A stretch of DNA of 64,000 nucleotides from Cylindrotheca closterium (taxonomy: Eukaryota; Bacillariophyta; Bacillariophyceae; Bacillariales; Bacillariaceae). This document shows, piece by piece, positions 1 through 64,000 of the stretch. The stretch spans positions 64,981 to 128,980 of the forward strand of contig CAKOGP040001736.1 of NCBI GenBank assembly GCA_933822405.4, in the 5' to 3' direction. Each line of letters begins with the position of its first letter. Within the stretch, counting starts at the first letter, position 1. A program made the translations under genes and the position numbers. Under the pieces are notes generated by a model. It ran no database searches. It saw nothing but the letters and a program-made list of their open reading frames with translations, and was not told where the DNA came from.

Positions 1-1085
1 CATGAATCATGAGCCTGCGAAAAGCTGTATGAGATGCTCTGCCATCCGCTCCCATGCACAACAAAAAGGCCAGGATCAACGGCTGATCCATAGCACACGC
101 CAAATGTAGAATGGTCCCTGCTCCCCCCGATACCCCTGTCCCGGTTCCTCCCAATGGAGGAGGAGTTGCATTGGCCACCGAGCCATCAAAGATGGATGGT
201 AGATTAGGATCCTGCTGGTGGTTCGACGATGATGAATCTTCACTACTGGTGGTAGGCGGAGTTCTAGTGCCCGACCGGTCGTAGACGCAAAAGCCAGAAG
301 GAGGTCTAGACTCGCTGAGCATCGTGGATGCCTCCCATGCAATTCGATCTGCTTCCTTGGAGATGGCTACCGACGTGGATGGTCTTTTCAAAGACACTGA
401 TGGTGGCGGTGAGGCTGATGGTGACGACGGAGGCGACTCTGGTGGAACATTATTGACACCTTCTTCTACAATATATGCCAATTCTTGCAACAACCGATAA
501 TAGGATGTTTCATCTTCCCCTGATGACCGACCGGGAGAGTAAGGATCGCAGAGACTTGGCATGAATTCATCCAATTTTTCCTCTGATGTCAGATGGTGAT
601 GGTGATGGATTTTGACAGAATTCAGAGAGTTTCAGCATGAGACGGAAAGTTGATGGAAGAACAATTAAGGCACAAAAGGGAGAGGGTTAGCAAGTAGCAG
701 TGTGATGACAATTACAAACACGATTGATATGATACAATCAAGGGTAATGAGAACCGCACCAAGTGCAATAGTTCTTTTTCATCCTTCACATGCACAAATA
801 CCGAACTACCGTCTCACCTGATTTGGCATAAGCTGCTTGTTGATGAAGGTCCTGTTGACGCTGCTGTTGCTTCCAGCGATTCTTCATCGATAGGTAGTTA
901 GCGACTGAATTTCTTGCATTAGAAGCAAATAGCTGAATCACCGTGTGATAATTCTTGGAAGCGGCAGCATCAAACAAGCATGCCCCTGGATTGTTGCTGA
1001 CACCATTGTTCACATTCACAGAATTTGTGTCTGTCTGGAAGAAATTGTAACTCTGATTACTCATGATATCAGATTGTGCCTGCAT
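1..1085 (-). CDS. Ankyrin-repeat-type protein, 5' part (runs off the left edge)
   Basis: Two exons can be read on the minus strand: 1085-818 and 582-1, joined by a 235-bp intron (donor CAG|GTGAGA at 818/817, acceptor ATCAG at 583). The join keeps the frame exactly (TCA G|AG GAA). Exon 1 opens with MQAQSDIMSNQ and holds an ankyrin-like helix pair (LFDAAASKNYHTVIQLFAS). Exon 2 carries a Ser/Pro-rich disordered linker (PPESPPSSPSASPPPS) and then a good ankyrin repeat half (TILHLACAMDQPLILAFLLC, followed by MGADGRASHT). I chose ATG 1085 because it is the first ATG; a GTG just upstream only extends the frame. The 3' end lies outside the window. Ankyrin repeats bind other proteins; no catalytic domain is visible, so the role is unknown. 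An extra 5' exon within 1100-1357 is possible but I could not join it in frame. Confidence 0.6.
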
Positions 1086-1912
1086 CACTCACTGTTGTAG
1101 CTGTAATGAATGTCGACAGTACGAGCTATTCGGAGTAGAGATTGTGATGATTGTATTAGTTCTGCGGGACAAGATCGGATGTCTGAAAATCTGATGTCGT
1201 TCAATTCCCAATTCTCATCCAGGGAGGATGTCGAACGGAACTCTGAAGTCCAAAACTTACTGGCACTCTTCCCCGCGAAATCTGAGCCAGAAATTTTGTC
1301 CACTGGCAGTGTCGTTTCTATGTCATCCACATGCAACAACATCCGTTCAACCTTCACATCCCCCTATTAGCAACGAACGATAGACTGGTACTTAGGAACG
1401 TATATCCCACGCAAATTTTGCGAACGACATCTTGCATTAAAGGGAGCTCAAAGGGGGGTTTTGAGACCGTTTTCCCACTGGCCCGTTCAAATGGGCTGGA
1501 ATTTCTCGGGAAGTGGATAACCGTCGCGGACGCACGCGTTCACGCGGGATTTTGGTATCAAGCCACGCAGTAGGAAACGTCAGATCCACTTTGAAATCCC
1601 GGGTGTCTACACGAGCCATCACGGTAGGTATTTCAAAGCAGTCTTGTGGCACCTCCTGTGATACCGGCATATTGAATATATATCCCGCGTCCATTTGAAT
1701 ACCCGCAAGTTGTTTGTCAAAAGACTTTCATCGTCTCAAGAAGTCCCAGACGTGAGAAACAGGCGTTGATAGTAGTATTCTTGTCGAATAAGGTCATTTG
1801 TTTGCAGTCCACATCGTCGTGACCTAGTCCTAACACTATTATTCATAGTGAAGAGTGCATGCTATCATCTGGAAGCAAAACGCAGACGCTCGAGCTGCGT
1901 AGGTAGGAAACG
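1086..1912. other. Intergenic, no convincing gene
   Basis: About 0.8 kb between the divergent ankyrin-type gene and the first TPR gene. Short overlapping frames on both strands near 1110-1370 and 1437-1698 show no recognisable motif. This is probably the shared promoter and 5' UTR region. Confidence 0.4.
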
Positions 1913-3184
1913 ATGGAGCCCAGCGAACAAGACTTGATTCTTGAGGAACTCGTCGGAAAGTCATATGCCTATTACGAACAAGGGGACTATCAAAAGGCAA
2001 AGGATATTATTCAGGAAGTGCTGGAGATACAAACGAGAGAGTTAGGTGAAGATCATCTTTCTGTGTCCTTGACACTCAACTACATTGGAGATATCCTACT
2101 GAAGGAAGGGAAGTCAGATGAATCCATAGAGCATTACAATAGAGCTCTTGAGATGCAGTTGAAGAAGTTAGGAGAAAACGATGTTCGTATAGCCAATACC
2201 TATCAAAATATTGGCGAAGCCTTTCTGCATCAAGAAAACTGTAAAAAAGCCGAGGAAATGTTCCGAAAAGCTCTGCATATCATCAATCTCCAAACTTCGT
2301 CACCAGAACCATTCATCTTGACAAGGCTGAACCAACATCTAGTGCTAGCATTGAAAAGGCAAGGCAAGGTTTCAGATGCAATCAAGACAGAAAAAGCATC
2401 ACTTGCGAAACTACTAGAACAACATGGGGAAGACCATGCCGAAGTCGTTTTTGCATATATTTGTATTGCACAGCTGCTGGCAGATCAAAATAGACTTGAT
2501 GATGCTTGTCAGCTACTTGATAAAAGCGCCGAAATTTGCGCTCGACTACCAGGGGGGGACGACCTCGGGATGTTTGCAGGAACGCTCGAAAGCAAAGCAA
2601 GCTTGCTGGAAGCGCATGGGAACTTCGAAGGTGCCACAGAGGTACTCACCAAATTGCTAGGCATGCAAGAGGAAAAGTTAGGTGAAATGGACCCTGCAAT
2701 AGCAGGGACCTGCGAAAAGCTTGCACTGGCGTACAACCGACAAGATATGCTGGAAGATGCCATTGAGGCGTACGCGAAAGCCATCAACATTCACAAAAGG
2801 GTGTCTGGCGATGACCATCCCCACACAGAGCAGCTTATGGTTGCCCGCCAATTGTTACTGCTCAAGAAAAATGCGAACGACTTGATCGACCAGGGACTTG
2901 CAATGTACGTTCAAGGCGATCCGGAAAATGCGGTACAACTTTTCCAAGAGTCGCTGGATATTTACAACGAAAGGTTTAGTGGTCCTCATTCCAATATGGC
3001 AACAATCTACGAGTATATTTCGGATATCAGAGTGGAACAAGGTTTGCTAGAAGATGGCATCGCTGCGAGTGCAGAGGCCCTCAAGATTCGTCGTAGAACA
3101 CTCGGGGACGATCATGTTGACACGAAGGGGCGTATGCAAGCGCATAGAGCTCTTCTAAAACGTCTTTTAGAGAGTCGGAGATGA
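1913..3184 (+). CDS. TPR-repeat protein (kinesin-light-chain-like), intact copy
   Basis: Single-exon gene of 423 residues built almost wholly of tandem 42-residue TPR units of the kinesin-light-chain/nephrocystin type (TPR_12 pattern). Typical turns are visible: ALEMQLKKLGENDVRIANTY, then an AEEMFRKALHI unit, a DDACQLLDKSAEI unit, and a final module LLEDGIAASAEALKIRRRTL ending in ALLKRLLESRR. TPRs are protein-binding scaffolds; no enzyme domain, signal peptide or membrane segment is present, so it is probably a cytosolic adaptor. The ATG sits right after an in-frame stop-rich leader and matches the start of the paralogues at 42233, 50617 and 52315 (all begin with a short acidic leader containing EQD or ELD). 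It is one of two intact members among five copies in this window. The specific partner is unknown. Confidence 0.85.
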   Translation: MEPSEQDLILEELVGKSYAYYEQGDYQKAKDIIQEVLEIQTRELGEDHLSVSLTLNYIGDILLKEGKSDESIEHYNRALEMQLKKLGENDVRIANTYQNIGEAFLHQENCKKAEEMFRKALHIINLQTSSPEPFILTRLNQHLVLALKRQGKVSDAIKTEKASLAKLLEQHGEDHAEVVFAYICIAQLLADQNRLDDACQLLDKSAEICARLPGGDDLGMFAGTLESKASLLEAHGNFEGATEVLTKLLGMQEEKLGEMDPAIAGTCEKLALAYNRQDMLEDAIEAYAKAINIHKRVSGDDHPHTEQLMVARQLLLLKKNANDLIDQGLAMYVQGDPENAVQLFQESLDIYNERFSGPHSNMATIYEYISDIRVEQGLLEDGIAASAEALKIRRRTLGDDHVDTKGRMQAHRALLKRLLESRR

Positions 3185-3217
3185 TTTCGGTCCCTTCTTG
3201 GTAACGTTCATAGTCAC

Positions 3218-3986
3218 TCAATCGATCGGAATATTGAGGAAGAATGAATCGTGGACGAGTTCATCAGGGAAATTTGGACGAGCCACCGTATAGAGCGACT
3301 TGCCATTAGCTGGCCTCTTTGTATCGCCCAAGACGAATGTTTCGGACACGTCGAAGACTTGTGGAGTCTCTATCAGCGGTTCGGATAAGCTGATGAACGA
3401 GGAGTCCGAATACATGGATTTGATACAAGAAATGCTTTGTTCATCAAAGGAAAATTGGATCAATAAATCTAAAAGGATATCTCGTACTTCGGTTTCCTCG
3501 GATCTCCTATTGAGATATGCCGGGACACCATGCCAAGGAAGACAAGATAACAAGGATTTATGGAAAGATATGCTTTCTTGCTTGGGTGGCATGGGTGGCA
3601 AATATGATTTTGTTTTCAAGAAGAGGCTTGTTGGTCTTGGGGATTTGCGAACGCCATGACAGCACTGCAGTACCGTACTATTCAATATGAGCAGAATGAT
3701 TACAAGAAGAAGTATAAACTTAGGTGTGCTCACAAAAATTACGCGAAGCAAAGACAACTGGTTCCGTTACGACTGTACCCTATAGCTAGAATGATGGGAT
3801 GAACTATTAATACTAATACATTGTTTTTCAGCACAAATATTTTTGTTCACAGTTGACAGTCGTCTAATACACCGTCTCTACTCGTACACTGTACATACAA
3901 TAAAAATAAAGGTCTGTCCATCTCACCTGATGATTATTGTAATGCATTTGATGCAATAAGCGATGCCCCACACGTCCACACGACAT
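3218..3986 (-). CDS. Small membrane-anchored or secreted hypothetical protein (two exons)
   Basis: Exon 2 (3757-3218) is an open frame with a strong hydrophobic stretch (FILLLVIILLILNSTVLQ) but no usable ATG. Upstream on the minus strand, exon 1 (3986-3927, 20 codons from ATG) ends at a textbook donor CAG|GTGAGA and joins in phase 0 to the acceptor CCAG at 3758, giving a 199-residue protein (intron 169 bp). The hydrophobic segment then lies at about residues 33-52 and would act as a signal anchor or signal peptide. The rest is polar and Ser-rich with no recognised domain. It is convergent with the TPR gene ending at 3184, leaving only 33 bp between the stops. A plus-strand frame (3300-3659) over the same DNA is less convincing because it also lacks an ATG. 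Function unknown; the splice model is inferred. Confidence 0.45.
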
Positions 3987-4176
3987 GCGATGATGACAGA
4001 CGAATACTGAAGTACTATATATGTATGAGTGAGAATATATTATGTATTGACAATGAACAAAAGTTCAAAGCATCGACACAATATCACATGCACATCAGTT
4101 AGTAACCTAAAATCGTATTTACCTTTTAGCAATTCAAAACAGAGAAGAAGAGGCTCTATAGAAACGGGGGAAAACT

Positions 4177-5129
4177 ATGGAGGCCAAGATTCTGTTGCAG
4201 CAAGGCCATGCCTATCGTAGTCAAAGAAACCATAAAAAGGCAAAGGAGATTTTCCAGAGAGCGTTGAAGATACAAATGAAAGATTTTGGTGGAGATAGTC
4301 TTGATGTGGCCTTGACGCTCAACTACATTGGAAATGTGCTGCAGAGGGAAGGGAGGAGAGATCAAGCCTTGGAGCAACACAAACGAGCTCTTGACATACA
4401 GTTGAAGAAAGTGGGAGAAAAACATCTTGATACAGCAAATACCTACAAGTACATTGGTATTGCACTTCTGAAACAAAATGACGACGAAAAAGCCGAAGAA
4501 ACGCTCCGTAAAGCTCTTGATATCATGGACGATCTGCCGGCAAAATGTCTGATTTGATGGATGTCAGCCAACATCTAAGTGGGGCATTGCAATTTCAAGG
4601 CAAGTTTTCAGAGGCAATCAAGATCTAAAAAGCTGTACTTTCAAAACTACTACAAAGTCACGGGGAAGATTACCCTGAAGTTGCAGTTGCATACTCTGGC
4701 ATTGCAGGGATGTTGGCAGACCAGAATAGGTTTGACGATGCTCTTCAGATGCTTGATAAAAGCATCCAAGTTTGTTATCGACTAAAAGGGCAGGGTCCAT
4801 GCATTAAAGGAATATTGGCACAATCGCTTGACACCAAAGCAGGACTTTTGCAACTGCAAGGCAAGTTCGAAGATGCCACGGAGATTCTTTACAAAGTGGT
4901 TGGGATACAAAAGGAATCCCTAGGCGAAATGCACCCCGCAACAGCAGAAGCCTACGAAACTCTTGCAAATGCATATGTCTTACAAGAAATGCTCCAAGAT
5001 GGAATTGCTGCGAGTGCAGAAGCCCTCAAGATTCGTCGAAGAACAATTGGCGACGATCATCCTGACACGAAAAGGCGTATGGAAGCGCACAGATCGTTGT
5101 TGAACCGTCTTTTGGAAAATCGGGGCTAA
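4177..5129 (+). pseudogene. TPR-repeat protein, broken copy (frameshift, stop, internal deletion)
   Basis: Paralogue of the TPR genes at 1913 and 52315. The first part (4177-4557) reads MEAKILLQQGHAYRSQRN and TPR units up to LRKALDIMDD. The frame then slips between about 4520 and 4556, after which the homologous text resumes in another frame (SDLMDVSQHLSGALQFQGKF, then SEAIKI). A TAA at 4626-4628 replaces the Gln seen at this place in the intact copy (IQK becomes a stop). The second half (to 5129) is open and ends in the family module GIAASAEALKIRRRTIGDDH. One whole TPR stretch present in the intact copies is missing between LQEML and QDGIAAS, as if two similar repeat units recombined. The 3' flank (about 5172-5240) resembles the flank of the intact copy at 53629-53693. 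Confidence 0.8.
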
Positions 5130-5261
5130 CTGAGGGAATTGATTATAGAGTCGATCTTTAAGCACAATTCGAATGGGGAAATGTCATATGACATGACATG
5201 AGGGGAAGGGTTGCCAGGCTTTAATAGTAACAAATCTAATTAAAGAATGAGCCACCATCTA

Positions 5262-6653
5262 CTACCGTGGAAACTGGCATTGGGTCAAGTCTTCACAGAC
5301 TTCAAATAATGACTGACTTGCGCGAACACCACCATCCCTTGGTAGACGAGGAGTTGTTAAACGGTATCCCACGTAAGGCCCTAACATTTCCAACATGGGA
5401 AAGGGCGGCCGAGCCTCCTTCTTCGTCGTACTAGTACGCTGTGGTGGCAACCGATAGGGTTGCAAGTATAAGGTTTGTTCGCTGTCATCGTTCCAATCCA
5501 AGACGGCAGCGGCCACAGAGGTCTGACAGCCTTGTTCTGGCGTCAGATATAGCAACCGGAAGAGTTTTTGCTGAATTTTGGAATAGTTCCGCCAAATGTC
5601 GCTGTAAACCGCCCCGGGATTGACTGCAATGGACAACATCTTGTCACCGTATCGTCGTTGGAGTTCCGACGTAAATAGTAATGCCGCTAGTTTGCTTGGA
5701 CCATAAGTTTTTCGTTTTGCCTTTTTCTTTTTCTTGTTGTTTATTGGAGCCTCCACAGGTGGTGTCAATGCCTTGTCCCTCCAAAAGGCTACGGATTCAA
5801 TGTCGTCGACTTCCTGATCAGATGAGGAATAGACCGGGAAGTGATGCATCACAGAGGACAGGTTCACCACTCGCTCGCATTGATCTAGGAGAATGTTGGT
5901 CAGCAAAAAGTGGCCTAGAAAATTGGTGGAAAAGACTGCATCCAATTGCGGTTCTTTGGACAGTGCTGATTCTGCTGTTCTAGTCGTGGCACCAGAATTG
6001 GTAACTCCAGCAGAGTTAACACCCGCATTGTTGATGAGGACATCTATGTTCTTGTACTTTGGATTCTCATGAATCTGTGTTGCAAAGGACCGGACGCTGT
6101 CCAAATCAGACAAATCCAAGGGTCCCTCCCAAACAGCCTTTCCTCGTCCTCCGCCAACAACCAAAGCATTGATAGTCTCACAAGCACGCATTCCTTTTTC
6201 AGGAGATCGACTGGCAATAATGACCTGATATCCATGATTCAGAACCAAGCATTTGGCAGTTTCGTAACCGACTCCAGTGTTGCTGCCAGTGACAATAGCA
6301 ATGCGAGGTTCTTCTTGAGTTGTGTCGTTTGTTGTCCGAGAAGCCGAGCAGGATGATGACTCCATTGATGATAAGGGTCTACTAGGGGGCACTGTCTGAA
6401 GTTGACGGCGTAGTAGCTTACAGGCTGCATTGGAAGAAGTAGAATAGAGCAGAGCTGGAATTTCCATTCGCTTCATTGACTTGTACGTGTAGAAATTCGA
6501 ACGACCAGCATGCTGGTCGCTCTTCGTCTTGTCTGATGATTTTGTTGGTTTCGAGCTACCCGGGGAAGTTGTTGGTACCGAAAAACATGCTGCCTCTGGA
6601 AAGATAATCAAGATCACAAGAACTGTGAGTATCCGAGAAGCAATCAATTGCAT
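5262..6653 (-). CDS. Short-chain dehydrogenase/reductase with N-terminal leader
   Basis: Classical SDR of 463 residues. Visible motifs, in order: the cofactor loop TGSNTGVG, the NNAG motif (VLINNAGVNS), the active-site Ser region (RVVNLSSVMH) and the YxxxK pair in TYGPSKLAAL. The family reduces or oxidises a carbonyl or alcohol with NAD(P)H. The overall pattern is closest to the retinol dehydrogenase / protochlorophyllide-reductase-like SDRs, but the substrate cannot be told. I chose ATG 6653 because the longer frame begins with TTG, and this Met directly precedes a hydrophobic leader (LIASRILTVLVILIIF). The leader ends in EAACFSVP, where a Phe follows small residues as in diatom bipartite plastid presequences; plastid targeting is therefore possible but weakly supported. 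Two insertions (Gly-rich VVGGGRG and Lys-rich NNKKKKKAKRK) make it longer than usual. Single exon. Confidence 0.85.
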   Translation of the reverse strand: MQLIASRILTVLVILIIFPEAACFSVPTTSPGSSKPTKSSDKTKSDQHAGRSNFYTYKSMKRMEIPALLYSTSSNAACKLLRRQLQTVPPSRPLSSMESSSCSASRTTNDTTQEEPRIAIVTGSNTGVGYETAKCLVLNHGYQVIIASRSPEKGMRACETINALVVGGGRGKAVWEGPLDLSDLDSVRSFATQIHENPKYKNIDVLINNAGVNSAGVTNSGATTRTAESALSKEPQLDAVFSTNFLGHFLLTNILLDQCERVVNLSSVMHHFPVYSSSDQEVDDIESVAFWRDKALTPPVEAPINNKKKKKAKRKTYGPSKLAALLFTSELQRRYGDKMLSIAVNPGAVYSDIWRNYSKIQQKLFRLLYLTPEQGCQTSVAAAVLDWNDDSEQTLYLQPYRLPPQRTSTTKKEARPPFPMLEMLGPYVGYRLTTPRLPRDGGVRASQSLFEVCEDLTQCQFPR

Positions 6654-6911
6654 TTCCTCAAAAGTGTTTTGAAAGGTGTTGAGTGACAAGTCATCGTTGC
6701 GGCATTATTGTTGACAAACGTCATCATAAAATATTTCGTATCTTTGGTTTCGAATTTGTGTTAGTCGTAGTAGTCGTCTTCTTCCAGATTTGAAAAATCA
6801 AACAATCAATGCGCTGCCGCCATGGCAATATTTGCAGGTCATAAAAGAAGCTGCAATCATTGGAGCAAAAATCGAGTGCATACCAAAGCCAAAACTCGTT
6901 TAGTCCACAAC

Positions 6912-9448
6912 ATGAGAAGCTTTCAGTGCTATGCGACAATTCTGACTCTTTTCCTAGCTGTGGTGCAAGGACAAAAGTGTGATTCCAACGGAGTATGCGA
7001 CAAGTTGCCCCAATGCACCAAATGGAAAGAAAACGGTACTTGTGAGCGCAACAAGGCAAGTCGAAGCCTCGTCATGTTTTCTTGAAGACGATAGAATGAT
7101 GGGTTAGATAGTATACGGAGAGTTTGATTGGCATCATGGATTGATTCACTCGGCAGTCTAACCATCATGTTTTCTGTCATTTTCTTTTTGCTCACAGGCT
7201 TACATGCAAGAGCAATGCCCCGTTTCGTGCAAGGAAGATGACTGCAAGGATCTTCATGTGAGATGTCCCGCTTGGTCCCAGATTAAGGACAACTGTGTCG
7301 ATAATCCTGATATGCGAAAGTACTGTGGAAAGAGCTGCAATGCTTGCGAGGAACAAGCAGCTGCCAATGCGACTGGCTCGGATGAGGATGACGAGGATGT
7401 GATGCCATGTGTGGACGAACATACGAACTGTCGCTATTGGGCAGATAAAGGTTCGTCAAGACGCAATTGTGTTGAGTTGAAGTCATGATCATGAAACAAA
7501 CTAATTCGAATGAATCACCGGCCCGTGGTCATTTGTCATTATTTTCAGGCGAATGGTAAGAATTGAAGATTGACAACCAATCTGCTGGTCGGAATGCCTG
7601 TTCTAATTGGCTTGCTGCTTTTCTTCTACCTTAGTGTTGCGAATCCTTCAGTAAGTAAAACAACTTGATATGACTCAGATGAGCGTCGATGTTGTGACTA
7701 CGAGAAGAAATCTAATTTTGATGGTTATTGTAGTGTAAGTGACAACCTGACAAGGAGATTGGTCAGTTCCTATCTTTGCTAATCAGAGTCTGTTTGCCAT
7801 GCGCTACGATGATATATAGGGATGAATGAGAATTGTGCTAGAAGTTGCACGGCATGTGAAAAGATTAAGCAACGAAAGACAAAGGAGTACCCTGCCTCAA
7901 CAGAGGAGTTGGCAGTTGATACCGATGTGATTTTGGAGGAATCGGCCAGCTTTGGAGAAAAGCAAGTGGCGGATGGCGGGGAACGTCGACAGACGATTGC
8001 TCGAGTCAAGGCAACCATTGACTATATGGCGTCAGAGAAATTTACAAAACTATCGCCCGCAATCAAGGAATCTTGCATGAATCGGAATGAACTTTGTGCG
8101 TTCTGGGCCATCTTGGGTAAGGATCATTGGTAGAATTGTGTGTGCATTACTAGCTCCATTCTCCGAGATCCACTAATTGCTATCATTACAGGTGAATGCG
8201 AAAAAAATGAGGCGTACATGGTCATCCAGTGTGCCCCATCGTGTTATTCATGTCATCTCATCGAGTAAGTTCATGTGGAGCCAGCTTGTGTTTTGCCGCA
8301 CCCTTCATTGAGTCCACCTCACGTTGCTGGGATCTTCATATGGCACTTGCAGTATTAGTGCGCGTTGTCCCGTGGATGCCGATGCTGTCCCTGGGCTTGA
8401 ACCCGGAACACTGAACAAAATGTTTGAACGAATTGTGGAAACCGCACCGGGAAATCGTACTTTGACGGACGAGGAACGCGAAGAACTGAAGCAAAATGAA
8501 ATGACAGAATACACCGTCGAAGTAATCTCGCGTCCAAGTGACGAACCTTCGACCGAAGTCAGTGCCAAGAATGACAAGCTACCTCCATGGGTGGTTGTGT
8601 TTGAAAATTTTATATCGGACGAAGAGTGCGACGAAATGATCCAATTGGGGTACAAGCATGAATACAAGCGAAGTGCTGACGTTGGCAAGCTCAAATTTGA
8701 CGGGACACACGAGAGTATCGAGAATAGCCGACGTACTTCAGAAAATGCTTGGTGCTCTGGGCATTTGGGGTGCCGAAACGCAACCGTTCCAACCAGATTG
8801 CACAATCGAATGTCAAAAGTACTTGATATCCCCGCTGATAATGGAGAAGACATGCAGATTCTGAAGTATGAAAAGGGTCAATTCTATCGGACACATCATG
8901 TATGTACCAATATGCTTGCTTGCACATCTATGATTATCTTCAGCTGACACTTCTCTTTTTTGCTTCCTTGGACTAGGATTTCATCGAACATCAAGTGGAT
9001 CGGCCATGTGGACCGAGGATTCTAACATTCTTGTAAGTCTTCGAGATGTCTAGAGGAGTTTGTTGTTTTCCAATCTCACAGACTTTACTCATTTTTGAAT
9101 TCTGCCTTTCTCAGCCTCTATTTGAGTGATGTCGAAGAAGGGTAAGTTAGTTATCAAACAAATTGGGCAGAGAGCTGATTCATTCATTCATTCATTCGTT
9201 TTGTCCTCTAACCTTATTCGTTCCAACAATACAGTGGTGGTACCAACTTTCCAGATCTAGGCATCACCGTTGAACCAAAGAAGGGACGAGCCTTGCTTTG
9301 GCCATCAGTCTATGACTCGAATCCAAAGAAGGATGATCCTCGAATGAGACATCAAGCTCTTCCAGTGAAAGAAGGAACGAAGTTTGCGGCCAATAGCTGG
9401 ATTCACCTCTATGACTACCAGGCGGCCCAAAAGAAGGGATGTCACTAA
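6912..9448 (+). CDS. ShKT-domain prolyl 4-hydroxylase, 11 exons including micro-exons of 7, 16 and 1 nt
   Basis: Secreted 2-oxoglutarate/Fe(II) prolyl 4-hydroxylase of 544 residues. Exons: 6912-7055, 7198-7450, 7549-7555, 7635-7650, 7734, 7820-8116, 8192-8264, 8353-8899, 8977-9032, 9115-9141, 9235-9448; their summed length (1635) is divisible by three and every join is in phase. The start gives a signal peptide (ATILTLFLAVVQGQ). Four ShKT-like six-Cys units follow, then the catalytic domain with HxD (YRTHHDF), EEGGGTNFP, and the distal His and Lys (RHQALPV, TKFAANSWIH). It should hydroxylate prolines of secretory or wall proteins in the ER. Intron 1 uses a GC donor (AAG|GCAAGT). The single-base exon T at 7734 completes TGG in ANPSWMNENC; without it a TGA follows at once. 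Related genes lie at 12219 and 13966, but they have one ShKT unit and one intron. Confidence 0.85.
7734..7734 (+). other. Putative single-nucleotide exon
   Basis: One T sits between an acceptor (GGTTATTGTAG) and a donor (GTAAGT). Flanking introns are 7651-7733 (83 bp) and 7735-7819 (85 bp), the usual size here. It joins the phase-0 end of exon 4 (CCT TCA) to exon 6 (GG ATG AAT), making TGG ATG AAT, so the ShKT domain reads GECVANPSWMNENCARSC. The paralogues read GECENNPGYMHVNCAPVC in one exon, with Tyr at the same place. Confidence 0.7.
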
Positions 9449-9657
9449 ATCATATCCGTAGACACAGTCACATAGTTTCTTATTACGGTACCGGTTTATA
9501 ATATCCATATTATAAATCTTTGAAAATGATGAAAGTGCTGTATCTCTATCTGCGGCATGGCCGGTTTCTTCCCTCCCAATTCAATCAGCCAATCAATCAA
9601 ATTCAAAAGGTAGCAGTGAGAGGGAGGATGACTCATACGAATGTCCAAGAACTGCAT

Positions 9658-10117
9658 TACATTCGGAATCACAACATCCGATCCACAGGCACACCGGCAC
9701 TCTTGTCTGTATCGCGCCTGTCGTTTCGCATAATCATTGATAAGTCCACCCTGTGAGTTGCCGCTTCCACAAAGCCATTTCCAAGATCGACCTGCCCGCC
9801 ATATCTTGTAATGCGAAAACATAGAACATGCTCCCATTGTTCCTTGTCGTCTTGAGCAAGTAGCTATACAGCTTGTACCTTACTCTCCATGGCTTCATTC
9901 CAGGATGCAGCACCACCACAAGAACGAGCAAGTCGATCAATCATCCTCCATCTCTGCTGCAGTGTTGTTTGAAGCAAAGCTGCCGCTGTCTCAGTCCAGT
10001 TGGAGACCAAATAATTCAGTGGTCGTTTGCCATTGGCGTCTTTCAGATCCAGAAAATGGGACATGCATATGCATGCGGGTACGGTACTTTCCCAAGAGGA
10101 CTCATGGATCTATACAT
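9658..10117 (-). pseudogene. Ankyrin-type coding relic
   Basis: On the minus strand an open stretch from about 10117 reads ICMSHFLDLKDANGKRPLNY and LVSNWTETAAALLQTTLQQR, which looks like the last part of an ankyrin unit and a following helix. The frame meets TAG at 9866-9864 and then continues open in the same frame (LLAQDDKEQWEHVLCFRITR) for about 50 more codons. A 15-base intron at that place is too short to be real, so a nonsense change in a decayed gene, or an undetected splice, is the best reading. No start or complete gene structure could be built. It may be related to the ankyrin-type gene at the left edge. Confidence 0.35.
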
Positions 10118-10177
10118 AGTCTTGGTGCGATCAATCGTCGAATACGCAGAGGATCGTTTACGCGGGCAATCTTTGAC

Positions 10178-10211
10178 TGGTCCTTTGAGTCATATACGAC
10201 TCAAAGGACCA
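10178..10211. repeat. Perfect inverted repeat, 14-bp arms
   Basis: Arms TGGTCCTTTGAGTC and GACTCAAAGGACCA flank a 6-base loop (ATATAC). One further C:G pair can form outside. It lies about 190 bp upstream of the gene starting at 10403, in otherwise non-coding DNA. It could be a regulatory palindrome, a transcript hairpin, or a relic of a small mobile element. Confidence 0.8.
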
Positions 10212-10402
10212 GCTTCACGCACCATTTCAATTTCAAATTACGCACGACCCACACCTTAACCTGACGAGTGTCGTCACTCCACCGCAAACAGAATAAGAAA
10301 TAACCGAACAATAAGAACGCGGCAAAGTTGGCTATTGGATAGCAGAATCTGCATCGTAGTATTCGAATCATCTATCAACAAATCAGGCTCAACCTTACAT
10401 TC

Positions 10403-11926
10403 ATGAAGTCATTTCGGAAGGAACGATCAATTTCGGCAGGGCCAGCAATCAGAGCTCGTGAGAGAAACACTGCACCTGTCCTTTCAGCACGAGAAAGAAT
10501 GGAGACTTACAACCAATCCTACGATCGACCAACGGATCCAACGCGATCCAAGCGCAACCCAAGAACGGCAATATCACAACCTCTTCGAACTTACAGCAAA
10601 CACGCCCCTCTCAGTAGAAGTGCGACCTTGGTGACACATCACCAAAGTAACGCCGAATCCAAACCTTCCTTAAACGTTTCCAAATCCTATCGAGCTGGGA
10701 AGTCTAATCGAAGGTTAGAGTTCCAACAATCACAAGTCCAACACGAACATGCTCAGTCGACTCGTAAATTCACACGTTCCTCGCGAGACTTTCAGAAGAG
10801 GTCCTCGCGAGACTCTATCCAACGACAAAAGTCTTCCAGCGAGGGTTCGACGCTGTCCTCCCGACAGGTATCCATGGGTGATGAGACTTGCTCGGATGCC
10901 CATTCCCGACTCTCAAAGTACAAGACTACAATGGGTAGCTCCTATCGATCGGACCCTTCGTACTTGGTTCCACTCCTCGCTGCCCAAGCTTATCACATTC
11001 CTGGAAACACCTGGTTCCAAGATTGGAGACAATTCATGCGCAATAACCATCCTCTCTTTGGAATCTGCTTACACCATAAACTTCATCCAATCAAATCTTG
11101 CACAAGGATGATTGCTCTTTTTGGATCCATCCTGTTTGGCCTCGTCATGACGAATATCTTTTACTTGTTCTACTTGTGGAACCCTGACTTTGATCAAATT
11201 GTCATGAGCATCACGCTCGACTCGGGTGATATATATACACTCACCACGGGAATGCTTTTACTTTGGACTGTTGGTGGTGGGATCCATGCTTCCTTCAACT
11301 TGTGCTTGTGGTACATTGCCGCTTGCAGTTGCTGCAGAGCGGGTGGCTGCTGCGAAGCAAGGGCCTGTTGCCCGTCATTTGGAAAACATGTGATTCGAGG
11401 TGTCGTTCTTATGATTGTAATCATGACGATTCTTGTCATTCTCATGAGGATCGCCATTGGGAATCCGGAAACTGATACGCTTGATGACGTGGCTACTACT
11501 AGCAACGTTACAGATTCCAATGCTATCGACTTCTTCTTTACCGAAGAGGCCTGGGACTTGAACGTGAACGGGACTGAAGAATTTCACTTTGTGCTTGCGT
11601 ATCTTGTGCAAATGGGCCTTAGCATCTTTGTGTATTACCCGTTCTTTGCCACGGTACTCATGTCAGGTGTATTGGGATGCAATGGAAAGGTGCCCCTCTT
11701 GGGAGGACGCCCATACGAGGTGGCACAATACAAACGTAAACAGCAGCGGGTGAGCAAACTTGGAAACTCTACCTACCTTGATAGCTACTACGGCGAAAGT
11801 TCGGACGAATTTGCTCTAAACTTTACGTTCGTGTCCGATGATCGAGAATCTGCACACGAAGATGACATTGAAATTGTCTGGACGCCCAAAGCAAAGAGAG
11901 AATTTGAACGACGGTGGTCGGCGTGA
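10403..11926 (+). CDS. Multi-pass membrane protein with disordered N-terminus, unknown function
   Basis: Single-exon gene of 507 residues that I do not recognise. The first ~190 residues are basic and Ser/Arg/Gln-rich (probably disordered, many potential phosphosites). Four hydrophobic segments follow: ALFGSILFGLVMTNIFYLFY (about 236-258), TGMLLLWTVGGGIHASFNLC (about 285-310), GVVLMIVIMTILVILM (about 333-350) and a segment around MGLSIFVYYPFFATVLM (about 400-425). Between segments 2 and 3 there is a Cys cluster (CSCCRAGGCCEARACC) that could be palmitoylated or bind metal. The ~80-residue C-terminal tail is acidic and Tyr/Ser-rich. The stretch between segments 3 and 4 has N-glycosylation sequons (NVT, NGT), suggesting it faces the lumen or outside. 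No transporter or receptor signature is visible. Confidence 0.8.
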   Translation: MKSFRKERSISAGPAIRARERNTAPVLSARERMETYNQSYDRPTDPTRSKRNPRTAISQPLRTYSKHAPLSRSATLVTHHQSNAESKPSLNVSKSYRAGKSNRRLEFQQSQVQHEHAQSTRKFTRSSRDFQKRSSRDSIQRQKSSSEGSTLSSRQVSMGDETCSDAHSRLSKYKTTMGSSYRSDPSYLVPLLAAQAYHIPGNTWFQDWRQFMRNNHPLFGICLHHKLHPIKSCTRMIALFGSILFGLVMTNIFYLFYLWNPDFDQIVMSITLDSGDIYTLTTGMLLLWTVGGGIHASFNLCLWYIAACSCCRAGGCCEARACCPSFGKHVIRGVVLMIVIMTILVILMRIAIGNPETDTLDDVATTSNVTDSNAIDFFFTEEAWDLNVNGTEEFHFVLAYLVQMGLSIFVYYPFFATVLMSGVLGCNGKVPLLGGRPYEVAQYKRKQQRVSKLGNSTYLDSYYGESSDEFALNFTFVSDDRESAHEDDIEIVWTPKAKREFERRWSA

Positions 11927-12218
11927 GGCAAGTTGTAAACATTTTCAGTGAAACGGTCGAAGTTTGACGAGATGATAATCAGAGCTACAGTATTGATACA
12001 GAATCGTAAACTGTGTCTCTGTATATTAGAGTCTATTCCATTTCTTCACAACTCCTGAAATCAAGAAAATAGATTGCGGACAAGAAACAGACCATAAAAA
12101 TAAAAAAATCGCCCCCAATGCAACGCGAAGTCCGTTGCGACGAAAATCCGAACACATGCTTCCTCTTGTTGAATGCCTTCATATAAAAAATATACCGTAA
12201 TAATAAAGAATCCTTGCT

Positions 12219-13571
12219 ATGAAATCTTTTGCACTACTCCTATCTTCTACTTTGCTCGTTGGTACAGTCCACGCTGGTGCCATTGACACAACCACGAGGA
12301 ATGGCAATTGTGTCCTCAAAAGCACCAACGATGCTCTGGAAGAAAACGCCTCGTCAGACTCTCAAACAAATGATACTACCTGCATAATAACTGCTGATGA
12401 TGATGATTCTGAAGTCATTTCAGAAGCCAGCTATTCAGGCGTGACGGCTCCAGCACCCAAAGAATTCGATGAGTTTGGTTCAGATCTAGGAGTGGAACAG
12501 TCCATTGATTCAACTCGAGCCAAGGAATGTCTTGCGACCATTGAGAGTGCACGAGAGTACATCACCACCGAGGTCATGGTCGATGAGAAATATGCAAAGA
12601 CGAGGGACCTATGCAAGAATCAGCACAAAGATTGTACTTTATGGAGTGTCCTAGGTGAATGCGAAAACAATCCCGGATACATGCATGTCAACTGTGCTCC
12701 TGTATGCCAATCTTGTGAGGTGAGTTTTCAAAGGTTTCTCAAGCATCATTCATCCATCCAGTATTTGTATTACATTAGGTGACTGACCAATTTTCATCTT
12801 TTTCGGCTATAGATGCTCCATATCGAAACAAGATGTCCTTTGGATCCTAATGCCGTGGATGCCATGTATCCAGGAGACCTTTCCAAAATGTTTGAAAGAA
12901 TTCTCAGCTCGCCTGAGTACAAACAGTTTGAGCCAGTGGTTGTATCGAGACCACCAGAAGGGCCATGGATGATGCAATTCGACAACATTTTGTCGGAAGC
13001 TGAAGCCCAAAGACTCATTGAATTGGGAGGAGAACAAGGATACGAAAGATCTTCGGATGTTGGAAAGCAAAAGAAGGATGGAACCCACGAGAATTACGTC
13101 AATGGGGGGAGAACGTCCACCAACGCATGGTGTGTCGGAGACTGCTACGAAGATCCCATTGCACAAGTCGTGATGGGAAGAATAGAAAACATTACCGGCA
13201 TTCCGGAAACCAACTCGGAGAACTTGCAACTGCTTCGGTATGAACACGACCAGTTCTACCAAGTCCACAGCGACTACATTCCATACCACACCGAACGGCC
13301 TTGCGGTGTTCGAATTTTGACGTTTTACATGTATTTGAACGAAGTGGAGGAAGGTGGCGGTACAAACTTTCCAAGAGTCAGAAATGTAACAGTGACCCCA
13401 AAGAGAGGCAGAGCCGTCTTGTGGCCAAGTGTGCATGATAAGGATCCAAACGCACAGGATTCTCGAACGAATCATCAGGCTTTGCCTGTCATCAAGGGCA
13501 TCAAGTATGGTGCCAATGCATGGATTCATCAACGTGACTTCAAGGGACCGAATAACAGAGGGTGTAACTAG
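12219..13571 (+). CDS. ShKT-domain prolyl 4-hydroxylase, tandem copy 1
   Basis: Two exons, 12219-12719 and 12813-13571, joined in phase 0 (donor GAG|GTGAGT, acceptor GCTATAG), giving 419 residues. The start gives a signal peptide (SFALLLSSTLLVGTVHAGA). An acidic Thr/Asn-rich segment precedes a single ShKT unit (CKNQHKDCTLWSVLGECENN, then PGYMHVNCAPVCQSC). The catalytic domain keeps the iron ligands HxD (QVHSDYIPYH) and distal His (TNHQALPVIKG) and the 2-oxoglutarate Lys (IKYGANAWIH). Expected role: hydroxylation of prolines in secreted or wall glycoproteins in the ER. Exon 2, the intron and the upstream leader are almost the same as in the copy at 13966; the two diverge mainly in the first exon and after about 13285. 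Confidence 0.9.
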
Positions 13572-13965
13572 TAACTACTTGTATTTTCTTGTTTTATTTT
13601 ATTTTAGTACTTGCTATTATAGTATTTCCCACAAAACCTAAACGGCTGGATAGACCATCCACTTTTCAACGAGCTTCTCGTCCCTCATCATAGCCTTGGA
13701 ATCGGTGCCCGATTAGCTCCGTCTTCCGCAGTGTGCATAGGAGAGTAGAAAAGGCTACATACTGCAGTGTACGCCCATCATAGTCGCACGATACTATTTT
13801 TGTGTGAATATGACGGGTTCCCCCATTATGAGGGACCAAAAAGTCCCTTACCCCCAATGATGTGCGATGCGAAGTCCGTTGGACAAATCCGAACCCACAA
13901 ATATGTTGTGTTGGATGCCTTATTACATTGTACTGGTGCTGTATTCATAATAAAGAAATCTTGCA

Positions 13966-15294
13966 ATGAAATTGTTTGCACCACTCCTATCCTCTGCTTT
14001 ACTTGTTGGTACAGCCCACGCTGGTGCCATCGACACGGCCACGAGGAATGCTGTTTTCAAGAGCAACGATGCTCTCGACGACGTCGACACACAGACAAAT
14101 GATACCTGCATCACTGCCGATGATGATTCTGAAGTCATTTCAGAAGCCAGCTATTCAGGCGTGGCGGCTCCAGCACCCAAAGAATATGATGAGCTTGGCT
14201 CTGATTTGGGCGTGGAACAATCCATTGATGCAATTCGAGCCAAGGAATGTCTTGCGACCATTGAGAGTGCAAGAAAATATGTTGCCAACGAGGTGATGGT
14301 CGATGAGAAATACGCAAAGACGAGGGACCTATGCAAGAATCAGCACAAAGATTGTACTTTCTGGAGTGTCTTAGGAGAATGCGAAAACAATCCCGGATAC
14401 ATGCATGTCAACTGTGCTCCTGTATGCCAATCTTGTGAGGTGAGTTTTAAGAAAAGGTTTCTCAAGCATCATTCATCCATCCAGTATTTGTATCACATTA
14501 GGTGACTGACCAATTTTCATCTTTTTCGCATATAGATGCTCCATATCGAAACAAGATGTCCTTTGGATCCCAATGCCGTGGATGCCATGTATCCAGGAGA
14601 CCTTTCCAAAATGTTTGAAAGAATTCTCAGCTCGCCTGAGTACAAACAGTTTGAGCCAGTGGTTGTATCGAGACCACCAGAAGGGCCATGGATGATGCAA
14701 TTCGACAACATTTTGTCGGAAGCTGAAGCCCAAAGACTCATTGAATTGGGAGGAGAACAAGGATACGAAAGATCTTCGGATGTTGGAAAGCAAAAGAAGG
14801 ATGGAACCCACGAGAATTACGTCAATGGGGGGAGAACGTCCACCAACGCATGGTGTGTCGGAGACTGCTACGAAGATCCCATTGCACAAGTCGTGATGGG
14901 AAGAATAGAAAACATTACCGGCATTCCGGAAACCAACTCGGAGAACTTGCAACTGCTTCGGTATGAACACGACCAGTTCTACCAAGTCCACAGCGACTAC
15001 ATTCCATACAACCTACAACGGCCATGCGGTGTTCGAATTTTGACGTTTTACATGTATCTGAACGAAGTCGAGGAAGGAGGCGGTACAAACTTTCCACATG
15101 TCAACAATGTAACAGTGACTCCAAAAAGAGGCAGAGCCGTCTTGTGGCCAAGTGTACATGATAAGGATCCAAACAAGAAGGATTCTCGAACTGATCACCA
15201 GGCTTTGCCTGTCATCAAGGGCGTCAAGTATGGTGCCAATGCATGGATTCATCAACGTGACTTCAAGGGCCCGAATAGTAGAGGGTGCGCCTAA
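13966..15294 (+). CDS. ShKT-domain prolyl 4-hydroxylase, tandem copy 2
   Basis: Two exons, 13966-14439 and 14536-15294 (phase 0, donor GAG|GTGAGT, acceptor CATATAG), 410 residues. Domain order is signal peptide (FAPLLSSALLVGTAHAGA), acidic spacer, one ShKT unit (CTFWSVLGECENNPGYM), and a 2-oxoglutarate/Fe(II) prolyl 4-hydroxylase domain with QVHSDY, DHQALPVIKG and VKYGANAWIH. The first ~465 bases of exon 2 differ from copy 1 by a single base on my reading (C for T in the Asn codon near 14570), and the introns are nearly identical too. Exon 1 is more diverged and 27 bases shorter. This is a recent tandem duplication or gene conversion. Both copies keep all catalytic residues. Confidence 0.9.
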
Positions 15295-15336
15295 AAAAAT
15301 TTAAAATACATTTTGTTGTCAATGATGAGTATGGAT

Positions 15337-15372
15337 ATTCACAAGGATCCGAATAATAGATGGTGCAACTAA
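15337..15372 (+). pseudogene. Relic of a third P4H 3' end
   Basis: About 35 bases here resemble the last codons of the P4H genes: the text around GATCCGAATAATAGATGG and GTGCAACTAA matches the region coding for GPNNRGC plus the stop at 13548-13571. It lies 43 bp after the stop of copy 2. The match is short, so it may mark the edge of the tandem duplication rather than a lost third gene. Confidence 0.4.
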
Positions 15373-15387
15373 ACTGATACATTATTG

Positions 15388-17949
15388 TTAACGATTAGGA
15401 TTGTAGTTTCTAGAAACGGGCTCCTGTTCCTTGGTGTATACCGTCGAGAAACCAAAGCTGAAGTCGTCGCCCGGTGGAGCGTACGATCCTTGATCTTTGT
15501 TTTTCTTTTTCGCATAGCAGAAACAAAATAGACAGAGCAAAAGTAGAGCAGAACCCCCCACCGCAATGCCCACGATAACCCCGATCGAGTAAACTTCCCC
15601 TGGCTGTGGCACCACGTCTTGGTTTGCACCAGCTGTGCTAGATGGCGGTCTTGTTGATGTGTCTTCGGTAGGTTCCGAGGTTGGTGCTGAAGTGAATTCT
15701 GGAAAGACAATACTAGAAATTTCAGTCATATTGTCAAAGACATTGAACTGTTTCAATGATGCCACAAAAGCGTCTCGAGAATCTTCCGATGCAAAGGGAA
15801 GGCCGGCAAGTTGTTCCACCATAATGCCAGAGCCTCGGGCGAACCACTCAAACGTGTGATCGTAAATGATTCGAACACCAACTTGGTTGCCCTCCACTTG
15901 AAGCTTTCTTGTGTCTCCATCGGCAGTATCAACGATAGTATCGTCATCATCGCCATCATCATCATCTTCCTCGTCGGCCATAAAGATAGGACCGACTCCA
16001 GTAATTCTTGGAATGTTCTCCAACACTTGAAAGGAACCAGTGGAAGAAGCGTAGAAGGTTTCGATGTGATTGATTAACTTCGCTTCAAAGGCATTCAAGC
16101 AATAGTTTCTACACGAAAGCATTCCGAATAGATATACTTCCAAGTCTTCCACGATATCAATGGTCGGAACCAGAATGGAAGGAGCTCCCGAACTTGTAGG
16201 TGGGGACGTTGGGGCGCCCGTACTTGGTGGGCCAGTGCGGATCCACGTTGGTGCGGCTGTTGGTTCCGAAGTCACCGGAGCAGAGGTTGGATCCTGAGTA
16301 ATTGGTGCAGCACTTGGAGTTCCAGTGCTTGGAAAGAGTGGTGTCACGGTGGGATCCAGAGTCACTGGTGAAGTACTTGGCTCGCGTGTCACTGGCGCAA
16401 TCGATGGTGCTGGTGTGATTGGAGCAAGAGTGGGGAACTTGGTTGGTTCTGGAGTCGCTAGAGTAGGAATGGGCGTTTGTCTTGTGGGTCCTGGTGTCGC
16501 TAGAGTAGGACTAGGCGTTTGTCTTGTGGGTTCTGGGGTTGCTGGACTGGGACCGGGTGTTTGTCTTGTGGGCGATGGAGTAATTCTCGTAGGACTGGGA
16601 GTAACTCTTGTCGGACTTGGTGTTTGTCCTGCTGGAGTGGGTGGCGTCACGGTAGGACTAGGAGTAAGTCTTGTTGGACTAGGCGTCGCTTTGCTTGGGC
16701 TAGTGGTTGGGGTTGCAAAGAGGTTATCGTTGTCGCAACAGCTCAAAAATGTTGGATTGAGGCCATTGGTGGGACAGCAGCTACCAAGCAATCCCAATTC
16801 AGCGCATTTTGCGTGAACGGAACAAGCCATATTCTCCTGCGCCTCCCTTGGTGTTTCATTTGGGGCTAGAGTTTCAGTTGGTGTATCAACCGGAGCATTT
16901 GGAGCATTTGGAACGGTCCAATCTGTCTCAGCAAAGTTGTAGGTAACGCCATCGTTACAGGTAAAGGACAAATCCTGAAAGTGCGACTTGAGTTGCAAGT
17001 TTTCATCGAGAAACCCAAAAGTGCCTTCAATGGTGTTATCGATATCTTGTGCTTGGCGCCACTTGTTGTCAATGGCAGTGAACCAATAGTACTTCCAGCC
17101 TCTCGTGACTCCAATTTCGCAGTAAAAGTCTCTAAAGAATTGGACTTGGTTTGCCACGCTAGGAATTCCAATGTTTCCAACAATGTCTTCTGCTGAAACT
17201 GAACCAGACTCTGGCCATCCAGTTTCACCAATAATGAGCTCTTTGCCGGCAGATTCGGGAAGGTTCATGACCCAGTCCAAATCAGTCACCATATCGGCAA
17301 TGGCTCCATTAATGTTGATTCCTTCCCAAAATGGGAAAATATTGGCATAGATGACATCGACAGCCGATCTCAAGTTGGAGTACTGACTATAGGTTGGTGC
17401 AATTTCGGTAATAGTGACTGGCAATCCTGATAGCCCCCCGTCGGCTAGGATTCCTCGGATTTGATTCATGTAATCAATAATGGTTTCCGCAGTGACTTCT
17501 TCCCGGTAGACAGCCTCTGATCCGACAGTGACACCCAAAACTGTGTTCTCGTCGACAAGTCCATTATTAATCAAGTTAAATAAGGCTCCCTTTTCGCCTT
17601 CGAAGACGTATTCAAACTCGGAAATCCAAACACCCAACCAGACTTGAAGGCCCAATTCCTTGGCCGCAGTGAGTACCATATCACCTTGTCCACAGTCTGC
17701 CAGACTCAAAATTCGGATGCGACTAGTAACACGACTTAGCATATTTAAGTCGGTCCTGATTTGTTCCATGGATTTGCACTTGTCCCAGGCAAAATCAGGA
17801 CCTTGACGCGTGTTGTAGTTGATTCCATGAAGTTCAATGGGAGCTGCTGACACTCTATTGCTGTAAAGTAGTAGGGGCTGCAAGGTACTGAATAACAGCC
17901 ATGATATTATAGAGCCGTAGCTTCTAGAGGAATATTGGTTTCGCATCAT
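15388..17949 (-). CDS. GH17 beta-1,3-glucanase-like protein on a Thr/Pro stalk with a C-terminal membrane anchor
   Basis: Single-exon gene of 853 residues. ATG 17949 is chosen because the longer frame begins with GTG and this start gives a signal peptide (IISWLLFSTLQPLLLYSN). The N-terminal ~350 residues are a GH17 fold: LHGINYNTRQG near the start, the acid/base Glu in GVTVGSEAV and the nucleophile Glu in IIGETGWPES. A small Cys-rich piece (CSVHAKCAELGLLGSCCPTN) follows, then a repetitive stalk of TPSPT / TPxPT units, an unrecognised extracellular region with an Asp run (EEDDDDGDDDD), one transmembrane helix (IGVIVGIAVGGSALLLLCLF) and a short cytosolic tail. Expected activity: hydrolysis or remodelling of beta-1,3-glucans such as wall callose or chrysolaminarin, at the cell surface. 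The tail after the helix is unusual for a GH17 enzyme, which is normally soluble or GPI-anchored. Confidence 0.87.
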   Translation of the reverse strand: MMRNQYSSRSYGSIISWLLFSTLQPLLLYSNRVSAAPIELHGINYNTRQGPDFAWDKCKSMEQIRTDLNMLSRVTSRIRILSLADCGQGDMVLTAAKELGLQVWLGVWISEFEYVFEGEKGALFNLINNGLVDENTVLGVTVGSEAVYREEVTAETIIDYMNQIRGILADGGLSGLPVTITEIAPTYSQYSNLRSAVDVIYANIFPFWEGININGAIADMVTDLDWVMNLPESAGKELIIGETGWPESGSVSAEDIVGNIGIPSVANQVQFFRDFYCEIGVTRGWKYYWFTAIDNKWRQAQDIDNTIEGTFGFLDENLQLKSHFQDLSFTCNDGVTYNFAETDWTVPNAPNAPVDTPTETLAPNETPREAQENMACSVHAKCAELGLLGSCCPTNGLNPTFLSCCDNDNLFATPTTSPSKATPSPTRLTPSPTVTPPTPAGQTPSPTRVTPSPTRITPSPTRQTPGPSPATPEPTRQTPSPTLATPGPTRQTPIPTLATPEPTKFPTLAPITPAPSIAPVTREPSTSPVTLDPTVTPLFPSTGTPSAAPITQDPTSAPVTSEPTAAPTWIRTGPPSTGAPTSPPTSSGAPSILVPTIDIVEDLEVYLFGMLSCRNYCLNAFEAKLINHIETFYASSTGSFQVLENIPRITGVGPIFMADEEDDDDGDDDDTIVDTADGDTRKLQVEGNQVGVRIIYDHTFEWFARGSGIMVEQLAGLPFASEDSRDAFVASLKQFNVFDNMTEISSIVFPEFTSAPTSEPTEDTSTRPPSSTAGANQDVVPQPGEVYSIGVIVGIAVGGSALLLLCLFCFCYAKKKNKDQGSYAPPGDDFSFGFSTVYTKEQEPVSRNYNPNR

Positions 17950-18504
17950 GTAATTGTTTGTTGACACAGACAATGATGCAAATGTCGGTACCTCAAATGC
18001 TGAATTGTTGCTATTGTAATGATGCAGTCGGTCGAGGAGGAACACAAGGAGGGCCGAAATTCAATCCTGCCTCAAGACTGGTCGGCTTTTTAGCCTACCC
18101 GGAGTTCAAAATGGACGAAAACGATTGGTCGAAGGGTTCGCGTGAGCGAGCCACGCGCACTTCAAACATGGGTACTTAGACGAATATGTTTCTTAGTATG
18201 TGTATAGCATAGAATTGGTTCAAACATACCACTCAAACAAGACTTGCTCTTCTCACAAAATTCAAATTGAAGACTTAAAGTAGCTGTGAAGTGTTTTACA
18301 CTTTGAAACTATGGAAACAAACTGATAAACTGATAAATTGGTTTCCCATCATGACTTTTAAAATGCCGGTAGATACGTAGAAGATTCTATCTACTGCATT
18401 TTGGCGTCTCCTGGACTGCATTCGATTGGAACTAGTACTTTGTTGGAGAAAATGAGTGAGTCGAAACGACTGACTCGTCCGAATACTGTTGTCAGTCCCA
18501 ATAA
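17950..18504. other. Spacer upstream of the GH17 gene
   Basis: No convincing gene. The first ~100 bp are probably the GH17 5' UTR and promoter. Confidence 0.35.
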
Positions 18505-19285
18505 CACAATGAATGTTGCTTGGTGGCTGCTTGCTTCGTTGTTCTGTCTGTCTTCTTAGGTATTCTGCAGTACCTAATGACTTTTGTCAATGCTAGTAGA
18601 ACAGTGGGTCGTGTCATGTTCCGTTTGGTCATATCATACACGCATTATACAGCAATTCCATCATCCTTGTTCCTACTAGTACTACTATCTACTACTAGGC
18701 TTGCTAGTACTACCGTTTTAACAGCAATACTAGTAAGTTGTTGCTGTTGCTGCGGGCTCTGGTTAGCTACTGCTAGCCAACCGGCCGCCCAGCTACTAGC
18801 CACAGGAGCTATGAGAAGAACATTGTTGTTAGTGGATCAAATGGCAACAACCCCCAACGCACGATTGATTCCATCACATTCTTCTTTTTGTGGCAAGTTA
18901 TCGTCTTCTCTGCCGACTACTAGCTAGTGGCACTAGCTTCCACTCGGAAGAAGAAGCAGCAGGTCGTGACAGGTTGTGAAAAGTGCATAAAAGGTAACAG
19001 GTGGCAACAGGTCGTGACTAGCCAGGTCATGTCGTCGAGATCCCACGAGCATCTGTGCCTTGTTGGCTGGTTGGTTGGTGGATTAGACAGCGGGACACTT
19101 TGTGTTCCGCTTTCTTCCTGATGACAGTTAGTCGATTCTCATTTGGAGGCATTTTGGTGCTCTGGACGGTGTGTATGACATCATTTCTATTACGACTACC
19201 ATCGGCGGAATGATTCTAAGGTTCTTGGCTACTGAGGCGGGGTGGCTCAAAAGTTGATTGTCCTGCTGCTTTTGAGCCATTCTCC
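18505..19285 (+). repeat. Diverged direct repeat, copy 1
   Basis: Shares an ordered series of blocks with 19530-20345, offset by about 1.03-1.07 kb: ATGTTGCTTGG near the start, GAGATCCCACGAG at 19038, GTGGATTAGACAGCGG at 19078, ATGACATCAT at about 19168 and TGGCTCAAAAGTTGATTGTC at 19243. No intact gene is seen inside; short frames are not conserved between the copies. It could be an old transposable element or a long-terminal-repeat-like pair. Confidence 0.7.
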
Positions 19286-19529
19286 TCCTTTTTAGGACCT
19301 TTTGATGCTCTCCATGACATGGTCAGTTGTCACACTACTAACTATGCTCGGAATAAGCTGGAACAATGAGGTTGATTTCACGTTTTTGCGGTCAAAAGAA
19401 TTCATATATTTGTTTTCTATTGTTTTGACTGTGGTAATAATACCGGTACGATATTCAATATTATATATTTTATATTGGCAACTTGAAACCGCATGCGCAT
19501 TAATTAGTCGAGTCATACCAGACTTGGCG

Positions 19530-20345
19530 CCAACTACACAATGTTGCTTGGCCACTTGCTTTGTTGTTCTGCCTATCTTCTTTTTTAAAAGGTATTCTAC
19601 CTACCGGTACCTAATACCGAATGTGTTTAATCAATAGAACGGCGTATCATATTAAGTTCATTTTCGTCCTACACGCACTACAGTTCCTTCCTACTGCTAG
19701 CTACCGCCCAAGCCTGCTACTAGTAGTAATACTCGGAGTCGGTACTACTCTCGCTCCTAAAATTTCCCCCAAGGAAACCGCCCAGTCAGTCAAGACTTCT
19801 TGTCCTTATTCTCTCTACAGTAGCAGCAGCAGATTGTGGAATTGTGTTGTGTTGTGCTGTGGCTGCAACTGCGCCCATCCACCAGCCATTGTTTCTCCTT
19901 CTTTTCTCGCCATGAGAATGATGTTGCTTGTTGGAAATCCAGCTAGCGATTGTTGGTTCTTGGTTGGAAGCGAGAAAGTTGTTGCTGCTGTTGTTGTTTC
20001 CCCAGCCACCATGGAGAGGCCAGTCGTCAGTAAAATTGAAGAAGAAGAAGAAGGAGAAGAATGTGACAGGTGACAGGAGACCAGGTATTGTTGTCGAGAT
20101 CCCACGAGTATCCATGCTCCATTGGCTAGTTGGATGGTGGATTAGACAGCGGAACATTTCTGAATGTCCCACCAGGTACCAGTAGTACTACTCAATGCTT
20201 GGTGGCTTTGATGGTGAGTGCGTTTTGGTGCTTTGGGCGGCGGTGGGTACCGTATGACATCATCATTGCTATTGCTATCATCGACGCGGAATGTTCTTCA
20301 GGAAGGGCGGATGGCTCAAAAGTTGATTGTCCTGCGTTAGGGTTC
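19530..20345 (+). repeat. Diverged direct repeat, copy 2
   Basis: Second member of the pair described at 18505-19285, with the same block order ending in TGGCTCAAAAGTTGATTGTC at about 20312. Both copies contain AGAAGAAGAAG-type runs and short CTAGTAGTACTA tracts. About 240 bp of AT-rich unique DNA separate the copies. The copies have drifted strongly, with many indels. Confidence 0.7.
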
Positions 20346-21129
20346 TATTAGCTGCTATGTAGTATTATTGTACGATCGTGGTGGGAGTTTTGCGGCGTTT
20401 CGAATGAGGATGATGTATGGCGTAGCATGGTCGGAAAAAGGTTCTGGAGGGCGTTTGAAGGATGACATTTTGCTTTACTATTTGTACCATACAACAATCA
20501 AGAATTGGCGGAATGATTTATTCGTTCATTCTAATATACCGGTATGCATATATATTCGATTCGGAGGGCCTTTTGATGTTAGCGGTATCGTATGCGTGAT
20601 AGCAACACATTGTGTCCGTTGTCACAGAATAGTTCAGTACATGTATTAACAAACCGTATCACGATCGGAATGAGCCCGAACATAATGAAGACTGTGATGT
20701 CATGAATTTTGCGGGCCTTTTGTGCTTTTGTGTGAGACATTTTTGGAAGACACGTATTTTCAGACATCATAATATTGTGAGGTGTTAGATGTTGCAAGCT
20801 GTCGTATCTGGCTGTTAGTTTTAATTGGCCATCATTTGGTCGCGAACTCTAGGAAAATAACGTCTTCTCCCAAACCACGCGACAGAAATGCCACGTGGTA
20901 CCGTGAACTACGTACACATTTCTTATTTTAATAGTAAACATTTTGAATTTCCAGCATTTTCATCGGTAATTTCTCCATTTTCAATATCGCTCATCTTTGT
21001 CAGGCACCATTCGCCTCTCTAGTGCACCACATCAGTAGTATTATACTGGTAGTATCACATCACATCAACACAATAATACACGAGATATAATAATACAAAC
21101 AAAACGAAAACGAAAACGAAAACAATACA
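20346..21129. other. Spacer, promoter side of the LRR gene
   Basis: No gene seen. It contains TACCGGTA at 20537 and, just before the LRR start, a short microsatellite of AAAACG units (about 21100-21124) that would lie in the 5' UTR. Confidence 0.4.
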
Positions 21130-22401
21130 ATGGCAGCATTCAGATTAGGGACAATGACAGCATTCAGAATAGGAAGCGTCACCCTATCCAAAGTGTCAGA
21201 GAATCGAGTCCGACATCATTTGAGGTCGGTGCGAGAAAACGATTCCATCAACCAGTTGTTTTTCTTTCACGTTGAATTCACGGATCGCATTTTGGACGAT
21301 TGTCGCAAGTTGTTTGTACGAGATGGCCGCCGATTTGCTTCCATCAAGGTGTTGTTCTGCAAAGGCAAAATGTCCGATATAGTGACGCTCCTAATGGATT
21401 ATTCCAGCACACAAGCCTTGACGGTCTCCAAGTGTGAACCATGGACCTTAAACACTTTGAATGCTTGTCTCAGAACCAATCAATCCTTGAAGGCCCTTCG
21501 AATATCTTCGAGTGCCATAATTGGAGGCACTGACTGTTTCAATGGCCTTACAGTAAACAACACGCTGCAAGAATTGGACCTGTGTGGTTCTCACTTGGGG
21601 CCATCTGCCATTGAGTGCTTGTGCCAAACGTTGATGCAAAATACTGGATTGCAAACCCTTAAATTGGACGGCTGCGATATGGAAGACTCGGCCGTGGCGT
21701 CTGTCGTAAAGGCAGTATTGCAACATAAAACATTGACGACGCTCGATCTGTCCAACAATGCCGTCTCGTCAAAAGCCTTGGAAATGGTGGCGTGTTTAAT
21801 CCAACAAAATCAACAACTAAAACATCTCAGCATTCAATCGTTACGATTTTCGGACGAACTGGATCCAGCGATCATGTTTCAAGCCATTGTGAATTTGCAA
21901 AATAACACCACGTTGGAATCCTTGGACATTTCGGAAAATCGATTGACCAATGCTGCCATTCATGGACTCTGCGAATGTCTCTCGAAAAATCAAACCTTGC
22001 GACATCTAGATATCAGTAATGCTGGAGTGGAGGAGGAGGGAATTGAAATCTTGGCACGCAACCTTGGTCAATTCAAGGGAATTCAGGAATTGAATTTGTC
22101 AGAGAATGACTTGACGGAAGAAGGTGCCCAATCCTTATTGAATGGTCTGCAACATAATTATAGCCTCGCAAGCTTGGGACCTATCATGGAACAACATTTC
22201 AAGTGTTCCAGTGATATTGAACACTATTTGGATCTCAATCTAGCCGGACGACGGGCCTTGCACAGTGAAATCCCATTGAGCATCTGGCCAGAGTTGTTAG
22301 CAAAAACGTCAATGAGGAAAAATGACCTTGCTGGTAGTCGTGGACGAAACGAGAATGCCTTGTTTTCTCTTCTTCATGGTCCCGCCTTGTTTGAACGGTA
22401 G
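21130..22401 (+). CDS. Leucine-rich repeat protein (ribonuclease-inhibitor-like)
   Basis: Single-exon gene of 423 residues. From about residue 110 to 350 it consists of ~28-residue LRRs of the RI type, e.g. NNTLQELDLCGSHLGPSAIE, HKTLTTLDLSNNAVSSKALE, NTTLESLDISENRLTNAAIH and GIQELNLSENDLTEEGAQSL. There is no signal peptide, transmembrane helix, NACHT or kinase domain, so it is likely an intracellular binding protein; the partner is unknown. The N-terminal ~100 residues are not repetitive. The C-terminal part (EHYLDLNLAGRRALHSEIPL) resembles the tail of many stramenopile LRR proteins, where a short helix caps the repeats. The ATG follows an AAAACG microsatellite leader. Confidence 0.8.
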   Translation: MAAFRLGTMTAFRIGSVTLSKVSENRVRHHLRSVRENDSINQLFFFHVEFTDRILDDCRKLFVRDGRRFASIKVLFCKGKMSDIVTLLMDYSSTQALTVSKCEPWTLNTLNACLRTNQSLKALRISSSAIIGGTDCFNGLTVNNTLQELDLCGSHLGPSAIECLCQTLMQNTGLQTLKLDGCDMEDSAVASVVKAVLQHKTLTTLDLSNNAVSSKALEMVACLIQQNQQLKHLSIQSLRFSDELDPAIMFQAIVNLQNNTTLESLDISENRLTNAAIHGLCECLSKNQTLRHLDISNAGVEEEGIEILARNLGQFKGIQELNLSENDLTEEGAQSLLNGLQHNYSLASLGPIMEQHFKCSSDIEHYLDLNLAGRRALHSEIPLSIWPELLAKTSMRKNDLAGSRGRNENALFSLLHGPALFER

Positions 22402-23061
22402 GCACTTTCATTTTTTGTGTCATTTAGCTAGCATATAGATTGCCAATTTTGAATCAATTACTTCTATTAATACTATTAGTACTACTCGTAGCTACAACCA
22501 TGAATCATGTCCTGTTTGGAGTAGACGACGATAGGAATTTCTGTTTTAGAAAAGTGACTACGAGTAGGTAGAGAACTACTATTATACTTTTTCAACTGCT
22601 AGTACCCACCGGTATGCTGGAGTGCAGTGGTACCAGGTACCATGCATATATTGAATATACTGTACCCCATATATATAGTACTGTATGTGAGGTGTGTCCA
22701 TCAATGTTGTTGTCCATAAACACAAGAGGCAGAAGTAGTACCGCTTTCCATTCCGCAAACAGATCCAGTTTTTGCTACTTAATTTTTCACTATAGTCGAC
22801 TAATTGAAAAAAATAGCAACCCATTTTGGAGAAATTGAGGCTCTCGTAATTATGGTAGTAGAGAGAAATGTAATATAATGCCACTTGCAGGCGATGAACG
22901 ACAAGCTCGATTCAACGTCAGGCTGCGAGCTGCAAGTGAAAGCAATCGATCCAATGCACTAATGACTATTGATATCATAGTATTATACTCGTAACAACAA
23001 GACACCTACTCACCCTAGTCTTTCAAGGTTCAAACCAACCATCCCTTCCTCGACAGGCATC
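22402..23061. other. Spacer between LRR gene and COG4
   Basis: 660 bp, no convincing gene. It is AT-rich, with GGTACC-type palindromic words around 22628-22642 and CACCGGTA at 22607. The last ~100 bp are probably the COG4 5' UTR. Confidence 0.4.
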
Positions 23062-25821
23062 ATGCCACCTTCGGCAGAAACAATGACCGCTGCGTCCGCC
23101 ACAACAACTGATAATAATGCAATGAATCATAATAAACCACCACCCCTCAGCACAACACCTAAAATCAAGGCTCCCAAAAGCATGGTGGATGCCTTGGAAT
23201 CCTCCGATGACCCCTATCAAGCGCTATTGGCTTTGAGTGAAGCAAGTCATGTCAAAGCTCTAACGCTCGCTGAAAATTTAAAGTCCGAACTCAGTCAATT
23301 CACCATTGAACTGCCCGAATTGTTGCACCGATTGCCCAACCTGAAAGATGTGGATTCTCATCCCGTTTCCACTGGAATTGCGTGCACGGATTCCATCTTG
23401 CAGTCTCTTTCCAAAATTGCTTCTGGGGGTTCGCAGGCCTCTCAAGAAATCAAACAACTCGAAGATGAAAAGCGGGATTTGGAAGAACATGCCCAAGATG
23501 TGGAAACGGCACTTATTTTGAGGAAATCCAGTGACATGGCATCCCAATCCTTGTCGGCGGAACGGTATGAAGCGGCCAGTCAAGCCATTGCCACCTTTTT
23601 AGAAATGAAACAACAAGACAAATTGACGGACCGCGCCAAACAATATGCAGGCGAATATACCGTCTCGCAATTGGAATCCACCCATGCCAGTCTAAGACAA
23701 ACCATTTTGGAACACTACCAAGAGGCGGTTGAAAAATCAGACGTCATGGCACTGGGAAAGCTCACACCCTTGGTCCAAATGGTCCAAATGGAACAAGAAG
23801 CCGTGGCTCTCTATGTCCGATTCCTCAAGGAAATCTTGGTCAGTGAACTTGCCAAGGCTTCCCAAACCTCCGACAAGACGTCGCCCCATGTCAGCATGGC
23901 CCGGGTCTACAATACGGCCGTGACTATTTTGAGACATCACCTGCCCATGGTCTCCCATTGTTTGCATCGAGCCGATGGAGATGCCGCCGTGGTGCAACTC
24001 GTGCATTTGCAAGTGGAACAGGCCGTGTCTCCACTCTTTGCGCGTTACATCCAAACCAAACAATTGGCCGTCTCGGCCAACAGCGCCCAACGAATTTACG
24101 AAGCACTGGAAAGCAGATACAAGAGTAGTCTCATGGAAGACGAAGATTTGCAAGACGATTGTGGCTTTTCGTCACTGGTGGGCAGTCTGGCCGATGTCGA
24201 TGCGGCCATGGAAGAAGCCGCCCTTTGTTTGCAACATGCCGAATCCTATGTGAGATTCATTGAACACTCGGTCAAGGAAGTCAACAAGGCTAGAGGGATG
24301 CGCTATCAACAGCAACAGGAACAAGCCAGACGCGAAAAGGAACGCAAGGAATGGGCCACTGGCATGGCCGCTGGAAGCAACAAAGATGATGACTTGGATA
24401 CGGAAGAAGATTTCGATCAACTCTATGCCCCGTTGGAAATCTTGCCGGCTCACACCAAGTTGCACGAAGAAGTGGCCGAAGTGGGAGGATACTATTCCGT
24501 CATTGAACGTTGTCTCCTCTTGGCAAGTATGCAGCGTGCCTTTTCTTCCATGGACGAGGAGAATATTCGACACTACACTCCCCTCAGCTTGCCCACTAGC
24601 AATAATAAGCGGGCCTTGCAAACCTCCATTGTCGAAAATAGCTTGTATGCGGCCCGTCGTGGTACCCAACGAGCCTTTGCAACGGGACACACGGGGACGG
24701 CGTCGGCCATGGCCAACTTTTGTTCGGACTGCTTGCGGGGCGTCTTGGTGGATTATTTGAGTCGACGTGCCGAAGACATTGGTGTTGCTTCCCTAAAGCC
24801 AGGAGAAGGATTGATTGCTGGTTCGGCGGGTATCTTCAACGCCAGTAATTTGATTCGGACCGGACAGAATGTCGGTGTCGGGGCCAGTAATTTGATGATT
24901 CGGACTGGACAGAATGTGGGAGTTGGTGGTGCCAACAAGGGTAAAGACCCAGCCCAACGTCGACGAGAAATTGAAGAAGGCATTGCTGCAGCCTGTGCTA
25001 CCTTTAATGATTTGGATGTGGCGGCCCATCATACCAAGGAATTGGAACAGTTGTTGCTCCAATCCGTGGACAGGGGCTATCCACCGAACATTCCTGTGAC
25101 GGAACAATTGCGCATGTGCGTCAAGGAATTGGAGCCAGTGACCGAGGTATTTCAGCTTTCGGCAACCAATGCCATTGAATCCTTGGTATCCGTCATGAAA
25201 CCTCGTATCCGTGCGTTGGTCACCGATGCTGTGGGGGATGGCAGTAATGCTGGATTCAGTACCGTCATGGGAGGTGGCAATGCTTCCGAGCGTCACATGG
25301 TCCGCATGAATTACGATTTGGATGAAGAAGCCTATGAATTGTTGGAAGTCTCCGAAGGATACATTTCCAGACTCTGCACTTGTTTGGATGACCTCATTAG
25401 TCCACTTTGCTCCCGCTTGGCAGATCGATTGACGGATGTCTTGCTCTTGGAAGTTTTGGGTACTGTTTGCAAGCGATTGGAAGTATCGTTGAAAAAATGC
25501 CAATACACGTCCTTGGGAGCCTTGAGCTTGGATTCCGACATTCGGGACTTTGTCAATTATTCCAAAGACCGCTTGGCGTCGCACGAATTTCAATCCAATG
25601 TGGCCTTGTACAAGGCGTGCGCTCCGCTCTCTAGATTGGTCCAAATCTCCAAAATAGTGAATGTGGACGATTTGGAAGACGTCTTGGACTTGGTGAATGC
25701 CTCCAAGCGAAAAGGAATGTGGGATTTGTCCTCGGAGGATGTCAAGTCCTTTCTCAGTCTGCGCAAGGAATTTGAAGAAGACCGAATCAATCAATTGCTG
25801 CGACTTTCCGACGATGATTAA
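23062..25821 (+). CDS. COG4: Conserved oligomeric Golgi complex subunit 4
   Basis: Single-exon gene of 919 residues. The N-terminal region carries the hallmark coiled coil of COG4 (QLEDEKRDLEEHAQDVETAL) and the following helical region with AERYEAASQAIATFLEM. The family's C-terminal helical domain follows, with ERCLLLASMQRAFS, AEDIGVASLKPGEG and YISRLCTCLDDLISPLCSRL. COG4 is a core lobe-A subunit of the COG tether, which captures retrograde vesicles at the cis-Golgi and so keeps glycosyltransferases in place. The length is somewhat above the human protein, owing to a low-complexity linker (QQQQEQARREKERKEW) and a small duplicated piece near 610-640 (NLIRTGQNVGVGASN / NLMIRTGQNVGVGGAN). Long antisense frames on this gene are shadows. 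Confidence 0.92.
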   Translation: MPPSAETMTAASATTTDNNAMNHNKPPPLSTTPKIKAPKSMVDALESSDDPYQALLALSEASHVKALTLAENLKSELSQFTIELPELLHRLPNLKDVDSHPVSTGIACTDSILQSLSKIASGGSQASQEIKQLEDEKRDLEEHAQDVETALILRKSSDMASQSLSAERYEAASQAIATFLEMKQQDKLTDRAKQYAGEYTVSQLESTHASLRQTILEHYQEAVEKSDVMALGKLTPLVQMVQMEQEAVALYVRFLKEILVSELAKASQTSDKTSPHVSMARVYNTAVTILRHHLPMVSHCLHRADGDAAVVQLVHLQVEQAVSPLFARYIQTKQLAVSANSAQRIYEALESRYKSSLMEDEDLQDDCGFSSLVGSLADVDAAMEEAALCLQHAESYVRFIEHSVKEVNKARGMRYQQQQEQARREKERKEWATGMAAGSNKDDDLDTEEDFDQLYAPLEILPAHTKLHEEVAEVGGYYSVIERCLLLASMQRAFSSMDEENIRHYTPLSLPTSNNKRALQTSIVENSLYAARRGTQRAFATGHTGTASAMANFCSDCLRGVLVDYLSRRAEDIGVASLKPGEGLIAGSAGIFNASNLIRTGQNVGVGASNLMIRTGQNVGVGGANKGKDPAQRRREIEEGIAAACATFNDLDVAAHHTKELEQLLLQSVDRGYPPNIPVTEQLRMCVKELEPVTEVFQLSATNAIESLVSVMKPRIRALVTDAVGDGSNAGFSTVMGGGNASERHMVRMNYDLDEEAYELLEVSEGYISRLCTCLDDLISPLCSRLADRLTDVLLLEVLGTVCKRLEVSLKKCQYTSLGALSLDSDIRDFVNYSKDRLASHEFQSNVALYKACAPLSRLVQISKIVNVDDLEDVLDLVNASKRKGMWDLSSEDVKSFLSLRKEFEEDRINQLLRLSDDD

Positions 25822-25869
25822 AAAAGCATTTATCCAAAATAATAGTTCAATATTATGACAATTATAATA

Positions 25870-26592
25870 CTATACATTATCTGCACTGGTATCATCACTT
25901 GCCAATAGTGGCTCTCTCAGGGAATCCTCTGCAGTTGGCTCAATTGAAATTCGTATGGTTTCGGGAATCGAAGTTGAATCATCATCAACGTCAGTCACGT
26001 GGCACCAGTGATTTCGGAACACGATGCACAGGCGCAATAGGTTCAAAACAACAAAGAGGAGAACAGAAATCTCCAACTTCATGACAGTCATAGTCAATGC
26101 GGGTGGCACCATGCTGCAATAGATCCAAAAGTTGCAACAGTTTCCAAATCTTGGATTCCACAGCATTGGAATGATCTTTGGAGACACTGGATGAATTCCA
26201 TAAAAATCTTCGCGATATACTTCGACCACCATCATCAATGTTGCCAGGAGCATAGAGAGTCCAGAGTATACCAACAAGGCAAGGTGATGAGGTGGAGATA
26301 TCAAAGCCGTAATGACGACTGCCACAGTGCACACGAACCAAGTGTAGGCAATCAAGGCAGAAGACTGCCACAATGCTCGAGTCAAATTACGACACTTGCT
26401 GTTATTGCCGTGATGGATAGAAGAGTGTAGTTCCTCGTAAGGTTCGGCTTCCTCACTGGGAGGTGAGGGAGGAGATGGCTGTGACGACACGACTTGGTCA
26501 GTAGTCGAAGGATCTTGCGGATCATCATCTTTCTCTGTGGTTGTTTCGCAAAAAGCCGGAGAAGGGGATCGAGGAAGCGAAGACGCAGACAT
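25870..26592 (-). CDS. Small multi-pass membrane protein, paralogue of the next gene's C-terminus
   Basis: Single-exon gene of 240 residues, unknown function. The N-terminal ~70 residues are Ser/Pro/Glu-rich. Hydrophobic segments are seen at about 74-125 (AYTWFVCTVAVVITALI, then LALLVYSGLSMLLATLMMVV) and about 150-195 (IYCSMVPPALTMTVMKL, ISVLLFVVLNLLRLCIVF). The C-terminus EDSLREPLLASDD matches the tail of the adjacent gene (VDSLREPLLSGADED), and the first membrane pair also corresponds (AYTWF...LISPPHHLALLVYSGLS versus TYACG...LLPQDHTVLLISTGLS). The two genes are therefore a tandem pair in the same orientation. This one has an extra pair of membrane helices and no zinc finger. The shared LREPLL tail may be a sorting signal. 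Confidence 0.75.
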   Translation of the reverse strand: MSASSLPRSPSPAFCETTTEKDDDPQDPSTTDQVVSSQPSPPSPPSEEAEPYEELHSSIHHGNNSKCRNLTRALWQSSALIAYTWFVCTVAVVITALISPPHHLALLVYSGLSMLLATLMMVVEVYREDFYGIHPVSPKIIPMLWNPRFGNCCNFWIYCSMVPPALTMTVMKLEISVLLFVVLNLLRLCIVFRNHWCHVTDVDDDSTSIPETIRISIEPTAEDSLREPLLASDDTSADNV

Positions 26593-26868
26593 TGCAGGTT
26601 CTTTCGTTGGTTGATGTTGGTGCCCACTGAGGATTGACCAATGGTCAGTTTATTTTGTGACATATCATCATCAACTTGGATCTTGTTTGGGTTCTGTCGT
26701 GTTTCGAAAATCCTGAACTTATTGCCACTTGTCATTTTGATGAAGCCTGTGAAACACGACTTGATGGAACTGCTCCTCTCGGTTCTACTGTAGGATAGAA
26801 TGTCGAATTGTTGCTTGATAAAACAGGAAAAGTAAAGCCTTATTGCTAGATTAACTGCAAGTATAATT

Positions 26869-28515
26869 TTATACTGCATCTGATATAATCTCTCCATCCT
26901 CATCTGCTCCAGATAATAATGGTTCTCTTAATGAATCGACTGCTAGCACATCCCCTAGCCCATCAGGGTCATTTATTGAACTATCCCCATCATATGACCG
27001 TGAAAAGCGCATGATTCCTGCCAACCCTAGTAATAGGAATAGCGATAAGCCAGTTGATATAAGAAGGACAGTGTGGTCTTGTGGAAGTAGCAAAGCGATG
27101 ATGATGACTCCCACTAAACACGCCCCACAGGCGTATGTTATTGAGGATGAATGTTGCCACAACACTTTTTCGTAGCTGCCTCCATTGTCCTCATCTTCAT
27201 GTTCGTCGTCTTCCGCTTCAATGGGAGGTACGGGAGGAAACGACGACGGCATGGATGCAGTCGGTGACAATTGTGCCATGGCGGAAGGGTCCCAGTCGAC
27301 TGCATCCCTCTCGATGCTTTCTCTTGTCAGCCCGGTTTCAGTATGAGGGGGAGATTCAGGAGAGGGATGATCAGGAGTAGTATCCTCGAAATGGGCATCG
27401 GAAGTTTGTCCCTCGTTGTTCATTGTAACATTGGAAAAGATGAATGATTCTTTCGATTGCCTTTTGCCTGAATACGATGCGCTTGGTGAGTCTTCTGCAT
27501 CATCCATCTTGATTTCCGAGCCATCCACAAAAAGAATACCTTGCTCTGATGATGGATTATTCAGCAAATCATAGATTTCTTGTTCCACATTCACTATGGG
27601 TCCCACCTCGTAGTCCATGACGTCTTCAGTTGAAACTCTCTGGATTAATCGGGGATCATCATAGTGTTCTTCTTGGTCATTTGTTGGCTCAAAGACTGCT
27701 CGGAAGATAGCATCGTGTTCTTGCACCATTTCTTCAACTCTTGACGGCGTAATTGGCTCCATTTCTAAAAATGACGTTTTTGGAGCATCTGCTGCCAAAG
27801 GCTGGGAATCTGATGCAAGAGGACCATTACTTTTGCGCCCAGATAACTTGGCGTCTTCAGAAAGATCAGCGCTGTGCGATGCTTGCTGATCCTCTGGGAT
27901 AGACAGTGGTGCTTCTGTATTCTTGTCTGCCTTGGCAACTGGTGCAGAGTTCTGAGCTACTGTGTTTTCATCACCGGAAGTAATAGCTTCTGAAGAAGTG
28001 GCGACTGATGAGGATTCGGATAATACCTTCTCAGAAATACTGATAGAATTAGACTTTGTAGTTTCTGACAAAATCTCAGAGTCCAACACGTCCTTAGTTC
28101 CTTGTTTTGCTTCGTCTGTTTGTATTGGAGTCACTGCCGTGGCAGCAATCGCATTCATAATGATTTCATTGGAATTAGCCACGGTTGCCATCGCTTCCAG
28201 ATTTGAAAGAAGGCTCTTGTCGTCTTTGACCTTCTTATCAGCGAGCACGACAGGATCCAACGGTGGACGTTCTGGAGTAACATGAGGCTTCTCTTCGATC
28301 AATTCCTTTGGCGCTTGCGGAGGAGCCATCACATTCTCCTTCTTCTCACGTGGATAGTCCTTTTTGGAAGGACGTTGAAAGGCATTTTCGTTCTCGACAC
28401 AGGCTTTACAGCGGCGAAACTTCTTGCGTTCCCACTGCTTTTTGGAAAAGGCTGATCGTTCCATGTCTTTTGTGCATGCGCCGCAATTCTTCAGGGTTCC
28501 GTTAGCGCTGTTCAT
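26869..28515 (-). CDS. Membrane protein with N-terminal Stc1-like zinc finger
   Basis: Single-exon gene of 548 residues. Residues 11-39 form a CxxC-21-CxxC zinc-ribbon-like unit (C11, C14, C36, C39; ERSAFSKKQWERKKFRRC between), the pattern of Stc1-type LIM-like fingers, which in fission yeast link RNAi to chromatin. About 400 residues of acidic, Ser/Glu-rich, probably disordered linker follow, with one plausible short motif region (FLEMEPITPSRVEEM). Two hydrophobic helices near 450-500 (ACGACLVGVIIIALLLP, HTVLLISTGLSLFLLLGLAG) and a short acidic tail (VDSLREPLLSGADED) end the protein. A putative chromatin or RNA-linked finger joined to a membrane anchor is odd. The finger may only be a generic zinc knuckle. 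It is next to its paralogue at 25870. Confidence 0.75.
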   Translation of the reverse strand: MNSANGTLKNCGACTKDMERSAFSKKQWERKKFRRCKACVENENAFQRPSKKDYPREKKENVMAPPQAPKELIEEKPHVTPERPPLDPVVLADKKVKDDKSLLSNLEAMATVANSNEIIMNAIAATAVTPIQTDEAKQGTKDVLDSEILSETTKSNSISISEKVLSESSSVATSSEAITSGDENTVAQNSAPVAKADKNTEAPLSIPEDQQASHSADLSEDAKLSGRKSNGPLASDSQPLAADAPKTSFLEMEPITPSRVEEMVQEHDAIFRAVFEPTNDQEEHYDDPRLIQRVSTEDVMDYEVGPIVNVEQEIYDLLNNPSSEQGILFVDGSEIKMDDAEDSPSASYSGKRQSKESFIFSNVTMNNEGQTSDAHFEDTTPDHPSPESPPHTETGLTRESIERDAVDWDPSAMAQLSPTASMPSSFPPVPPIEAEDDEHEDEDNGGSYEKVLWQHSSSITYACGACLVGVIIIALLLPQDHTVLLISTGLSLFLLLGLAGIMRFSRSYDGDSSINDPDGLGDVLAVDSLREPLLSGADEDGEIISDAV

Positions 28516-28832
28516 CTTATCTATTCTGTAGGATCAATGCTCTAGCTTCAGATAATTTAAGCTGATGATCTTTCAAAAACAATGGCAGATATACTGGTAC
28601 TACTGTATACAATGGTACAGTACAGTAATCAGATGACGAGGCAGTTTCAAAGTTGATCGTATTCATGACTCTCATCTTTGATGCCCGAATTTTCGAATCT
28701 CGCGCGACATGCACGAACGGACATTTTCAAAATTTTCAAAAATACTACGCGGACGACGACCAGACGAGTACAAGTTTTGGATGTTTTCATTTGTAGGTAC
28801 TGGTAGTAAAAATTGGGTATCTATCATAGCGT
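28516..28832. other. Short spacer
   Basis: 317 bp, no gene. It probably holds the promoter of the minus-strand Stc1-like gene and the 3' end of the ATPase gene. Confidence 0.35.
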
Positions 28833-31800
28833 TTACAACATCTTCTCTAACAGTTCAGCCTTTCCCATAGCACCCCATTCCTTGTAGTAACGAATCGCCT
28901 CCGAAAGTCGGTATTTGGCCTCCTCTTCATCGGGCGAATGATGCGTCAAGAAATCAGCATACCGTTCATTGCACAAAGCTGCATGGTGAAGTTGGCCCGT
29001 ACGCGCTGCGAATGTAATGGCATCCAAATACAATTTTCGAGCTTCGTCATTCCTGTCGTCTAGGGAGACATGTTCCGCATTCAGTAACAGCTGATAGTGC
29101 GTGATACTTGCGTTACCTGCCTCCGTCCAAGCCTGGACTTGTTTGCGAATTTTCGTACCAGCGGCTTTGAATCGTTTCTTCTTGGTCTTCCGTGCCATGG
29201 CGTACAGTGCAACTCCTCTATGAAAGGTTTCGATCATTCCCAAAAAGTTGGCTGGGTATAGTTTGGTGTACTTGTCTTCGGATTCTAGCGCTCGAGCGGT
29301 CGACAAAGCATCCAGATTGGAAAAAGCCAAGAGTTCGCCCTCGGCAAAGTGAATAGTTGCAAGATATTCTGAATTCGATCCCTTGAAATTTGTGCTGCTG
29401 AACATTCTTCCTTCCAGCTTTCCATCTGATTTCTTTGTCAAGTTCACCATCATCTGCCAATGCATCTTCAGCATGACTGCAATTCTCGTACCCAATTCTT
29501 CTGCTTGGTGTATCAGCTTTGGAAAGTGTTGAATGATACGGCGGAGGGGTTTCCCCATCATATATGGCATCCAAATATGATAGCAGCTTAAACAAGAAAG
29601 CCCAGCATTCGTATCACCAATGCGCATGGCAGCGTCGTGGGCTTCCATCATTGGTTCGATGAGAAATTGGATTGGCTTCGAAAATGTCAGACACATGGCA
29701 TTTGTATCAAAGAGAGTCTGCGCTTTCAGTGATGTTCCGCTCTTTTTCTGCAACTCCAAGGCAATTTCTGAAAATCTTGCCGCCACTTGGTAGTCTAAAT
29801 TCAAGAGTCTCATCGACAAAGCTCCGTCAGCCAAGGAGTCGGTATCCGCATTCAACAATCCGACCGATGCATTTCCCAGTGCGGCAAATGCCTTCCCCGA
29901 GTATTCAAAGTAACCATGCTTTGTTGTCAACTCCACAATATGACACATGCTCAGCAGTTCCAAGTTGTCATTATCGGATAGCGAGCATACATATGAGATC
30001 TGAGCCAGTATTCGGGCCACTGACAACTTCTTTCGATCTTTCATCATTCCAAGGTTGGACAAGTAATTTCCGCTCTTTACCGTCTTGATTGTTTTGTACA
30101 GTGTTTTGATGGCTTGGAATGGGGCGAGTGTTTGATTTTGTACAAATTTGTATTGAAACTCGTCCAGCAAAACTAGGCAGACACCGATTGCATCCTCGTA
30201 TTTCATATCCGTGTGAGCGAGTTTCCGGATCATTGCAATCCGTAGTGACAGTGATTGTATTATCGAGAGATTGGATTGATTGAGCACTTTACCACTGTGT
30301 CTTTGAGCGCCTTCATCGTCACCGAGGGCGAGGTCGATTTTGGCAGCAATTGTGAATAATTTCATTGATAACTCCCGTTTCGATGTCCAAGAATCATGTG
30401 GGAGCTGCTCGATTCCATTTTTGGCGTATTGGTGCGCACTGTAGAAAGCTGCTAACCTATACGCCTGTTCTGCTGCTCGCAGATTCAAGGCTGCAAATTC
30501 GGCTCTGTGGGAATTGCGCCCCGTATTGATCAGGTCTGCCACATCAAAGAGTTTCGATTCAAGCTCGTCTGCCTCCATGGCGTGATAGAGTGTCATTCCA
30601 ATTTCAAACTGGAACATAGCATTCGATTCTCCTTCTATTGATAGTGCTGCCTCTTGAATTGTGTCGTGGACCCATTTGTATTCATCAACACCGCAGCTTT
30701 CGATAAAGAGTTCGTCTTCCAGAAAACGAACAATTTCCATCATGGACCCTGATTCTGAATCAACCGCGCCGTGCTTTTCCCAGATGGTGGCTAAATGATC
30801 GATACGAAATGACGAACCCATGCCAGCAGAATACTGAAGAAGTAATTGCATGCTCTCAGGCAACCTCGACATCTTCAGATTGTGCAATTTCACGACACTG
30901 TTGATCGGCTCGTTAGCATGCTCAATCATCTCAAGTAGCTCATCTCGCTTGGCCGCATTCATAAACTCCCTCAGAAATAAAGGATTACCTGATGTCTGAC
31001 TGAAACATTTTTCGGCAAATTCCTCCGTTGCTTTATCATCATGAACAGCTAGCATTGCTCTTGCTTCGTTAATCCGGAAATCTGCCAAGTGAATCGCCGA
31101 CAAGTGACATGTCGCCGCCGAACTGGCTCTCCGTATTATTGAATCAACCTTCTCCCATCGCTTGCTTTTCTCAATAACTTCATTGGAACGATAGCATGCA
31201 ACCACCACCATTGGGTGTGTATTTTCGATATCCGTCAGAATGTTTGCAGCAGTTTCCAAAGATGCAATATCTGCCCATTGCAGGTCATCCAAGAGAATTA
31301 CCAAGGGCTCACAGCACGCATTTAGTGCACGAATAACAACCCGGAGAGCATATTTTATCCTCCTTTTGATATGCAAAAAGTCGATACCATCGTTGCCGCT
31401 TTGACTCATCATGGCTGATGATTCAGATAATGATACATCATCAGCTTCAGGTGAATATGAAACGAAACTTTTCAGCTGCGGAATGATGGGGAATAGGACT
31501 TCCACTTCTTTTCCTAGTCTCTTTGATATAGCCTCTGATATGCTTGCAACGTTTGGAGCATTGCTTTTCAGTCTCCGACATATCTCATTGATAGCTGCGC
31601 CAATGGTGCTGTATGGTTTGTGGGTTCCGCCTATGCTTGATTTTCCCTCAACAAACACTCCATTCTCCAGATCGTCCACTTCCTTTCCAAGCCTTCTGGC
31701 AAGAAATGTCTTCCCCACACCACTATCGCCTTGAATCATCACCAATTCCTTATTAACCTCAAAATCTGAGAGTGTACCATTCAGGTCTCTCGAACTGGTG

Positions 31801-31982
31801 CTCTTCAGTTTCCATCGTGCGTTCCCTGACAGTAAACCTTCCACACAGGACCGTAATAATGATGCTTCCTTCTCCCTCCCTATCATATGGAGGGGTTCCG
31901 TGTGTGGTCGGTTGGTATTAGTCATAAAGTTATTGTTTGTATTGTTCCCTCTCCCATTGTCTCCAACGCAACATGCACTCAT
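28833..31982 (-). CDS. AAA-type ATPase with long helical-repeat C-terminus (copy A)
   Basis: Single-exon gene of 1049 residues. An Orc1/AAA_16-like ATPase module lies in the first ~400 residues: Walker A GDSGVGKT at 85-92 and Walker B LVILLDDLQWAD at about 227-238. The ~600-residue remainder is helical and TPR-like (AALNLRAAEQAYRLAAFYSA, YRLSEAIRYYKEWGAMGKAE at the very end). This matches the predicted-ATPase part of the large signalling proteins that in bacteria and algae often carry a kinase or cyclase. Here no kinase, cyclase or DNA-binding domain is attached, so it may act as an STAND-like switch or scaffold. No signal peptide or membrane helix. It is a paralogue of the gene at 34529-37948, in the same orientation 2.5 kb away. 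Start chosen at the first ATG. Confidence 0.82.
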   Translation of the reverse strand: MSACCVGDNGRGNNTNNNFMTNTNRPHTEPLHMIGREKEASLLRSCVEGLLSGNARWKLKSTSSRDLNGTLSDFEVNKELVMIQGDSGVGKTFLARRLGKEVDDLENGVFVEGKSSIGGTHKPYSTIGAAINEICRRLKSNAPNVASISEAISKRLGKEVEVLFPIIPQLKSFVSYSPEADDVSLSESSAMMSQSGNDGIDFLHIKRRIKYALRVVIRALNACCEPLVILLDDLQWADIASLETAANILTDIENTHPMVVVACYRSNEVIEKSKRWEKVDSIIRRASSAATCHLSAIHLADFRINEARAMLAVHDDKATEEFAEKCFSQTSGNPLFLREFMNAAKRDELLEMIEHANEPINSVVKLHNLKMSRLPESMQLLLQYSAGMGSSFRIDHLATIWEKHGAVDSESGSMMEIVRFLEDELFIESCGVDEYKWVHDTIQEAALSIEGESNAMFQFEIGMTLYHAMEADELESKLFDVADLINTGRNSHRAEFAALNLRAAEQAYRLAAFYSAHQYAKNGIEQLPHDSWTSKRELSMKLFTIAAKIDLALGDDEGAQRHSGKVLNQSNLSIIQSLSLRIAMIRKLAHTDMKYEDAIGVCLVLLDEFQYKFVQNQTLAPFQAIKTLYKTIKTVKSGNYLSNLGMMKDRKKLSVARILAQISYVCSLSDNDNLELLSMCHIVELTTKHGYFEYSGKAFAALGNASVGLLNADTDSLADGALSMRLLNLDYQVAARFSEIALELQKKSGTSLKAQTLFDTNAMCLTFSKPIQFLIEPMMEAHDAAMRIGDTNAGLSCLSCYHIWMPYMMGKPLRRIIQHFPKLIHQAEELGTRIAVMLKMHWQMMVNLTKKSDGKLEGRMFSSTNFKGSNSEYLATIHFAEGELLAFSNLDALSTARALESEDKYTKLYPANFLGMIETFHRGVALYAMARKTKKKRFKAAGTKIRKQVQAWTEAGNASITHYQLLLNAEHVSLDDRNDEARKLYLDAITFAARTGQLHHAALCNERYADFLTHHSPDEEEAKYRLSEAIRYYKEWGAMGKAELLEKML

Positions 31983-32914
31983 ATGGTTTTGAATGGAATT
32001 GACTTTTTGAATTGCGTGGTCACCTTTTCTTTTAGCGAGGATGGCAAAAAGTCTATGACGTCACATGCGACAAAAATACTGCACGTTTCGCAGCCGGCCC
32101 ATCAGGGAAAGGGTCACGCACATACAGTACGTGACCAGGAGGTACACGTACGTGTCTGGTACAGTGCAGTACTCCTTGATCCTAATTCAACCATCATGAT
32201 GAAACCGAACTACCTAGCTAGGTTAGGTACACTGTTATGGATGCGACAGCAGACAATCATCAGTGCTCTGGAAGTCTCAGTTGGAAAGCATGTGAGAGAA
32301 GTCTCCTGCCTTCTTCTTGTAGTGTTGATGCTGGCAAAATGACTGAAGAACAAGACCAATCAGCCAATCGATCTGCAGGGCTGTTATTGCTTCCCTTGTA
32401 CAATGCCTTGAATGATACAGAGTGGGCTCTCTATGACTTGGCTATGCCGATCATGCTTTAGTGACATTTGCATTGCCTTGTTGATGTTGTTGTGGATGAT
32501 GCTATCGTGCCAAATTTGTGCCCCCATTTGGAATACCCGTAACAATTCCCTCTATTTGAGAAAATGCACCAACGGTTCGATTTGTTTCAAATAAAAACCA
32601 CACTGCCATCTTTCGAATGCAATTATGAAAGTCCTAGATCGTTGTTTTTGAATCAATATATCCATTAGCAATGCACTCGTGATAGCTCTGAAAGAAAATC
32701 TAGGGTTTCTTCTTATCCCCTTTCAGCGGCATCGTAGTATGATACCATGCAGTGGTGACAATAGCCAAGGGAAACTAGAAGTATTTTTCCAAAGTATACT
32801 GTAGTAATTCAAAAAAGGTATTCTATGTATTGACAACGCTGTCGTTGGTATTTTAAATCTAGCAAATCACCAGCCACGTTCATCACACATAGTCTATATG
32901 CACGCACAAAAGCA
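31983..32914. other. Spacer upstream of ATPase copy A
   Basis: No supported gene. Short plus-strand frames (e.g. around 32237-32461) have no known motif. It contains a run of GTAC/ACGT words (32120-32170) that looks like promoter or repeat DNA. Confidence 0.35.
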
Positions 32915-33202
32915 TTACGCACAAAGGCCATCAAGATCAAGATCATCGAACCCCAAACATGCCCAACTGGACATCTTTTTCATATGTTCCCTTCGTCCTT
33001 TCTTTGATTCAGAATCTTGTGGAGTAGGAGTGACTTGTGACGTTGATTGAAATCCTGCAGCTTCGTCCATTCTTCCAATAGATTTGTTGGATCGGTTCTC
33101 GTCCAATGTGGGCAAAGCCTTCATGGCACCTCTTTTGTTAATGGGGCTGTCATTCACGTCCAATTTAGCCCAGCTGCTTTCTCTTTCCAATGATTGCTTC
33201 AT
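32915..33202 (-). CDS. Small hypothetical protein with a repeated SSWA motif
   Basis: Open frame of 95 residues from an ATG, no recognised domain. The polar sequence contains the same short motif twice: near the start (ESSWAKLDVND) and near the end (MSSWACLGFDDLD). Such a motif at both ends suggests a short docking peptide. No signal peptide or membrane segment. It lies in a long spacer between the two ATPase genes on the same strand. It may be a real small gene or a chance frame. Confidence 0.45.
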   Translation of the reverse strand: MKQSLERESSWAKLDVNDSPINKRGAMKALPTLDENRSNKSIGRMDEAAGFQSTSQVTPTPQDSESKKGRREHMKKMSSWACLGFDDLDLDGLCA

Positions 33203-34528
33203 GATGTCTGTTTGTCTGTTGTTGTAGAGGTGTTGAATGGAGAGTTTCCTTGTTGTATTTTATTTTTATGGAAGATACTATAGGACGTTCTTGTTTTGTC
33301 TTGATTCTTACTTTATTGTGTGACAGCTAAAGCAAGACATCGAGTCTTGATGCGAAAATCGAACGACCTTTCTGGCGACCGGGAAAGCTAAAATACTCCG
33401 CAACGGACAATGCATATGGCCGCTACAAGACCAAGACTCAATTATATAGAGAGGGAGAAAGCGCGGAACCACATTCGAATTGGAGTAGAGGAGGAGATAA
33501 ATCTCAAGTCTTAAGATACCTAATTGACAATTCTCCGCGATCATCTAACATCTTTATGTCTAGAATGTGAAATTAAAGCAAGACTCCTATGTAAACTTTC
33601 CAAAGGATCAGGTTCCGCGCGTTCATCCGAAGTCAGACGAGTTCATTGGACGAGTTCGGTACTGATATGTCCTTGTGTTCTTTGCGACGAAATTGTCGCC
33701 GCACCTGTACCCTTCTCATAGTGGAATGGCCCGCGCGACGTGGTGTGTGTGGTGTCAACGTCCGTCTGTCACACAATAGGGGGGTCTTGGGGGGGGGGGG
33801 GAAATGAAACATCCCGAACATTTTCACATCAGTCATAGTTCATAGTATCGAACTACTGAACATGCTGCTTTGAGAAAGGAGCAGAAAAAGTATATTTTTA
33901 GTCTACTACACTCGCAGCTCGTACTAGCAATTTGTACCACGCTGGAATCAATCCTGAATGAACGTTATGCGGACTTTTTGACTAATGATAATATATTGAT
34001 ATGAACGGCGAGGCTGTCATGATCCGAATCGAAAAGGCTATTGAATACTTTTATACGGAATTGGGAGCCTTGGGAAAGGTTGAAATGCTCAAGAAACAAC
34101 TGCATGAACAATGAGGACGACTAAGGCCTTCGAGGGTGCAATTCTTGGATTTTTTGGGATAAACTTCAACTACGGCCGGCAGAAGATTCAAAAGGGTGGC
34201 ATCCGTATTCATCACAAGCATGACGTCTCGCATCGCTAGAAACAGAGAAGATGGGATGCTTCCATGCAACTTGAAAGAATCTTTGATGACACCAACAAAC
34301 CAAGTGAAAAAAGTGATTCGGCTGTATGAACACTGGGAAACCGTTGGGAAAGTCCGTATATTGCCGGGGCACCTTGATGACTAATCGTCCTGGTAGCTGT
34401 TACCTCAACATATCCATCAATCATTGTCAATGATTGTCATTATTCAAATGCAGTGAAACTCTGGGATTCAACTTCCACAATTGGGATCGACTAAACAAGT
34501 AGTGTAAACGACTCTGGTCTTGAAAAAT
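33203..34528. other. Spacer between small gene and ATPase copy B
   Basis: No supported gene over 1.3 kb. A homopolymer of 13 G lies at 33789-33801. Frames at 34051-34430 on both strands show no known motif. Confidence 0.35.
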
Positions 34529-37500
34529 TCACTTCAAGCTATCCCTTAGGGATTGAGCTCTTGTCGTCGCACCCCACTCTTCAAAGTATCGAGCTGCCTC
34601 GTTCAAATGATGTGCGGAATCTTCCTTGGAAGATTGAACATTCAATAAGAAATCCGAGTATCGCTCGTGGAAGAGGGCCATATATTGAAGGTAGTTACCC
34701 TTCGTTGCGGCCGTGATAGCTTTTCTGTAGCTTTCATCGGCGGCATCGTGCTTCTTTTCCAAAGCTTCTTGTTCTGCTTGCAAAAGAAGGCTAAAGTGCC
34801 CAACGTTTGGGTTCCCAGACTTTGCCCATTTATCGACTTGTTTCCGTATACTTTTTGCCTCCTTTTTATACACCCGCTTATTGGTTTTCTGAGCCATGAC
34901 ATACAACGCTACTCCCCGATTGAACGTCTCGCTCATATTGAAGAACATCAGCGGTGATTGCTTTGCAAATAGATCACCTTTACTGATGGCTCTTTCTGCT
35001 GCAGCTTCATATTCCCCGTGAAAGATCAATAGCTCTCCCTCACACAAATGCACCGTCGATAAGTGGATCGTGAAATCATTGTTATCGTTTGCTTTGCTGT
35101 ACATCTTCCCCTCTAATTTCGCTCCACCGTCTTTGGTGCTAAGGTTAAGATTCAGCAACATCTGCCAGAACACCTTTGCGTCGAGAGCTTGTCCCATCTG
35201 CTTTGCTTCATCTGCCTGCGCGACCACTCCAGCGCACTCTGCTACAATCGTTTCAATCGGAGTTCCCAGTGCATAAGGAATCATAATCACATTTGCCATT
35301 AGCCCCCACATAGCATGGACCATTTCGCCAGTTTGGACACCGACAGTGTAGGCCCTCCTCATAGGATCGAGACTATCTCTCAGTGGTTTCAACCATGGCC
35401 ACCCAAACGCATACGAAGTGTACAGCACTTCGGTGGCACGCGTCTTTCCAAGCTGCTCTTGGATTGACAACGCCATTTGCATTATTTTGTCTGCCAATTC
35501 ACAATCCTGTTGGACAAGTAGAGCTGTCATCCCAAGAGATGCTACAGTGATACCAGAGAACTCGTTCAGACCATGCTTCAAAGTCATTTCTGTGAGCTTG
35601 CAAATACAAATCAAACTCAGAAACAAATCTCCTCCGACGAAAGCAGCATACTTGACGTAGTTTGTAATCGAAGCGATTGCTCGCAACTTTGGATCTGACA
35701 TTGTCCCCATACCCTTAAAGAAGTCCACATCCAATTTCTTTACTTTTGACATTGTCGACAGAAGCTTGATGGGCATTTGCACTGGAACCAGCGCCCTAGC
35801 CACAATTAGTCTGCAGTCAAGTTCCTTCAAAACCGAAAGACAGTAGCCCACTGCCTCGTCAAAGTGCAAGGCCACAACAGCTAATGACTGCGCCTTGGAC
35901 AGCTTCAATGGAAGCGTCTCAGTAACGGTATAGTTGCCATTTTTCAAAATTTCCTCGCGATACTTCTCCGCAACGTCTGTGTGTCCAAGAATCATTTCCA
36001 TTTCGACTGCCATGGTGTAAAGCTTTAGGGTCAACGACCGATTATCTGACCAACGGGTGTCCGTCAAAAGCTCCATGCCATGAGATGCATATTTGGCTGC
36101 AGCTTGGAACGCACTAATACCTCGAGCTTTCTCGGCTGCTCTTAGGTTGACGTTTGCAAATTCTGGTCGTTTCTTGGCATTTCCATTGTTGATCAAGTCC
36201 ACTACATTGAAGATATCGTCTTCCAGTTGTTCTGCTTTCAGGCAATAATACAGAGTCGTCCCAATGTCCAGTTGCACCGTCGGGCGAACATCACCTGTAA
36301 AGTACAAGGCTGCTTCTTGCACTTTATCATGAACCCATCGGTATCCGCCTCTAATTTTCTCAAAGAAGCTCTCGCGGATGATAATTGCCAGCAGATTTGA
36401 TAGCGGTTCCTTGTTTCCAAGTGCCCTCATGGTACCATAGGTTGACCAAATTAGTTCCAACGTTGCTTCCCTAAAGCTGGATCCGAGGTATGCTGCATAT
36501 TGCAATATGATTTGAACTTGCTTGGGCATCTTTGCCATTCGTTCGTGAAGCAAGACCACCACATTGGCCGTGGACATTGTCGAATCTTCGATTGTTGAAA
36601 GCGTCCAATCCCATTGTTCCTTTGATGAATCATACACCAGCAGTCGTTCTGTATGTAGCATTTTGAGAAACTCAATCACAAAGAATGGATTACCATGTGT
36701 CCGCTTCAGACATAGCTCTGACAGATCTTTGATTTGACTACTTTCTTCCGTCGATGATATCGCTGTTTGAATGAGTCGATCAATGTCATCGACGCTGAAT
36801 GGATTAAGCTTAATTGTGGTGATGCGAAACTGAAAGTCCTCCTCCTTTTCGTGAAGTGCCATGATCTTATTATACAAGAGGGAGTTTTCGTCCACTTCAT
36901 CAGATCGATAGGTACCCACAATCATGAGCTTGTTTTCATTATTAATATCCGAAATGAGAGAATCCAGAACTTGGAGTGATTGAATATCCGCCCATTGCAA
37001 GTCGTCTAGCACAAGAAGAAAGGGTGTAAACTCTTGGCACAAGACTCGTATCAGAAATCGAAAGGCATACTTCAATCGCTCTAATCCATTTTCCAATTCT
37101 TCATAGTCCAAATCCGCTGGTGCTTTGGATTCCGTATTTCCTAAAATTTCTCTCAGACAGGGTACCAACGCCCTCAGCAAGGGTACTTCTTGGTTGAGCT
37201 CGTCTTGTATGGCCTTGGATACCGATTCATTTTTCGACTGACCAATAACTGTCTGAAAAGCCTTGTTGAGAGCATCCGATATTCCCAAGTACGGTCGGTT
37301 GCTGGACGTCATGGTAAACTTTCCTGTGATACAAATACCAGACTTGGCAATATCATCGTCCTCGAGTGTTTGGACGACGCTTGTTTTGCCCACTCCAGAT
37401 TGTCCGCTTATCAACACCAATTCCTTATTCTTGATTTGTTGTTTGGCTTCTTCTTCGTCATCATCATCGTTCGACATGAGACGTTGAAAACAGGCTTTCA

Positions 37501-37948
37501 AAGTTGCTATTTCCTTATCTCGAGCAACCAGTCGATTCGAAGCAATGTTCAGTGGTTTGTCTTGACCGTACCGTGACCCAGAGTGGGAGTCCTTATTTGG
37601 GTCGCCCAAAATCATGGCTGGGTCTTCCTTGCTTTTGGGCCGTAGTTCGGACGCTTTCAGCTCTTTACTATCCATCGTGTAGTAGGATCCTTGTGAGTAC
37701 CTCGTACGATTACTCCCAGATCGGTCGGTGTGTTTCGTGCTGACTTCATACGCCTCAGAGGTGACACTGAGCAAGGCATCCTCATCACCAAATACTGACG
37801 GGGCTCCAGCATGATGATCTGAAGGAATGGATATCTCCTGATCTACCTGAACAGGTGGCGGCGGTTTCGGGGGTGGTGTATACTCTTTCATCATGGGGAT
37901 TTGCATTGTGCAACTACGTCCATTGTTGTCCGCCACTACTGTCTTCAT
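34529..37948 (-). CDS. AAA-type ATPase with long helical-repeat C-terminus (copy B)
   Basis: Paralogue of the gene at 28833. ATPase module: Walker A (LISGQSGVGKTSVV) and Walker B (FLLVLDDLQWADI). A helical-repeat region follows (NVNLRAAEKARGISAFQAAA) and the shared end HLNEAARYFEEWGATTRAQS. I place the start at ATG 37948 (MKTVVADNNGRS, about 1139 residues). The frame is open to an upstream ATG at 38119, but that extension reads as non-coding and carries TACCGGTA at 37985, a word otherwise confined to non-coding DNA here. The leader before the ATPase is Pro-rich (PPPKPPPPVQVDQ) and Ser-rich. No kinase or cyclase domain is attached. The role is unknown; the family suggests an NTP-driven signalling switch or scaffold in the cytosol. 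Confidence 0.82.
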   Translation of the reverse strand: MKTVVADNNGRSCTMQIPMMKEYTPPPKPPPPVQVDQEISIPSDHHAGAPSVFGDEDALLSVTSEAYEVSTKHTDRSGSNRTRYSQGSYYTMDSKELKASELRPKSKEDPAMILGDPNKDSHSGSRYGQDKPLNIASNRLVARDKEIATLKACFQRLMSNDDDDEEEAKQQIKNKELVLISGQSGVGKTSVVQTLEDDDIAKSGICITGKFTMTSSNRPYLGISDALNKAFQTVIGQSKNESVSKAIQDELNQEVPLLRALVPCLREILGNTESKAPADLDYEELENGLERLKYAFRFLIRVLCQEFTPFLLVLDDLQWADIQSLQVLDSLISDINNENKLMIVGTYRSDEVDENSLLYNKIMALHEKEEDFQFRITTIKLNPFSVDDIDRLIQTAISSTEESSQIKDLSELCLKRTHGNPFFVIEFLKMLHTERLLVYDSSKEQWDWTLSTIEDSTMSTANVVVLLHERMAKMPKQVQIILQYAAYLGSSFREATLELIWSTYGTMRALGNKEPLSNLLAIIIRESFFEKIRGGYRWVHDKVQEAALYFTGDVRPTVQLDIGTTLYYCLKAEQLEDDIFNVVDLINNGNAKKRPEFANVNLRAAEKARGISAFQAAAKYASHGMELLTDTRWSDNRSLTLKLYTMAVEMEMILGHTDVAEKYREEILKNGNYTVTETLPLKLSKAQSLAVVALHFDEAVGYCLSVLKELDCRLIVARALVPVQMPIKLLSTMSKVKKLDVDFFKGMGTMSDPKLRAIASITNYVKYAAFVGGDLFLSLICICKLTEMTLKHGLNEFSGITVASLGMTALLVQQDCELADKIMQMALSIQEQLGKTRATEVLYTSYAFGWPWLKPLRDSLDPMRRAYTVGVQTGEMVHAMWGLMANVIMIPYALGTPIETIVAECAGVVAQADEAKQMGQALDAKVFWQMLLNLNLSTKDGGAKLEGKMYSKANDNNDFTIHLSTVHLCEGELLIFHGEYEAAAERAISKGDLFAKQSPLMFFNMSETFNRGVALYVMAQKTNKRVYKKEAKSIRKQVDKWAKSGNPNVGHFSLLLQAEQEALEKKHDAADESYRKAITAATKGNYLQYMALFHERYSDFLLNVQSSKEDSAHHLNEAARYFEEWGATTRAQSLRDSLK

Positions 37949-38404
37949 GTATACTGCCGGTATAATACTGTGGGTGAAGTAGACTACCGGTATACTTTCT
38001 GGTTCTGGAGTATGTGGTTGCGCTTTGAAGTTCGCAATGGAACAAGATGTGGCCGGATACCTTAGACATAGGGAAGCTTTTTGGGGGGTTACAATCGAAT
38101 TGTCCCAATTGTGGTACATATGGAAGCGCTACTACCCCCAAAATGACCCGAAGAGCGGAACCATAGTGGTGGCGAAAGAAACCCGGAGAAAGAACATTTC
38201 CGCGGTACTCAGCCCCGCTCAATACGAACTCTATGCCATGTACGTAATCTACCTGCTGCGTGATTGATGCTTGAATCTTGCGAAAGAACGCTGAAGGCTG
38301 ACAACACACACATCAGCAATATACTTGTATCTACAGTAGTATATAGTATCATACGTGCATAACAGACAGCTACAGTACAACACCACACCACACATACAAG
38401 CAAG

Positions 38405-39275
38405 ATGACAGTAACATTTGATAAGATTGACCCTGAAGAGGAAGAAGACCGTACCAACCGTGGTTACGAACATCGCAAGGACTTGGTGGTAAGAGACTTT
38501 TATTTTGCTGACATCGGCTATATAACAATGGCTTGCTTCAGAGCATGCTGGAGCTCAAAGAAAGCGTATTGTGGCCATTCATATCATCCTGTTACGGTAC
38601 ACAAACACCTGACAATATTTTCTTTCCTTCTACGACTTTTAGCGCGGGATCAAGTTTCAAAAGGAGAATGATGAAATGTTGAAAGGTGCGTTACGCTCTT
38701 GCTTCTGTTGACAACAAGTTGTGATTGCCCCATTTTTTCTTCATGCTAGCATCACTGCTCTCTTGCGCATGCAATTGTGAAATGCCAATTGTAATGTCCT
38801 GGCATGGCATGTGTGATTTATTGTGAAGAAGAATTAGACGGTATATGAAATTCCTGAAACCTTTTGAAGTCTCTCACACATTCTTTTCTACGTTTCATCT
38901 TATTGTTTTCTGGTACCACCTTTTGTCATGTGCTTGACTCTATATTATAAATACAAAATACCCTTTTGAAAAAATACAGAGGCCCGATTGGAATGTGGAT
39001 ACGATTGGCTTCGTGATGAATCCAGGGCCTTGGTAAATATTCAATCCTTGGATTTTGGCGTCCGCATGAGCGTTCATGGCTTTTTGGCTTTGTTCTACAA
39101 GGAGACCTGCGGCAAAGAGGAAGAAGATTTGGCCAAGCTTTGGGAGTACTTTGCAAAGACACCCATGGAGAAGGATAACTTGAGTCCCAAGTTGCAAGAT
39201 TTTCTATCATTAATTGCCCAGTTGGTCGGGAATGATCCACGACCTCCCAAAGTTGGGGCTGTTGCCACTGATTAA
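38405..39275 (+). CDS. Small conserved-looking protein, four exons
   Basis: Exons 38405-38488, 38542-38565, 38643-38685 and 38980-39275 join in phase to give 148 residues (introns 53, 77 and 294 bp). The protein starts MTVTFDKIDPEEEEDRTN, continues RGIKFQKENDEMLKE and ends with a well-formed helical domain (LECGYDWLRDESRALVNIQS, then FGVRMSVHGFLALFYKETCG). Exon 2 is only 24 bases and its donor (GTATTG) is weak, so the middle of the model is uncertain; exons 1, 3 and 4 fit well. No domain is recognised. It is cytosolic on sequence (no leader or membrane segment). The 53-bp first intron is shorter than most here. Confidence 0.6.
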
Positions 39276-39808
39276 TTGAAAAAACATCATATCACCGATG
39301 CAATAATTGGGGTAAACTCACAAGATGGATGGTTTTCAATTTATTTGCAAATCATAGAACGGAAGGAAGTTATTGGTTGGGTTTTGGAGGAGGATAATAA
39401 TGGAAGGAGTGACGATCAACTCTACATGTGAAAATGTCGGTATTTTTGGAGCGGCAAATCTAATGAGATAATCATCTATACATACCTTTTTTGAAAATGT
39501 CTCATAAGTCACTACTCATGATGTGTTTCTGATTGTGTTGGGTGCATACTAGTTAGTACCAGGTACCTGGTAGTATCTGGCATTAGCATACAAATACAGC
39601 ATACAGTAGCAATACGCAGTCTTCCCTCCTACCGGTATCTTAAGATTCGACCTGAAGTTGTCTCTTACATTCGAGTTAATCGATTGTCCCGATGTAAAAG
39701 AACGCACACTCACTGAACGCTCATCATCTCATATCATCGTCATCCACTTGGTTGTTGCGCTTCATCCCCTTCCATTTCCTCGACGAACAGATTGCTGATT
39801 GTACAATA
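39276..39808. other. Spacer
   Basis: 533 bp, no gene. It carries a CCAGGTACCTGG palindrome near 39560 and TACCGGTA at 39630. The last ~100 bp are probably the 5' UTR of the next gene. Confidence 0.4.
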
Positions 39809-41256
39809 ATGGCTCCATCAGCTTCAGATCGTCCCTTTGACTTTATTGTCTATGGTGCAACAGGATACACTGGCAAGAAAGTGGCCCAGTATGTTGTCCA
39901 ACAACATGCCTCCTTGTCAATAGCCATTGCGGGTCGATCGAAAGACAAGTTATTGGCCGTGGCACAAGAATTGGGATTGCCCGAATCCAGTGTCTTGGTG
40001 GCATCGTTGCCATCCTCTGATACTATTACTACTACTGCTGATGATAATGAGAAAACCAAAGATCAACTGGTCCAGGTCCTGTCTCAAGCCAAGATTGTTC
40101 TGGCATGTGCGGGACCCTACCGTCAATGTGGGATGCCGTTAGTCCAGGCGGCAGTAGAAGCCAAGACAGATTACTTGGATCTTTGTGGAGAACCTCAATT
40201 CTTTGACGATACTCTTTTGGAATGCGATGAGGCTGCCAAGACCCAAAAAGTCTTGGTGGTCTCGGCCTGTGCCTTTGATTGCGTTCCAGCTGAATTGTCG
40301 ACCTGCTTGGTGTCCAAGGAACTACTAAAAAAGTATCCCGGCACTCAAGTGGCAGGAGTAGAAGTCTGCCATACCTTTGAAGGCTTGTCAAAGGCCAATG
40401 CTACCACCTTTCATGCGGCCGTGGATGGATTTCATGCAGCTTCCAAGGGTGATCTCAAGTCGTCACGAAAAAAGGTGACGGAGAAGTTTGGAATTACCAA
40501 GCCACCCAAGCGGCCTGACGATTGGCCCAAGGTCCCAGAACAGCCAGGAAATCTACCAACCTATCACAAGGCTACGGATACCTACATTCTCAAGTTCCCT
40601 GGAGCAGATGCCGCTGGTAAGTTATTGTGCACAAGGATTCTTCTAGGTACTCGCCAGTTTTCATTTGGATGGATGCCACATTTGTTTCTAACACTTGCAC
40701 CATCCATTATTATTTTTCTCTTTTGTATTCAGCCATCATGGCGTCTTGGAGATATCTTCGACTCCAACAGCCAGATACCTACAAAGATCGACCAAATCCG
40801 CGATTGTCCGTATGCTTTGGTGTTCAAAGTCAAATGACTGGTTACAAGGTAATTGGAATGGGAGCCATCTTTTCGGGATTAGCCTCCACTTCGTTTGGAT
40901 GCAACATGCTTCATTCCAATCCTGGTCTCTTTAGCAATGGTCTATTTGTGGAAGGAGAAGGTCCTTCCGATGCGGACTTGGAAGGGGTCTCGTTTTGTAC
41001 CCATACGACTGGATACGGTAGTGGCTCAAAAGAAGAAATGGTCAAGGTGACCTGCAAGGGCCCTGAACCAGGATATGTAGCAACCCCCCGCATGTTGGTC
41101 GCTCTGGGACTCACGGTATTGAACCATCGTGACAAATTGGCATTTTCGGGAGGTGTCGTACTTCCAGGTGCTCTGTTTGGGGAGACAACGGAAGTGTATG
41201 AGAGTCTAAAAGAAAATGGAATCACCATTGAAGTTGTGGGTGATGAAACAAAATAG
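39809..41256 (+). CDS. Saccharopine-dehydrogenase-like / trans-acting enoyl-reductase-like oxidoreductase
   Basis: Two exons, 39809-40616 and 40733-41256, joined in phase (GAT GCC GCT G|CC ATC ATG; donor G|GTAAGT, acceptor TATTCAG), 443 residues. The N-terminus is a Rossmann fold (DFIVYGATGYTGKKVAQYVV) followed by IAIAGRSKDKL, and the central CAGPYRQCGMPLVQAAVEAK and DLCGEPQF motifs are typical of the saccharopine-dehydrogenase-like family, which includes SCCPDH and mycobacterial enoyl reductases. The eukaryotic members sit at lipid droplets or ER and act on unknown, probably lipid-like substrates with NAD(P)H. The longer frame starts with TTG, so ATG 39809 is used. A hydrophobic stretch in the second exon (VIGMGAIFSGLASTSFG) resembles the membrane-association segment of these proteins. 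Confidence 0.87.
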
Positions 41257-41284
41257 AATATTAATGTGTAAATGAAGTATTATT

Positions 41285-41294
41285 NNNNNNNNNN
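41285..41294. other. Assembly gap (10 N)
   Basis: Ten unresolved bases. Sequence on the right side starts abruptly inside an open minus-strand frame, so the join may hide a larger missing piece. Confidence 0.99.
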
Positions 41295-41836
41295 GGAGCT
41301 GGAGCTGGGACTGTAGCGATGTTAGGTGTAGCCGTAACTGTAGGTGCAGTCGTGGCAAACACATTTGCGTAAGCATCCAAATCGCTATCAGGGTCCTCTT
41401 TTTCCACAAGAATGGCCGGAACAAAGACTGCTCGTGCTTTTACAGGGATCGCTTTCGGTTCAAATCGCTGATACCTATCAGGTAGCGCGTCGAAAGGCAA
41501 ATCAGAAAGCCAAGTAGAAAATTCCGGCCAAGGCCACCCATCCTCCGGAGGACAAAGAACCGATAGGTACGCAAAATGATCCGGCGGACCATGATACCCC
41601 AGTGCTGGCGGGTAGCATTGCCGAGCACGTTCCAACCATGCACCAACTTGACAGCGTTGCCTGATAGCCTGTCGATCGTCCACATCACAGGGGCCAAAGA
41701 GAGCACAATCCAGAGCCATCCCCATTACATAGCGAGCAAATTGCTCTCGTAGGGGTTGGGCGGCAGCAACGTTCAATAGACCATTACCGCGACACAAGTG
41801 GGTGAATTCAATCTCAGTCGATAAACTGGGCATCAT
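41295..41836 (-). CDS. Truncated ORF next to the gap, unknown
   Basis: An open frame of at least 180 codons on the minus strand starting at ATG 41836 (MMPSLSTEIEFTHLC) and running into the N gap, so its 3' end is missing. A GTG further up (41971) is open too, but that part holds TACCGGTA and looks non-coding. The sequence is rich in Cys, Pro, Trp and Ala (DHFAYLSVLCPPEDGWPWPE, LPFDALPDRYQRFEP) and more GC-rich than its neighbours. No domain is recognised. Its position at a gap and its different composition would suit a piece of a mobile element, but no transposase or reverse-transcriptase motif is visible. Confidence 0.4.
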
Positions 41837-42232
41837 TGCCTGGGCGCATCGACAACAACTTTTGACGGTCGAAGGCCGTTCGGCCTTTGTCCGTCTGTAA
41901 CACAATGTAGTCAAAGAAATCGAACAGTGTGCCTGCGGTCTACGTTGGATAATATTAATACCGGTACACACACAGAATCTATAGTCCTACAAGTAATATT
42001 TAAGGCCGCATATAATATATTATGCAACTTGGTTGATTGATTCATACGACCAAGGCCCATCCATAGAGGTACCGCGGTACAATACTGTCCACGCTATTCT
42101 ATGTATTTTGTATCCCAACACTACGTTTGTGCAATATAAGACGGTTTTGTTACTTTTGAAATATAGATGTGAGATGTATATTTCGCATCATCATTAGCAA
42201 AAAGCAGATTGTACATTTTTTTTAAAAGAACG
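41837..42232. other. Spacer
   Basis: No gene seen. It contains TACCGGTA at 41959 and a TACCGCGGTA palindrome near 42070. Confidence 0.4.
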
Positions 42233-43575
42233 ATGGATGAGGGCGGCAGCGAACAAGACTCGGTTGAGACACTCCTGGAACAGTACCGTATTGTCGCTGC
42301 CAACCAACAAGTGCCTCGAACGGAACGGGAGGTATTGGAGAGACTGGTGGAGGCATATGCAAGAGAACCAGGTGAAGATGATCTTACTCTGGCCTTTGCA
42401 CTTAACAACTTGGGAATTCAGCAGCGGAAAGACGGAATTCAGAAGCGGCGAATCTCATATTTTGGTGATTCCCTGAAGAAACACGAAAGAGCTCTTGAGA
42501 TACAGTTGAAGCTATTGGGGGAAGCACACGTTGATACAGCAAGGACCTACGCAAACATCGGCAGAAATTTTCTGGAAAAGGGTACAACCTTCGATCGGGA
42601 CAAAGGTAAAAACTTCGAAAAAGCCGAAGGATCATATCGAAAAGCTCTGGATATCATGAACAAGCTTCAAATTATTCGGCCACAAGAGTCATTCGATTTG
42701 ACGAAATGGAACCAGCATCTAGTGGTATCATTGAAAGGCCAAGGCAAGTATTCAGGAGCAATAAAGACTCAAAAACTCGTACTTTCGACGCTATTACAAA
42801 AGCACGGGGAGGACCACCATACCATTGTGCTGGCATACCACTGCATTGCAGGACTGTTGAAAGCCCAAAATAGGTTTGACGATGCTCTTCAGATGCTTGA
42901 TAAAGCCATCGCAATCTGCTCGCGACTAGAACAACTGGGAGACTTCGACAGAACTATATTGGGACTATTGCTCCGCAACATAGCAGAAGTAATGGAAGCC
43001 AAGGGAGATGTGGAATGTGCTTTGGAGTTGTTCACCAAATTGCTAATGCTGCAATTGGATACGCTTGGTGAAATGCACCCCGCAACAGCAGATACCTATG
43101 AAAAGATTACAAAAGCATATATGCAGAAGGGAATGGTGGAAGATGGCATAAAAAATCTCACGAAGGTTGTAGAGATTCGTCGACAAGTGCTTGGTGATGA
43201 TCATCCCGACACAAAGGATTTACAGCTGTCCTAAAAAACGTAAAGCTTAGGCGAGAATCGGAATCATTGAACGAGCAGGGAAGGGCAATGCACATCCAAG
43301 GCGATTTGGAAAAGGCGATGCACCTTTTCCAAGGGGCGTTGGATATTTACAGGGAAGCCAGTTATGTTCACGATCAAGATGCGGCAGACACCTACGAGAA
43401 TATTTCGAATGTCAAATTGGATCAGGGTTTTCTGCAAGACGGCATTGATGCGAATGCAGAAGCCCTCAAGATTCGTCGAAGAACCCTTGGGGACGATCAT
43501 GCTGACACGATTCGGAGTATGGAAGCGCATAGGTCTTTGCTGAAACGTCTCTTGGTGGAGAATCCTCGGAACTAA
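42233..43575 (+). pseudogene. TPR-repeat protein, copy with one frameshift
   Basis: From ATG 42233 the frame reads MDEGGSEQDSVETLLEQY and several kinesin-light-chain-like TPRs as far as DDHPDTKDLQLS, then stops at 43234. The homologous text continues without interruption in another frame (GFTAVLKNVKLRRESESLNE from about 43216) through AMHLFQGALDIYREASYV to the family end module DGIDANAEALKIRRRTLGDD and RSLLKRLLVENPRN. The downstream part has no ATG of its own (only TTG at 43267). One indel close to 43215 thus separates two halves of what would be a ~445-residue protein. It may be a young pseudogene, a sequencing error, or rarely a real frameshift site. Everything else about it is intact, unlike the copies at 4177 and 50617. 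Confidence 0.75.
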
Positions 43576-43900
43576 TTATTGCAGCCGATCGACGACCCTA
43601 TTGCTCGCACGTGGGTCTTCGGGAAGGCAACGTTGTTGAAGAAAATGACATATACTTCGTTACACTTCCAGTGTTTCTAGTGTGTTATTGTTACGGTATC
43701 ATTACGGTATCACTTTTAGGGTCCTCTGTATAAAGCAAGCAAGGATGAGACAACTCTAACAAAACCTAAAGAAGTACGTTTTGCCTTCTTTTTCAATTTT
43801 ATTCATCGACCAGATGATATACAGTACCGGTATATATGAGCATCATATCATTCATAGCCCATCTCCAAATCAATCGTACAATATATCCTAAGCAACAAGA
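43576..43900. other. Spacer
   Basis: 325 bp, no gene. TACCGGTA lies at 43825 in the likely promoter of the metacaspase gene. Confidence 0.4.
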
Positions 43901-45306
43901 ATGTCCACCATTGCAAGCAGCAGTACTCTGAGGCGTGATACTACTCCAATTTCTGCCATGTTTGTCATGATTTCAGCGGCACAGGACCATGAAAAATCGG
44001 CTGGCATTCGAACGGTCGACAAAGAGTTTTCCTTTCCAGCCACAGGAAAGAGTGGGGGTGTCTTTACGTCGGCTCTCTTGCAAGTCTTGAATGAAATTTC
44101 CAAACCTACCGCAAGGGAAGAAACGATATCCTGGATGCAATTCATGGAACGTCTACGAACCATCATCCATGAAAAAGGATTCAAAAACCAAGTGCCTCAG
44201 CTCACCTGCTCGGTTGAAATGAATGTCCACGAACCCTTTACGATCTTTCCAAAGTTTGATGATACTACAAAAGGAGACAACAAAAAGAAGAAGAATAAAC
44301 AACAACGGCGGCAACGAGCCATTTTGATTGCCATCAATTATGTGGATCAACCGCCTGCTTGGCGTTTGACGGGTTGTCACAATGATTTGAAAAATGTCAA
44401 GAGCTATCTCACGGAACATCACGGCTTTGATGAACGAGACATGGCAATTCTCATGGATGACGGAAAACATGCTCCTCCGACCAAAGCCAATATATTAATG
44501 GCCTTTGAATTGATGACAATGCACAGTGATCCAGGGGACGTAGTGTTCTTGCATTACTCGGGGCATGGGCAACAATATGAGGACAAGGATGGTAAGGGAT
44601 CGACATACATGCAATGCCCTTTGTTTCTCTCTCTTTTGGAAGCGCATTCCAGCTAACGCTTGAATCTTTGGTTTATTTCAAACTATTCATTCATTCCATT
44701 GCCTTATATAGGTGACGAAATCGATGGCAAGGATGAATCCATGCTACCATGTGATTTCACCAAAAATGGTCCCCTTCTGGATGATCATGTCTATGAAAAG
44801 CTTGTTCTGCCAATGAAAAAGGGTGTCCATGTGGTATCGTTGGTAAGTCAGTCGGAAACATACAAGAAATACCGTAGGGTTGTCGTCAGGAGATGATTGA
44901 TTTGGCAAGGTGACTGACTAAGCCATTGTCTTGTTCTTGAATTGAATTAAATTGAATTGAATTGAATGGAATGAATCATCCTGAACTATCATAGGTGGAT
45001 TCTTGCCATAGTGGAACGGTATTGGATCTACCCTTTGTCATTCAAGTGGGAGAAAAACACATGAGACGGAGTACCCGCAAACTATTACGAGGTTTGACCA
45101 AAGAAGAACAGGAAGCTGATGATGATTTTGACTCCAAGCTCCTGACGGATCGCCAAGTGGAAATGCGCAAGCTGTCCGCGTTGCCCTTCCGAGAAAGCTT
45201 TTCCGCTTCCACGAGACAGTTATCCGATTCCAAGGCAGATCCCACAGTTGATCATATTGCTTCTCTTCTAGTTTTACATTCGGACACCAATATATGGTCC
45301 AGCTGA
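43901..45306 (+). CDS. Type III metacaspase (p10-like domain before p20)
   Basis: Three exons, 43901-44591, 44712-44842 and 44995-45306, all in phase, 377 residues. The N-terminal half resembles a metacaspase p10 domain (SGGVFTSALLQVLNEI, then FKNQVPQLTCSVEM), and the p20 domain comes after it: RAILIAINYVDQPPAWRLTG, the catalytic His in LHYSGHGQQYEDKDG (His222) and the catalytic Cys in LVDSCHSGT (Cys278). This reversed order is the definition of type III metacaspases, known from algae with secondary plastids, including diatoms. They are Ca2+-dependent Cys proteases cutting after Arg or Lys, with roles in stress and cell death. Both catalytic residues are present. A Lys-rich linker (KGDNKKKKNKQQRRQR) joins the halves. 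Introns of 120 and 152 bp; the second holds AATTG-type repeats. Confidence 0.9.
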
Positions 45307-45462
45307 TGAGAAAGTCTTTTGCTTTTCGTACTAAGCCGAGAAGAAGAATGAAAGTATACTGTCGACAACACAACAACCGCAAAGACAGCAACTGCTACTA
45401 TACTACCGTGATCACAAATGATGACAACGAACACAATATAATCTAGTACGATGTATTATAAC

Positions 45463-46157
45463 CTAACTACTACTAGCCTCCACACTCAACTGTTTCATGG
45501 CCTCCACTGGTGCTTCATCAGGCTTATTCAGATTCGCCTTGTCGCCAAAGTAACATCTCATGTCATAGGCATCTTCTCCATCCGCATAGTATCCCTTTTC
45601 CACATCATTGACCACATACTGCAAGGTCACGGAATACAAATGAAAGGCAGCACGGTTGGACTTGCGAACGTGCAAACTAACATATTCGGCTTCAAAGACC
45701 TTGTGCATTTCTTGTTGGGACCGTCTCATCAATGCGGTGGCTATAGGAAGGAAGAGACGGTATGAGACAATATAAAGAGTAGGACAGAAAAAAGAAAATG
45801 TCAGACCTGAATGTACAAAATCAAATCAAATCAAATCCACAACACAGATACAATCATCATATGCTCATCATCACATACAAATCGTAGCAACTTACCAATT
45901 CCACGTTTACGATGCGTCCTTAGTACACTCAGTGACGTAATATGGCCATGTTTTGGTAGAGTCTCGTCTTCTTCCATCTTGGCCAAGACGTATCCCACAA
46001 TTTTTCCATCAAAGTCTTCGGCCACCCATAACAATTGAGGCCAGCTCAAAAGGTGATAAAAATAGTACTTCATGGCGTAGTTTTCTGGCAAACACCAAAG
46101 ATTGGTAGTTTGCATTTGAAGCAAATCGTGCACATTGGCTTGGCGAATACAGACCAT
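45463..46157 (-). CDS. NAA10: N-alpha-acetyltransferase NatA catalytic subunit
   Basis: Two exons, 46157-45896 and 45740-45463, joined in phase (GGA ATT G|CC ACC), 179 residues. It is a GNAT fold with the NAA10 sequence pattern: the start [38 protein letters not shown], the acetyl-CoA loop RKRGIGTALM formed across the splice, and the well-conserved end [20 protein letters not shown] and [11 protein letters not shown]. With NAA15 on the ribosome it acetylates the N-terminus of proteins after Met removal. The short tail is Ser/Glu-rich (SVEASSS). Its 5' side holds a GTT/AAC microsatellite near 46159-46176. It diverges from ATG7 across ~0.5 kb. Confidence 0.92.
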
Positions 46158-46666
46158 GTTGTTGTTGTTGTTGTTGTTGAATTGATGAAACTGTGGTTTA
46201 TATTGGTGGTCGTTTTCGTTCTGGTGAAGGTCAAAGTTCGCTGGTTGGATTTTTTAATTTTGTATCAACTACCGTAAGTACTGCGGCAATGGATTCAGTT
46301 GTTGTCGAAATGCTTAGCTGTAACAGTTAAGGCCTTGTGGTGGATGCTGATGGAGTTTCAATACAGTGTTACTTTTGTGTTGCGTCGTCTTCTTAGTATT
46401 TTCATCTCTGCCTCTCATCCAGCGACCGTCCGTCGTTCTCTTCGGACAGAAAATGGACTTTCACAGTACCTTAGATAGCGAGTGAGAGTGAGTCGCTCTT
46501 GTAGAGACTTCGGAATATTCCTCTGCCATATCATCACGAACGTCCTATTTTCGAATCGACACGAACGAATATATCAGAAAGGAAGAAATATAGAAAACCT
46601 GCTTGACATCTTATTCTAATAGTTGACATCATTGTTCTGATCCTCACCACAAGTTACAACCACAGT
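46158..46666. promoter_or_regulatory. Divergent promoter region NAA10/ATG7
   Basis: 509 bp between two divergent start codons, no gene inside. A run of TTG triplets (46159-46176) lies in the NAA10 5' UTR. No defined promoter element can be named. Confidence 0.45.
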
Positions 46667-48856
46667 ATGGATCCAGTCAAGTTTGTACCCTTTTCATCGA
46701 CCGTTGATTCTCCCTTTTGGGTAGAATACTGTCATCTCAAGCTAGAGGACATTCAATTGTCCGAAGATGCCATTTCCATGCAAGCCCAAGTTCAGCCAAT
46801 ATCAAGTAGCAACGTGGCACGTTTGCAATGTTTGGGAGGAGGATCCAATTCCTTGACGCATTCCGTCAGAAAGCTAACGCCTACTGCGGTCCAAAGGTCA
46901 TCCGTCGACAAAATGATCTTTCAGGGCAATCTTGTGGGATTCAATACCTTGGAGACTTTTTCCAAAGTGGATAAGAATAAGCTCTTGAAGGAACATTTTC
47001 TGAAAGGCTTCTTGTCGTCAGAGGAAGCCAACGACGAACAAATATTGAAAAGCCTCACGTCCTTTATTTTGCTAACCTTTCCGGATCTAAAGCAACACAA
47101 GGTTCTCTATTGGTTTGGAATTCCTGCCTTGATGAGCAAGACCAAGCTCCAGGCTAAGCGATTGCCATCGTTTTCTTCCGAAGAACAATTGGTCCTGGAA
47201 CAAGCCTTTCACAGCTTTCGAAGGGAGCAAGAGTCCAATCAGCTGCCAACATTCTTTGTCTTTTCGAATCAAGATCCCAGTGATATTGTCATTCATCCAT
47301 TGTCCAAGGATTCCTTTTCCAAATTGTCCAAGGATCATGATGGTTCTGCTGAGCAGTTGGTCTTTGGGTTTGTCGACTCGACGACAGTGACGACTGATAC
47401 TACGCAACAAGTGGTTCCACCAATGGGTTGGCCACTTCGAAACTTGTTGGCCTATCTATCGATACATTTGAATTTGGGTGGATCCACCATCTCCATTCTC
47501 AGTTTTCGACCCAATCGGCTACATCGACTGGTAGACGAAACGATTCCATCTGTTAATTCTTCTTCCAATAACCACATTCAATTGCAAATGGCCGTTCCCA
47601 ACAAGGAAGACTACTCGTTTGAACAAAACAATACTAGCGACAATAACAATCCATACGACAAATACAAGGTGGTGGGTTGGGAATTGAATGCTCGTGGCAA
47701 ACCGGGACCGAGATGGGTCAATCTCAAGCCGTTGCTAGATAAAAATCATTTGGCCATCCAAGCGGCCGATCTGAATCTCAAACTCATGAAGTGGAGAATG
47801 ATTCCGAATCTGGACGTCACTCGGCTGCAATCCACCAAGGTACTCTTGATTGGAGCGGGAACCTTGGGTTGCAGCGTGGCCAGAACTTTGATGGGATGGG
47901 GAATTAGGGATTTTACCATTTTGGATTATGGGACTGTTAGCTATTCGAATCCAGTCCGACAAAATTTGTTTGCTCTGGAAGATTGTCATTTCAACAATGG
48001 TCAAGGCAAACCAAAGGCGCAGGCAGCCGCCGATGCGCTCAAGACGATTGCCGCAGATGTCAAGAGTCGAGGGATCCATCTATCCATTCCCATGCCCGGT
48101 CATTCCGAATCCTTGGAATCCGTCCAAGAGTCAGTCTCTCAATTGGATACGCTGGTCCAAGAGGCCGATGCCATTTTCCTATTGACCGACACAAGAGAAT
48201 CAAGATGGTTGCCCACGGTAATGGCGGCAGCCCATGATAAGATTTTGATCAATGCTGCCTTGGGATTAGATTCTTGGTTGGTCATGCGTCATGGAGGTGG
48301 AGTCGGAAATAGACTGGGATGCTACTTTTGCAATGATGTTGTTGCGCCAGAGAATTCCACCAAGAATCGAACTTTGGATCAGCAATGTACGGTGACACGA
48401 CCTGGTTTGGCACCCATTGCTTCGTCCATGGCGGCAGAGCTCTTGGTGTCTATCATGCACCATCCCTTGAAGCAACTAGCACCGGCTCCCAAAACTCGAT
48501 CGTCTGCTTTTTCTCCCACCGTTTCAAAAGGTGGAGACGACGAAGAGGAAGAAGTCTCCGACAGCAGCCCATTGGGAGTAATGCCCCATCAAATTCGAGG
48601 CTCCTTGGTCAGCTACACCATGATGACACCAACCGTTCCCTGCTTTACTCACTGCACGGGATGTTCTCAACCACTTATTGATGCCTACAAGAAGGACAAG
48701 ATGGAACTAGTCTTTGAAACTTGCAAGTCAGTAAATGGATCCTACCTGGAACAGATTTCTGGATTGGAGGAATTTCGGGCGCAAGCCGCCGCCAAAATGG
48801 CCGAAATGGATGAGATGGACTGGGATGTCGAAGACGATGGTGACGAGGATTTTTGA
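46667..48856 (+). CDS. ATG7: Autophagy E1-like enzyme ATG7
   Basis: Single-exon gene of 729 residues. The N-terminal domain begins as in other ATG7s (VKFVPFSSTVDSPFWVEYCH, KLEDIQLSEDAI). The C-terminal E1-type adenylation domain has KVLLIGAGTLGCSVARTLMG, the adenine pocket segment DYGTVSYSNPVRQNLF, and the catalytic Cys in RTLDQQCTVTRPGLAPIASS (about Cys573). ATG7 activates ATG8 and ATG12 with ATP and passes them to ATG3 and ATG10, driving autophagosome growth. The length and motif order match the family; the linker near residues 290-325 is Asn-rich (NNTSDNNNPYDKYK). The extreme C-terminus is acidic (DEMDWDVEDDGDEDF), as usual for ATG7, whose tail docks ATG8. Confidence 0.95.
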   Translation: MDPVKFVPFSSTVDSPFWVEYCHLKLEDIQLSEDAISMQAQVQPISSSNVARLQCLGGGSNSLTHSVRKLTPTAVQRSSVDKMIFQGNLVGFNTLETFSKVDKNKLLKEHFLKGFLSSEEANDEQILKSLTSFILLTFPDLKQHKVLYWFGIPALMSKTKLQAKRLPSFSSEEQLVLEQAFHSFRREQESNQLPTFFVFSNQDPSDIVIHPLSKDSFSKLSKDHDGSAEQLVFGFVDSTTVTTDTTQQVVPPMGWPLRNLLAYLSIHLNLGGSTISILSFRPNRLHRLVDETIPSVNSSSNNHIQLQMAVPNKEDYSFEQNNTSDNNNPYDKYKVVGWELNARGKPGPRWVNLKPLLDKNHLAIQAADLNLKLMKWRMIPNLDVTRLQSTKVLLIGAGTLGCSVARTLMGWGIRDFTILDYGTVSYSNPVRQNLFALEDCHFNNGQGKPKAQAAADALKTIAADVKSRGIHLSIPMPGHSESLESVQESVSQLDTLVQEADAIFLLTDTRESRWLPTVMAAAHDKILINAALGLDSWLVMRHGGGVGNRLGCYFCNDVVAPENSTKNRTLDQQCTVTRPGLAPIASSMAAELLVSIMHHPLKQLAPAPKTRSSAFSPTVSKGGDDEEEEVSDSSPLGVMPHQIRGSLVSYTMMTPTVPCFTHCTGCSQPLIDAYKKDKMELVFETCKSVNGSYLEQISGLEEFRAQAAAKMAEMDEMDWDVEDDGDEDF

Positions 48857-49049
48857 ATTAATGATCGCAAACATTGAATAAAGTACGTTTGTATTATAAT
48901 TAGCACAATAGCCGTGTGAAGATAGCTGCTGCTGAGTTGCCGCAATGCTCCTAGTCATGACGTATTATAATGCTAAAGCTGCTGACTTAGGTCCTATTGC
49001 CTTTCTCTATTCTACCGGTACTATGATTTGAAAGTTTCACGTGTCCTCA

Positions 49050-50258
49050 TCACCAGGAACCTTGATGCCGACTGTTCGAAAACAGGTCCTCTATTGGATC
49101 TTCCAAATCGACATTGTCTCCTTTCAGTACTGCCTTGACTCGCATTTGTACTTGAGCAAGTGTTGGTCTCTTGAGACGGTCCTTTTCCAAAATGAATTCA
49201 ATCAAATCCAAAACTTGTGGAGAATACCACTTTTCAACGGCAGTGTTGGGTGGAGGCTTTGGTATGCTTCCCAGTACTCGCAGCTGGGTGCAATCTACAA
49301 TCTTAATGGGCGCTCCTTGATGTTGTTGTTGTTGGTTTTGCGTAGGCGATCCCATCATGGATCTTCGATTCCGCGTGAATTCACATTCAAATGGGGATGC
49401 CCCAAAGAGAATGGCGAACAGAGTGCATCCCAAACTCCAAACATCCACCTTGGTATAATCAACGTCCGAATCTCCCACACGCAATTCTCCTGGAAATAAT
49501 TCGGGAGGTCGATACGGCATGGTGGTATGTTGGCCGGCCTCTTCTGGCACTTCCAAGACGTCTTTTCGTGACAAGAGGGATCTTAGCAGTGGACCAGCGG
49601 ATCCAAAGTCCATTAGGATGGGAGCCTGAAGATGTTTTGTATTACTCCCCTGAAACAATACATTTTCTAGCTTGATATCCCGATGCGTCACTCCTTCCCG
49701 ATGCATAAGTGCCACTGCCTCGCACAGATGATCAAAGAGCTTCAGGGCCACCGATTCGCTCCATGGTGGTGGTGGAGATGAGGAAATAGCAGGAGGATCA
49801 AAGATTCGTTGATTGACTTCTTCTCGTAGTGAATGCGGTAGATATGGGAATGCCATATAGCACACTTCGTTGTTGTCTTCAAATGTCATTCCGTACAAAG
49901 GCATGCAATACATGGGGGAATCATCCTCAAAGCGGTCTTGGGCCTGTTGCAGTCGTCGATGAATCTTGCCTTCTTCCACACAGCCTGATCTCAATTCTGG
50001 ATCATTCTGACAGCGAATGCATTTGACAGCATAAATGATGGAAGGATTGGAAGCATCCGTCGCCCTATATACCAAACTGTAACCTCCCTGAGCCAGCTCT
50101 CGCCCCAATCGAACCTTGATTCCCGAGTCCAATTCAATGGCTTTCCCACTAAATAACTTTTCTTGTTGGTCTTTCAGCCAGTTCATCAGCCATTCCCATA
50201 TGCTCAGCAAGTAAGATATCAACGCAATCATCCTGTACCTGTACTTAACCCGGTGCAT
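49050..50258 (-). CDS. Ser/Thr protein kinase, STK16/NAK-like
   Basis: Single-exon gene of 402 residues, convergent with ATG7. Kinase motifs in order: Gly loop (GRELAQGGYSLVYRATD), catalytic Lys (YAVKCIRC), HRD motif (VTHRDIKLENVLF), DFG (LMDFGSAGPL), activation-segment end (MPYRPPELFPG) and DVWSLGCTLFAILFGASPFE. The pattern (CxEEGKIHRRL after the Lys, DFGSA) is that of the NAK/STK16 group, whose members sit at Golgi or vesicles and regulate membrane traffic. The N-terminus has a hydrophobic stretch (MIALISYLLSIWEWLMNWL) that could attach it to membranes, in place of the lipid anchor of STK16. Low-complexity insert NQQQQHQ near residue 310. Substrates unknown. Confidence 0.88.
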   Translation of the reverse strand: MHRVKYRYRMIALISYLLSIWEWLMNWLKDQQEKLFSGKAIELDSGIKVRLGRELAQGGYSLVYRATDASNPSIIYAVKCIRCQNDPELRSGCVEEGKIHRRLQQAQDRFEDDSPMYCMPLYGMTFEDNNEVCYMAFPYLPHSLREEVNQRIFDPPAISSSPPPPWSESVALKLFDHLCEAVALMHREGVTHRDIKLENVLFQGSNTKHLQAPILMDFGSAGPLLRSLLSRKDVLEVPEEAGQHTTMPYRPPELFPGELRVGDSDVDYTKVDVWSLGCTLFAILFGASPFECEFTRNRRSMMGSPTQNQQQQHQGAPIKIVDCTQLRVLGSIPKPPPNTAVEKWYSPQVLDLIEFILEKDRLKRPTLAQVQMRVKAVLKGDNVDLEDPIEDLFSNSRHQGSW

Positions 50259-50616
50259 GTATTGTAGGAAGCCTGAAATACTGTATGGTTACCGGTATAT
50301 ATATTTTGATCAGCAGTTATTCATGTCCAAATGTTTTTGTTTTTTTATTGTTCTTGGTGTTATTATATGTAGTCGGAGTATTCGTAATTATTAGGGGGTG
50401 ATGCTGGTCATTTTATGGGTATAGAATTCGATCGGGGTACACCGGAACAAAGTACCACATCATGCATACTACCGGTACGTAAAAGGGGATCTCATGGGTA
50501 CGGTACCAGGTACCCTGTTATTTTTCGATCTTGTTTATTATTATTGAATGTCGCAGGTTTTAAAATAAAAGAAGGCAGGACGAGATAGAGACTCATATCT
50601 AGAAACGTCAACAAGA
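50259..50616. other. Spacer
   Basis: 358 bp, no gene. It has two TACCGGTA copies (50290 and 50470) and a GGTACC-rich stretch near 50498-50515. Confidence 0.45.
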
Positions 50617-51391
50617 ATGAAGGGCAACGAACAAGACTCCACTGAGAAGCTCACGGAAAAAGGCCTTCTCTATCTTCGTCAAACAAACTACAGTATATCA
50701 AAAGGCAAAAGAGATTTTTGAGAGACCTTTGAAGCTACAAACGCGGGAGTCAGGTGAAGAAGATCTTTCTGAGGCCTCAACACTCTTCAACATTGGGAAT
50801 GTGCTGCTACAGGGAGATCACTTTAATGAAGCCGTGGAGAAAGTCAAAAGAGCTCTTGAGATACAGTTGAAAAAGTTAGGTGAAACACACATGTTGATAA
50901 ACTACGAACCTACGAAACCCTTGCCGCGGTCTTTCTGAAACAAAACAACTTCGAAGAAGCCGAATAAGTGTTACGAAAAGTTGTGGATGTAAGAAGAACT
51001 CTCTGATTTGACAAATCTGCATCAAGGGCTATTGCTATCCTTGCGAATGCAACACAAGGTTTGCAGAAGCAACCAAGATACAGAAAGCCGTCCTTGCGAA
51101 ACTACTGCAAATGCATGGGGAAGACCACCCTGAAGTTGCAGTATCATATATTGGTATTGCAGGATTGTTGAGAACCCAAAATAGATTTGATGATTCCCTT
51201 CAAATGCTGAATAAAAGCATCGAAATTTGTTCTCGACTGTTGAAGAGGGTTTGCTGGAAGATGGCATCGCGGCGAGTGCAGAAGCCCTCAAGATTCGTCG
51301 AAGAACAATTGGCGACGATCATCCTGACACGAAAAGGCGTATGGAAGTCCACAGATCTTTGCTGCAACGTCTCTTGGAGAATCGGAGCTAA
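50617..51391 (+). pseudogene. TPR-repeat protein, heavily degraded copy
   Basis: Starts at ATG 50617 like the intact copies (MKGNEQDSTEKLTEKGL) but slips frame at about 50700, again near 50892, and meets TAA at 50965-50967 in EEAE-stop-VLRKVV. It slips again between about 50995 and 51060, after which MHGEDHPEVAVSYIGIAGLL and SLQMLNKSIEICSRL can be read. Near 51239 the text jumps straight to the family's 3' module (EEGLLEDGIAASAEALKIRR), so several TPR units are deleted. The last module, up to the stop at 51391, is still open and nearly identical to the intact genes, which suggests recent gene conversion or selection on that piece. Confidence 0.85.
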
Positions 51392-52314
51392 AGGATGGAT
51401 TCATTCATTCATTCCTGGGAAATGCCATGATCAGCCACTCGATGAGCGTATTCCCAACGAGTGATTGGTTCATTCATTCATTCGATCGAATTTTTCCAGA
51501 CAAAGCCTTGATTTTCAACGCTATTTGGCAGCCTTTAAGCTTCGTTGTCAAGCGGGAATAATGTTGCTCCCTTCGAAAATAAATGTGAATGGGGAGGCAT
51601 CTTTACCGCTGCACGCTGGAAATGTATGAATCTACTCCACCGCATAGCTGCCTACGGCGAGACTTGGGTTGCTCTATTGTTCTGTATATATTTTGGACAG
51701 AAATGATGCACCACCGCAAACCTTTTGGTCTCCATGGATATACGAGACATGTATCGTATTGTTGGACGCATTATGTCCCTCATCATTTCCTATGGTTGTA
51801 TCTGAGCTTCTCGAAGTTACCGACGCGAATATTATTGCCTGTCCAGCCAGTCTCACCAAGCATTATTGCATCGCTCTAAGCGAGGTTACATCCTTTAGAA
51901 GAAAGAAAACCACACATCTCGAAAGCTCTGTTTCTATTATATAATACTGTAGGAAAGGCTAGCTTATTTCGAGAGTCAATCAATCACCAAGCATTATTGC
52001 ATCGCTCTAAGCGAGGTTACATCCTTTAGAAGAAAGAAAACCACACATCTCGAAAGCTCTGTTTCTATTATATAATACTGTAGGAAAGGCTAGCTAGCTT
52101 ATTTCGAGAGTCAATAAAATATGCGGCGGTTACAATAAGTACACTATCAAAATCTCCGTTTTGAGTTGTAGTCGGATTATTCGTCCATATTTAGGGGAAC
52201 ACGATTGAATGGATGATTGATTCGCATGTATTCTATCCTCATCACATGCGCCGTCATTGTCATCTTGGAAGGAGAAAGATAACCACAGAGACACGTATCG
52301 TAGAAACGACAACA
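51392..52314. other. Spacer between degraded and intact TPR copies
   Basis: Holds the tandem duplication. The rest (51400-51850) has frames with weak protein-like character (e.g. SSFPMVVSELLEVTDANIIA) in more than one frame, possibly a decayed gene, but no family is recognised. Confidence 0.35.
51853..52118 (+). repeat. Tandem duplication, two units of ~131 and 135 bp
   Basis: Units 51853-51983 and 51984-52118, both beginning TCACCAAGCATTATTGCATC. They are practically identical except for a GCTA insertion in unit 2 (GCTAGCTAGC for GCTAGC). It lies upstream of the intact TPR gene at 52315. No coding role seen; a frame through 51669-51944 runs into it and is probably chance or a relic. Confidence 0.9.
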
Positions 52315-53601
52315 ATGAACGGCAGCGAACTCGACTCGGTAGAGAAACTCTTGGACGATAGTATTGTCTATATCAATCAAAGAAACCCTCAAAAGGCAGG
52401 GGAGTTGTTGGAGAGAGTGTTGGAGATACGAACGAAAGAGTTTGGTGAAGATGCTCTTTCTGTGGGATTGACATTCTATTACATTGGAAATGTGCTGCGT
52501 ATGGAAGAGAGATTCGATGAAGCCTTGGAGAAACTCAACAGAGCACTCGCTATTCTGATGAAGGAATCGGGAGAAAACCATGCGTATATAGTAAATACTT
52601 ACGAACTGCTTGGCAGAGTCTTTCTCCAGCAAGGTAACTACGAAAAAGCCGAAGAAATGTGCCGGAAGGTTGTGGATCTCCAGGGCGGATTTCATGCACA
52701 AGAGTCGAATTTGATGGATCTGAGCCAAAATCTAGCGCTGTCATTGCAAATGCAAGGCAAGTTTTCAGAAGCAATCAAGATACAAAAGGTCGTGCTTGTA
52801 AAACTACTACAAATACACGGTGAAGACCACCCCGACGTTGTACTTGTATACATTGCCATTGCAGGGCTATTAAAAGGCCAAAAGAGATTGGATGATGCTC
52901 ATCAGATGCTTGATAAAAGCATCGAAATTTGCTATCGGCTACAAGAACTGGGAGACGACTTCGACACAGTTAACCTGGTACGAGCGCTCCGCACCAAAGC
53001 AGGGTTGCTGGAAGAGCAAGGTAACATGGAAGGTTCCACGGAGATGCTTCACAAAGTGACAATGGTGCAAAAGGAATCTCTAGGTGAAATGCACCCCTCA
53101 ACAGCAGAGGCCTATGAAAAGCTTGCAGTAGCATATGCCAAACGAGAAATGCAGGAGGATGGCATCAATGCTCTCAACAAGGCTCTGGAGTTTCGCCAAA
53201 CAGTGCTTGGCGAGGACCATCCCGACACAAAAAAGGTTGTGGGGTTCCTTATAATGTTAAACCGAGAGAAAATTGCGAAAGCGCTGCGATTACAAGGACT
53301 GGCATTGAATGCAAAAGGCGATTCGGCAATGGCGATACGACTCTTCCACGAAGCGCTGGATGTTTACAAGGAAATCTATACTGCTCATCCTAAGATGGCA
53401 ACAGTCTACGAGAGTATTGCGACCGTCAAGGTTGAACAGGGTTTACTGGAAGATGGCATCGCTGCGAGTGCAGAAGCCCTTAAGATTCGTCGCAAAATGC
53501 AAGGTGACGATGACACTGACACGAAGGGACGTATGGAAGCGCATCGATCTTTGCTCAAACGTCTCTTGGAGAATCGTAACGAAATGAGGGAACTGAGATA
53601 A
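52315..53601 (+). CDS. TPR-repeat protein (kinesin-light-chain-like), intact copy
   Basis: Single-exon gene of 428 residues starting MNGSELDSVEKLLDDSI. A longer in-frame start at 52213 is ignored because all paralogues begin at this point. It has tandem 42-residue TPRs: ALSVGLTFYYIGNVLRMEER, EEMCRKVVDLQ, HQMLDKSIEICYRLQEL and the terminal module EQGLLEDGIAASAEALKIRR followed by RSLLKRLLENRNEMRELR. No other domain, leader or membrane segment. It is probably a cytosolic protein-binding scaffold; partners unknown. It is the best template for interpreting the broken copies at 4177, 42233 and 50617. Its 3' flank (ATGAGGGGAAGGGGTGCCAG at about 53647) recurs after the copy at 4177, so duplication included the 3' UTR. 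Confidence 0.87.
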   Translation: MNGSELDSVEKLLDDSIVYINQRNPQKAGELLERVLEIRTKEFGEDALSVGLTFYYIGNVLRMEERFDEALEKLNRALAILMKESGENHAYIVNTYELLGRVFLQQGNYEKAEEMCRKVVDLQGGFHAQESNLMDLSQNLALSLQMQGKFSEAIKIQKVVLVKLLQIHGEDHPDVVLVYIAIAGLLKGQKRLDDAHQMLDKSIEICYRLQELGDDFDTVNLVRALRTKAGLLEEQGNMEGSTEMLHKVTMVQKESLGEMHPSTAEAYEKLAVAYAKREMQEDGINALNKALEFRQTVLGEDHPDTKKVVGFLIMLNREKIAKALRLQGLALNAKGDSAMAIRLFHEALDVYKEIYTAHPKMATVYESIATVKVEQGLLEDGIAASAEALKIRRKMQGDDDTDTKGRMEAHRSLLKRLLENRNEMRELR

Positions 53602-53813
53602 TGATGGAGATTATGTGAAACCGAGTCTGAATGATGGGGAAATGCTATGAGGGGAAGGGGTGCCAGGCTTCAATAAACAAATGTAATGATAAAGACGTCT
53701 CCTAAACTTGTCTATCTATAGATTTTTTAAATTAAAAACAACAACATTGAGATCATAATAGAAAACGGCAAGGGTTCGAGTGCCATCATTGTTCAAGCGG
53801 GGTACCACAAGCC

Positions 53814-56800
53814 TCATTTAATCATTGGCTTCAGTTTGATTCTCATTTGCTTCAAGAACTGTGGAGGTATGCCGAAATCAGTTTTCATCATCGTTACCAG
53901 TGAGTCCTGCTGTTTGTCGATCACTTTTTGTTGCAGGCTGCTTTTTGGCGGCGGTACATCAAGGCTGCTCGGAATGACGACTCTAGCAGCTATTGGGCTA
54001 TGACTTCTGATGGGAAGTGCGCATCCTTTCTTCATGTTTGCAGGGGCTGTGCACAGGCCAGAATCATTCAGCACACCGTCAGGAATCGTTGCACCCGGTA
54101 CACTTACCCTTGATGTGCCGGGGTGACTGACACATCGCTTCTCATCATTTGGGGTAACTTGAAGCGTTCCAATTTCTGAGTCTGATGCTTCGTTCGAGGA
54201 ATGATATGTCCATTCGATGTAGCTGGGGACGCATTGATAATACCAGCTGTCTTGTTCGAGGTGAAATGTCTTGAGCTGTTCGGCTGTCGTGTTTTGAAGC
54301 CGCAATACAAACGATTTGTCCAGTGCATCAGTAGGAGAGAGAAACGTTTCAAGAACCGGCCGCTTTTTAGCGCTATTGTGAAAATACTCGAGGAGCTCCT
54401 TGTCGCCTTGAATGATAGAATCGTCAGTCAGATCCTGCAGAGCATTTTCATGTTGAAACGGAAGAGCCAAAGTGTAGTTTGACCTTGCCACTATGATGTT
54501 CAGAGGTGTTTTTCTTATTGGTTTTTTGACTTCTTTGATGAGCCCTTCATCCGATCCCACCCGCAAGATCCACAAAAATTTGGTTGTGGTCTGAGATTCC
54601 AATGCAAAGCAGAAACGCCGCCAAACTTGAAACATTTTAAGGTCTTGTACCGATGTTTGCACAATATGAACCATACCATACTCTGAGTCATATTGAGCAT
54701 GGCAAGTGCCACTATCTCCGCAGTATGATTTCTCCATTTGAATTGTCATCGTTTCTAGAGGGAAGGGAGAAATGTTGAAATCCTTACTCAACAGAGTCGA
54801 CAGCGCACTGTTTTGTTTTTCCAAATTTGAAATCTCATCATCCGTCCATTCAGCGCTTGCCTGATCGGCAGATGTCGGCAGTATAGCTCGAGATGCAAGA
54901 GTCACACTTTCATCAATATGAGAATAGCAACCATTCTTCTGCACCAATGAACATGGCTTCAGCTCGGATAAATCAGAAATTGTATGTACACGAGATCCAG
55001 GAAAGCTGACTCTTGTAAGGGCTGGGTTCTTCATGCACAAGGTTTCGTCAGGTGCAATTCGTCTCAACACCCCCCTTCGGAATTTCTTGTCGTGTGGTCC
55101 AAAGTAAGACCATTGGATGAAATGTGGAACACAATAGAAGTACCACGCATCAGCCTGCTCCTTTCCGTGGTCCTTTGCAACCTTGATTCCCATCATTTGG
55201 TCACGTGTCGTCTTGACTTGAACAAGACGTTGAATGTGCTCCACGAATATCTTCGCCATATTCTCTGTCGGTTGCAAGAATGTTTCAATCACAGTTCGCC
55301 CTTGAGATGCCAAGTGAACATTCTTGAGTTCTTCCAAGGAGCCACGCACAACCGTATCCTTCGTAATATCTGTAATTGAATCGCTTGATCGAAAATCCAC
55401 TGCTGATGGAGTAAAATTCGACCTCACCAAGATTACATTTCGCGGTTGATGGTAATTGTACCTCAAGGGATTCGAAATGCCTTTGATCAACATGGAGTCG
55501 TTGAAGTCGGTGCGAATGATCCAGAAGAAGCTTTCGTTGCTTTGTGTGACGTTTTCGTCGTTTTGTGAAAATATGCTTTCGACGCAGAAATGACGCCAGG
55601 TGTTGATTTCTGCTTCGTCTCGCAAAGCTGTATGGATGATGTGGACAATCTGTCGGTCATTCTCATTCATAATTGACTGCATTTCTTGAAGAGTCGGTGG
55701 GAAAACACTGTAGAGCAATCGCAACTGCAAGGCGAAACGGCGCTGATTGGCGAAGACATCTTGCTTATTCTCATTCACACTTCCATCTTGCTTCTCGCCC
55801 TTTACTGGCAGACGAATTCTCAGCGCTGGTGTTTTCGCCGACTCCATTTCAATGAAGCAGCCACGGCGAAAAGTGTCAATGTTTCCTTGGCAGAGTTTTC
55901 TGTCTTTCTTTGGGAGCGGACCTTGTATCGCGCTATTTGGAAGACTGATTCTTGTGGTGCCTGGCGAGTCCATGCAGTCCTCTTCTTTTGTGTGGAGTAC
56001 TTTGAGGAATCCGTTTTCTGCCTCATCTCCGTTTGGTGCAAAGTAGCTCCTCTCCATATACTCTGGCACGCAATGGTAATACCATCCATCTTCCTCGTAA
56101 GCTCTGGTAGCATTATTGAAAAGTTCAGCGGTGGAACTCTGAAGATCGTCTATGAAAGTCCTGATTAAACCTTCAGAAGGACGAAGAAACGTTTCTAGCA
56201 GCGGCCTTGTCTGACATGCTTGATGGTAGTCTTGCAGAATTGCGATGTCACCATGAATGACACTCTCTTCGGTTATGTCGGCGAATCCATCATCCGATCG
56301 AAAGTTGAGTGCTGGAGCAGTCTCTGATTTCACAAGCACGATATTTTCTGCGAATGAACTTTTACGGAGTGGCTCCAAAATCGACAGCACTAAACGATAG
56401 TCCGTAAAATCTGCCGCTCGAATGATCCAAAGAAATTCATATGATGTCTGCCGCGTCAAGGAAGATAAGCTCACACGGTGTAGCATATCAGCAAGATTAG
56501 GATCATGCAGCTCCGTGTGGATGACATGGACAATACGGTGGGTGTTCTTCCATTTCCCAGCGCAAGTCTTCTCATGAGTACATTTACTTCGCTCATTGTC
56601 TCCTGAAACTAGCGAAAGATTGTCATACAGATGTTTGCGAACATCTTTGATCCATTCCAAGCGGACAGAAAAATAGGGATCAAGAAGCCACCAAGCCGTT
56701 TTCTCAAACAGCAACGCTTGAACACCCCAGTCAAACTTGGATATTTCACCTCTGGCAACACCAGAAGACACAGGGGACATAGTGCGGAGTGCCATAAAAT

Positions 56801-59800
56801 CATGTTCTGGGTCGTCTAGTTCCGCTTCATCCCAGCACCCCTCGAATAGAAGTGTATCCGCTGTCCTATTGAAAGAACACGAAGGCAGGTACTCCTTTAG
56901 ATTGTGAAGAGCGGTCATGAAACTGGGTCTTGATTTTGGCTGGGTTGCCCAACTCATCCCAGATTTGATGCACGACCTTGTTTTTCCTCGTAGTAAACAT
57001 CCTTTGTCTGATTTCTTTTCCCATGGTGAGTAGAAATGCCATTCCAAGTGGTTGCCAATACAAAGCTGAACCCAGCCAATGCCGTGCCGATCAGCTGCAA
57101 ATAAAGAAGTTACCTTTGCTTGAATTTGATCAACAAAAGTAAGTGCAATGCCATCGTCACTGTCCAAATTTGTCTCCACAAGCATGTGCTCTTTTGAAGC
57201 CTCATGATACGATCGCAACAAATTGAGGTCCCCGAGGAGAACTGATGATTTGTTGAATTCATTCAATAAGCCATTTGCGCGGAAGCTGCCATCATGGTGC
57301 CCGTCAACTCCAATATCAGATGCAACTAGCAGAACGTTGGGAACTGTAGTTAGGGTGCTGATCAGACTCTCCTTCAGTTCTGGAAGTAGTTCTGGGTCTG
57401 TGCGGACAATCCATAAGAACTGCTTGTTTGTTTGTGCTGTCACTGCTGGAACACAAATACTCTGAAACAGCTTCATGCGAGCAGTTCCAAGCTGCATCAA
57501 GGTACCTTGTTGTTGTAGAAAGCGAGTGTAGACAACATGCACTACTTTTCGCTTGTTTTCCCACGCATTTGGAACACCAGGTGACGCCCTTTCCTTCATT
57601 TTTGACACCAACTGCATCAATGACATTCGGTAAATCCCGAAATCCAGTCTCAAAGATTCATATCCCTGTATTTGTTCCTCGATTGATTTGGTTGCAGCAG
57701 TTATGCCTTTGGAACCTTCTTCGTCGTGGTTTGACTCTAGTGTCCGCACTCGAGCAGTCTTTGTTCCAGGTTTGTAAGTTGCATAGCATCCACTTGGTTG
57801 CCATCCAGCGGCATCCTCACAAGGCCTATTCAGTGCATCATCTATATCACCACTTGGAATTACAGTTCCAGGCGTACTGATCCTCGTTGTCCCTGGACGA
57901 CTCAAACAATTTTGTACATCACGACTTGTTCTTAGAAATCCAGTACTATTCGGCGTCGTTGCAGCTGCATTGGGAATCCAATCAAAAAACTTTGGAATGC
58001 ATCGGTAGTACCATGCACCTCCAGCGTGGACTCCACTTCTACCTTTCACCTCCATAGCAAAAGCCTTCTGTATGTCAGATATGAATCGCTTCGACAAGCT
58101 ATCTGTTGGACTCAAAAATGTCTCAAGTAGTGGGCGACGCTGAGAGCTCCGGTGAAAATATTCCAGCATAGTCAGATCACCATATATCAGAGTCTCATTG
58201 TTCAAGTCTGCAATTGCGGCTGGAAGTCGGAAGAATTCAGATGGGGCTGAGCGTGACTTGGCAGCTATTACATTCAGTGGAATGTTGTTAATTGTCTCCA
58301 AGAGCTTCTCTTCAAAATGGGAATTGAGGTCGACTCGAATTATCCATAAGAATTTTTTCGTTGTCTGGACCTCCAACGACATACAGAAGTACCGCCAATA
58401 GAGATATTCAGATTCGTTATGGATGGAAGTCTGTATCACATGAGTCACGCCATGCTCGCTATCCCATTTTGGATTACATGATTGGCTGTCACTACATTGG
58501 GTTTTCTGGATGCGCGATCGCATAGCCTCAACTGCAGCAGGGAAAATATTGAATGCATCCCGCAATACACTTCTCAGATGTCTGTCGTCTTCTGCCAACA
58601 GCTCCAGATCGTTCACTCCAACGTGTATGGGTTGTGGACTTTCCACTGACTCGGGAACAATTGCCCTTGCTGCCAAAGTTTCGTTTGAAAACACTGGGAC
58701 ATAACATCCGTTCTGGATACGAAGCACAACAAGTTTTTCGCACTCAGTACCCCCAATCTCACTCGAATATGGAATTTCAGCTCGCGGCAAGCTGATCCTT
58801 GTGGCACCTGGGCTGTCGCCACATTTCCCGTCTACAGATCCTGCGATACCGAGAAATCCGGCGTCAGACTCGTAACCCTCCGGGGTGAAGTATTCCCATC
58901 CAATATATTGGGAGTTGCATCGGTAATACCAGCTATTTGCATCATCTAGCAGCTGGCTTTCCTCCAGCTGTTTCGCTGTAGAGCCATGAATCTCCTCCAC
59001 AAACGTCTTACTCAATGCATCACTTGGCTCAAGAGAAGTCTCCAAAAGTGTTCGGTTTTGAGCAGCATTGTGAAAATCTTGCAACATTGCAATATCTCCA
59101 TAGAGAAGCGTTTCTTCTGTAATATCCTCGATTGCTTGCGTACTGCGAAAGTTTACTGTGGACGTTTGATCAGATTTGACGACAACAATATTCAGCGGGC
59201 TCTTGCCAACTATGTTGCTTGTCAGAAATCTTTCCATATCTTCTTGTTCATCTTCGGGCAACTCCTTCAACCGAATGATCCACAGGAACTCGTATGATGT
59301 CTGAGCCTCCAAAGAGGCAAATCCGAATTGATCCAAAACGTACACGCTCAATGATGAATCAAGTGACGTTTGAATGACATGGACCACGTTATATTTGTTC
59401 TTCCACATGGTATCCTTGTATATAATCTTCTTCAGCTTCTTTTTAATATTTTCAGAACACGAATGGTCTTTCATGCACTGCCCCTTCAAGTTGTCTTCCA
59501 CAATCAACTCCAAGTGATCTGTCAAGTACCGACGAGATTTCTGAATGCTTGCTTGCATTATTCCAAACGACTCATCAAGTGTTTTCCAATGGGCCTTGTC
59601 TTCATCCACCTGTTCTTCAGTCCACGACGTTTCATCTGTCAGCACTCGCGCCATGCCTGTGGAAGTTGGTGTTCGGGCACGAATCGCCATAAATTCGGTT
59701 TCAGGTAGCTCGGCCCAGCAACCCATGTGAGACTTTTTAGCGTCCTTGCAGTCTTTTGTTTCTTTTTTTATCAAGTGATGCGATTCTGTAAATTCTGGGT

Positions 59801-60725
59801 CGGCTTTCCTCATGGTGGCCCAACTCAAACCTGATGTCACACAAATGTGTGTACTTCCGAGCTGCAGCGATCCCTTGTCAGTGGCATTGTCCCAAGGAGC
59901 ATAGTATTGCCATTCCAGATGCCTGCCTACGCAAATGTTGAACCATGCAGTTTTCTTATGTTTCCCATGAAAGTTGTGATAGGTCATATTTTGAACTGAT
60001 TCCACGAAATTTAGCCCAAGACCATCATCGGCATCCACATTGGTTTCCAGGACATTGCGCAACTGGGCGGCTCCATGGAAGGATTGAACCAACTTCAGAC
60101 TCCCAAAGAAAAGCGAATCTTCATCTATATCTTCAATCGAGTCCTCGCTTCGAAAGCCACCATCCAGCGATCCCTTTCTGACTTCATTGGAACCAACCAC
60201 AACCACATTCGACAATTCACTCACTGCCCCTATGAGTCCATCTTTGAGAGTCACGTCCAGATCCGGATCGGTCCGAATGATCCACAAGAAGTGTTGGTTT
60301 GTTTGCTTTTTAATCGTAGGTAAGCAAAAGGTCGTAAAGAGCTTTAAACGTGCAAGACCGAGCGCCACTAGATTGGGTTGATGTTGCATGAATCTTGTGT
60401 AAATCACATGAACAATTGCTCGCTCGTTTGACCATGACTTTTCTTGATGTGATGCTGTGTGATTTTGCCATTGTGATTGTTTTTGGCTTGCTGTACCTTC
60501 TAATGAAATGTTCGTTTTCGTCACTGGCGCAACGATGACTCTGGACTTGGTATTTCCGTATTGTAGCACATGTTGTTGTTGTTTCTTGTTATTGGAGGTC
60601 GTGTGTTCGGGTGTGTCCAATAGAAAAGGAACCATCGTTGATGCGAGGACACAAGCGAAAAGGACTCTTGTGAGTAAGCGAAAACCATTCTTCTTCCTCT
60701 GGGTTTTCCCAATCATCATCCTCAT
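53814..60725 (-). CDS. Giant protein with seven rhamnosyltransferase-like domains
   Basis: Single-exon gene of about 2303 residues. The frame is open further up, but that part begins with GTG; ATG 60725 gives a short basic N-terminus and a membrane anchor (LLTRVLFACVLASTMVPFLL, about 18-37), as in type II Golgi glycosyltransferases. Seven related units follow, starting near residues 104, 443, 758, 1059, 1396, 1692 and 2017, each opening like VHVIYTRF / VHVIQTS and FLWIIRT. They resemble the putative rhamnosyltransferase family. Units 1 and 4 keep an acidic DxDD (ETNVDADDGLG, ETNLDSDDGIA); the other five have ETSLEPSD, ETFLSPTD, ETFLRPSE, ETFLQPTE and ETFLSPTD in its place and may be inactive binding units. 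The unit order reads A-B-C-A-B-C-C. Expected place: Golgi lumen, building wall or secreted polysaccharides; the donor sugar is inferred. Confidence 0.82.
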   Translation of the reverse strand: MRMMIGKTQRKKNGFRLLTRVLFACVLASTMVPFLLDTPEHTTSNNKKQQQHVLQYGNTKSRVIVAPVTKTNISLEGTASQKQSQWQNHTASHQEKSWSNERAIVHVIYTRFMQHQPNLVALGLARLKLFTTFCLPTIKKQTNQHFLWIIRTDPDLDVTLKDGLIGAVSELSNVVVVGSNEVRKGSLDGGFRSEDSIEDIDEDSLFFGSLKLVQSFHGAAQLRNVLETNVDADDGLGLNFVESVQNMTYHNFHGKHKKTAWFNICVGRHLEWQYYAPWDNATDKGSLQLGSTHICVTSGLSWATMRKADPEFTESHHLIKKETKDCKDAKKSHMGCWAELPETEFMAIRARTPTSTGMARVLTDETSWTEEQVDEDKAHWKTLDESFGIMQASIQKSRRYLTDHLELIVEDNLKGQCMKDHSCSENIKKKLKKIIYKDTMWKNKYNVVHVIQTSLDSSLSVYVLDQFGFASLEAQTSYEFLWIIRLKELPEDEQEDMERFLTSNIVGKSPLNIVVVKSDQTSTVNFRSTQAIEDITEETLLYGDIAMLQDFHNAAQNRTLLETSLEPSDALSKTFVEEIHGSTAKQLEESQLLDDANSWYYRCNSQYIGWEYFTPEGYESDAGFLGIAGSVDGKCGDSPGATRISLPRAEIPYSSEIGGTECEKLVVLRIQNGCYVPVFSNETLAARAIVPESVESPQPIHVGVNDLELLAEDDRHLRSVLRDAFNIFPAAVEAMRSRIQKTQCSDSQSCNPKWDSEHGVTHVIQTSIHNESEYLYWRYFCMSLEVQTTKKFLWIIRVDLNSHFEEKLLETINNIPLNVIAAKSRSAPSEFFRLPAAIADLNNETLIYGDLTMLEYFHRSSQRRPLLETFLSPTDSLSKRFISDIQKAFAMEVKGRSGVHAGGAWYYRCIPKFFDWIPNAAATTPNSTGFLRTSRDVQNCLSRPGTTRISTPGTVIPSGDIDDALNRPCEDAAGWQPSGCYATYKPGTKTARVRTLESNHDEEGSKGITAATKSIEEQIQGYESLRLDFGIYRMSLMQLVSKMKERASPGVPNAWENKRKVVHVVYTRFLQQQGTLMQLGTARMKLFQSICVPAVTAQTNKQFLWIVRTDPELLPELKESLISTLTTVPNVLLVASDIGVDGHHDGSFRANGLLNEFNKSSVLLGDLNLLRSYHEASKEHMLVETNLDSDDGIALTFVDQIQAKVTSLFAADRHGIGWVQLCIGNHLEWHFYSPWEKKSDKGCLLRGKTRSCIKSGMSWATQPKSRPSFMTALHNLKEYLPSCSFNRTADTLLFEGCWDEAELDDPEHDFMALRTMSPVSSGVARGEISKFDWGVQALLFEKTAWWLLDPYFSVRLEWIKDVRKHLYDNLSLVSGDNERSKCTHEKTCAGKWKNTHRIVHVIHTELHDPNLADMLHRVSLSSLTRQTSYEFLWIIRAADFTDYRLVLSILEPLRKSSFAENIVLVKSETAPALNFRSDDGFADITEESVIHGDIAILQDYHQACQTRPLLETFLRPSEGLIRTFIDDLQSSTAELFNNATRAYEEDGWYYHCVPEYMERSYFAPNGDEAENGFLKVLHTKEEDCMDSPGTTRISLPNSAIQGPLPKKDRKLCQGNIDTFRRGCFIEMESAKTPALRIRLPVKGEKQDGSVNENKQDVFANQRRFALQLRLLYSVFPPTLQEMQSIMNENDRQIVHIIHTALRDEAEINTWRHFCVESIFSQNDENVTQSNESFFWIIRTDFNDSMLIKGISNPLRYNYHQPRNVILVRSNFTPSAVDFRSSDSITDITKDTVVRGSLEELKNVHLASQGRTVIETFLQPTENMAKIFVEHIQRLVQVKTTRDQMMGIKVAKDHGKEQADAWYFYCVPHFIQWSYFGPHDKKFRRGVLRRIAPDETLCMKNPALTRVSFPGSRVHTISDLSELKPCSLVQKNGCYSHIDESVTLASRAILPTSADQASAEWTDDEISNLEKQNSALSTLLSKDFNISPFPLETMTIQMEKSYCGDSGTCHAQYDSEYGMVHIVQTSVQDLKMFQVWRRFCFALESQTTTKFLWILRVGSDEGLIKEVKKPIRKTPLNIIVARSNYTLALPFQHENALQDLTDDSIIQGDKELLEYFHNSAKKRPVLETFLSPTDALDKSFVLRLQNTTAEQLKTFHLEQDSWYYQCVPSYIEWTYHSSNEASDSEIGTLQVTPNDEKRCVSHPGTSRVSVPGATIPDGVLNDSGLCTAPANMKKGCALPIRSHSPIAARVVIPSSLDVPPPKSSLQQKVIDKQQDSLVTMMKTDFGIPPQFLKQMRIKLKPMIK

Positions 60726-61844
60726 GCATTGGCGTTTTGAGCGGTCAAATATAGTGTTGTCATTATGTTTTGTCGGCAGAGTGACCCGTCCTCCTGTCAA
60801 ATCGTCATCCACGATCGGTGATGTCTTGGTGGCTACCACTGGGCTCACATTAGTCAGTTTATTCGACTGAGTCGACTTTAGTGATCGGACAGGTCATGTC
60901 ATGTCATTTCATTTCTTCGTTTCAATACTCTTCGCTTTGCTTGCTTCCTTATTACACGCACTTGCCTTGCCTGTCTTTTGTCTTTACTTGTCTCGATCTC
61001 ATCATGGGGGCAGAGATTGGTTGGTATTCTATGCGTTCATATATCGTGCGATATTCTGATGATGCAGACCCAAATACCGGTACTGCACATGTAGTCTAGT
61101 AAAAGAAAGTTACTGGTTGATTGATCATTTTACCGGTACCTGGTACAGTACCAGTACTTTGCTTGTCTTTACTCTAGCTGGCTACTTGTGACACTGCACC
61201 CTTGCTAGCTGATTAGCTGATTGCAAGCCAACCGACCTTGTGCCGGTCTAGATAGCAAATCCTCGAAAGCCACGAATGCTGAAGGCATACTGGTATACCG
61301 GTACCGTATGTGGAATGAAAAGCGGTACATACAATCATAATGTTCTGACTGAACGAAACGTTGTGGGCGCAAGGAGCGCAACACAAGTCTTTTTCTCCAC
61401 AAGTCGAGTTCAGATGAAGATTGGTGGCGCTTTCCCCCGTAGTAGTGTGATAAAAGAAGAAAGTATCAGAGGTACTCTGAGATCTGGAGACCCCCGTGCG
61501 GTGGAAGTTTACTGGATCGGGGAACGTGTTGGAAGTCGTCTGCGCTGGCAAGTCCTTGGGCTTCCCCTTGCATTAAGTAGCTTTCGTCAAATGTAAAAAA
61601 GTTTTTGTAAGATAAATAAGGCAAACGGATACTATTGGAAAATATGTCACAAAGACCGCATACGACATCACATTTATGACATCCGGTTCTGGGGTGCTGC
61701 AGGAAGTAAATCAAATTACTCCGAACTATCATCGGCAACAATGATTGCTACCAAATCCACTAATAACATCATCAACAAGCATCGTCACTACAACGTCAAC
61801 AGCGATACACATCTTGCTGAAGGGACAGGGTCTAACAAGCAATC
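60726..61844. other. Spacer, promoter side of two divergent genes
   Basis: 1.1 kb with no supported gene. It has three TACCGGTA copies (61075, 61131, 61297) within 230 bp and several GGTACC/GTACC words. The first ~120 bp are open in frame with the giant gene, but without ATG. Confidence 0.45.
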
Positions 61845-64000
61845 ATGGGGTTGAGTGATTCATACAGAGACTTGGGGCGCAGAGAGCCACCAGAAAGAAG
61901 CTCTATGACTGGAAACACGGACTTGGATGGGAGTCTCAGAACTGTTGGTTCCGTGTTTTCAGGGTCTACTTCCAGCACACAATCAAAGCTAGACCAATCT
62001 TCGAGAGTCTCACAAATAACATGGAAGGGAAAACTAGCTTTTGGGCTTATATTGGCGGCTGTTGGACTGGCGTTTGCGTTTTCAGCTTTCTTCTTATTCG
62101 GGGAAGGAGAAGCTGACCTTGGCGAATTGCAGTATGAAGCCATGGCGGAACGAGCCAGTATAATAGCGCTGCAGATTATGGAGCGGAAACGGCTTGGACT
62201 TCTTACGCTATCATCAGTAATATCAGGGGCCAATCCTGACGCCAGAGTTTGGCCCCAGGTGCAACTGACGAATTTTGAAGTCATTGCCAACAATCTTATG
62301 AAAACAGCAGACGACTACAATATGGGGTTCGCACCATTTGTGACGCCAGAACAAGTGGAATCATTCGAAAAACATTCTTATGACTTTTACGAAACCAATC
62401 GGTCGCCAGAACCCTTTCCTGAAGGGACAGCAATAAGTCCGTTCGGTAAAGGCATTTATGCAGTCGACCCATCAACGAGCGAACGATTTCATGATACCAC
62501 TGGCGAGGTGCATTGGAACAGCCCCAATAGGATTCTTACACCCCTACTGCACCATAGTGGAGGGCCAGAAAAATACCTCTTATCGAATTTGCATGCAGAC
62601 GAAGCTTTAGGGTCCTTAATTGATGGAATCATTGACTGTGCCAACAGCACATCCTCCTTGGATGATTGCACCATTCTTTCGAGCATATCACCCAATATTA
62701 TTGGTTGGAAACCATACGATAGTGACGGTGCTTGGGGAATCCTGCTGCATCCTGTCTACGCACAAAGAAGCCCTGAAACTGTAAGTTTCAAATGCGCCTG
62801 AAGAAGAAAATTATTGCCTAAAACTTTGGAAACACTCACATTATTGTCAAATTGGTACTTTCTCTTATATTCAGTTGTCTGGTCTAGTCCTGACGTCGCT
62901 GAGGTGGAGTGAAATTTTCAACGGAGCCTTTGCCAATAGTGTTTCCGGGGTTTATGCCGTCTTGGAGGCTAATGATGGATCTTCCTATACCTATGTAATT
63001 CAGGAGGGACAAGCAGTGTTGCTTGGGGAGGGCGACTTGCACGATACTGAATACAATGACTTTAGGCAGGAAACAAATTTAGAGAGCAAAGACAGGGGCA
63101 ATCTCAATTTCTTTGGCGAAGCATCAGTTTCCTACACATTGGTCTTGTATCCAAGCGAGGAATTCTTTGATTCCTTTTCCACGGCGAATCCCATGCTCTC
63201 ATCAATAGGAGTCGTCATGATCCTCGTAGTTACATCGGCTCTGTTCGTTATGTATGACGTTTTGATCAGACGAGAGTACCTTGTCAAGAAGGATTTGGTG
63301 GAAGCAAAGCGGAAATTCATTCGCTTTGTCTCCCACGAAGTACGCACACCACTGAATTCCGTCCACATGGGCCTGACAGTCCTCCGCGGAGAGTTGGAAG
63401 CGAAATATGAAACCGACGATGCAGGTCCTTCGGGAACGATGGCATCACGGAGGGCATCGAAAAAATTCGTCAAAACCAAGACCTTTAAGCAGCTTGTTTC
63501 AATGGCAGATGAGATTGCCATGAACTGTAACGGTGCTGTGGACATCCTCAACGACTTCATAAATTTCGACAAGCTTGAAACTGACAAACTGACTTTGGAT
63601 CTGAGCATTCTTCGACTCTTTGACCAAATAGAGTCGATATCAAAGGAATTCAAGATGGTGGCAAAGAACAACAAGATCAAAATGACGATCGTCACACCTC
63701 TTCACCCAAACCAAAGCGGAAAAGCCCCTAAAGAGTGCTTTACAGTTGGTGACTCCATGCAGCTAACTCACGTCTTCCGCAATCTCCTTGCAAATGCACT
63801 GGAAACGACTCCGGATGATGGCAAAGTGGAAGTCGTAGCTTCTTGGCACCCAAATTCCATGAAAAACGCAAAACAAAACACCAAAAATTTTGTTTTAAAA
63901 GATGGAAAAAAGATGAAGGTGAAGCACAATGGGTTCATGAACTTTGTAGTGGCTGATACTGGCAAGGGTATGACGCAGGCGCAAATTCGGCGATTGCTGC
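61845..64000 (+). CDS. Sensor histidine kinase with CHASE-like extracellular domain (3' end outside window)
   Basis: Two exons, 61845-62780 and 62875 onward, joined in phase 0 (ACT|TTG; donor GTAAGT, acceptor TATTCAG). Order: Ser-rich cytosolic start, transmembrane helix (FGLILAAVGLAFAFSAFFLF), an extracellular region with CHASE-like text (MGFAPFVTPEQVESFEKHSY), a second helix (SIGVVMILVVTSALFVMYDV), then the kinase core: H box FVSHEVRTPLNSV (phospho-acceptor His), N box (FRNLLANALETTPDD) and the first G box (VVADTGKGMT) just before the window ends. Such proteins sense a ligand outside and start a phosphorelay; receiver domains may follow beyond the edge. In diatoms similar sensor regions also occur on nucleotide cyclases. 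Ligand and output are unknown. Confidence 0.87.

Follow-up and report, generated by a model that had tools for sequence, protein, structure and literature searches.

A one-nucleotide exon has been proven experimentally in APC11 of land plants (Guo and Liu 2015, PMC4674806; PMC8831610). VPS55 (PMC8831610) and CYP621A of Fusarium (PMC12940212) are also published, and the single established plant case counted by the initial annotation of the present locus is thus outdated. One-base exons are described for mitochondria as well, in placozoan cox1 (PMC5436844), and the term also occurs in PMC12308204. The APC11 exon is a single coding nucleotide between two introns which is absent from annotations, and intron definition with sequential removal was proposed for it in Arabidopsis (PMC4674806). 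The 1-nt exon of VPS55 has a GTRAGT donor and was missed by annotation; it is conserved over land plants, was documented by RNA-seq and RT-PCR, and occurs in alternative forms (PMC8831610). Plant RNA-seq indicates consecutive removal of the introns around microexons, and rice Os08t0562700 has adjacent microexons of 5 and 12 nt (PMC8831610). The CYP621A exon, a G (AGGGT), was found in 24 aligned genes and in SRA reads of two species; it was spotted from unjoinable exon phases inside a conserved motif, and the combined intron was about twice the normal length (PMC12940212).

A window of 64,000 nt of the Cylindrotheca closterium genome was analyzed. From the sequence, the T at position 7734 is read as a constitutive one-nucleotide exon, the fifth of 11, in a functional prolyl 4-hydroxylase-like gene, where it ends an array of microexons of 7, 16 and 1 nt; the probability of this reading is estimated at about 0.87. 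The candidate combines an open frame, splice-like sites, branch-like motifs and a match to the transcript-derived protein P0002, and is predicted to be in use in C. closterium. It resembles APC11 in being a single coding nucleotide between two introns that annotation lacks, VPS55 in its length, donor and absence from annotation, and CYP621A in the unjoinable phases within a conserved motif and the doubled combined intron. APC11 differs in being proven experimentally, in another gene and another lineage, and VPS55 in its conservation, its transcript evidence and its alternative forms. Unlike the G of CYP621A, the present base is a T, is known from one genome's sequence and has two more microexons directly upstream, so that three stand in a row where the rice gene has two. 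T7734 most likely adds to the class of one-nucleotide exons, and would be its first diatom member known within a literature search (diatom, algae, stramenopile) that took in few subscription papers and returned no such exon for diatoms. The known range of nuclear exons of this length, land plants and Fusarium, would then also take in a diatom. Placed right after two microexons, with splice sites one base apart, the exon would be a demanding case for the spliceosome.

Table 1. Features of the predicted gene and of two rival splice sites (positions in the window; / marks an exon border; ^ joins the last and first bases of two exons)
Feature	Position	Strand	Length (nt)	Following intron (nt)	Remarks
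Prolyl 4-hydroxylase-like gene	6912..9448	+			open joined model, 11 coding exons; four ShK stretches and a 2OG-Fe(II) oxygenase domain
Exon 1	6912..7055	+	144	142	intron border GC-AG at 7056, AAG/GCAAGT
Exon 2	7198..7450	+	253	98	ends AAAG, phase 1, then unusual donor GTTCGT at 7451
Exon 3	7549..7555	+	7	79	microexon GCGAATG, part of G-E-C; ATTTTCAG/GCGAATG/GTAAGA; residues matched in P0002
Exon 4	7635..7650	+	16	83	microexon TGTTGCGAATCCTTCA, C-V-A-N-P-S; ACCTTAG/.../GTAAGT; P0002 residues match except V/I
Intron 4	7651..7733	+	83		GTAAGT...TTGTAG; CTAAT branch-like motif, A 18 nt from 3' end
Exon 5 (candidate)	7734..7734	+	1	85	single T, first base of Trp codon T/GG; W identical in P0002
Intron 5	7735..7819	+	85		GTAAGT...ATATAG; CTAAT branch-like motif, A 37 nt from 3' end
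Exon 6	7820..8116	+	297	75	starts GG/ATGAATGAGAATTGT
Exon 7	8192..8264	+	73	88	
Exon 8	8353..8899	+	547	77	
Exon 9	8977..9032	+	56	82	
Exon 10	9115..9141	+	27	93	further microexon; flanking introns of 82 and 93 nt
Exon 11	9235..9448	+	214		
Rival donor GTAAAA	7655..7660	+			7654^7820 gives NPSVRMNENC; score 3.71, 12th percentile
Rival acceptor AG	7829..7830	+			7650^7831 gives NPSNCARSC; score 3.36, 10th percentile

The joined model with T7734 is 1635 nt long (544 codons and a stop, no internal stops). Its product scored above the Pfam cut-offs for ShK (88.7 bits in 4 stretches, cut-off 20.9) and 2OG-FeII_Oxy_3 (60.1 bits, cut-off 27), and is probably a ShK-domain prolyl 4-hydroxylase-like protein. 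The annotated C. closterium protein P0001 matched 91% of the model at 98% identity. A second gene copy was not seen in the C. closterium genome, where long matches elsewhere were 43-50% identical and short ones reached at most 62% identity over 58 residues.

Exon 4 ends ...CCTTCA at 7650 and exon 6 starts GGATGAATG at 7820; between them T7734 stands in the context TTATTGTAG/T/GTAAGT. The break in frame between these exons was correctly recognized by the initial annotation: it is mended by T7734, and a stop arises at codon 142 when only that base is dropped. The back-to-back sites TTGTAG/T/GTAAGT and the normal size of the two introns were likewise confirmed, the other introns of the gene being 75-98 nt long with one of 142. 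The three microexons together encode ECVANPSW, part of the third ShK domain, and the cDNA predicted with all of them included would read ...GAATGTGTTGCGAATCCTTCATGGATGAAT. Among their eight inclusion patterns only all-in and all-out were open, the other six stopping at codons 136-142, and the full ShK domain was open only with all three present, T7734 included. The codon xGG is completed to Trp by T only. The base is not strictly needed for the frame, as had been claimed, since skipping all three microexons, the donor at 7655 and the acceptor at 7830 also give open frames.

Splice sites were scored with a matrix built from 67 uncurated introns, self-predicted and no longer than 200 nt, from which the target gene had been removed by sequence. 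The donors at 7651 and 7735 scored 6.94 (49th percentile) and 9.69 (76th percentile), the acceptors at 7733 and 7819 scored 4.62 (only the 30th percentile) and 5.91 (54th percentile). Donor 7735 was the strongest between 7557 and 7839 with an earlier 68-intron matrix, and its ranking was the same with the 67 introns. By composite splice score T7734 ranked first among the 377 AG-N-GT sites on both strands of the window. A point against it is the acceptor at 7786, which outscored the one at 7733 (6.27 versus 4.62). That acceptor lies only 4 nt past the A of a CTAAT motif and is used by no open single join, and the intron after an exon beginning there could be no longer than 32 nt. CTAAY was present in 7 of the gene's 10 introns, where shuffled sequences predict 1.77, and the 1635 nt of coding sequence contained it once; the distances from A to 3' end in introns 4 and 5 fall within the 15-44 nt of the five other introns with the motif.

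The pattern TYNYAGNGTAAGT was found at 42 sites on both strands of the 47.6-Mb genome, that of T7734 included, which corresponds to a chance rate of about 7.5e-5 per 169 nt of one strand; the reversed control pattern gave 195 sites, and on that basis the rate is about 3.5e-4 per 169 nt. The deficit against the backward pattern (42 versus 195, base composition uncontrolled) may mean that accidental back-to-back splice sites are avoided. No clear second one-nucleotide exon emerged from coding scores in the surroundings of the 42 sites, a test to which microexon neighbours are invisible and in which the target itself yielded nothing.

Single joins across the interval 7651-7819 were scanned with donors at 7640-7799, acceptors at 7680-7889 and a minimum intron length of 45 nt. 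Seven were open and in frame, and by eye only 7654^7820 and 7650^7831 retained most of the ShK domain. The earlier claim that no other AG gives an open join held for acceptors inside the interval paired with the donor at 7651, and failed for 7654^7820, 7650^7831 and 7450^7820, which are open. The interval contains three AG-N-GT sites; use of 7684 or 7787 would shorten one intron to 33 or 32 nt, respectively, and only 7734 leaves more than 33 nt on both sides. When about 40 nt or more was required for each flanking intron, 15 internal exons of length 1 mod 3 (T7734 included) joined TCA to GGATGAAT without a stop, and T7734 alone among them gave exactly SWMN. The rival spliced forms would read ...TCAGTAAGGATG, ...TCAAATTGT or ...AAAGGGATGAAT. 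The ShK segment scored 39.0 bits (Pfam) with T7734, 34.0 with 7654^7820, 24.3 with 7650^7831 and 21.0 with 7450^7820. No in-frame alternative was thus equally good, the rivals being lower on sites and domain; this is a ranking and not an exclusion.

P0002, a protein derived from an MMETSP transcript, was 83% identical to the model over 100% of its length, an identity which suggests a close relative as its source. It reads GECIANPSWMNQNC where the model has GECVANPSWMNENC, with the same W and the same spacing, and its longer stretch CVDENENCRFWADKGECIANPSWMNQNCARSC agrees with the model column for column. P0002 supports the predicted protein product and not the one-base exon itself. With this W, its spacing and a branch-like motif in each half of the interval, the one-nucleotide exon proposed initially is the best-supported gene model.

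An alignment was made of 123 proteins, namely the best 120 of 823 matches and P0121-P0123; P0001 was set aside, leaving 122. Residues on both sides of the site were present in 106 of these 122, and 105 of the 106 had a single residue ahead of the M column. Among the matches listed this residue was always aromatic (90 Y, 8 F and 7 W), and M followed in the next column in 105 homologues. Seven aligned proteins start exactly at that M (P0003, P0060, P0061 of C. fusiformis, P0072, P0080, P0091 and P0121), as do P0124 and P0125. An intron ending directly ahead of the M would lead to such starts, which as choices of a gene finder are weak evidence. In P0122, an open reading frame that continues past one or more later introns (between AILG and ECENNEAYM), MNENC is preceded by YDVG. 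Its Gly in place of Trp implies that the codon before ATG starts there with G, as it does after an AG acceptor in the window, and not with the T of Trp. The protein starts and P0122 support an intron boundary shared with relatives, not yet a shared one-base exon.

P0121-P0125 were the five proteins obtained in searches with pieces of 202 aa (one Cys missing near its start, judged harmless) and 107 aa; four of them begin at an intron position or run into one, and the fifth is a ShK protein of 34% identity. A DNA scan of viral_contigs gave 85 relatives (80 loci kept, 22-31% identical), which were left aside, and no diatom orthologue, and a scan of genome_contigs gave 13 pattern matches with no relatives among them.

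Joint skipping of the three microexons (7450^7820) as the main product, with an mRNA short of 24 nt and a protein short of ECVANPSW, is improbable. The join keeps the frame, and P0001 has exactly this form, reading WADKGMNENC. The eight residues are present in the transcript-derived P0002, however, and the corresponding stretch is found in 105 of the 106 aligned homologues among the matches listed. Skipping also loses a ShK cysteine and brings the segment from 39.0 bits down almost to the cut-off of 20.9, and ECVANPS between splice-like sites would hardly be chance intron sequence. Gene finders skip exons so small, and a small self-trained one likewise left out the microexons. The comparison suggests that the public C. 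closterium gene model lacks eight conserved residues, so such exons may escape gene finders in other diatom genes too.

A single intron from 7655 to 7819, with the AG-T-GT as a decoy, is very unlikely. The join is open and in frame, but a better donor lies 4 nt from its own low-scoring one, and VR is put in place of the one aromatic residue, at odds with 105 of 106 homologues among the matches listed. The ShK score is lower, and this reading has no explanation for the acceptor and the strong donor that flank the T, nor for the first branch-like motif. Just as little likelihood is given to an assembly that misses one T after 7650, in which a single 169-nt intron would follow ...TCAT and the AG-T-GT would be coincidental. 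Single-base assembly errors do occur, and P0001, apparently from the same contig as the window, provides no independent read of the base. Against this, the site is not in a homopolymer, and the explanation needs an error together with a motif found 42 times in 47.6 Mb and two branch-like motifs; loss of a T at 7820 is less likely, P0122 having Gly before MNENC. A single intron from 7651 to 7830, open and in frame as it is, can practically be dismissed, since it uses an acceptor in the 10th percentile, loses WMNE and with it the aromatic-M pair kept by homologues, and lowers the ShK score to 24.3 bits.

With T7734 as an exon, the GT-AG introns 4 and 5 would be short enough for recognition by intron definition. 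They would be removed sequentially, one after the other, because their 3' and 5' splice sites are one base apart, and full splicing complexes could presumably not hold both introns simultaneously. With intron 4 removed first, intron 5 would still have a strong donor, ...CAT/GTAAGT (CATGTAAGT, score 8.84). Since the frame survives only if the three microexons are all included or all skipped, the one-base exon might serve as a frame check by which the cell switches between an intact and a disabled form of the third ShK domain, partial splicing leading to early stops. That the array is a conserved all-or-none Cylindrotheca module of this kind is doubtful.

A recently inserted introner element was considered and rejected, as the 169-nt stretch 7651-7819 matched only itself in a genome search and introns 4 and 5 were not similar at p < 0.05 in pairwise alignment. 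One of the 45 intron pairs of the gene (introns 7 and 8) fell below p 0.05, about the chance level. A phase-1 G/EC intron lies in the same place in the third and fourth ShK domains (7450/7549 and 8116/8192); because position and phase are the same in both, it may predate the duplication of the domain. Tandem prolyl 4-hydroxylase-like paralogues lie at 12219-13571 and 13966-15294, with one intron each by eye. The segment NPGYMHVNC, earlier quoted from the paralogues, does occur in this tandem. The two genes share long near-identical stretches, which suggests recent duplication or gene conversion.
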